From a virus: a stretch of DNA of 27,075 nucleotides. The stretch spans positions 1 through 27,075 of IMG/VR virus record IMGVR_UViG_3300006923_000100; one strand, written 5' to 3'. Made by a program: the position numbers and the translations under genes. Every line of letters starts with the position of its first letter. Position 1 is the first letter of the stretch. This document shows, one piece after another, positions 1 through 27,075 of the stretch. The notes beneath the pieces were generated by a model. It saw only the letters and a program-made list of their open reading frames with translations. It did no database searches and had not been told where the DNA came from.

Positions 1-20
1 GAATAAATATTAGTAGACAT
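1..20 (-). CDS. Start of a late gene running off the left edge
   Basis: An ATG at 20 reads M-S-T-N-I-Y-S and leaves the window. A good Shine-Dalgarno (AGAGGA) lies 8-9 nt upstream, and a perfect T4-type late promoter lies at 96-103. The leader between them holds a hairpin. Only six codons are visible, so no function can be given. The promoter and ribosome site make a real gene start likely. Confidence 0.55.
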
Positions 21-53
21 TTGATCAATCCTCTTATGATTGTTGAATGTTTA

Positions 54-85
54 GTAAGATTGAGTGTTTCCGCACTCTTTCTTAC
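54..85. promoter_or_regulatory. Hairpin in the leader of the left-edge gene
   Basis: GTAAGA (54-59) and GAGTG (62-66) pair with CACTC (73-77) and TCTTAC (80-85) around a 6-nt loop. A TT/TT internal mismatch separates the two stem parts. It lies between the late promoter at 96-103 and the start codon at 20, so it would sit at the 5' end of the late transcript, where such structures can protect mRNA. No U-run follows on the minus strand, so it does not look like a terminator. Confidence 0.5.
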
Positions 86-95
86 GATTCACTAA

Positions 96-103
96 TATTT
101 ATA
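96..103 (-). promoter_or_regulatory. T4-type late promoter
   Basis: TATAAATA on the minus strand is identical to the T4 late -10 consensus recognised by RNA polymerase carrying gp55. It lies about 75 nt before the start codon at 20 and just beyond the 3' end of the upstream gene at 142, the position expected for a real promoter. Confidence 0.65.
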
Positions 104-141
104 ATTTCTATTATTTCAAGACACCATCAATACTTTACTCA

Positions 142-495
142 CTACCCTCTCTCCAGTTTGTCTGCGTGAGCTACACAAGCATCCACATCCAAATCTATTA
201 ATTCCTTAGTGCCATCTTTTAGCACTGCCCACGCTCCACAGTGCTTAAACATCTCCCGAATAGCATCTGCTTGACTGCCATGTAGCAACTCTATTGTTTC
301 GTGTAGATTTGCCTTCAACTCTGCTATTTCATCCTCTTTATCTTTCAATAAAGACCAATGTGCCTTTATTTGGATATCATTGGATGCACTATTAGCCTTC
401 AACTCTGCTATTTCAGCATCAGCCTCAGAAGCTAGATACACTCTTTGCTGCGGAGGAAGTGTATGATGAAGGTCATGTACATAGTAATTATCCAT
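142..495 (-). CDS. Hypothetical coiled-coil protein (117 aa)
   Basis: The function is not recognised. The centre of the protein is charged and helical, with the segment EIAELKAN occurring twice about 30 residues apart, which suggests a coiled coil from an internal duplication. The C-terminal part is acidic and contains two Cys. A GTG at 498 also opens the frame, but the ATG at 495 is chosen because GGAG/AAGG motifs lie 4-10 nt upstream. It follows the metallophosphoesterase gene on the same strand. Confidence 0.7.
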   Translation of the reverse strand: MDNYYVHDLHHTLPPQQRVYLASEADAEIAELKANSASNDIQIKAHWSLLKDKEDEIAELKANLHETIELLHGSQADAIREMFKHCGAWAVLKDGTKELIDLDVDACVAHADKLERG

Positions 496-550
496 CACCC
501 TTCTCCAGTGTTGCTATGTATTGTTTTGCAAAGTCACCTAAGTCTTTCAT
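488..550 (-). CDS. Possible 20-codon peptide gene
   Basis: This short frame begins MKDLGDFAKQ and is preceded by GAGGAG ending 3-4 nt before the ATG. It fills the gap between the metallophosphoesterase stop (558) and the next gene start (495), overlapping the latter by 8 nt. Ribosome site and tight spacing are in favour; the very small size is against. It could be a translated leader or chance. Confidence 0.35.
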   Translation of the reverse strand: MKDLGDFAKQYIATLEKGDG

Positions 551-557
551 TTGCTCC

Positions 558-1304
558 TCATACTCCCACTACCATTGTTGGGTTATGGTCATTGTTATTA
601 CTCTCGTAGCCAGCATAGCCACGGGGATTACATATTACTCTCGTTCCGTTGATATCCATGTCGACGATTGAATGTGTGTGGCCATGTATCCATATGTCCA
701 TTTCTTCATCAAATAGCTCAGATAGATCACTGACAAATGCAGGATTTAATGGACTATTCTTATATATTGGGTCAACACATTCCATATGTGGCAGATGATG
801 AGTGACCACTACGGTCTTACCATCAAAGCCATCTTTGAGTTCATTGATTATATATGCCTTAGTCTCAGCATGGAACTTAGATGTATCTGTGGGTACTAAT
901 CTCTTGCCCTTGTATCCAACTCTGCGGAAATCGTTCATGCTGCTCTTTGCAGTCTGGCATGCAAACCAATCGTTTGCATTAAAATCTGTCCATAGAGTAC
1001 CACCGATAAATCGAACATCGTCGATAACTTTGGTAGCATTCTCCAATACAGTCAAATTCTCAATCTCATGATTAGCCCAATATTCTTGGACTTCTTCCAT
1101 ATGCTGATTGTAATACTCATGATTACCAAGCACATATATGACATGGCGAAATCGGTTAGCATTATACTCTATCCAATCAGCGGCATCTGAGCCTAATGCG
1201 ATATCCCCAGCTAATACAAGAACAGAGTCTTCGTCTGTCGCTAGCCAGGGTAATTTAAAACCACCAAATTCAAGGTGGATGTCACTAATAATTCTTAACT
1301 TCAT
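558..1304 (-). CDS. Calcineurin-like metallophosphoesterase (248 aa)
   Basis: The protein has the full metal-binding signature of the calcineurin-like phosphoesterase family in order: SDIHLEF near the N-terminus, LAGDIA, LGNHEYY, VTHHLPH and IHGHTH. These residues bind two metal ions and hydrolyse phosphoesters. The substrate is unknown; phage members act on nucleotides, nucleic acids or phosphoproteins. The start is placed at the internal ATG at 1304, which overlaps the previous gene's stop as ATGA and brings the first motif within ten residues of the N-terminus. A longer frame from 1346 would run through the upstream gene. It is the second gene after the promoter at 1557-1608. Confidence 0.9.
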   Translation of the reverse strand: MKLRIISDIHLEFGGFKLPWLATDEDSVLVLAGDIALGSDAADWIEYNANRFRHVIYVLGNHEYYNQHMEEVQEYWANHEIENLTVLENATKVIDDVRFIGGTLWTDFNANDWFACQTAKSSMNDFRRVGYKGKRLVPTDTSKFHAETKAYIINELKDGFDGKTVVVTHHLPHMECVDPIYKNSPLNPAFVSDLSELFDEEMDIWIHGHTHSIVDMDINGTRVICNPRGYAGYESNNNDHNPTMVVGV

Positions 1305-1528
1305 GCAGTTACCATTTCCTCTTTTGGAAAAGTGAATATCTTCCAAGCATGTATCGTTATGATACTCAAATTAGAAGCAATCAGGCTGAGTGATTCTAAC
1401 ATTGAAGCTTGAATCAAGAATAGGGCAGCTGCCAATATTCCTAAATATCTCAGTTTCTTTATATCATCTACTGACAGGGAAACCAATAATATGGCCAGTG
1501 CCGTAAATCCTAATATCTCTGTAATCAT
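1301..1528 (-). CDS. Small inner-membrane protein, YgjV-like (75 aa)
   Basis: The protein has two to three hydrophobic segments (TEILGFTALAILLVSLSV, then GILAAALFLIQ, then a region ending in THAWKIF) joined by a short basic stretch (KKLRYLG). The pattern resembles part of the bacterial YgjV inner-membrane family, but the match is from memory and only moderate. The frame opens at 1558, but that ATG lies inside the -10 of the promoter at 1557-1562 and cannot be on its transcript. The ATG at 1528, preceded by a GAGAGAG stretch, is therefore used. It is translationally coupled (ATGA) to the phosphoesterase gene. Confidence 0.65.
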   Translation of the reverse strand: MITEILGFTALAILLVSLSVDDIKKLRYLGILAAALFLIQASMLESLSLIASNLSIITIHAWKIFTFPKEEMVTA

Positions 1529-1556
1529 TTTATAATCTCTCTCAATCTCTATGTAC

Positions 1557-1608
1557 ATTATCTCATATATACGGCATATTGTAAAGGTTATAAATGTAAC
1601 AAAATGTT
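1557..1608 (-). promoter_or_regulatory. Early-type sigma70 promoter P1
   Basis: The minus strand reads -35 TTTACA (1580-1585), a 17-nt spacer and -10 GATAAT (1557-1562) preceded by TGA, an extended -10. Upstream, 6 nt from the -35, lies the element ACATTTTGTTACATTT found at the three other promoters of this design. The start of transcription should be near 1550, and the leader GAGATTGAGA recurs at P3. It serves the membrane-protein and metallophosphoesterase genes. Confidence 0.8.
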
Positions 1609-1614
1609 AATGAA

Positions 1615-1884
1615 TTATAATTCTGTTTCATCGAATTGAAATATGGGTTCTATTTGTATATCTTTAGTTTCTAATTTATGACCATGTGCTACTGAAGCCT
1701 CAAAGTGTCTCCATAATACATCAAACTTCATTTTATATAAAGCATTTATACCCAATAGAGCATTAGCAATAGTATCTTCATCATAATCACAATCAACTGC
1801 GCCCATGAATACAGTATTAACATCCTCTAATATATTCCAACAATCCATAATTGCTTCTTCGTGTTTGAATCTATCATAAGTCAT
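1615..1884 (-). CDS. Hypothetical acidic protein (89 aa)
   Basis: Not recognised. It is acidic and apparently soluble and helical, with a run of acidic residues in the centre (DCDYDEDT) and the aromatic pair LWRHF later. It lies 4 nt after the next gene upstream and is the last gene before promoter P1, whose upstream element begins just past its stop codon. No signal peptide or membrane segment is visible. Confidence 0.65.
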   Translation of the reverse strand: MTYDRFKHEEAIMDCWNILEDVNTVFMGAVDCDYDEDTIANALLGINALYKMKFDVLWRHFEASVAHGHKLETKDIQIEPIFQFDETEL

Positions 1885-1888
1885 AATA

Positions 1889-2143
1889 TTATCCTTTATT
1901 GAAATCAGTTATGTTAACGGAGCCCATATTATATTCACTAGAAGTTGTCCACTGGGTATTATCCGTTCCATCACTCCAAGGTGGAGTGGGTATTGATGGA
2001 TATGTAATAGGTGGAGCATATGGAACAAATGGTGTTGTTTTACTATCACCAAATATCTCATTCAAATCGAGCCAAAGCATCTTAGCCTCTTCCCACGTAT
2101 ATTCATTACCTTCAATGATTAGTTTAATTTTGCTAGCTGTCAT
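1889..2143 (-). CDS. Hypothetical protein, proline-rich centre (84 aa)
   Basis: Not recognised. The first 30 residues look like a small folded segment (KIKLIIEGNEYTWEEAKMLW). A Pro/Thr/Ser-rich region with repeated P-x-P patterns follows, then a short tail rich in Asn and Thr. The opening, with I-x-G-x-x-Y-T-x-E-E-A, is reminiscent of short phage proteins of unknown function. A GAGAGAA stretch precedes the ATG. Confidence 0.6.
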   Translation of the reverse strand: MTASKIKLIIEGNEYTWEEAKMLWLDLNEIFGDSKTTPFVPYAPPITYPSIPTPPWSDGTDNTQWTTSSEYNMGSVNITDFNKG

Positions 2144-2169
2144 AATATATTCTCTCTGTTAATAGTTTG

Positions 2170-2355
2170 TTATTTATCCTTACAACAATTATTCCACTCA
2201 AGCAAATCATCAAGTGTATGTATATTGTCTCGTATCTTGCCGAAGCCATTATTACCAACTTCTTTATCTTCATTCATCCAATCAGACTTATTGGGCTTAC
2301 ATAGTTTGCATGAAGCCCGGCCATGTCTTGGTTTTTTATATTTGTGGTGTGCCAT
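2170..2355 (-). CDS. Small basic Cys-containing protein (61 aa)
   Basis: Not recognised. The N-terminal third is very basic and carries C-K-L-C (with a His-rich, Lys/Arg-rich surround), like half of a zinc knuckle; two more Cys (NNCC) lie at the C-terminus, so a four-Cys metal site is possible. Its ATG overlaps the stop of the upstream kinase gene as TAATG, so the two are probably translated together. Confidence 0.65.
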   Translation of the reverse strand: MAHHKYKKPRHGRASCKLCKPNKSDWMNEDKEVGNNGFGKIRDNIHTLDDLLEWNNCCKDK

Positions 2356-2945
2356 TATATATCATAATACCTATCTAATAATTCCTCAAAAATTTCCATT
2401 CTGTCTACTAATGGGACATCTTCGTATTGAATATTGAGTGGCTCAGCGATTATCTTATCACGAACCTTATTGACTGAGTGCCATCTACCTGATAGATTCT
2501 TAATCAATGACTCTTTCAGTATGCCATCCTTGCCAGCAGCCCTCTGTCTGATGCGGACATGTTCTAAACATTCCTCAAGGGTAGTAGTAAGCATGAAGAA
2601 GCACCAGTTCTCAGGAGCTAATCTTGCTCTACCTATGTATCTCTCATAGTTCCCTGATTCCATTAGACCCTCAAAGAGTACATGATACCCGTCATTGTCA
2701 TATTGTTCAATCAAATCACATATCTGCTTTTGGGTTGATATAGTATCAGTCCCACCATACTTTGATTCATAAGAACCAAGCAGAGCTACCTTAACTCCCT
2801 TATATGTACATATATTTAATAATGGCTTCTTTGACCTAGGCTTCTCTGGATTCATTATATGTTGTACATCAGTACATTGTTCTAAGAACCAACGGGCCAT
2901 TGTAGTCTTACCAGAACCTGAGGTTCCTCTGATTTGAAGTATCAT
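2355..2945 (-). CDS. P-loop kinase (zeta-toxin/polynucleotide-kinase-like, 196 aa)
   Basis: The protein starts MILQIRGTSGSGKTT, with a complete Walker A motif (GTSGSGKTT) at residues 7-15. A GLMESGNY segment near residue 95 and an R-rich lid region (RIRQRAAGKDG) follow, as in small kinases of the AAA_33/zeta-toxin/Pnk type. It probably transfers a phosphate from ATP to a nucleotide, nucleic-acid end or other small substrate; which one cannot be said. The ATG at 2945 is used because it overlaps the previous gene's stop as ATGA. An upstream ATG at 2963 would add six residues before the first strand. Confidence 0.8.
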   Translation of the reverse strand: MILQIRGTSGSGKTTMARWFLEQCTDVQHIMNPEKPRSKKPLLNICTYKGVKVALLGSYESKYGGTDTISTQKQICDLIEQYDNDGYHVLFEGLMESGNYERYIGRARLAPENWCFFMLTTTLEECLEHVRIRQRAAGKDGILKESLIKNLSGRWHSVNKVRDKIIAEPLNIQYEDVPLVDRMEIFEELLDRYYDI

Positions 2946-3115
2946 GCTGATACCCCACGCCATGGTTTACGACCAGGTGTGCCATGGACACCCATGTGGT
3001 CTGGGCCACGTGAAACAACGACACCATGTCCTGCTTCGCCTCTGGAAGCTTTTGCTTCCGCCTTGTTCGAGAAGAAGTTGTTCTTCCCGTCTTTACGTAC
3101 ATTAAATAATTTCAT
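2942..3115 (-). CDS. Small basic hypothetical protein (57 aa)
   Basis: This frame was read directly from the sequence. It begins MKLFNVRKDGKNNFFSNKAE and is rich in Gly, His, Lys and Arg, with the later segment HGVVVSRGPDHMGVHGTPG. The second half looks like a flexible nucleic-acid-binding tail; the function is unknown. Its TGA overlaps the kinase ATG (ATGA), and it starts 2 nt after the upstream stop at 3118, so it fits neatly in an operon. A competing 64-aa frame at 2908-3102 overlaps the kinase gene and has no such spacing. Confidence 0.75.
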   Translation of the reverse strand: MKLFNVRKDGKNNFFSNKAEAKASRGEAGHGVVVSRGPDHMGVHGTPGRKPWRGVSA

Positions 3116-3117
3116 AA

Positions 3118-3684
3118 TTAATCCTGTAGACTAAAATAATATTTCGCGAAAAGCCTCAAGCCATTCTCTTTACGTTTCCAATGTGCTGCATGGCCCTTTT
3201 TATCAAATACATGAGTATCATTCGGGCCAAGTGTCATCCTATACATCTGAAAGTCATCGACCTTATCTTCTGGAACCTCGTCACCTTCTGCATCAACAGG
3301 TATCCACAACATATCATGTTCACCAGTATGAAATTGCTCTTCATCATCAGCACTGGCATGTTGTTCAAATGCCCAAATCATTTCATCAAGTACATAATCA
3401 TATCTCTTGAAGAACTTCTTGTCAGTCGAGCCATCAGTATTGTATTTCTTCTTGGCTTTCTTGGACATTCTCAGCTTCTTTGGTACATCCTTATTATCAA
3501 CACAGGGTGCACCATGCTTCTGTTTCTTTAGAAGCTTTAAAGAAGGAGCAATGATTAGAGCGAGAGTATGGTCAAGATTCCATACATCCCACTTATCAAT
3601 CTTAACCTCAATCTCCCGCTCTGGCTCAATTTGAGTTTCCTCATTATAATCAGGATATTTCCCTAATTTAACTTTCATACCCAT
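3118..3684 (-). CDS. Conserved-type phage hypothetical protein (188 aa)
   Basis: The family is not named here. The protein has a lysine-rich centre (RMSKKAKKKYN) followed by an acidic, Trp-containing region (DEMIWAFEQHASADDEEQF) and a basic aromatic C-terminus ending KYYFSLQD. The spacing and composition suggest a soluble single-domain protein. Two starts are possible: the ATG at 3684 (MGMKVKLG) and the ATG at 3678 (MKVKLG), the latter with AGG about 8 nt upstream. Both overlap the 3' end of the previous gene by only 10-17 nt. Confidence 0.75.
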   Translation of the reverse strand: MGMKVKLGKYPDYNEETQIEPEREIEVKIDKWDVWNLDHTLALIIAPSLKLLKKQKHGAPCVDNKDVPKKLRMSKKAKKKYNTDGSTDKKFFKRYDYVLDEMIWAFEQHASADDEEQFHTGEHDMLWIPVDAEGDEVPEDKVDDFQMYRMTLGPNDTHVFDKKGHAAHWKRKENGLRLFAKYYFSLQD

Positions 3685-3877
3685 TGCCTATTTTGACTTC
3701 TTCCAGATTAGATACCCTTACAGTCTGTATATGGAAGCCCTTTGGTTTGCCAGATGACAATTGCTCTGCCTTTGTATATGGTAATACAATCTCAGCATAC
3801 TCACCTGAACCTATTGAATGTTTTTCAATAATATAGCAGTGGCGATTATCATTTTTAAGCTTATGTGTTAGTTGCAT
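3668..3877 (-). CDS. Hypothetical protein (69 aa)
   Basis: Not recognised. It is a small soluble protein with alternating beta-type segments (CYIIEKHSIGSGEYAEIVLPY, then HIQTVRVSNLEEVKIG), which would fit a small beta-barrel or hairpin fold. Its 3' end overlaps the next gene by 17 nt. It lies 26 nt after the Sm-like gene upstream. Confidence 0.65.
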   Translation of the reverse strand: MQLTHKLKNDNRHCYIIEKHSIGSGEYAEIVLPYTKAEQLSSGKPKGFHIQTVRVSNLEEVKIGNGYES

Positions 3878-3903
3878 TTAACATTCTCCATGTTGTTGTT
3901 AAT

Positions 3904-4200
3904 TTATACAATTATATTACTATTAGGAACTTGGATACGTGACCCAAAATTTTCTTTGTGTGCTGAAGATAAAGCCTCTGGCACATTTCGAAGAAACATA
4001 ATATGCTGATGATTGATTTTGAAATTAGTTTGTTCCTTACTCATGGGCACCCATGGTACAAATTGCATCTTGCCATCTTCAGTATGCATCGTTTGTACCG
4101 GATGTGAAAATGTAATAGTAGTCTTAGTAGTATCAGTCACCTGAGCTATAAACTCTTCACCAGATGTCATTTTAAATAGTTGTACATCGTACTTACTCAT
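3904..4200 (-). CDS. Sm/LSm-like small beta-barrel protein (98 aa)
   Basis: The opening YDVQLFKMTSGEEFIAQV with later TTITFSHPVQTM follows the pattern of phage proteins with an Sm-like fold: a strand, then SGEEhIAxV, then a strand ending in a conserved N/H-P. A W-V-P-M segment follows in the middle. If the fold holds, RNA or protein binding is plausible. The assignment rests on the pattern alone. It precedes a small gene and a hairpin at 4224-4242. Confidence 0.6.
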   Translation of the reverse strand: MSKYDVQLFKMTSGEEFIAQVTDTTKTTITFSHPVQTMHTEDGKMQFVPWVPMSKEQTNFKINHQHIMFLRNVPEALSSAHKENFGSRIQVPNSNIIV

Positions 4201-4223
4201 TCTTCAATTTCCTTTTCTTATTT

Positions 4224-4242
4224 AGTAGCAAGCTGTGCTACT
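4224..4242. other. Intergenic hairpin
   Basis: AGTAGCA (4224-4230) and TGCTACT (4236-4242) form a perfect 7-bp stem with a 5-nt loop. It begins at the stop codon of the 58-aa gene and precedes the Sm-like gene by about 24 nt. No clear U-run follows on the minus strand, so it may be an mRNA 3'-end structure or weak attenuator rather than a strong terminator. Confidence 0.5.
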
Positions 4243-4418
4243 TATTTTAGCTTGCAGGTTAGTTGGAGTTTCTTTATTGATACAACATCTATCAAATTGC
4301 ATACATCCAATTGAATTAGTTTTCTCTTTGCTTGACTTTTTGATTCAGCTGCAAGGTGGACATTTTTGATCATTCCAGCTCTATCTACTTTGTAATCAAT
4401 ACTATACATCTTAGCCAT
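4242..4418 (-). CDS. Small basic hypothetical protein (58 aa)
   Basis: This frame was read directly. It begins MAKMYSIDYKVDRAGMIKNV and continues with a Lys-rich helix (AESKSQAKRKLIQ) and a hydrophobic strand (NLIDVVSIKKLQL). The layout resembles small phage proteins with a beta-beta-alpha-beta fold, but it is not recognised. GGAG lies 9 nt before the ATG, and a perfect late promoter (4443-4450) lies about 25 nt upstream, so late expression is likely. Confidence 0.75.
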   Translation of the reverse strand: MAKMYSIDYKVDRAGMIKNVHLAAESKSQAKRKLIQLDVCNLIDVVSIKKLQLTCKLK

Positions 4419-4442
4419 GGAAATTATCTCCGTTTATACCCA

Positions 4443-4450
4443 TATTTATA
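4443..4450 (-). promoter_or_regulatory. T4-type late promoter
   Basis: TATAAATA on the minus strand lies 25 nt before the ATG at 4418, overlapping the last codons of the amidoligase gene. Transcription would start near 4437, giving a leader of about 19 nt that contains the GGAG ribosome site. The spacing is that of a working late promoter. Confidence 0.65.
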
Positions 4451-5171
4451 ATGCTGCTAGTTGCAAATCTATAATTGGCTCAGCCTTTTTATTGATAGCT
4501 AATCTCATTGCTTTACAACAATGAGCAACATCTTTGAGTATTTCATCTACTCTATTACAATAATCCTTTCCACCCATCATCCTGAACTCAATATAGGGGT
4601 TGCTACATTCCAACTTAGTGAAATTGATAGCATGTTTCTTATATACCCTTTCTGCATTTTTAATATACGCAGGATCAACATTCAATCGTTCATTGATATA
4701 CTCTCTTAAATTAACCTGAGTAGTTCTCAGTTTTTTGAATCGTCTTTTCAACTTCTTAATTTGTGGTATATATGGTGTGCAATAATCGTTCCGTAATCTC
4801 TTATAACGTTTTAGTATATGTCCTTCATCCATCAACATTATTAGTGACAGATGGTCTATACGTTCAGTACGTTCTCCAATATCCATATTGACATGAAGCC
4901 CACATGTATTATTGATTTCAAAATTATCTCGTTGAAGTATCTTCAATATTCTTTTAAGCAATCTTTTTCCATTACTGATTGTCAATGGTGGGCTGATTAG
5001 TTCTCGCCCAGTCCAGCCACGTAATTCTTTTGGGGAAACTGAAAAATCATCTACGATTCTCCACTCATTTCGTTTAAATACTATACCTAATTCTTCATTA
5101 AATAGCTTCTTTAATTTATAATCAGATAAATCAGTATTAAACTCAAATTCAAATCCAATTTGTGAACTCAT
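4446..5171 (-). CDS. Putative amidoligase (COOH-NH2 ligase, 241 aa)
   Basis: The protein matches the amidoligase family (ATP-grasp-like, related to glutamine synthetase/GCS folds). It has GFEFEF at residues 6-11, a DDFSV segment near 41-45, a GRELISPPL motif near 55-63, NNTCGLHVNM at 87-96, and IEFRMMGG near the C-terminus. In family terms the acidic residues bind Mg-ATP, and GLHVNM and EFR line the active site. Members form amide bonds between a carboxyl and an amine, often on peptides or cell-wall components; the substrate here is unknown. The ATG overlaps the stop of the 78-aa gene as ATGA. The pair is driven by promoter P2. Confidence 0.85.
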   Translation of the reverse strand: MSSQIGFEFEFNTDLSDYKLKKLFNEELGIVFKRNEWRIVDDFSVSPKELRGWTGRELISPPLTISNGKRLLKRILKILQRDNFEINNTCGLHVNMDIGERTERIDHLSLIMLMDEGHILKRYKRLRNDYCTPYIPQIKKLKRRFKKLRTTQVNLREYINERLNVDPAYIKNAERVYKKHAINFTKLECSNPYIEFRMMGGKDYCNRVDEILKDVAHCCKAMRLAINKKAEPIIDLQLAAL

Positions 5172-5404
5172 ATCTCTTTAAACTTCCTGCGGGATACTGA
5201 AAATCCTTTCATTGGTTTAGAATAAACTGTCCCGTTTAGACTTGAATTGCTCCACATTCCAAATAAAACATCTTTTGCTTTGGATGTAGCGTATACTCTA
5301 TCTCGCCAGAACTTCTCTGGCCCTTCAGTGATTTCTTCAAGGAAGGTCATTGCACCTTTATCGCAACAACCATCACAGAAGTCGTCAAAATCATCATATG
5401 TCAT
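5168..5404 (-). CDS. Hypothetical Cys-rich-N-terminus protein (78 aa), partner of the amidoligase
   Basis: Not recognised. The N-terminus is acidic with three Cys (DDFCDGCCDKG), followed by a mixed region with W-R-D-R-V-Y-A-T and a basic C-terminus (SVSRRKFKEI). It is the first gene after promoter P2, has GAGAGG before its ATG, and is coupled by ATGA to the amidoligase, so it may be its substrate or partner. Known amidoligase neighbours such as gamma-glutamylcyclotransferases are not evident in this sequence. Confidence 0.7.
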   Translation of the reverse strand: MTYDDFDDFCDGCCDKGAMTFLEEITEGPEKFWRDRVYATSKAKDVLFGMWSNSSLNGTVYSKPMKGFSVSRRKFKEI

Positions 5405-5431
5405 ATTAACCTCTCAATCATTTATATATAC

Positions 5432-5482
5432 ATTATATCAAATCTAGGCTACTCTGTCTACCATATAAATGTAACAAAATGT
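5432..5482 (-). promoter_or_regulatory. Early-type sigma70 promoter P2
   Basis: The minus strand has -35 TAGACA (5455-5460), a 17-nt spacer and a perfect -10 TATAAT (5432-5437) preceded by TGA. Six nt upstream of the -35 is the shared element ACATTTTGTTACATTT (5467-5482), which reaches the stop codon of the upstream gene. It drives the 78-aa and amidoligase genes; the leader is about 20 nt. Confidence 0.8.
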
Positions 5483-5739
5483 TAATGGATTGTAATATCT
5501 GGATTGATTATTTTCTGCCCACCATATATGGATATCATATCCAATAATGCATCCCGTAATATTTCAGGAGGCAACTCAAGGTCACTAGACAGGGCTAGAG
5601 TCATAGTATCATCATTATCTAGGTACCATATCTCCAGATGATTTGATTTAAGGTTATTCCATATACCAGGAGCATTGGGTATTCCTTCACCAGAATAATC
5701 CAATGCTTCTCTATCATAATCTGAAATGTTCAGAGTCAT
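5482..5739 (-). CDS. Hypothetical acidic protein (85 aa)
   Basis: Not recognised. It is acidic and soluble, with LEIWYLDNDDTMTL as a likely strand and LPPEILRDALLDMISIYGG as a likely helix. AGGA lies about 6 nt before the ATG at 5739, inside the end of the MazG-like gene, so the two overlap by 26 nt and are probably coupled. It is the last gene before promoter P2. Confidence 0.65.
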   Translation of the reverse strand: MTLNISDYDREALDYSGEGIPNAPGIWNNLKSNHLEIWYLDNDDTMTLALSSDLELPPEILRDALLDMISIYGGQKIINPDITIH

Positions 5740-6343
5740 TATTTATCCTAAAATAATCAGAATCATTGAGTACATAATGCCCAAGGAAATCATCAGGTTG
5801 CCATACATGAACATCTTCATTAATATAGATATTATAATCAGTTAACATCATATACCTACCATCGTCATAATATCTTGCACAGTGTAGTATTTCGCCAGCA
5901 GTAAAATCACCAATGTCTTTAATAACTAATACTTCAACTTGCTCGAAGTCATATCGTTTGATGATTTTATCAGCATCTGGGGCTACCCAGTCTTTAGGCT
6001 TTGCTGCATCAACTGCATCACCATCATATCCTCTGCCTTCTTTCTTACCTGCAGCTTTCTTCATGTTCGCATCATGTACACGATTGAATAGTTCACTCAT
6101 TGCTTCATGACCTACACCTTGCTTATATGCGACTCCGCATGCAAAATAGATAAGGTCTACCATGGCATCAGCCATTTCACCAACATCATTCTCTTTCCAT
6201 GCATCAAGGAACTCACCAATTTCTTCATTTAACTGAATCTTTGATAAATCAATTTCAGATTCAGGTGCTGCACCATGAGACCGCTTAGCAATACTAAGCA
6301 CCTCACGATTAAATTCTTCAACTTGCTCAAATACTGTTCTCAT
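5714..6343 (-). CDS. mazG: MazG-like nucleotide pyrophosphohydrolase with C-terminal extension (209 aa)
   Basis: The N-terminal half has the all-alpha NTP pyrophosphatase signature: NEEIGE (E40, E41, E44) followed by GEMADAMVDLIY (E56, D59, D63), the usual EExxE...ExxD metal-binding arrangement. The helix FNRVHDANMKK that follows is typical of MazG/phosphoribosyl-ATP pyrophosphohydrolase relatives. The family converts NTPs or alarmone-like nucleotides to monophosphates; in phages it is thought to alter host nucleotide signalling or pools. About 70 C-terminal residues form a beta-rich domain (EVLVIKDIGDFTAGEI...) that is not part of the usual fold. It is coupled by ATGA to the 56-aa gene upstream and driven by P3. 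Confidence 0.85.
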   Translation of the reverse strand: MRTVFEQVEEFNREVLSIAKRSHGAAPESEIDLSKIQLNEEIGEFLDAWKENDVGEMADAMVDLIYFACGVAYKQGVGHEAMSELFNRVHDANMKKAAGKKEGRGYDGDAVDAAKPKDWVAPDADKIIKRYDFEQVEVLVIKDIGDFTAGEILHCARYYDDGRYMMLTDYNIYINEDVHVWQPDDFLGHYVLNDSDYFRINNDSEHFRL

Positions 6344-6510
6344 ATTAATCCATCCGCTCTATCGAGTTCAAATCGTTCAATTTCTTTTTTGGTATATATC
6401 TTTACTTCGCCATGCATAGAGCCACGCTTCCTACCATCGGGTCGTGCATCTTTATCATCGAAGCATTCACAGATATAGCTATTTGTACAGACATCATCAT
6501 AATCGCCCAT
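6340..6510 (-). CDS. Small hypothetical protein (56 aa)
   Basis: This frame was read directly. It starts MGDYDDVCTNSYICECFDD and ends in a charged helix (KKEIERFELDRADGLI). Three Cys near the N-terminus could bind metal, but the pattern is not a standard zinc ribbon. Its stop overlaps the MazG-like ATG (ATGA), and its own ATG lies 1 nt after the stop of the 30-aa membrane peptide, so it belongs to the P3 operon. Confidence 0.7.
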   Translation of the reverse strand: MGDYDDVCTNSYICECFDDKDARPDGRKRGSMHGEVKIYTKKEIERFELDRADGLI

Positions 6511-6511
6511 G

Positions 6512-6604
6512 TTAGTATCCTAAATATAAAAGTGTAATTAAAACCCCAGCGAAAAATGACATTGCCACATCAAACCAGAGTGATTCTTTTGTTTTATCTT
6601 TCAC
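6512..6604 (-). CDS. Single-pass membrane mini-protein (30 aa, GTG start)
   Basis: A GTG at 6604 opens a 30-codon frame with a charged start (KDKTKESLWFD) and a hydrophobic segment AMSFFAGVLITLLYLGY long enough to span the membrane. AAAGGAG lies 6 nt before the GTG, one of the best ribosome sites in the window, and the frame is the first on the P3 transcript. The function is unknown. Early single-pass phage peptides often act on host membrane proteins, but nothing here shows that. Confidence 0.65.
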   Translation of the reverse strand: MKDKTKESLWFDVAMSFFAGVLITLLYLGY

Positions 6605-6633
6605 AATAAACTCCTTTCTCAATCTCTATATAC

Positions 6634-6683
6634 ATTATATCAAATATTGCAGCTATTGTAAAGGTATAAATGTAACAAAATGT
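6634..6683 (-). promoter_or_regulatory. Early-type sigma70 promoter P3
   Basis: The minus strand has -35 TTTACA (6657-6662), a 17-nt spacer and perfect -10 TATAAT (6634-6639) preceded by TGA. The shared upstream element ACATTTTGTTACATTT lies 5 nt from the -35 (6668-6683). The leader carries GAGATTGAGA as at P1 and leads straight into the AAAGGAG ribosome site of the 30-aa peptide. This is the strongest-looking promoter in the window. Confidence 0.85.
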
Positions 6684-6701
6684 TTCAATGGTGTGTAAGT
6701 A

Positions 6702-6902
6702 TCACCCAAGTAAATATTTCATTATAGCATCATATAAATCATATCGGTTATCACTAAAGTTCCAGAATAATACAAACCAAATAGTCAACATTAATAATGA
6801 CCAACCACTTTGGTCTTGTTTGATATTAATGTATTTGTAGATTGGTTGTTTTTTATCATTAATTGCATTAAGTAATCTATTTTCAAATTCATCTTTATTC
6901 AT
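6702..6902 (-). CDS. Small membrane protein (66 aa)
   Basis: Not recognised. A charged N-terminal helix (MNKDEFENRLLNAINDKK) is followed by one hydrophobic segment (WSLLMLTIWFVLFW) and a short polar C-terminus, suggesting a single-pass inner-membrane protein. It follows the DNA ligase gene with a 4-nt overlap and is the last gene before the P3 region. Confidence 0.7.
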   Translation of the reverse strand: MNKDEFENRLLNAINDKKQPIYKYINIKQDQSGWSLLMLTIWFVLFWNFSDNRYDLYDAIMKYLLG

Positions 6903-8242
6903 GCTAATTCCTCAAGCTTATTAGCGATAGCCTTATCGTTTCTCATTTCAATGAACACAGGAAGAAAAAGCGATTTAATAGTATCATCAGTTTTATTTGC
7001 TATTATTTCATTATATTTAATTTCAACAATCTGGCCAATCATGTTATCTGAAAAATATAAATCGCGTTGTTCATCGTCAAAGCCAGTACCGACGGCGCAT
7101 TCTAAGTGCCCATCCTCTGATTCGCAAATAAAACTGCCAAGCTTTTTTCTGTACTTACCCGTCCCTTCAATGACTGCTTTAATCCTCAGTTCAGCAGTAT
7201 TCTCTACTTTCATTTTAATGCAGTCTTTAGTTCGTTTAGCTTGGTATTCTGCATTAGCATTCTTTAGAATGATACCCTCTTGACCATTAGCAATTTGCTT
7301 ATGATAATATTGTTCAGTTTGATAGAAGTTATCAACTTGAATACCTTCTACTATTCTAATCATATCTGAAGTATCAAATAATTTAATTAGAGTTTTAAAT
7401 CTATTAGTATATGGTATAGTAGAATAACCTGCCCAGAATGAAGAAATACTAACCATGTCCCATGCAACAAACACTAGTCTATCTGCATCTTCAGGAGTAA
7501 TAGTTCCTCTTACTGCTTTATTACAGATACCATTGCCGGTTCTGCGATTCTCATAACCAAGTTGATCTTTTTTCAATACAAGTAGCTCGCCATCTATAGC
7601 GACTTTAGAGTTAGTACCTAATATTTTGCCCAAGCTCTTTTCAAATTTTCCATGTGTTTCTATATCTTTACCACTACGTGTCCGTAAAACAACCTTAGAG
7701 CCTTCGATGAATACAATGGCTCTCATGCCATCCATTTTGACTTGTGCATATGCAGGATAGTCAATATTGCTCAGAGCTTTTTCGCTCATCTTTTCACAGA
7801 GTAATACTTTAAACTCAGGAATAGTACCTGGTCTCGCTTTATTGATAGATGATACTGATACTCCGCAATCGAGTGATCGTTTTAGAATCATGTCGATAAC
7901 ATTTGCTTCGGATGCATTGAGCTTCTCTAACTCAATACCGAGAGTTTTCTTATCCTGATTATTTGCAGAACCCTTGCTGTTCAGATTATCCAATATTGGC
8001 CAGATGATGCTAATATCTCTGTAGCCCACCTTATGTATTTTTAAGTTTATTACTTCTTTAATACTATCTACTGAACTGATATAATAATTATTGTATGGAT
8101 TATATGTATACTCAATTGCTTTAAGAAAAGCAACATTCGTAGCCATGGCATCCTCCAATATAACAATTTTATCCTTTCTGCCGGGTGTATCCTTTAATAA
8201 CTGAATCAACTCAGATACATATTTGTTTTTATAATTTACCAT
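6899..8242 (-). CDS. 30: ATP-dependent DNA ligase, T4 gp30 type (447 aa)
   Basis: This enzyme seals nicks in replicating and repaired phage DNA. The adenylation motif KMDGMR (K169 accepts AMP) is followed by DGELLV (motif III), EGIILKN (motif IV) and CIKMKV (motif V), then an OB-fold-like C-terminus with CAVGTGFDDE. The N-terminal 150 residues correspond to the helical DNA-binding domain of gp30. Its length is close to that of T4 ligase (487 aa). It lies directly after the RNase H gene, so the two enzymes of Okazaki-fragment processing are adjacent. Confidence 0.93.
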   Translation of the reverse strand: MVNYKNKYVSELIQLLKDTPGRKDKIVILEDAMATNVAFLKAIEYTYNPYNNYYISSVDSIKEVINLKIHKVGYRDISIIWPILDNLNSKGSANNQDKKTLGIELEKLNASEANVIDMILKRSLDCGVSVSSINKARPGTIPEFKVLLCEKMSEKALSNIDYPAYAQVKMDGMRAIVFIEGSKVVLRTRSGKDIETHGKFEKSLGKILGTNSKVAIDGELLVLKKDQLGYENRRTGNGICNKAVRGTITPEDADRLVFVAWDMVSISSFWAGYSTIPYTNRFKTLIKLFDTSDMIRIVEGIQVDNFYQTEQYYHKQIANGQEGIILKNANAEYQAKRTKDCIKMKVENTAELRIKAVIEGTGKYRKKLGSFICESEDGHLECAVGTGFDDEQRDLYFSDNMIGQIVEIKYNEIIANKTDDTIKSLFLPVFIEMRNDKAIANKLEELA

Positions 8243-8243
8243 T

Positions 8244-9122
8244 TCATTTCACTCCAAAGAAATCATCAATACTATCTAATAGTATTTTCATTTTATTTTT
8301 CATAAAGTACGAGTATAGTCTATTTGCTTTTGCTCTGATTGGAGCTTCTGCTGCTTCTCGTATCTTCTCTTTATATTTATGCGGCAAAAGAGATAAGTCA
8401 ATCATCTGCTTATTAGTTTCAAATCTTTCAGCTAATACAGCATCACCCTGGGTTATAAGAGCCAATGGCTTGGGCATCCAGTCTGCTAATAGTTTTTTAG
8501 TTATAGCCTTTTGTCGATAGCCATCTATTGTAAAAGCATCTTCAACAGATAGCACATTTGGTACACCATCGCTCTTATCGCCACGGATAGTATGCTCTTT
8601 GATATACTCTAGTGGATATTTTTCAACCAATTGCTTTTTGATGATCGGTGAGAATTGTTTCACGCCTGGGTATCTCTGGAGTTGACGAAAGTCTTTATCG
8701 CCGGATACGATCATTACGGGCTCGTGCATATCTTTATTCTCACAGAGCCATCCAATTATATCATCAGCTTCACATCGTGGGACTTCTAATATTCTATATG
8801 GGAAATATTGTTTCAACTCTTGGGTGATATTACCAACAATAGAAAATATCTTACCCCAGTCAATTTTAGACTCTTCTCTCTTGACTTTACGTTTATGCTT
8901 ATAGTGCTTGAAGTAATCATATCTCCAATTACTATTGCCCTTACCATGAGTACAATCAAGAGTAATAACCATTTCGCCATATTCGTCTCGGTACTTCTTA
9001 TTGAACATGCGGATACGATTTAATATCAAATGACGAATAAAGTTTTCGTTAATATCATCCGAGTTTTTTAAATCTGTATGGATAGCACCGAATACGAGAC
9101 CAGAGTAGTCCAGAATTATCAT
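8244..9122 (-). CDS. rnh: RNase H / 5' flap exonuclease, T4 Rnh type (292 aa)
   Basis: The protein belongs to the FEN1/PIN-like 5' nuclease family that removes RNA primers from lagging-strand DNA. It shows MIILDYSG at the N-terminus (D5), a later VITLDCTHG, the acidic cluster RCEADDIIGW, SGDKDFRQL, and RGDKSDGVPNV as the helix-hairpin-helix entry. All are typical metal-binding or DNA-binding positions of this family. It is followed at once by the ligase gene. Just before its ATG lies a relic of a homing endonuclease (9122-9208) whose stop overlaps this ATG as TAATG. Confidence 0.92.
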   Translation of the reverse strand: MIILDYSGLVFGAIHTDLKNSDDINENFIRHLILNRIRMFNKKYRDEYGEMVITLDCTHGKGNSNWRYDYFKHYKHKRKVKREESKIDWGKIFSIVGNITQELKQYFPYRILEVPRCEADDIIGWLCENKDMHEPVMIVSGDKDFRQLQRYPGVKQFSPIIKKQLVEKYPLEYIKEHTIRGDKSDGVPNVLSVEDAFTIDGYRQKAITKKLLADWMPKPLALITQGDAVLAERFETNKQMIDLSLLPHKYKEKIREAAEAPIRAKANRLYSYFMKNKMKILLDSIDDFFGVK

Positions 9123-9208
9123 TATATATTTTCCTTTAATTTACAATTATCAAAATGGTATCTGGTCATATTTGGACCTTTACCTTCTTTCTTACAGTGT
9201 GAGCATAT
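9122..9208 (-). pseudogene. Homing-endonuclease C-terminal zinc-finger relic
   Basis: In this frame the minus strand reads CSHCKKEGKGPNMTRYHFDN followed by C-K-L-K and ends TAA at the RNase H ATG. It closely matches the C-terminal zinc finger of the GIY-YIG endonuclease at 12954-13838 (CPHCNFTGRGPNMKRYHFDK then C) and the finger of the one at 23857-24627. No upstream endonuclease domain or start codon is present. It therefore looks like the surviving 3' end of a third homing endonuclease, deleted or left by recombination. Confidence 0.7.
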
Positions 9209-9270
9209 ATCAATCCAGCAGTAAAACCAATACTGATGCCCGATAGTAGTAATAAATAAATTGTAGTCAT
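9166..9270 (-). CDS. Membrane mini-protein (34 aa) overlapping the zinc-finger relic
   Basis: An ATG at 9270 overlaps the upstream gene's stop as ATGA and opens 34 codons: MTTIYLLLLSGISIGFTAGL, a likely membrane segment, then a basic tail (HTVRKKVKVQI). The second half is read in a different frame from the zinc-finger relic on the same DNA, so the present C-terminus may have been created when the endonuclease arrived or was lost. Confidence 0.5.
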   Translation of the reverse strand: MTTIYLLLLSGISIGFTAGLIYAHTVRKKVKVQI

Positions 9271-9635
9271 TTTATTCTCCCGTCATGTATAATTTTTCTA
9301 ATAATAGTTTTACTATCTTTATCTACTAATTGCAATTCAATTACATCTGTAGAATATACAGAATATACAGTAAAATCAGAAAATGTTTTAACCATTGCGT
9401 TTCTTCGTAGCCCACCATTAACTCTTACCCATATTGCCTTTGCATGTGAGTAGCCAGTCATTGAATAATAAAAACTAACCCAATTCTTACCAAAATGAAA
9501 TTGTTGTACTATTATAGTATCTTCATTTGGTTCTGCAATATATTCTCCTATTGTATCATATTGAGTGAGCCCTGTAAAGAACATACACACTATAAATGCT
9601 ACATGGTATAACTTATTTGATTTTTCAAACTTCAT
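9267..9635 (-). CDS. Hypothetical membrane-anchored or secreted protein (122 aa)
   Basis: Not recognised. A basic N-terminus (MKFEKSNK) leads into a hydrophobic stretch (LYHVAFIVCMFFTGL), which is either an uncleaved anchor or a signal peptide. The rest is a beta-rich domain with aromatic residues (NWVSFYYSMTGYSHAKAIWV). It would face the periplasm if the anchor is used. It is coupled by ATGA to both neighbours. Confidence 0.7.
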   Translation of the reverse strand: MKFEKSNKLYHVAFIVCMFFTGLTQYDTIGEYIAEPNEDTIIVQQFHFGKNWVSFYYSMTGYSHAKAIWVRVNGGLRRNAMVKTFSDFTVYSVYSTDVIELQLVDKDSKTIIRKIIHDGRIK

Positions 9636-10939
9636 ACACGTTTTAAATCCTCTGTAAATTGAAAAATATAATTAGCAGATGCCCAAAGTTTTAAGTCTTT
9701 CATAATATTTTTTATGTCAAGCTTTAGTTTATCTACTGATTCCTTTGAGAATGACGATATTCTAAGATTCATCAGGTCTGTGATATATTTCCTCTTAATC
9801 GAGATAGCCAATGCCTGGCTACGTATATCTGCTGATGTTTTATTCTTGAGTACAATCTTATGGTTATTGACTGAATTAATAAACAATAACTTATCTTGCA
9901 AAAAGTCCAGCTGTTCCATATCTCGCTTTATATAATAATCATATCTGATAGGGTATTGTTGTACTCTCCATGTACAGAAATATTTAATAATCTCTATAAC
10001 ATTATCAAATAACTTTAATTTGCCATTTTCATCAATGGTAGTTAAATTCTCATTTAAAGTCTTTTCTAATTTGAACATCTTGAGTATTCTAGCCTCAGTC
10101 ATATTCCTGTGCCGCTTAAATGTTATGGTGAAATCGAAACCTGATTTGTTACAATTATCAACATAAGATACAATATCATTATTATCATCCAGCTTATCAA
10201 GAATGTGTATGTACCGTTCTCTTTCAATGCCAACAGGTATCTCTGTAATACGAATTTTAGTCTTTGAAATATGTTCATATTTTCCTCTACATATATATTT
10301 CCCATTGTTTTCATATACACTACCCTTGAAATTATTAAAATAAGGTAAGCATTTTCTGTTATCTATATTCTTTCCACTGATATAATCAATGCATAGTTTC
10401 TTTAATATTTTAGGGTCTCTTGGTTGAATCTCTGTAGCATATCCAATTGCTATACCCTTTATTGGATTCACTAAAACCCAAGGTATCACTGGTAGATAGT
10501 GTTTGGGTACAGGGTCTTCCGCATCCAATGTTTGATAATTATCTAACAAATCATTATCAATAAAATATTTATCAAATGAATTGGATAATCCAGAGTATGT
10601 ATATCTTGCAGCAGCAGGAGCATTAATCAATCTAGAGCCAAAGCTACCCTCACCATCAAGCAATGGAATATTGTTATTCCACTCTGCAACCATCGCAGGG
10701 ATAGCAGATTCTAGTGATGCTGGGCCATGCAAATAATTCGCTAGCGATATACAATTTCCGCCCAATGAAGAAGTTTTGATTTTTTTATTAGATGCAGATT
10801 TAATAGCAGTATATAATACCTTACGTTGTGATACCTTCAAGCCATCAATACATGAAGGTATTGACCTACTTGACAGGACGTACTCTGAGTACGATTTGTA
10901 TTCATTGTCGATAAACGATGTTACTGTTTTATTCATCAA
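9632..10939 (-). CDS. 52: DNA topoisomerase II, DNA-cleaving subunit, T4 gp52 type (435 aa)
   Basis: This subunit cuts and rejoins both DNA strands in the phage type II topoisomerase. It opens with SIPSCIDGLKVSQRKVLYTA, the GyrA/ParC-type helix-turn-helix region, then has HGPASLESAI and AARYTYSG, where Y113 is the predicted DNA-linking tyrosine. A GIAIGYATEIQPRDP segment follows, as in gp52, and a coiled-coil-like region lies near the C-terminus. Its length is very near T4 gp52 (442 aa). It lies two genes after the ATPase subunit, separated by a small zinc-finger protein. Confidence 0.93.
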   Translation of the reverse strand: MMNKTVTSFIDNEYKSYSEYVLSSRSIPSCIDGLKVSQRKVLYTAIKSASNKKIKTSSLGGNCISLANYLHGPASLESAIPAMVAEWNNNIPLLDGEGSFGSRLINAPAAARYTYSGLSNSFDKYFIDNDLLDNYQTLDAEDPVPKHYLPVIPWVLVNPIKGIAIGYATEIQPRDPKILKKLCIDYISGKNIDNRKCLPYFNNFKGSVYENNGKYICRGKYEHISKTKIRITEIPVGIERERYIHILDKLDDNNDIVSYVDNCNKSGFDFTITFKRHRNMTEARILKMFKLEKTLNENLTTIDENGKLKLFDNVIEIIKYFCTWRVQQYPIRYDYYIKRDMEQLDFLQDKLLFINSVNNHKIVLKNKTSADIRSQALAISIKRKYITDLMNLRISSFSKESVDKLKLDIKNIMKDLKLWASANYIFQFTEDLKRV

Positions 10940-11114
10940 AATCTAGCTCCAATTGCTCGCCGAGTAATTTATATGCACAATCTGCACACATCCCAGCTCT
11001 TTTATCTCCAATAAATTCATCGCCACAGCAATGACATTTATTTGTGTAATTGCCAGGTGCCCACCAATGTCTCTTTGGACGATTGTCTTGTTTTAATTTA
11101 TCCCAGTAAATCAT
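10929..11114 (-). CDS. Zinc-ribbon mini-protein between topoisomerase genes (61 aa)
   Basis: The segment CHCCGDEFIGDKRAGMCADC contains two Cys pairs spaced like a small zinc ribbon. The N-terminus is basic and Trp-rich (KRHWWAPGNY); the C-terminus is acidic (LELDFDE). Its ATG overlaps the end of the large topoisomerase subunit by 4 nt, and its stop lies 11 nt inside the gp52 gene, so all three genes are translated as a unit. It may bind the enzyme or DNA, but this rests on position only. Confidence 0.75.
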   Translation of the reverse strand: MIYWDKLKQDNRPKRHWWAPGNYTNKCHCCGDEFIGDKRAGMCADCAYKLLGEQLELDFDE

Positions 11115-12937
11115 ATTGCCAACCAGTCCTTTCTTTTTTGTGAATCATTACCAAATGCAATATTCAAAGATTCCTCAGCATCTTCATCCAGAGTAACCTC
11201 TTCAAGTATAGGGTCATTTATCATCAGTTCATATTCAGATTCAGGCAGACCACCCAACCCTTTAAAGTATTTTACATTCCATCCATTATACTTTGATTGA
11301 TCAAAATCATCTAATGAATAGAATCGTTTTATCTGTTTTCCTTTAGTCGCTATCAATATGGGCGATTTAACTATATTCAATCGTCCATCAAATAGGTCTG
11401 GCCATAGATGAAAGAAGTTAATCAATAGCCCACAAATAGATAGACCATCATAATCAGCATCAGCAAGGATATTGATCTTGCCAATATTTAATCCGATAGG
11501 AGCTGCTCCAATATTCAATCCAATGATTGCCATCAAGTTCTTCAGCTCTTCGTTCTTCAATATCTCTGTTGGCTTCTTACCAGATATGTTTAATACCTTA
11601 CCCTTGAGTGGAAATCCGGAATGTATAGCTGGATCTCTAACATTACATAATTGACCGATTGCTGATGCTCCCTCTGTAATAAACAGGACCTTATCCTTTG
11701 GTCGCTTTGAGTTGGCTGGTATGTAACTAGCAACCCTAACTCGCTTTTGAGTTCGTTGGGCTCGTTTAATTGCAACTCTCTCTGCCGCTTCAGATTTAAG
11801 TTTCTTAGTCTCAATGATAGGGTCGATAATATTGTCATTCTTCAATACCTTTCGTATAAATGAAGCATTACCAAGTTCAGTAAATAATTTCTTGAATTCA
11901 CTACTTGGATTGCTAATATATTCTTTCGTCTGACTTCTAAATTTAGGATTATTGATTTTATCTGATATCAATATGATACCAAGATGATTACGAATATCTG
12001 CAGGAGTTATTTTCAGCTTCTTGAATCGCTTATTGAAGTGGACTAGCATCCCTTCAATTAATTTATTCATAGCTACTCGTACATGTGTACCACCTTCATA
12101 GGTATCTATACCATTGACAAATGATACATGCGATGGCTCATCCACTGGAAATATAGCTAATTTAAAGTTTTCTGATTGTTGTATTAATACATCATCAGAA
12201 TATAGCTCAGCATATTTCTTGAATGATTTTAACCGAATGGTTTTATTATTTAATTTGAATGCTATGTCAGGAAAACATACTGCTAAATCTGACAATCGTT
12301 TCTCTATAAGCCCCATATGAACAGAATCTAATCCATTCAGGGTCTTGGCAAATCGTGTAAAATCAGGAGTAAACTCGACAGAAGTTCCACAATACTTCAT
12401 CCCGCGGGATTTGGTGATCTTTACTTTGCTTGAACTCATATTATCTGATGATACAAGATTAAATTTCTTCTTGCCATCATTTGTCTCTGCCCTAAAGACA
12501 GTTGACATAATATTTACTAAAGTAGATCCCAGACCATGAGTTCCAATACTGACAAAAGAATCATTGATAAAATTGCCACCAGCACGGAGACTAGTAAAGG
12601 CCATCTCTGCTTGAGTTTTTCCTCGTTGCTTGTCGATGACGATAGGTATACCTCTACCATTGTCAGCAACTTTGATCGTATTTCCCTTAATATTAATATT
12701 AATCTTATTAGCATATTTGTACCCAGTCCTTAGTGCTTCGTCTATTGAGTTTGAAATAATCTCGTCAAATAATTTAATCACTGCTGGACAATATCGTATA
12801 TCACCTTTTACGATCTTTCCTGCACCATTAATATGATATTTAGAGTGATTACTCAGTGAGGTATCACCCAAATACATCCCACTTCTTTGTAAAACATGTT
12901 CAATTTCAGTCAACTGAATGACTTCGTTCTTTCTCAT
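11111..12937 (-). CDS. 39: DNA topoisomerase II ATPase-TOPRIM subunit, fused gp39/gp60 type (608 aa)
   Basis: The N-terminal GHKL ATPase domain shows FDEIISNSIDEA (E59, N63), ADNGRGIP (D92-G95) and IGTHGLGSTLVN (131-142). The transducer domain follows, and the TOPRIM domain has ITEGASAIGQ (E422) and LADADYDG (D493, D495, D497). It supplies ATP-driven strand passage and the Mg-binding half of the cleavage site, working with gp52. In T4 these parts are split into gp39 and gp60, with a translational bypass in gene 60; here they form one intact frame. A short repeated stretch (IGLNIG twice, near 472-486) precedes the DxDxD motif. Confidence 0.93.
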   Translation of the reverse strand: MRKNEVIQLTEIEHVLQRSGMYLGDTSLSNHSKYHINGAGKIVKGDIRYCPAVIKLFDEIISNSIDEALRTGYKYANKININIKGNTIKVADNGRGIPIVIDKQRGKTQAEMAFTSLRAGGNFINDSFVSIGTHGLGSTLVNIMSTVFRAETNDGKKKFNLVSSDNMSSSKVKITKSRGMKYCGTSVEFTPDFTRFAKTLNGLDSVHMGLIEKRLSDLAVCFPDIAFKLNNKTIRLKSFKKYAELYSDDVLIQQSENFKLAIFPVDEPSHVSFVNGIDTYEGGTHVRVAMNKLIEGMLVHFNKRFKKLKITPADIRNHLGIILISDKINNPKFRSQTKEYISNPSSEFKKLFTELGNASFIRKVLKNDNIIDPIIETKKLKSEAAERVAIKRAQRTQKRVRVASYIPANSKRPKDKVLFITEGASAIGQLCNVRDPAIHSGFPLKGKVLNISGKKPTEILKNEELKNLMAIIGLNIGAAPIGLNIGKINILADADYDGLSICGLLINFFHLWPDLFDGRLNIVKSPILIATKGKQIKRFYSLDDFDQSKYNGWNVKYFKGLGGLPESEYELMINDPILEEVTLDEDAEESLNIAFGNDSQKRKDWLAI

Positions 12938-12953
12938 TATACAATTTACCTTA

Positions 12954-13838
12954 TCACTTTTTCAATTTAGAACATTTATCAAAATGGTATCTTTTCATGT
13001 TAGGGCCCCTGCCTGTAAAATTACAGTGTGGACAAGTATGTTCAGTTCTAACTATTTTGAATTTAATTCTGCCTTTGCTATATCCACTAGGAATATTATG
13101 CGATGGTACTCTTAAATTTTCTTTGCCATTATTAACCCAAATTGTACCCCTAGTTGGATTATTTTCTTTCATCCACTTGGAATGTGCTTCAGCACAACCC
13201 CTTTCTTTATATACAATTTTAGATTTATCTATATTTTCGTAAAATTCTTTTTTATTTTCTTTTTTCCATTTAATTACAGATTCTTTTATTTTCTGCCTTG
13301 TTTCTGGCCGTTTAGAACTATTATTATCACCACTATTTTTAGCACCAATTCGCTGATATCCAGTTAAACCATCTTCTCCAATAATATTCATAGTATTTTG
13401 TGTTTTCTTTGTTCTTTGTTTAACAATATCTGGATTATCTTTATATGTCTGCTTTACTTTAATGTTTGAATTTTCTTGTATAGTTAATCCATTTTCACAC
13501 ATAATCTGCTTTCTAGTTTTTGCTCCAGCTAAAGCTTTGGTATATGGATCTGAAGCGCCAAGGTTTGCTTTATTCATACATCGGTCATGATGAAGAAACT
13601 TCTTTATTACTCTAGTTTCCCATAGTTGTGTTTTAATAGGGCAATCAAACTTTTTTCGTATTTCATAAGTAAAATCATCTTCACCATATTTTTCTATTAA
13701 CTCATTTACAGTTTTGCTGGATGTAAAATAAGTAGCCCACAAATCAGCAAATTTAGCAGTTTCACTATATCTTGAACCATAATAAAATAAACCTGTAGTC
13801 TTATTTACTATTAAATACGTATAATTCTCTCTGGTCAT
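12954..13838 (-). CDS. GIY-YIG-type homing endonuclease with C-terminal zinc finger (294 aa)
   Basis: The N-terminus is a divergent GIY-YIG domain (TYLIVNKTTGLFYYGSRYS, then EKYGEDDFTYEI, then WETRVIKKFL carrying the conserved Glu). The middle is rich in Lys/Asn with NUMOD-like DNA-binding repeats, then IWVNNGKENLRV. The C-terminus is a zinc finger, CPHCNFTGRGPNMKRYHFDK then C. Such free-standing enzymes cut a related genome lacking the gene and spread by repair. It lies between a small gene and the topoisomerase gene and splits no recognisable coding frame. Its ribosome site is inside a hairpin that also encloses a late promoter. Confidence 0.85.
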   Translation of the reverse strand: MTRENYTYLIVNKTTGLFYYGSRYSETAKFADLWATYFTSSKTVNELIEKYGEDDFTYEIRKKFDCPIKTQLWETRVIKKFLHHDRCMNKANLGASDPYTKALAGAKTRKQIMCENGLTIQENSNIKVKQTYKDNPDIVKQRTKKTQNTMNIIGEDGLTGYQRIGAKNSGDNNSSKRPETRQKIKESVIKWKKENKKEFYENIDKSKIVYKERGCAEAHSKWMKENNPTRGTIWVNNGKENLRVPSHNIPSGYSKGRIKFKIVRTEHTCPHCNFTGRGPNMKRYHFDKCSKLKK

Positions 13839-13844
13839 AATTAT

Positions 13845-13909
13845 AACCCCCTATGTATATTGGTATAATTATTTATATTTTTAATTATTTCCAATGTACA
13901 TTAGGGGTT
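13845..13909 (-). promoter_or_regulatory. Hairpin hiding the endonuclease Shine-Dalgarno
   Basis: Arms at 13845-13863 and 13891-13909 match at 16 of 19 positions, and in the minus-strand RNA one mismatch becomes a G-U pair. The 3' arm contains AGGGGG, the ribosome site 8 nt before the ATG at 13838, paired with CCCC in the 5' arm. The 27-nt loop holds a TATAAATA late promoter. RNA read through from upstream would fold and block translation; RNA started in the loop would lack the 5' arm. Confidence 0.8.
13870..13877 (-). promoter_or_regulatory. T4-type late promoter inside the hairpin loop
   Basis: TATAAATA on the minus strand lies in the loop of the inverted repeat at 13845-13909. By T4 spacing transcription would start near 13864, after the 5' arm and just before the 3' arm, so the ribosome site AGGGGG stays free. 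This is the known design for late-only translation of T4 intron endonucleases. Confidence 0.75.
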
Positions 13910-13921
13910 GAATAATATAAT

Positions 13922-14125
13922 TTACTTATTAAGTAATGGATTACCGCGACAAATAGGAATACTATTATATGTCATGTTCTCTAAATCCAATTTATCATTT
14001 TTCAGGCCACAACCACCAATTGCTCTCGTTGCAGCTTCTTCCATATCACTGGCTACAACTGTGGCCATGTATGAATAATTTTCTTCCTGGCCCAGCCATA
14101 AATTATAAGTCTCTTTATACTTCAT
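13922..14125 (-). CDS. Hypothetical protein (67 aa)
   Basis: Not recognised. The sequence has the pattern of a small alpha/beta protein: YNLWLGQEENYSYMATVVAS is two likely strands and DMEEAATRAIGG a helix. A single Cys lies in each half. It overlaps the SH3-barrel gene upstream by 11 nt and is the last gene before the endonuclease insertion, with the inverted repeat beginning 12 nt past its stop. Confidence 0.7.
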   Translation of the reverse strand: MKYKETYNLWLGQEENYSYMATVVASDMEEAATRAIGGCGLKNDKLDLENMTYNSIPICRGNPLLNK

Positions 14126-14405
14126 GGTTATAAATCTCCAGTAACCGATCCCAACGGAATGATCTCCATCCTTGAGATTCTAAATCATATATTATTTGAA
14201 TGTCCTCGTTAATTGGACGATCACTTGATTCCTCAGATAATACTGAGGCTGGTAATTTATCTAATGATGTGGTGCCGATAAGAGCTCTCTTATCTCCATT
14301 TGCTTTAGTGAATACTAAAGTAGTTGTATTCTTCTTTATGAGTGCCTTTATTTCACGCTTAGCAGTTTTCTCACCGAAAAGATCTATCAATTCTTGATAT
14401 TGCAT
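14115..14405 (-). CDS. SH3-like beta-barrel phage protein, DUF2693 type (96 aa)
   Basis: The order KREIKALIKKNTTTLVFTKA, NGDKRALIGTTSLDKLP and a C-terminal WRSFRWDRLLEI is the pattern of the small SH3-barrel family (DUF2693/WYL_2-like) found in many T4-like phages: a helix, a strand carrying F-x-K-x-N-G, and a closing G-W-R-S-F-R strand. The role is unknown; nucleic-acid binding has been suggested for related folds. It is the first gene after promoter P4. Confidence 0.75.
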   Translation of the reverse strand: MQYQELIDLFGEKTAKREIKALIKKNTTTLVFTKANGDKRALIGTTSLDKLPASVLSEESSDRPINEDIQIIYDLESQGWRSFRWDRLLEIYNHEV

Positions 14406-14439
14406 GTTATTACCTTCCTATATTTCAAAAGATAATACT

Positions 14440-14490
14440 ATTGTATCAAGTTTTAGGGGGCTAGTAAACCCCCTAAATGTAACAAAATGT
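14440..14490 (-). promoter_or_regulatory. Early-type sigma70 promoter P4
   Basis: The minus strand has -35 TTTACT (14463-14468), a 17-nt spacer and -10 TACAAT (14440-14445) preceded by TGA. Six nt upstream of the -35 is the shared element ACATTTTGTTACATTT (14475-14490), here followed further upstream by a second TTTGTTACA. The -35 lies in the loop of a perfect 9-bp inverted repeat. It drives the SH3-barrel gene and, by read-through, the endonuclease and topoisomerase genes. Confidence 0.75.
14452..14477. promoter_or_regulatory. Inverted repeat around the P4 -35
   Basis: TTTAGGGGG (14452-14460) and CCCCCTAAA (14469-14477) are perfect inverted copies with an 8-nt loop that contains the -35 of P4. 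A dimeric DNA-binding protein could cover the -35 here. No T-run follows on either strand, which argues against a terminator. Only P4 among the four promoters has this addition. Confidence 0.6.
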
Positions 14491-14502
14491 AACAAAGGGT
14501 GA

Positions 14503-14739
14503 TTATTTGCTGCAATCTGCCTTTGCACGGATATCAGCAACATTTCTATTCATGCCGCGATTTCTGAAATAATAATTAAATCTCTCTTGATAGTCAGCTG
14601 ATCCTGCTACATTTTCAATGATAGCTTCTTCAACAACAGGAGCTTCTTCAACAACAGGAGCTTCTTCAACAGTTGCTGGTTCCTGAGCCTCATTCACTAC
14701 CGTATCTTCAACTTTCTTTTTAGCTTTACGTCTAACCAT
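14503..14739 (-). CDS. Hypothetical protein with EEAPVV repeats (78 aa)
   Basis: Not recognised. A very basic start (MVRRKAKKKVEDT) is followed by an acidic, Ala/Pro/Val-rich linker with the hexapeptide EEAPVV repeated, then a basic aromatic C-terminus (YQERFNYYFRNRGMNRNV). The layout of charged tail, flexible repeat and aromatic end is unlike an enzyme and could be a structural or scaffolding peptide. The frame opens at 14784, but the ATG at 14739 follows the upstream stop and has AGAGGA 9 nt before it, so it is preferred. It lies on the late transcript from 15298. Confidence 0.7.
   Translation of the reverse strand: MVRRKAKKKVEDTVVNEAQEPATVEEAPVVEEAPVVEEAIIENVAGSADYQERFNYYFRNRGMNRNVADIRAKADCSK
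14623..14671. repeat. 18-bp tandem repeat (2.7 copies)
   Basis: The unit AGCTTCTTCAACAACAGG occurs at 14623-14640 and again, identical, at 14641-14658, followed by 13 matching bases to 14671. It lies in frame in the EEAPVV-repeat gene, so copy changes would keep the reading frame. Identity at the DNA level shows that the duplication is recent. Confidence 0.85.
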
Positions 14740-14743
14740 TGTT

Positions 14744-15070
14744 CTATTCCTCTTTATTAATAATAGACTGAGACCATGCCTCAACTAATGATGGGATATC
14801 ATTTATTTTATATTCATCCTGCATAGCTGAGAATTTAGTTATATCCCATTCCAGCTCATTGAACATTTTGAATGTAGTTTTATCTTTAAAGGCATCTACA
14901 TTATAACCCAGGCCACCAAGATGTTGGATCATATTGACCTTTTCAGTTAATTCTTTAGTTATATCATTTATGTTTCCATTCATGATATCCATATATACAG
15001 AATAATCTTTTACTGGCGATAGATAAAAATCTAATTCGGATTCAGATATGTATTGTAAAAATGATTTCAT
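14744..15070 (-). CDS. Candidate packaged internal head protein (108 aa)
   Basis: The N-terminus MKSFLQYISE is followed by Ser and fits the capsid-targeting sequence of T4 internal proteins, in which a basic/aromatic decapeptide ends in I/L-x-E and is cut by the prohead protease. The remaining 98 residues are helical and slightly acidic (DITKELTEKVNMIQHLGGLG) and not recognised. It is coupled by ATGA to the gene upstream, and the pair is read from a perfect late promoter (15298-15305), as expected for a head protein. Three other genes at 22.6-26.6 kb begin alike. Confidence 0.65.
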   Translation of the reverse strand: MKSFLQYISESELDFYLSPVKDYSVYMDIMNGNINDITKELTEKVNMIQHLGGLGYNVDAFKDKTTFKMFNELEWDITKFSAMQDEYKINDIPSLVEAWSQSIINKEE

Positions 15071-15276
15071 AGGTTATCTATAAATTTCTTCCAATCATCA
15101 AATGTTCTTAATGCTGGATTATTTCTCTTTAGATCAGTATATCTTACAGATACCTTAGATAATCTTAAATACCATATTATATTTTGTTCAGTAGTAGCAT
15201 ATGGCAAATCTAATTTAGTTACCTTTGGCTCTTCCTGCTTAACAAATTTATCAGATGTCTTTTTCTTTCTAGTCAT
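15067..15276 (-). CDS. Small basic hypothetical protein (69 aa)
   Basis: Not recognised. It has a Lys-rich N-terminus (MTRKKKTSDKFVKQEEPK) and a C-terminal segment rich in aromatic and basic residues (WYLRLSKVSVRYTDLKRN). Nucleic-acid binding would fit the composition. Its ATG has GGAG upstream and lies 22 nt after a perfect late promoter. It overlaps the end of the RuvC-like gene by 8 nt and is coupled by ATGA to the candidate head protein. Confidence 0.7.
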   Translation of the reverse strand: MTRKKKTSDKFVKQEEPKVTKLDLPYATTEQNIIWYLRLSKVSVRYTDLKRNNPALRTFDDWKKFIDNL

Positions 15277-15859
15277 TTTTGTTCTCCGCCTTAAGATTAT
15301 TTATAGTATGTAAATATTTACATATGAAATATGCATCAGCTATATCATCAGCGGGATTAGTAACCTTCTGCAATTGAAACATTCTGACTAAGTCGACTCC
15401 GGTTTCATCATAGAACGCTTGCGCCATGTCTGCTTTATTAGCATTTCCTTTACCTGTAGCAAACTTCTTAACTTCACTGGGCTGAGCTATTGTCATCATA
15501 ATACCATTAACTGCTATAAAATGCTTAAGTAAGCCAGTCGCTTCAGCAATATTAAATACACCACGACCCTTGGCACCATATGCATACCCCTCTAGCTTCA
15601 CGTCTGTTACATTATAATTAGCCATTATGCTCAGGAACACACTAGCTGAATGTTGATACCGATTTACATCATATTGGTATTCTTGTATAAAAGATAATCC
15701 ATTGAAACTCATATTATGCTCTTCATATTTTATTTGTCTTGCCTTGGTTTTAGTCAGATAAGTAAATTTGCACTTACTATAATCCCACTTTTCTATATCA
15801 GGATGTATGCACATGGCAGGGCCACCGATTGAATAATCAACTCCGCATAAGCTATTCAC
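15269..15859 (-). CDS. RuvC-like Holliday-junction resolvase (196 aa)
   Basis: The protein shows the RNase H-fold active-site order of RuvC-type nucleases: CGVDYSIGG with D8, then VKLEGYAYGAKGRG with E89, then NKADMAQAF with D143, and NPADDIADAYF with D170-D174. GLLKHFI and PSEVKKFATGKG are also typical of these phage resolvases. It would cut branched DNA before or during packaging, the job done in T4 by endonuclease VII (gp49), which is not seen in this window. It overlaps the dCMP deaminase gene by 8 nt. Confidence 0.85.
   Translation of the reverse strand: MNSLCGVDYSIGGPAMCIHPDIEKWDYSKCKFTYLTKTKARQIKYEEHNMSFNGLSFIQEYQYDVNRYQHSASVFLSIMANYNVTDVKLEGYAYGAKGRGVFNIAEATGLLKHFIAVNGIMMTIAQPSEVKKFATGKGNANKADMAQAFYDETGVDLVRMFQLQKVTNPADDIADAYFICKYLHTINNLKAENKND
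15298..15305 (-). promoter_or_regulatory. T4-type late promoter
   Basis: TATAAATA on the minus strand lies 22 nt before the ATG at 15276, inside the last codons of the RuvC-like gene. It gives a short leader with GGCGGAG as ribosome site and would express the 69-aa gene, the candidate packaged protein and the EEAPVV-repeat gene late in infection. Confidence 0.7.
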
Positions 15860-16343
15860 TTACTTCACATCCAAGTTTGGCGAAGAAGTCTGCACCATGT
15901 ACAACCTGCTCGCATTCAATACCACATTCATTTAATAAATTTGCTGATACCTCATCATTCCTATGATAGGTTTCACTATAATAAATTTTAGATATCCCAG
16001 CTGCGATTAATAATTTTGTACAATGTCGGCACGGTTGCAGTGTAGAATATGCCACGGCGCCCTCTATGGATACTCCGTTTTTGGCTGCTACAGCAATAGC
16101 ATTCTGCTCAGCATGTATCTCATGATTATTAGACCATTCATGGTGTCTGTCTTTGCATTCATCGGTCAACCCAAGCGGAAACTCATCACAGCAATTTTTA
16201 TAACCGGGTGGTGTGCCATTTATTCCAGTTGATACTATCCTGCCATCTTTGACGAGTACACATGCAACCTTATGAGATATACATTTAGATAATACTGACA
16301 TCTCTCCAGCACAATTAATAAAAACATTATGTAAACTACTCAT
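15852..16343 (-). CDS. cd: Deoxycytidylate (dCMP) deaminase (163 aa)
   Basis: The enzyme converts dCMP to dUMP, feeding dTMP synthesis. It has the zinc-binding pair HAE (H77, E79) and PCRHC (C105, C108), with the NGTPPGYKNCCDE and HHEWSNNHEIH segments that mark the dCMP-deaminase branch, including the extra Cys/His site of the T4 enzyme. The start at 16343 is chosen because it overlaps the upstream gene by 8 nt, has GGAG 10 nt before it and begins right before the conserved domain; the frame extends to 16385 without need. It sits next to the RNR and RuvC-like genes. Confidence 0.93.
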   Translation of the reverse strand: MSSLHNVFINCAGEMSVLSKCISHKVACVLVKDGRIVSTGINGTPPGYKNCCDEFPLGLTDECKDRHHEWSNNHEIHAEQNAIAVAAKNGVSIEGAVAYSTLQPCRHCTKLLIAAGISKIYYSETYHRNDEVSANLLNECGIECEQVVHGADFFAKLGCEVSE

Positions 16344-16479
16344 CTTCAATTTGCTCCATTTCACATTCTTCCAATAAATGACCACAGTATGGGCAATGGT
16401 TTATTTCTTGTTCTTCTGACCAATGCCCATCAACTTCAAATACAGCATCGCAGCTTCCACATTCTGCTCTCCATTTCAT
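16336..16479 (-). CDS. Zinc-ribbon mini-protein (47 aa)
   Basis: This frame was read directly. It begins MKWRAECGSCDAVFEVDGHW and continues to HCPYCGHLLEEC. The two CxxC knuckles about 20 residues apart form a classic zinc ribbon; the rest is acidic. Its ATG overlaps the upstream stop as TAATG, and its stop lies 8 nt inside the dCMP deaminase gene. The role is unknown. Confidence 0.8.
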   Translation of the reverse strand: MKWRAECGSCDAVFEVDGHWSEEQEINHCPYCGHLLEECEMEQIEDE

Positions 16480-16925
16480 TAAGGTAACCTCTTTAATTGC
16501 TTATCGCCATTATGATGAAGCCAAATAATATTTTCATCATAGTCTTTTTTAATATTACCATCCATGCCAATTTCCATTAGTTCTAATTTCTGCCAGCCAA
16601 GATTTCTTTCATTATTAACAACCTTTGTGATTATATATGCTTTAGAAGCAAATTCAACTGTTTGTCCAACAACATAAAAATACTCAGGTTCATCATCAGA
16701 ATACTCTGGTATACTATCAAGGTCAGGGCCTGGTAACGTGTCCTCTGTCTTAATACTAAGGACATCTACAATATCAAAATCATCAGGAAGCTCAACCTTT
16801 GAAAATGGTACACCCTTTCCAATTATTTCAGCTTCAGCATGATTCAATGATGGGTCATTAATATCACTGGGCTGATTGTATTTTCTAAGCTCTTCCCCAC
16901 ATTGTGGGCAATAATTAATATTCAT
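16479..16925 (-). CDS. Hypothetical protein with N-terminal zinc knuckle (148 aa)
   Basis: Not recognised. It opens with a single CxxC knuckle (NINYCPQCGEEL), then has a long acidic, Pro-rich linker and a C-terminal beta-rich region (YFYVVGQTVEFASKAYIITK) that resembles a small SH3-like barrel. It lies directly downstream of the RNR gene with a gap of 48 nt, and the next zinc-ribbon gene is coupled to it. Confidence 0.7.
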   Translation of the reverse strand: MNINYCPQCGEELRKYNQPSDINDPSLNHAEAEIIGKGVPFSKVELPDDFDIVDVLSIKTEDTLPGPDLDSIPEYSDDEPEYFYVVGQTVEFASKAYIITKVVNNERNLGWQKLELMEIGMDGNIKKDYDENIIWLHHNGDKQLKRLP

Positions 16926-16973
16926 AATATACTCCTATATATCTCATAAATTCCTGCTTTTATAAATAAATCA

Positions 16974-19031
16974 TCAGATGTCCGCAATTTCACACACGCC
17001 TCCACTACAAGCTAATTCCTGCGTACCTTTGGTATTATCTTCTAATTCATATTTAGACAACTCTGACCAATCGAATACTGGAAAGGATTCAATCATATTT
17101 AAATATTCTTCTGCATCAATTTCTTCATATGGTGCTTGTTGATATGTGTGCTCAGTGACTGGCAAGAAGCTTACTCCAGAACAATCGTCAAAATACTTAT
17201 ATAACCAAGCTCCAACTTCCATAAACTCTTCATCGTCTTTATAATATACTGTAATAGATGGTTTATGTTCACACCAATGATCGTAGTATATTTTCCATAA
17301 TCTTAATTGCTCTAATGCACCAACATCTTCTACAAGAACAGCATCTTGTGGTGCTGCAATCGGAAAACTAAATATCGCTATTTCAGATGAAGTAATATCA
17401 TCTTCATAGGGAATCTTGTCCATCATGAATTGAGTCAATGGGTCTTTCTTATCACCACGAACTCTTCGTACATAATGTTGAGCGAAGCGAGGATGTATAC
17501 CTGAAGCAGAATCACATAATTGGGAAACTGTCCCAGATGGCTTAACGCATGTAATAGCAACTGATTGGGGTATCTTCAATTTCTTTGCCCATTCTTTATT
17601 TGTATCAATTGCCACTTGTTTCAATTCTTCTAATATTTTAGCTAAGTCAATATTCTTATCAGTACCATTTAACATTGGGTGATCCATGATCCCAGTCAAT
17701 GATACACCAAGCAATCTTTCTTCTCTAGCATTTTCTGACCAAATGGGACGAAGATATTTAAAGTTAGTAAGAGTAGATTGCAGAGTTCCAATTATTGTAG
17801 CTCTCTTAACCTTATCAGCTAGTACTTCAAATGTATCATCTGCTTTAATAATTACTTCTGATAAATTACAGAAGCCCTGCGGCCTCAGAATTATTTCAGC
17901 GCATGGGTTAGTTCCAAAATCTCTTGTAGCATCTCTGCGGCCATTCTCCGCAGCCTTCTTTTGAGATGCTACACGAGAAAACATTCCCCGTTCTCCTGAT
18001 TTAGATTCATATAGAGCTTGCCATTCTTTTAAGAAGAATGCGAAGTCTGGCTTTTCTGTATATGCTGCTGAGTTATTCGCTAATGCTCTTTGTGGCTCTG
18101 TTGCCCACCAATTACCTTTCTTTGCATCGCGGATTCTTGCGTCTGTTGGGTTTGATAATGAAATAAGAGCAGAGCGCCTTACACCACCGACTACCACTAT
18201 GTTAGCGATCTTGCAACATATGTCGTGGCACTCTACTGATGTCAGCCTTCTTCCGTCAGCATTTATAAAAACATCTCTGCAAAATTCAAATAGCTCAGCA
18301 AGTGGCTCTGGGCCCGAAGCCCTGCCGCCGAAAGTTTTTAGCTTCTCGCCGGCTTTGCGTAGGTGTGACATGTCCCATCTGATATCAAAATTGCCATTAT
18401 ATAATTCAAATATTAATATCCGCAATGATGATGCCCATCCGTATTTAGTATCAGCAATAATAATAGTATTCTCTTTCTTATCAATAACTGATATATCTTC
18501 TCTGTCAACGCCTGGATAGTTCTTATTGTTAGGGATATAGCCTCTTCTATTGAGTGGCTTTCCTATTTTTGGTAGGTTTACTATGTATTGTCGTTCAACT
18601 GAAAAACCAGATCCGGTACCACACATTAAAATATACATAATTTCATCAAAATCCACAGGTTTCTTCAAATGGACGGTGACTGGTTCATCTAACTTATCGT
18701 GCTCCAATTGAATAGTTTCGCCTGCTCCTGATACAGTAGTATATGAACAATTGTATCCAGCTACTTCATCCCGCTCTAATGCTTTGCCTGCTGTCATAGT
18801 TGCTCGCATGGAACCAACCAATTCTAAATTCCTTTGCCCATCAAAACACCATTTAATAATATCTTTATGTTTAGGGAATCGCTTAGTCCAAAAATTTATA
18901 ACCCTATCTACTACTTCATCCCAATTTTCCCTACGTCCCCTTTCTTCATCCCATCTACAATATCTCGATAGTGCGATGAATTCCGAATAGGACGGATTTG
19001 ATGTATTTTCAAATGTTGTCATTTGTGTCAT
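16974..19031 (-). CDS. nrdJ: Class II (B12-dependent) ribonucleoside-triphosphate reductase (685 aa)
   Basis: The enzyme makes deoxyribonucleotides using adenosylcobalamin to create the thiyl radical. The order of motifs is that of monomeric class II reductases: GYNCSY with C95, FGGRASGPEPL, VGGVRRSALI, FGTNPCAEI with N375, C377 and E379, CNLSEV with C388, and CVKPSGTVSQL. The spacing C377 to C388 is that of the Lactobacillus leichmannii enzyme (C408 to C419). The C-terminal CSGGVC is the shuttle pair that passes electrons from a thioredoxin-like partner. AAGGA lies 6 nt before the ATG. A TATAAATG near 19071-19078 is a possible weak late promoter. Confidence 0.92.
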   Translation of the reverse strand: MTQMTTFENTSNPSYSEFIALSRYCRWDEERGRRENWDEVVDRVINFWTKRFPKHKDIIKWCFDGQRNLELVGSMRATMTAGKALERDEVAGYNCSYTTVSGAGETIQLEHDKLDEPVTVHLKKPVDFDEIMYILMCGTGSGFSVERQYIVNLPKIGKPLNRRGYIPNNKNYPGVDREDISVIDKKENTIIIADTKYGWASSLRILIFELYNGNFDIRWDMSHLRKAGEKLKTFGGRASGPEPLAELFEFCRDVFINADGRRLTSVECHDICCKIANIVVVGGVRRSALISLSNPTDARIRDAKKGNWWATEPQRALANNSAAYTEKPDFAFFLKEWQALYESKSGERGMFSRVASQKKAAENGRRDATRDFGTNPCAEIILRPQGFCNLSEVIIKADDTFEVLADKVKRATIIGTLQSTLTNFKYLRPIWSENAREERLLGVSLTGIMDHPMLNGTDKNIDLAKILEELKQVAIDTNKEWAKKLKIPQSVAITCVKPSGTVSQLCDSASGIHPRFAQHYVRRVRGDKKDPLTQFMMDKIPYEDDITSSEIAIFSFPIAAPQDAVLVEDVGALEQLRLWKIYYDHWCEHKPSITVYYKDDEEFMEVGAWLYKYFDDCSGVSFLPVTEHTYQQAPYEEIDAEEYLNMIESFPVFDWSELSKYELEDNTKGTQELACSGGVCEIADI

Positions 19032-19088
19032 TATATTTCCTTAATCTTTTTAATCTACAAGCTTCTATCATTTATAGTTCCCATGTTC

Positions 19089-20111
19089 TTAACAACGTTT
19101 CCATTGGTTCAATTTCATTATGCCCTTCATGCCCGAATAAGTGTTGTCCATAAGCAATTGTTTTACTTCTTCGCCAGTCATGCCACTTAATATTAAATCG
19201 TTGATATCCATTCCGCTATATTTTATTGGGTCTAACATTACTATTGTTTTTCCTTTGTCTAACAAACCTTTCATCTTTTTTACAATATGAGGATTTCTAT
19301 TTTCTACATCTAAAATAAAAATATCACCAACGTCGGTTCGTAAGTCTGAACCCGCAGCAGCAATACAATTGGACAAAAACATGGCGTCCAGTGGACCCTC
19401 AACGACTACTATAGGTTTTTCTTTATCGACTCTGTTCATACCCCATGTTCTGTTACCAGTATCATACACAACAATAGTTATATACTTTACTTTATTATCT
19501 GAATTTAATGCACGACCCTGGTATGCATAACATGTTCCTGATTCTCTACGAAATGGTATAACGATTCGTGGTTCATCATATTTGTCTACATTCTCAAATT
19601 TGTTGTGAACTATAGTATTAGTCCATGATCGGAATTTGTCTGCATAATATAGATCAGTAAATTCCTTTTCTGGTAGATTTCTATTTATAAGATATTGTTT
19701 GGCTGGATGGTCATCATCTAAGTCACTAATCTTAACTAAGTCATCAAACATATTATCATTCGCTTTTTCTTTCAATTGTTTCATTTTATCAGATTCATTA
19801 GTATATATAGTTCCTTTCTTAGGTGTGCGTTTTTTGGTTTTAAATTTGGAATATAAATATTCTTTGAAGAGTACTGAATCAAATCTTTCAAGAAATTGAG
19901 AGAAATACATAGACTCACCACAATTGTGGCATTTGAAACACATAGTTGGTTTTTTATTATGCTTATAGAAATAAGCACGAGTCTTATTAGTATCCTTTTT
20001 TGAGTCGCCACATAGTGGGCATCGAAAATTAAACAGATTTTCTTTTATTTGTCTGAACTTAGTCAACCTAAAAGAAAGTCTATGAATATAAATATTATCG
20101 GTAGTATACAT
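19089..20111 (-). CDS. 61: DNA primase, T4 gp61 type (340 aa)
   Basis: The enzyme makes RNA primers for lagging-strand synthesis with the gp41 helicase. The N-terminal zinc domain has FRCPLCGDSKKD and CFKCHNCGESM (C31, C34, C58, C61, C64). The catalytic TOPRIM domain shows VVVEGPLDAMFLSN, then FILDVENRNPHIVKKM, and later KTIVMLDP and SGMDINDLI, matching gp61. Its length is that of T4 gp61 (342 aa). Its ATG is 1 nt from the start of the plus-strand gene at 20113, so the primase N-terminal codons also contain that gene's late promoter. Confidence 0.9.
   Translation of the reverse strand: MYTTDNIYIHRLSFRLTKFRQIKENLFNFRCPLCGDSKKDTNKTRAYFYKHNKKPTMCFKCHNCGESMYFSQFLERFDSVLFKEYLYSKFKTKKRTPKKGTIYTNESDKMKQLKEKANDNMFDDLVKISDLDDDHPAKQYLINRNLPEKEFTDLYYADKFRSWTNTIVHNKFENVDKYDEPRIVIPFRRESGTCYAYQGRALNSDNKVKYITIVVYDTGNRTWGMNRVDKEKPIVVVEGPLDAMFLSNCIAAAGSDLRTDVGDIFILDVENRNPHIVKKMKGLLDKGKTIVMLDPIKYSGMDINDLILSGMTGEEVKQLLMDNTYSGMKGIMKLNQWKRC
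20087..20094 (+). promoter_or_regulatory. T4-type late promoter, divergent from primase
   Basis: TATAAATA on the plus strand lies 18 nt before the ATG at 20113 and inside the first codons of the primase gene on the other strand. Transcription would start near 20100, leaving a leader of about 12 nt with no clear Shine-Dalgarno. It is the only apparent promoter for the plus-strand block. Confidence 0.7.
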
Positions 20112-20112
20112 A

Positions 20113-20502
20113 ATGAACTTTAATTCACCTTTAACAAAACATAATTTTTTACTTTATGCAGCTAAGCACTATCAGAACCCGCAATGTATGGGTACTAATG
20201 AATTTAATAGTGACATGAAACGCTTTATGTATATTAAACGCTTGCTGAAAAAATATCAACGTGGTCAAGAAGTTGATAATAGACTATTATTAAATCACTT
20301 TGTGATATTATATAATATATTTGCAGTTAAACCTCTCAATAGAATGTTATATTTCTATTGCGACATAGATACATACAATATAGTCTATTCAATTCTCGAT
20401 TTCTTAAATATTGTATCACAAAATCTGCCAGAAGTAAATGGTATAGACATAAAAATAGACGAGAAAATGGCAAAATATCTTAAAAATCTGGAGTGTATGT
20501 AA
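20113..20502 (+). CDS. Hypothetical late protein (129 aa)
   Basis: The family is not named with confidence. The protein is helical, basic and rich in aromatic residues (MNFNSPLTKHNFLLYAAKHY; LLLNHFVILYNIFAV), with an acidic mid-part and a Lys-rich end. Similar short helical proteins occur in other environmental T4-like phages. It is first in the plus-strand late block, starts 18 nt after a TATAAATA and overlaps the next gene as TAATG. Confidence 0.75.
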   Translation: MNFNSPLTKHNFLLYAAKHYQNPQCMGTNEFNSDMKRFMYIKRLLKKYQRGQEVDNRLLLNHFVILYNIFAVKPLNRMLYFYCDIDTYNIVYSILDFLNIVSQNLPEVNGIDIKIDEKMAKYLKNLECM

Positions 20503-21053
20503 TGGCTGGTATAGTATCAGGATTTGTATCCTTAAAATTTATACAATTATTAACAAAACCATTCAAAAAATGGCCAGCATATAAAATGGGGCTGATTAAT
20601 GAGAAAGGTTTTAAAGTAAGAGATGCTGCAACAAAAGATGAAAAGAAAGAATTTGCATCTTGGATGAATATCATTAGAAAGATTAAAATAATGCTGGAAC
20701 GCTTCGCGCCAGGCGGAAAGGTGGCACAACTAGCATCTTTTGCTACTGCATTATATCTTTTGAAGGAAGATATTGATAAAAATACCAAATGGGACGGTAA
20801 TGATATTATAAATATTATTGCACAGGATATATTTTTAGTAGATGAATCTCTTAATGAAGTCACTCGACTTGAAGTACTGCGAACTGGAAAATATATTATA
20901 GAACACGAATTCGTTGATAGTAACAATCTCATATTATTAAAAGCATCGCAGGGCCCAACAGAATGGTTTTTTGGTGTTCCGATGTTTGAAGTAAAAGACG
21001 CAGTTTCAGGAAAAACATTTATAGTAACTAAAGATGATTTGAGGAAAATATGA
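20502..21053 (+). CDS. Conserved-type hypothetical late protein (183 aa)
   Basis: The function is not known. The start region (MAGIVSGFVSLKFIQLLTKPF) is hydrophobic. It is followed by KWPAYKMGLINEKG and a central APGGKVAQLASFATALYLLKED, a pattern recalled from marine T4-like phages, then a C-terminal beta-rich region. The ATG at 20502 is used because it overlaps the upstream stop as TAATG; a frame from 20493 would overlap more. It is followed by ATGA into the next gene. Confidence 0.75.
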   Translation: MAGIVSGFVSLKFIQLLTKPFKKWPAYKMGLINEKGFKVRDAATKDEKKEFASWMNIIRKIKIMLERFAPGGKVAQLASFATALYLLKEDIDKNTKWDGNDIINIIAQDIFLVDESLNEVTRLEVLRTGKYIIEHEFVDSNNLILLKASQGPTEWFFGVPMFEVKDAVSGKTFIVTKDDLRKI

Positions 21054-21349
21054 AAAGCTTTAATGAAAATTCAGAATCAGGATTAGGCGGGAATGATGTA
21101 GCTGGTACTATTCGCCACGACGGCACAGCTGGCAAAGCATTCGGCTATCCATACTTCAAATGCGATAATGATACATTTAATAATTGTTTACATGGTAGAA
21201 ATAAACATAAACGATGGGAAAACTTTACTAAGAATAAAAATTTAAGTGATAGTGTAAGAACATTTGTCAAAAATAATAAAGGTACTAAATTCCTATTCCA
21301 GAATGAGCGTTCTGGAGAATTTGTATTTGCAGATAAGAAGTTTCAGTGA
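21050..21349 (+). CDS. Hypothetical late protein (99 aa)
   Basis: Not recognised. It is basic, with two Cys (FKCDNDTFNNCLHG), a Gly-rich opening (SESGLGGNDVAGT) and a Lys/Asn-rich C-terminal half. It begins MKSFNENSES but has no I/L-x-E within the first ten residues, so it does not fit the capsid-targeting pattern. It overlaps the upstream gene as ATGA and ends 1 nt before the PAS gene. Confidence 0.7.
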   Translation: MKSFNENSESGLGGNDVAGTIRHDGTAGKAFGYPYFKCDNDTFNNCLHGRNKHKRWENFTKNKNLSDSVRTFVKNNKGTKFLFQNERSGEFVFADKKFQ

Positions 21350-21350
21350 T

Positions 21351-21863
21351 ATGTTTGATTGCTTAAAGAAACCAGAAGCAGATGTATATAGAGTTCTATT
21401 AGCGAACTCTCCTGGCGCTGTAGTTATTAAAGATGGACATGACAAGATTTTATGGTGTAATGATAAAGCATTACGTTGGTTTAAGAAAGATACAGTAGAT
21501 GAAGTGAAAGGGCACTCACCTACTAAATTATGGCCTATTGGTTCTCAGGAAAATAGTCGTAAGTTTTATGATATTGATAAAGATATTATGGAAAATGGGC
21601 AATCTCGGTTGGATATTACTGAAATAGTAGAAATAGACGGTAAAGACCATCTATTAAGAATAGATAAAATACCATACCGAGATAGTAAAGGAATAGTATC
21701 AGGAGTAGTAACATTCATATTAGATATGACAGAATCGCTTGAGATGCATATTTTAAAATATAATAGTGATATAGTATACCACGAGTTACGAGCTGGGCTT
21801 GGTAACATAATAGCTATATTAAAGAACCAAGAAGAGCGACACGATAGTCACTCGTCAGATTAG
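21351..21863 (+). CDS. PAS-domain protein with histidine-kinase-like H-box, no kinase domain (170 aa)
   Basis: Residues 15-130 form a PAS domain (NSPGAVVIKDGHDKILWCN, later LLRIDKIPYRDSKG and VTFILDMTE), the sensory module that binds small ligands or cofactors. Residues 139-157 (SDIVYHELRAGLGNIIAIL) resemble the H-box of sensor histidine kinases, with His144 in the place of the phosphoacceptor. No ATP-binding domain follows; the protein ends 26 residues later in a His/Ser-rich tail. The start is the ATG 1 nt after the previous stop rather than the frame's upstream ATG at 21264. It is the fourth gene of the plus-strand late block. Confidence 0.8.
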   Translation: MFDCLKKPEADVYRVLLANSPGAVVIKDGHDKILWCNDKALRWFKKDTVDEVKGHSPTKLWPIGSQENSRKFYDIDKDIMENGQSRLDITEIVEIDGKDHLLRIDKIPYRDSKGIVSGVVTFILDMTESLEMHILKYNSDIVYHELRAGLGNIIAILKNQEERHDSHSSD

Positions 21864-21874
21864 AAGGGCCATAT

Positions 21875-22231
21875 ATGAATAATAGAGAGGAAAATCCTGT
21901 CACTGCTGAGGGGTTGGCTGCTGTAAATGGTCTAGTTGATATTACTAGAAATGATATCGCAGCATTAGAACAATTACTAATAATGGGAACTTCTACAGAG
22001 AAGCCCATACTTAGTAGAGTGAATAGATTAGAAGAAAAACTTGAATCATTAACTGAAAGATTAACACATTTAGAAAAAGAGTTGGATTTACATATTAATA
22101 GCACAAAAAAGACATTTGAAGAAGGCAATGAAAGGATGAAAAAGTTAGAAAGGTTAGCATGGATGATGACTGGAGCAATTCTTATAGCAGGAACAATAAT
22201 TCAATTATACATAGCGTTCAGCAAAACATAA
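21875..22231 (+). CDS. Coiled-coil protein with C-terminal membrane segment, XhlA/holin-like (118 aa)
   Basis: A heptad-rich region (SRVNRLEEKLESLTERLTHL and LEKELDLHI) is followed by a basic stretch and one membrane span (AWMMTGAILIAGTIIQLYIAF) near the C-terminus. The layout is that of XhlA-like or holin-associated proteins, with an N-terminal coiled coil in the cytoplasm. It is last in the plus-strand block, just before the shared terminator. Lysis or virion assembly are possible roles; neither is shown. Confidence 0.65.
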   Translation: MNNREENPVTAEGLAAVNGLVDITRNDIAALEQLLIMGTSTEKPILSRVNRLEEKLESLTERLTHLEKELDLHINSTKKTFEEGNERMKKLERLAWMMTGAILIAGTIIQLYIAFSKT

Positions 22232-22232
22232 C

Positions 22233-22254
22233 AATGCCCCAATCAAGGGGCATT
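22233..22254. terminator. Bidirectional hairpin terminator between converging genes
   Basis: AATGCCCC (22233-22240) and GGGGCATT (22247-22254) form a perfect 8-bp stem with a 6-nt loop, followed on the plus strand by TTATTTAT and on the minus strand by T-rich sequence. It lies between the plus-strand stop at 22231 and the minus-strand stop at 22258, the expected place for a shared terminator. Confidence 0.85.
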
Positions 22255-22257
22255 TAT

Positions 22258-22623
22258 TTATCGTGCCATTTGTACTATAAAATCCATTATATCATCAAAG
22301 TCTTTTTGTCCGCCATCGCGTAAAACTTCTTTAGCAACTTTAGATACAGCTTTCATATCATTCTTCTGCATTGAATGAGCAACACCTTTCTTCACTCTGT
22401 CCATATCAATCTTTGCTTCTTTTAGCGGTGAGCCATCTTCTTTGACTAGCTTCAGGCCCATTTCCTTTGCGTAAGCTTCCAGCTCTTTGCGTGAAAATTT
22501 CTTAACCTTGCCAGGCTTAACATCTTTGCCGCGATCCTTTCGCTTCATGTCTGCTCTGCCTAAAGCACTCTTGCCTTCTTTTACTCCAGCCATTTTAGCT
22601 AGATCATCCATTGAACGTGTCAT
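22258..22623 (-). CDS. Hypothetical basic protein (121 aa)
   Basis: Not recognised. It is strongly basic and Lys-rich (RADMKRKDRGKDVKPGKVKK), with helix-forming regions (RKELEAYAKEMGLKLVKEDG) and the segment LKEA, which would fit a prohead-protease site (L-x-E then Ala). It is the last minus-strand gene before the shared terminator and follows the candidate packaged protein at 22639. A virion or head-core protein is possible. Confidence 0.65.
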   Translation of the reverse strand: MTRSMDDLAKMAGVKEGKSALGRADMKRKDRGKDVKPGKVKKFSRKELEAYAKEMGLKLVKEDGSPLKEAKIDMDRVKKGVAHSMQKNDMKAVSKVAKEVLRDGGQKDFDDIMDFIVQMAR

Positions 22624-22638
22624 TTTATTTTCCTCTAA

Positions 22639-23190
22639 TTAATTTAAATCTGATTTATAAACATATGCGCCTGAATCAGTCTCATATCGTGTATCACCAT
22701 TCTTTTGGTCAATTGATATAATCTTACCAACACGCTTTTTATTCTTTTTTGTATATGTGAGCTTATCGCCTACCTTATATTCAATTGCTTCCATGACATA
22801 AACTTCTTTGCTACCGAGCTTCTTCATTGCTTCTTTAGCAGCCGCTTTTAATGTACCTGATACGAACACTATTTCGTCATCGCTTGGATCACCCATTCTT
22901 TTTGTACTAAATGCCCAATTACCAGAACCTTTGGCTTTCTTGCCATGGACTCTTAAGTATCTATCGTGATTAATGCCTACCTTATATTCTTGCAGCGATT
23001 CTACTTTGATGGGCTTGCCGACAGGTTTGCCAGTCGATGTGACTTTTAGTAATGTTTTTGCACCCTGTGCCTTTGCCCATTTCATTGCTGCCTTTTGGTC
23101 TTTGTGTTTCTCTCGTACAGCTTCGCCATCTACTAGTATTTCCCAAAAACCCTGAAATGCTTCTGCTATAAATTGTTTAAATTGTTTCAT
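22639..23190 (-). CDS. Candidate packaged protein with SH3/KOW-like end (183 aa)
   Basis: It begins MKQFKQFIAE then Ala, a very good match to the T4 capsid-targeting sequence (IPIII begins MKTYQEFIAE then Ala), with cleavage predicted after residue 10. Two more possible sites, LQE (66-68) and VME (132-134), lie at domain borders, so it could be cut into pieces. The middle has WEILVDGEAVREKHKDQKAA as a small alpha/beta unit. The C-terminus (IEYKVGDKLTYTKKNKKRVG) looks like an SH3/KOW-type strand set. It is coupled by ATGA to the cytidylyltransferase gene. Confidence 0.7.
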   Translation of the reverse strand: MKQFKQFIAEAFQGFWEILVDGEAVREKHKDQKAAMKWAKAQGAKTLLKVTSTGKPVGKPIKVESLQEYKVGINHDRYLRVHGKKAKGSGNWAFSTKRMGDPSDDEIVFVSGTLKAAAKEAMKKLGSKEVYVMEAIEYKVGDKLTYTKKNKKRVGKIISIDQKNGDTRYETDSGAYVYKSDLN

Positions 23191-23777
23191 AAACCCATGC
23201 CCCGTTTTACTATTTTGAATACTTTGCTACCCATACTTTTTAATTTTGTGGGCAATCCTTTTATAAATAATTCTTCTTCATCTAATGATACTAATTGTCT
23301 CAATAATGATGCTGACATACCCTCTACACCATGTTTCTTTATGTATGCTTTTAGTTCATCTGCAGACATTGCTTTTAAGTCCGGGCCATCTTCATCCCTA
23401 TCACCTGATGATACAACTTCAAATTTATCAAAGTCCAATGAGAAATTACCATCCGCCTTAACATATTTGCCGAGGTTCTTTTTGAACTCTGGAACTCTAT
23501 CTGAGCCAGCGATAAGAGTAAATTCTTTTACACCTTCTTCTGACATCTGACCAGCAATTTGAAATAATGTTTTTAATGATGCATCAGTAGATATTTCAAG
23601 ATAAGGAAATGCTTTCTTTAATAGCATAGTCTTATCTTTGAATGACAGAGGATTCTTCTTTGGGTCTTGTGACGAAGAAGTAAATAGAATTGGAAGTGCT
23701 CCACGTTTCTTAGCTTCTTTAGCAAGAGTTTTCGCAAGCTTCTCGTGACCAATAGTCAATGGATTGAAACGAGTCAC
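23187..23777 (-). CDS. Cytidylyltransferase-like protein, 5' end disrupted (about 196 aa)
   Basis: The protein belongs to the nucleotidyltransferase fold of phosphopantetheine/nicotinamide-nucleotide adenylyltransferases. TRFNPLTIGHEKL holds the HxGH-type motif, and later are PILFTSSSQDPKK, LIAGSDRVPEF and SSGDRDEDG. The family usually opens with a strand such as VVxSFGR directly before FNP. Here VVVSFGR is present just upstream (23774-23863) but in another frame ending in TGA, so the frame given starts from a poor GTG at 23777. The gene is either broken or needs a frameshift. It follows an endonuclease gene that appears to have split its 5' end. Confidence 0.7.
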   Translation of the reverse strand: MTRFNPLTIGHEKLAKTLAKEAKKRGALPILFTSSSQDPKKNPLSFKDKTMLLKKAFPYLEISTDASLKTLFQIAGQMSEEGVKEFTLIAGSDRVPEFKKNLGKYVKADGNFSLDFDKFEVVSSGDRDEDGPDLKAMSADELKAYIKKHGVEGMSASLLRQLVSLDEEELFIKGLPTKLKSMGSKVFKIVKRGMGL

Positions 23778-23863
23778 CGTCCAAAAGATACAACAACGCG
23801 AGTATTTCCGCGGGCTATACTTTTGGACGGGCCCTCCTTTATGTAGTTTATAAAGTTTAACAC
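23774..23863 (-). pseudogene. Displaced N-terminus of the cytidylyltransferase
   Basis: A GTG at 23863 with AAGGA 9 nt upstream opens 29 codons beginning MLNFINYIKEGPSKSIARG and ending NTRVVVSFGR, then TGA. The last seven residues are the missing first strand of the cytidylyltransferase, and INYIKE then Gly fits a capsid-targeting cleavage site. The frame must shift by -1 at the TGA to enter the main reading frame. The GTG overlaps the end of the endonuclease gene. It resembles the 20-aa start at 24668-24730. Confidence 0.6.
23777..23830. promoter_or_regulatory. 11-bp perfect inverted repeat after a strong Shine-Dalgarno
   Basis: CCGTCCAAAAG (23777-23787) and CTTTTGGACGG (23820-23830) are perfect inverted copies with a 32-nt loop. 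On the minus strand the stem begins right after AAAGGAGGG and ends at the GTG at 23777. If folded, the stem would bring the ribosome site next to the GTG, as hairpins do at T4 gene 25. It also overlaps the frame break. Confidence 0.6.
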
Positions 23864-24627
23864 TTAGTTAATTCCTTACAATTATTAAAATGCCATCGTT
23901 GCATAGCACCATTAGCACCAATTTTTGAGCAATGTGGACATTTCAATTGTTTATGTTTCTTACCATAAAATGGATTATTTTTACCAGACATCTTTTTAGA
24001 TTTTAATCTGGTAGACTTAATTCCATTTTCCGTTTTATAAAATTCTTTTAGTGTATTGGAGCGTTTAATATTTTCTTGTATTATTTGTTCTGTTGTTTTA
24101 TTTTCAAATCTTTTTTTTGCTTCATTACTTAAATGTTTTTTAAGTTCTGGGTTATCCATTGCTGCTTTAGTTCCAGCAGATATATTCTTTTTGTGTTCTT
24201 CTGTTCTCTCATTTCCATAATTCCAATGTTTCTCTGCGGACCTATTTTTTGACATTGATAATTTTGCTTTATTTGTATGAGTCTTTCCATACATTCCATT
24301 TTTCTTGCCAGATATAGCTTTGCTTATTTTAGCATTTACTATTGGACCAAGGTTGCCTCCCTGTCCGCCGGATGCTAGATTATAATACATTTTATCTAAT
24401 ACTGCATTATGTTCTTTAATAAAATGTCTCTCTGCAATATCTAATTCATCTTTAGTATCATATACACCCAGTGTAGTTCTTCTAAAATTATTCTTTCCAT
24501 ATTTATCTATTGCAAGTTTAAGTATATCACCTGAGCCTAAATAATTAGTATCTTCCGTTCCAGTTTTTTGGCCAATATATTTTTTTTCATTTATTAAATT
24601 TTCTGTAATATAAATAAATCCGTACAT
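23857..24627 (-). CDS. GIY-YIG homing endonuclease with NUMOD3 repeats and zinc finger (256 aa)
   Basis: The N-terminal GIY-YIG nuclease domain is clear: GFIYITENLINEKKYIGQKT, then YLGSGDILKLAIDKYG, NNFRRTTLG and AERHFIKEHN with the catalytic Glu. Two NUMOD3-type DNA-binding segments follow (GKKNGMYGKTHTNKAKLS and GKNNPFYGKKH), then a C-terminal zinc finger (CPHCSKIGANGAMQRWHFNN then C). It lies between a 20-codon start peptide and the displaced N-terminus of the cytidylyltransferase gene, so it probably invaded that gene. Its start codon is covered by a hairpin next to a late promoter. Confidence 0.9.
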   Translation of the reverse strand: MYGFIYITENLINEKKYIGQKTGTEDTNYLGSGDILKLAIDKYGKNNFRRTTLGVYDTKDELDIAERHFIKEHNAVLDKMYYNLASGGQGGNLGPIVNAKISKAISGKKNGMYGKTHTNKAKLSMSKNRSAEKHWNYGNERTEEHKKNISAGTKAAMDNPELKKHLSNEAKKRFENKTTEQIIQENIKRSNTLKEFYKTENGIKSTRLKSKKMSGKNNPFYGKKHKQLKCPHCSKIGANGAMQRWHFNNCKELTKC

Positions 24628-24659
24628 CTTTATACCCTTTCACCAATGGTTATAAAGAT
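24626..24659 (-). promoter_or_regulatory. Hairpin covering the second endonuclease ribosome site
   Basis: Arms 24626-24637 and 24648-24659 match at 11 of 12 positions with a 10-nt loop. On the minus-strand RNA the 3' arm includes GGG of the Shine-Dalgarno and the A and T of the ATG, so read-through RNA would be closed to ribosomes. The late promoter at 24659-24666 would start RNA inside the 5' arm, leaving it too short to close. Confidence 0.75.
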
Positions 24660-24666
24660 ATTTATA
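24659..24666 (-). promoter_or_regulatory. T4-type late promoter before the second endonuclease
   Basis: TATAAATA on the minus strand lies 32 nt before the ATG at 24627 and overlaps the outermost base of the hairpin. By T4 spacing the start is near 24653, in the 5' arm, so late RNA would lack about half of that arm. It begins right after the stop of the 20-codon frame at 24668. Confidence 0.7.
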
Positions 24667-24667
24667 A

Positions 24668-24730
24668 TTATGATTTTTTCTGACCTCTTGCTATTTTGGC
24701 TTCTGTAACAAAATTAAGAAATGATTTCAT
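24668..24730 (-). pseudogene. 20-codon capsid-targeting start peptide, remnant of the interrupted gene
   Basis: The frame begins MKSFLNFVTEAKIARGQ and stops after 20 codons. FVTE then Ala fits the capsid-targeting cleavage site, and KIARGQ parallels KSIARGN in the displaced N-terminus at 23774-23863. Its ATG overlaps the upstream stop as TAATG, as a real gene start would. The best reading is the original start of the cytidylyltransferase gene, cut off when the endonuclease entered. Confidence 0.6.
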
Positions 24731-24981
24731 TAATCTTCATCCTGCATTCCGACTGTATACTCAATATCTTCCCATACATCAATAATAGCAGCAAGGTTGT
24801 GTTGCATCTTAGCAAAATCTTTCTTCATGCCAGGACCAAACTCCCTCTGTAATGATTTGGATATGTTACTATTAACATGCAAGAATTTTTCTAATTTGAA
24901 AATCATATCTTCAGTTGCATTGAATCCTGAAGACTTGCTATAATATTCATTTATTTCTTGAAACTCGTTTAATGTTTTCAT
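24730..24981 (-). CDS. Hypothetical helical protein (83 aa)
   Basis: Not recognised. It is helical and acidic, beginning MKTLNEFQEINEYYSK. This is near the capsid-targeting pattern but lacks the I/L-x-E ending in the right place, so packaging is uncertain. The middle has DMIFKLEKFLHVNSN and the end LAAIIDVWEDIEYTVG. It lies 2 nt after the membrane-protein gene and overlaps the start peptide downstream as TAATG. Confidence 0.7.
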   Translation of the reverse strand: MKTLNEFQEINEYYSKSSGFNATEDMIFKLEKFLHVNSNISKSLQREFGPGMKKDFAKMQHNLAAIIDVWEDIEYTVGMQDED

Positions 24982-24983
24982 TT

Positions 24984-25376
24984 TTAACCCTTAAATCCAT
25001 ATTTCTCTAATCCACAATGACCTGGGTCCCATGGCTCTAACATTTTCTTACAAATAAATAATGATGTTTTAAATCTATAATCCTCTTCGCTAATACCTTC
25101 ATCACCACGGAGTGTTCTTCTTAATCTATGAGTGAATGTCAAGTTCAAGCTCTTATGTGGCAATCGTCTATAATAAATTGTAGCATATACTACATTGAGT
25201 ATCACATCACATATATATCCAACTATTAATATTGGAATCAAAGGGAGCTGAGCAACCTTAGAAAGATTCTTCTTATTCTTAGCTATCATAATATTTATAT
25301 AAAGTATCCAAGTGACAAAGAATAATACAAATCCTGCTGCGAAAAAATATCCAGCATTAATTAATAATTGTTCCAT
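24984..25376 (-). CDS. Membrane protein (130 aa)
   Basis: Not recognised. Two hydrophobic segments, AGYFFAAGFVLFFVTWILYI and LPLIPILIVGYICDVILNVV, are separated by a basic loop (MIAKNKKNLSKVAQ). A long basic, Arg-rich C-terminal part follows (YYRRLPHKSLNLTFTHRLRR), likely in the cytoplasm, with a C-terminal CGLEKYGFKG. It lies between the ligase-like gene and the 83-aa gene. Confidence 0.75.
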   Translation of the reverse strand: MEQLLINAGYFFAAGFVLFFVTWILYINIMIAKNKKNLSKVAQLPLIPILIVGYICDVILNVVYATIYYRRLPHKSLNLTFTHRLRRTLRGDEGISEEDYRFKTSLFICKKMLEPWDPGHCGLEKYGFKG

Positions 25377-25409
25377 TAGCTTCTATTCCAAAGGTCGTAG
25401 ATATTATAA

Positions 25410-26639
25410 TTAACGATTACCAAATGATTGTGCTGCATTGAAGTTATTTCTACTAAAGGTTAGCCTGTCGACTAATTTTACAGCGCCTCCTGTTAGAACA
25501 TCGATCATGACGAAGCCCTCAGGCGTTGTAACTTCATACCCATCTGCCTTCTTGATAAATGTTGCCATTCCCTCAATCTTCTCTAACTGAGTTACTAACA
25601 TTTCTTTCGCGTCAATCATTGCTGATTGAATAGTATATAACAATATAAAGTCTCTTTCTGCTCTTTTGAGTTTCTTTACTAATTCTTGATGATTAGCAGA
25701 TTTCATATCCTTTGACTTTTGAGTCTTTACTTTATCTATTTCTTTCTGTGCTCTTGTATCTAGCCAATTGTAAAAATCTTTCATGTGTGCTTTAGGATTA
25801 GTGATACGCTGGCCTACTCTAATTCTAGCATTTACATGAGTTTGTACTAATAATTTCATTTGACTAGATTTAGCAAGTCCATCAAGGAACTTGAGATTTA
25901 ATTTCTTTACTAAACCTTCTATCTTTTTAATCTTTGTATTATATGCATTCGTTTCTCTAGCAGTCCACAGAGCATTATCTGATATACCAGGTATTGCTGC
26001 ATCCCGTACCCATACGTTCTTTGATTTTTTTAAAGAATTAATGTTGGCGCCAAAACTAGCAGACATAGACTCAAGCTGAGAGCCAGAGTAAGTAGTGTGA
26101 AAAACAATACCAAGCTTAGCAGAAGAAATTTCTTTATCCAAATCAGACCCAGCAGGAATTGCATACGCAATTGTATTGGGTTGAAATACTGAGTATTTTT
26201 GTCCATTTATTGTTTTGCTCTTGACGTCACCACTAGAGAACATCATATCGCCCTGCAGGATAGTTTTTATTCCCAGTGGCTTAAGATGCTTAAGAGCAAC
26301 TTTTAATTTATCTGCAAGGACTGGTGCGTGGCCATGGTTTTCGTCGATATCAGCATCAGTGTAATTTATCTTTGGAACTTTATTGAAAATTGATTTTGTG
26401 CCAACGAAGAATTGCTTTGTCTCTGGGTGCTCTCCGCAAAACACAGCAGGTGCGCCGTCCCACTTTAGAGTTAGTGAAGTATCATAACCTTCGCCGCCTT
26501 CCAGTTTTTCGCCAACTGATTTCAGCATACGTAGTGTTACTTTGATACCCTCTGAACCAAGCTCGAGGATATTCTCCTCAAGGTGAGTTAAATGCTTATT
26601 AATAGGTGCTTCTGTCAAAAACTGTAAAAATGATTTCAT
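25410..26639 (-). CDS. Ligase-like nucleotidyltransferase with capsid-targeting N-terminus (409 aa)
   Basis: Residues 1-10 are MKSFLQFLTE followed by Ala, matching the capsid-targeting sequence cut by the prohead protease. The rest carries, in order, motifs like those of the DNA/RNA ligase and capping superfamily: KWDG (K59-G62, the AMP-accepting Lys position), LQGDMMF (128-134, motif III), LGIVFHTTYSG (176-186, IIIa), EGFVMID (374-380, IV) and VKLVDR (387-392, V). A helical insert of about 150 residues separates IIIa and IV. In families with these motifs the Lys forms a covalent AMP or GMP adduct. The combination suggests a packaged ligase-like enzyme. The function is inferred, not shown; families of unknown function in marine T4-like phages look similar. 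Confidence 0.7.
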   Translation of the reverse strand: MKSFLQFLTEAPINKHLTHLEENILELGSEGIKVTLRMLKSVGEKLEGGEGYDTSLTLKWDGAPAVFCGEHPETKQFFVGTKSIFNKVPKINYTDADIDENHGHAPVLADKLKVALKHLKPLGIKTILQGDMMFSSGDVKSKTINGQKYSVFQPNTIAYAIPAGSDLDKEISSAKLGIVFHTTYSGSQLESMSASFGANINSLKKSKNVWVRDAAIPGISDNALWTARETNAYNTKIKKIEGLVKKLNLKFLDGLAKSSQMKLLVQTHVNARIRVGQRITNPKAHMKDFYNWLDTRAQKEIDKVKTQKSKDMKSANHQELVKKLKRAERDFILLYTIQSAMIDAKEMLVTQLEKIEGMATFIKKADGYEVTTPEGFVMIDVLTGGAVKLVDRLTFSRNNFNAAQSFGNR

Positions 26640-26642
26640 AAG

Positions 26643-27075
26643 TTATCCTGGCCATGCCATCTGTGTTCCAGCATCATAAGGTTGGGTTTGCCAGCCATGC
26701 TTCTTTAATAGTTTCATCAATACTGGATGATTATATATTCTGCTACCATCGTAATATTCTTCGCTACCTCTAAACCAAATACCACCAGCACCTTGTGATT
26801 TATTTATAAAGAAATCTTCAGCAGGTACTGCAACTGCATCTGGTAATTCTTTGTTTATTATTGCAATAAGCTTCTTAGCAGGCGTTGACCTTGCTTCATT
26901 TGCTGGTTTTAATCCTATTTCAATTTCTAGTTTTTCTTGTTCATCATCAAAGATTTCTTCTTGTGACTTGCCATATTTGTGGCTACCCTTGCCAGTTGCA
27001 AGAATATCACCGCCATTATATTGCTCGGACAATTGACCAAGTGCATCTATAATAGCATCTTCGACTTCTTCAGGA
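26643..27075 (-). CDS. Hypothetical protein, 5' end outside the window
   Basis: The frame is open to the right edge: before a TTG at 27032 it continues EEVEDAIIDALGQ with no stop or good start, so the gene most likely begins beyond 27075. The visible part has a Gly-rich opening (YNGGDILATGKGSHKYGKSQ), an acidic helix, and an aromatic C-terminus (GIWFRGSEEYYDGSRIYN; LLKKHGWQTQPYDAG). Not recognised. It ends 3 nt before the ligase-like gene. Confidence 0.65.
   Translation of the reverse strand, partial: PEEVEDAIIDALGQLSEQYNGGDILATGKGSHKYGKSQEEIFDDEQEKLEIEIGLKPANEARSTPAKKLIAIINKELPDAVAVPAEDFFINKSQGAGGIWFRGSEEYYDGSRIYNHPVLMKLLKKHGWQTQPYDAGTQMAWPG

Follow-up and report, generated by a model that had tools for sequence, protein, structure and literature searches.

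A mechanism combining a late promoter with an RNA hairpin over the Shine-Dalgarno (SD) sequence has been described for the endonucleases I-TevI, I-TevII, I-TevIII, segB and Aeh1 mobE (PMC2988022, PMC3014915). It is established for I-TevI, and has also been described for the T4 genes e, soc and 49 (PMC2988022, PMC3014915). The T4 late promoter is an 8-bp TATA box placed about one helical turn upstream of the transcription start (PMC2988020). Here we describe a gene of an uncultured T4-like phage, HEG1, whose start region is very probably a T4-type switch timing the expression of a free-standing GIY-YIG homing endonuclease.

The sequence analysed (the window) is a 27,075-bp IMG/VR fragment encoding T4-type topoisomerase subunits and a T4-type RNase H. 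The large topoisomerase subunit shares only about 41% identity with its closest sequenced relatives. Contig IMGVR_UViG_3300025133_000428 overlaps the window from position 13934 on with ~99.9-100% identity, represents the same virus and reaches 17.6 kb beyond it. This extension encodes a gp45-like clamp, a clamp loader, a RegA-like repressor and a DNA polymerase interrupted by a third GIY-YIG endonuclease. The T4-like topoisomerase, RNase H, clamp, clamp loader and RegA-like genes were counted in favour of a T4-type switch. On the other side, no gene was identified as gp55 or gp33 by general annotation of the window and the extension, both records being fragments. The near-identical contig stops exactly at window position 13934, adjoining the HEG1 hairpin, and this end might reflect strain variation at the HEG1 insertion. 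Several unrelated genes of this phage begin with N-termini resembling MK(S/T/Q)F..(F/Y)..E (window 14744-15070, 22639-23190 and 25410-26639, minus strand; L136 1112 and 2758), perhaps a common targeting peptide judging from the sequences.

HEG1 matches the homing endonuclease family PHROG 314 (1.6e-7) and, at 22.1 bits and thus below the curated cut-off of 25, the Pfam family SegE_GIY-YIG (1.9e-4). Its best PDB fold match is the catalytic domain of I-TevI (1mk0/1ln0; Foldseek probability 1.00, E 0.02-0.06), obtained with a structure model of modest confidence (mean pLDDT 60). These matches indicate that HEG1 carries a GIY-YIG catalytic domain, and we regard it as a predicted homing endonuclease. 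No Rfam hit to a group I intron was obtained around the endonuclease genes. The gene ends about 16 nt ahead of the topoisomerase ORF; in a search for the empty site, a scan of viral_contigs revealed no relative of this topoisomerase neighbour. No DNA-level relative was found outside the same virus, and none was near enough for covariation. The features of the locus, and of a second endonuclease gene discussed below, are listed in Table 1.

Table 1. Features of the HEG1 and HEG2 start regions and their neighbours (window coordinates).
Feature	Position	Strand	Basis
HEG1, predicted GIY-YIG free-standing homing endonuclease ORF, 294 aa, ATG start	12954..13838	-	PHROG/Pfam/Foldseek
Shine-Dalgarno AGGGGG, 8 nt before the ATG (13838-13836)	13847..13852	-	sequence
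Hairpin 3' arm, including the SD	13845..13871	-	fold
Predicted late transcription start, 6 nt past the motif	13864..13864	-	inferred from T4 late promoter geometry
T4-type late promoter motif, perfect TATAAATA, at the hairpin apex	13870..13877	-	sequence + fold
Hairpin 5' arm, upstream of the promoter and so missing from the predicted late RNA	13882..13909	-	fold
Small same-strand gene upstream of HEG1	13922..14125	-	ORF list
HEG2, second predicted GIY-YIG/NUMOD3 homing endonuclease	23857..24627	-	Pfam + PHROG
HEG2 hairpin over the start codon, with arms of 15 nt that are 87% complementary	24626..24659	-	fold
TATAAATA of HEG2, 39 nt before the ATG, distance as at HEG1	24659..24666	-	sequence

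All switch signals of HEG1 are on the minus strand, which the preliminary description had left unstated. In the direction of transcription the order is the small gene (14125-13922), the hairpin and HEG1 (13838-12954), the stop codon of the small gene being about 13 nt ahead of the 5' arm. Since this same-strand gene ends at 13922 and no terminator-like site was found between it and HEG1, read-through RNA is implied, with the small gene as its source. The upstream promoter "P4", to which such RNA had been attributed, was not confirmed: sigma-70-like matches are weak and only mildly in excess of those in shuffled sequences (53 vs 36 +/- 7).

The hairpin consists of 24 pairs between 13845 and 13909 and buries the AGGGGG SD, the predicted duplex of which with the anti-SD has an energy of -10.5 kcal/mol. 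Positions 13909-13903, 13901-13897, 13895-13891 and 13888-13882 pair with 13845-13851, 13853-13857, 13859-13863 and 13865-13871, respectively, interrupted by single mismatches (13902/13852 and 13896/13858) and a two-to-one bulge (13890-13889/13864). An optional five-pair extension at the base, 13916-13912 with 13840-13844, comes within one base of the ATG. RNA folding and shuffling thus bear out the reported combination of hairpin, SD and promoter motif: in 2000 shuffles of the 60 nt preceding HEG1 the observed folding energy was never reached, and dinucleotide shuffles of the plus-strand sequence at the hairpin gave z = -4.4 (0/200). The earlier account gave a "19-nt inverted repeat", which roughly fits the lower stem, although the stem runs seven pairs further. 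It had placed the ribosome site under the repeat, and the SD does sit in the 3' arm; the perfect TATAAATA, said to be in the loop, is mostly there, with its last two bases paired in the top helix. Two Rfam matches on the hairpin are to miRNA families, far under their gathering scores, and were discarded.

From the geometry of T4 late promoters, we place the late start of HEG1 near 13864, in agreement with the position originally proposed. At the sequence level, TATAAATA is placed so that the predicted late RNA excludes the whole 5' arm (13882-13909). Over the window and the non-overlapping extension of the second contig, 7 of the 19 copies of TATAAATA are located 20-45 nt before a same-strand gene start, where 0.36 are expected (Poisson p 1e-7). 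The motif is found upstream of all three GIY-YIG endonuclease genes of the phage (at -39, -39 and -30) but of only 4 of 65 other genes (p 7e-4). This non-random placement suggests that the phage uses TATAAATA as a promoter motif. Separately, the gene of the RegA-like translational repressor (L136 11982-12418, minus strand) exhibits TATAAATA 38 nt upstream of its start.

We computed the energy required to open the region from -18 to +13 around the start codon, and applied the same calculation to T4 genes. For HEG1 the predicted opening energy is 19.4 kcal/mol in the read-through RNA, where the stable hairpin sequesters the SD, vs 6.1 kcal/mol in the predicted late RNA starting near 13864. The corresponding values are 16.3 and 5.0 kcal/mol for T4 I-TevI, and 19.0 and 5.8 kcal/mol for T4 segB; the energetics of HEG1 are like those of these two genes. 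The SD is more open for all predicted starts 3-8 nt after the motif, so that the outcome is independent of the exact start. The coupling at HEG1 was lost when the sequence upstream of the promoter was shuffled (p = 0.00 of 100). The late leader is predicted not to be fully open: it retains a weak GGUUAU/AUGACC hairpin over the AUG, which is unpaired at about 8%, with a whole-leader minimum free energy (MFE) of about -5 kcal/mol.

In the mechanism that we propose, early and middle RNAs would read through from upstream same-strand genes and contain both hairpin arms; the SD would then be buried and little endonuclease made. After activation of the late transcription machinery of the phage, RNA would start near 13864 from the apical TATAAATA, lack the 5' arm and expose the SD, so that HEG1 would be translated. 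We infer that early RNA reads through, that late RNA is initiated at 13864, and that translation is low early and high late. Anatomy, opening energies and comparison with T4 agree, and lend good in silico support to the I-TevI-type switch put forward in the preliminary description.

The closest counterpart is T4 I-TevI, like HEG1 (and I-TevII) a GIY-YIG endonuclease. In I-TevI, as in I-TevII and I-TevIII, the SD is buried in read-through RNA and the late RNA lacks the 5' arm, and the predicted opening energies of I-TevI and HEG1 are nearly equal. However, I-TevI is intron-encoded whereas HEG1 is free-standing, and the I-TevI promoter AATAAATA itself forms the 5' arm, whereas the main 5' arm of HEG1 is upstream of its apical promoter. 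T4 segB shares with HEG1 a free-standing GIY-YIG endonuclease, a late promoter and a hairpin over the SD and AUG, besides the similar energies, but is located in the T4 tRNA cluster and has its promoter CATAAATA within the 5' arm. By its description, Aeh1 mobE is likewise a free-standing endonuclease with an RNA hairpin sequestering the SD (PMC2988022, PMC3014915), though of the HNH family and inserted in nrdA. The T4 lysozyme gene e has the late promoter TATAAATA inside the segment that encodes the 5' strand of an inhibitory hairpin (PMC3014915); unlike HEG1, it is a lysis gene involving no mobile element. The proposed HEG1 switch is accordingly the known I-TevI design in a new phage, and the apical promoter is a geometric variation only.

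The case for the full switch is convincing at HEG1; at HEG2 the switch is probable, and at HEG3 it is doubtful. HEG2 matches NUMOD3 (1.6e-12), SegE_GIY-YIG (5.2e-7) and PHROG 314 (7e-35). Its TATAAATA leads directly into the AUG-covering hairpin, the predicted late start being inside the 5' arm, and the opening energy is 12.1 kcal/mol in read-through RNA vs 5.5 kcal/mol in late RNA. This hairpin is weak, with a stability within chance (403/2000 shuffles). HEG3, in the neighbouring, overlapping contig, has TATAAATA and little structure (8.4 vs 1.7 kcal/mol).

Both genes have conspicuous surroundings. HEG3 lies between the 514- and 307-aa parts of a DNA polymerase gene (L136 5795-9292, minus strand), as in Aeromonas phage 25. 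Downstream of HEG2 (window 23760-23860, minus strand), the frame INYIKEGPSKSIARGNTRVVVSFGR ends at a TGA, and about 8 nt further the conserved cytidyltransferase sequence continues in another frame (FNPLTIGHEKL). The junction coincides with the 3' foot of a hairpin, the most stable one in the window, whose 5' foot carries AAAGGAGG and whose 3' foot carries a GTG. Possible readings of the junction are a frameshift scar left by the HEG2 insertion, a hairpin-bridged start as in T4 genes 38/25, or a short bypass. Just ahead of HEG2 (window 24680-24730, minus strand), a 20-codon ORF, MKSFLNFVTEAKIARGQKKS, looks like the 5' end that is missing from the cytidyltransferase gene located after HEG2; from this resemblance, it seems that this part of the gene was either split or duplicated by HEG2.

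We surveyed related IMG/VR loci for endonuclease ORFs with a matched N-terminus and for TATAAATA within 60 nt of the start; HEG1, HEG2 and HEG3 entered as W, L089 and L162, respectively. The motif is near the start of 17 of 138 endonuclease ORFs vs 14 of 625 other ORFs (p 2.6e-6). Late initiation is also predicted to increase accessibility more in endonuclease genes (median gain 7.1 vs 2.4 kcal/mol, p 0.012), and pre-start RNA is more strongly coupled with the initiation region there (p 0.01). These p-values are indicative, as related loci are not fully independent, three of the entries are genes of the present phage, start codons were picked by rule and a few controls likewise exhibit strong hairpins (L145). 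Counting cross-pairs in single MFE structures did not distinguish the endonuclease genes from the controls (p 0.11 and 0.43); the energy-based measures separate them moderately. The control set is not clean: L121:2176, first a control, resembles a GIY-YIG ORF and was later moved to the endonuclease set. Clear hairpin cases with unrelated arm sequences are L053, L058, L024 and L183; L044, with a short SD-pairing stem, is weaker. The hairpins of other phages are often cut off by the predicted late start. As their architecture is common but their arm sequences differ, the design has either been repeatedly re-evolved or diverged beyond recognition.

The gene entered as L145 (L013 1705-1735; MATPTTRTEFKNYCLRELG...), with no Pfam hit and no endonuclease match, exhibits TATAAATA followed by a very strong hairpin over its start (22.3 vs 5.0 kcal/mol). 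Judging from this switch-like layout, genes other than those of endonucleases may have the switch as well.

Besides the T4-type switch, the inverted repeat of HEG1 might be mainly a DNA operator, through which binding of the endonuclease, or of some other protein, would repress the late promoter, much as in the documented autorepression of I-TevI (PMC2988022). The promoter is at the centre of the repeat, and folding of the repeat is more favourable on the opposite strand (-28.6 vs -24.4), a point counting against the RNA switch because purely sense-RNA selection would not predict it. The GIY-YIG ORF L121:2176 moreover has a similar hairpin and apical promoter but no SD in the arm. An operator resembling the homing site was nevertheless rejected, as the promoter region is no more similar to the insertion flanks, where such an operator would be expected to have its counterpart, than shuffled sequences are. 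The 3' arm also coincides with the SD and begins right before the ATG, as RNA sequestration requires, and the hairpins of other phages vary in geometry yet still cover the SD or AUG. We therefore consider an operator as the main role of the repeat to be unlikely.

Still less likely, the hairpin could be an intercistronic terminator, or a processing or stability element in the RNA of the upstream gene, with incidental SD overlap. Its start so close after the upstream stop codon would fit this role, but the terminator was rejected for lack of a T-run after the stem; no terminator-like site was called there, and the perfect apical TATAAATA and the SD in the arm would be left unexplained. It is just as improbable that TATAAATA is a chance match without a late start, with the hairpin simply holding endonuclease translation permanently low. 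The AT-richness of the region and the location of 12 of the 19 motif copies outside the 20-45 nt before gene starts would fit, but the copies are concentrated in that interval far above expectation, with one at each of the three GIY-YIG endonuclease genes.

Returning to the T4-type switch, one may speculate, at rather long odds, that its apex-promoter form recurs across uncultured T4-like phages (HEG1, L053, L121, possibly L183 and L240). The 5' arm, unconstrained by the promoter, would re-evolve around each SD, transposed endonucleases would each gain a late-only switch, and the repeat may also act as a DNA operator. What is very probably the endonuclease timing switch of T4 occurs in a distant uncultured T4-like phage, clearly at HEG1 and more weakly at HEG2. 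Our survey suggests that a late promoter is present at many phage endonuclease genes, often within a start-site hairpin of unrelated sequence, which supports repeated selection for delaying selfish nucleases.
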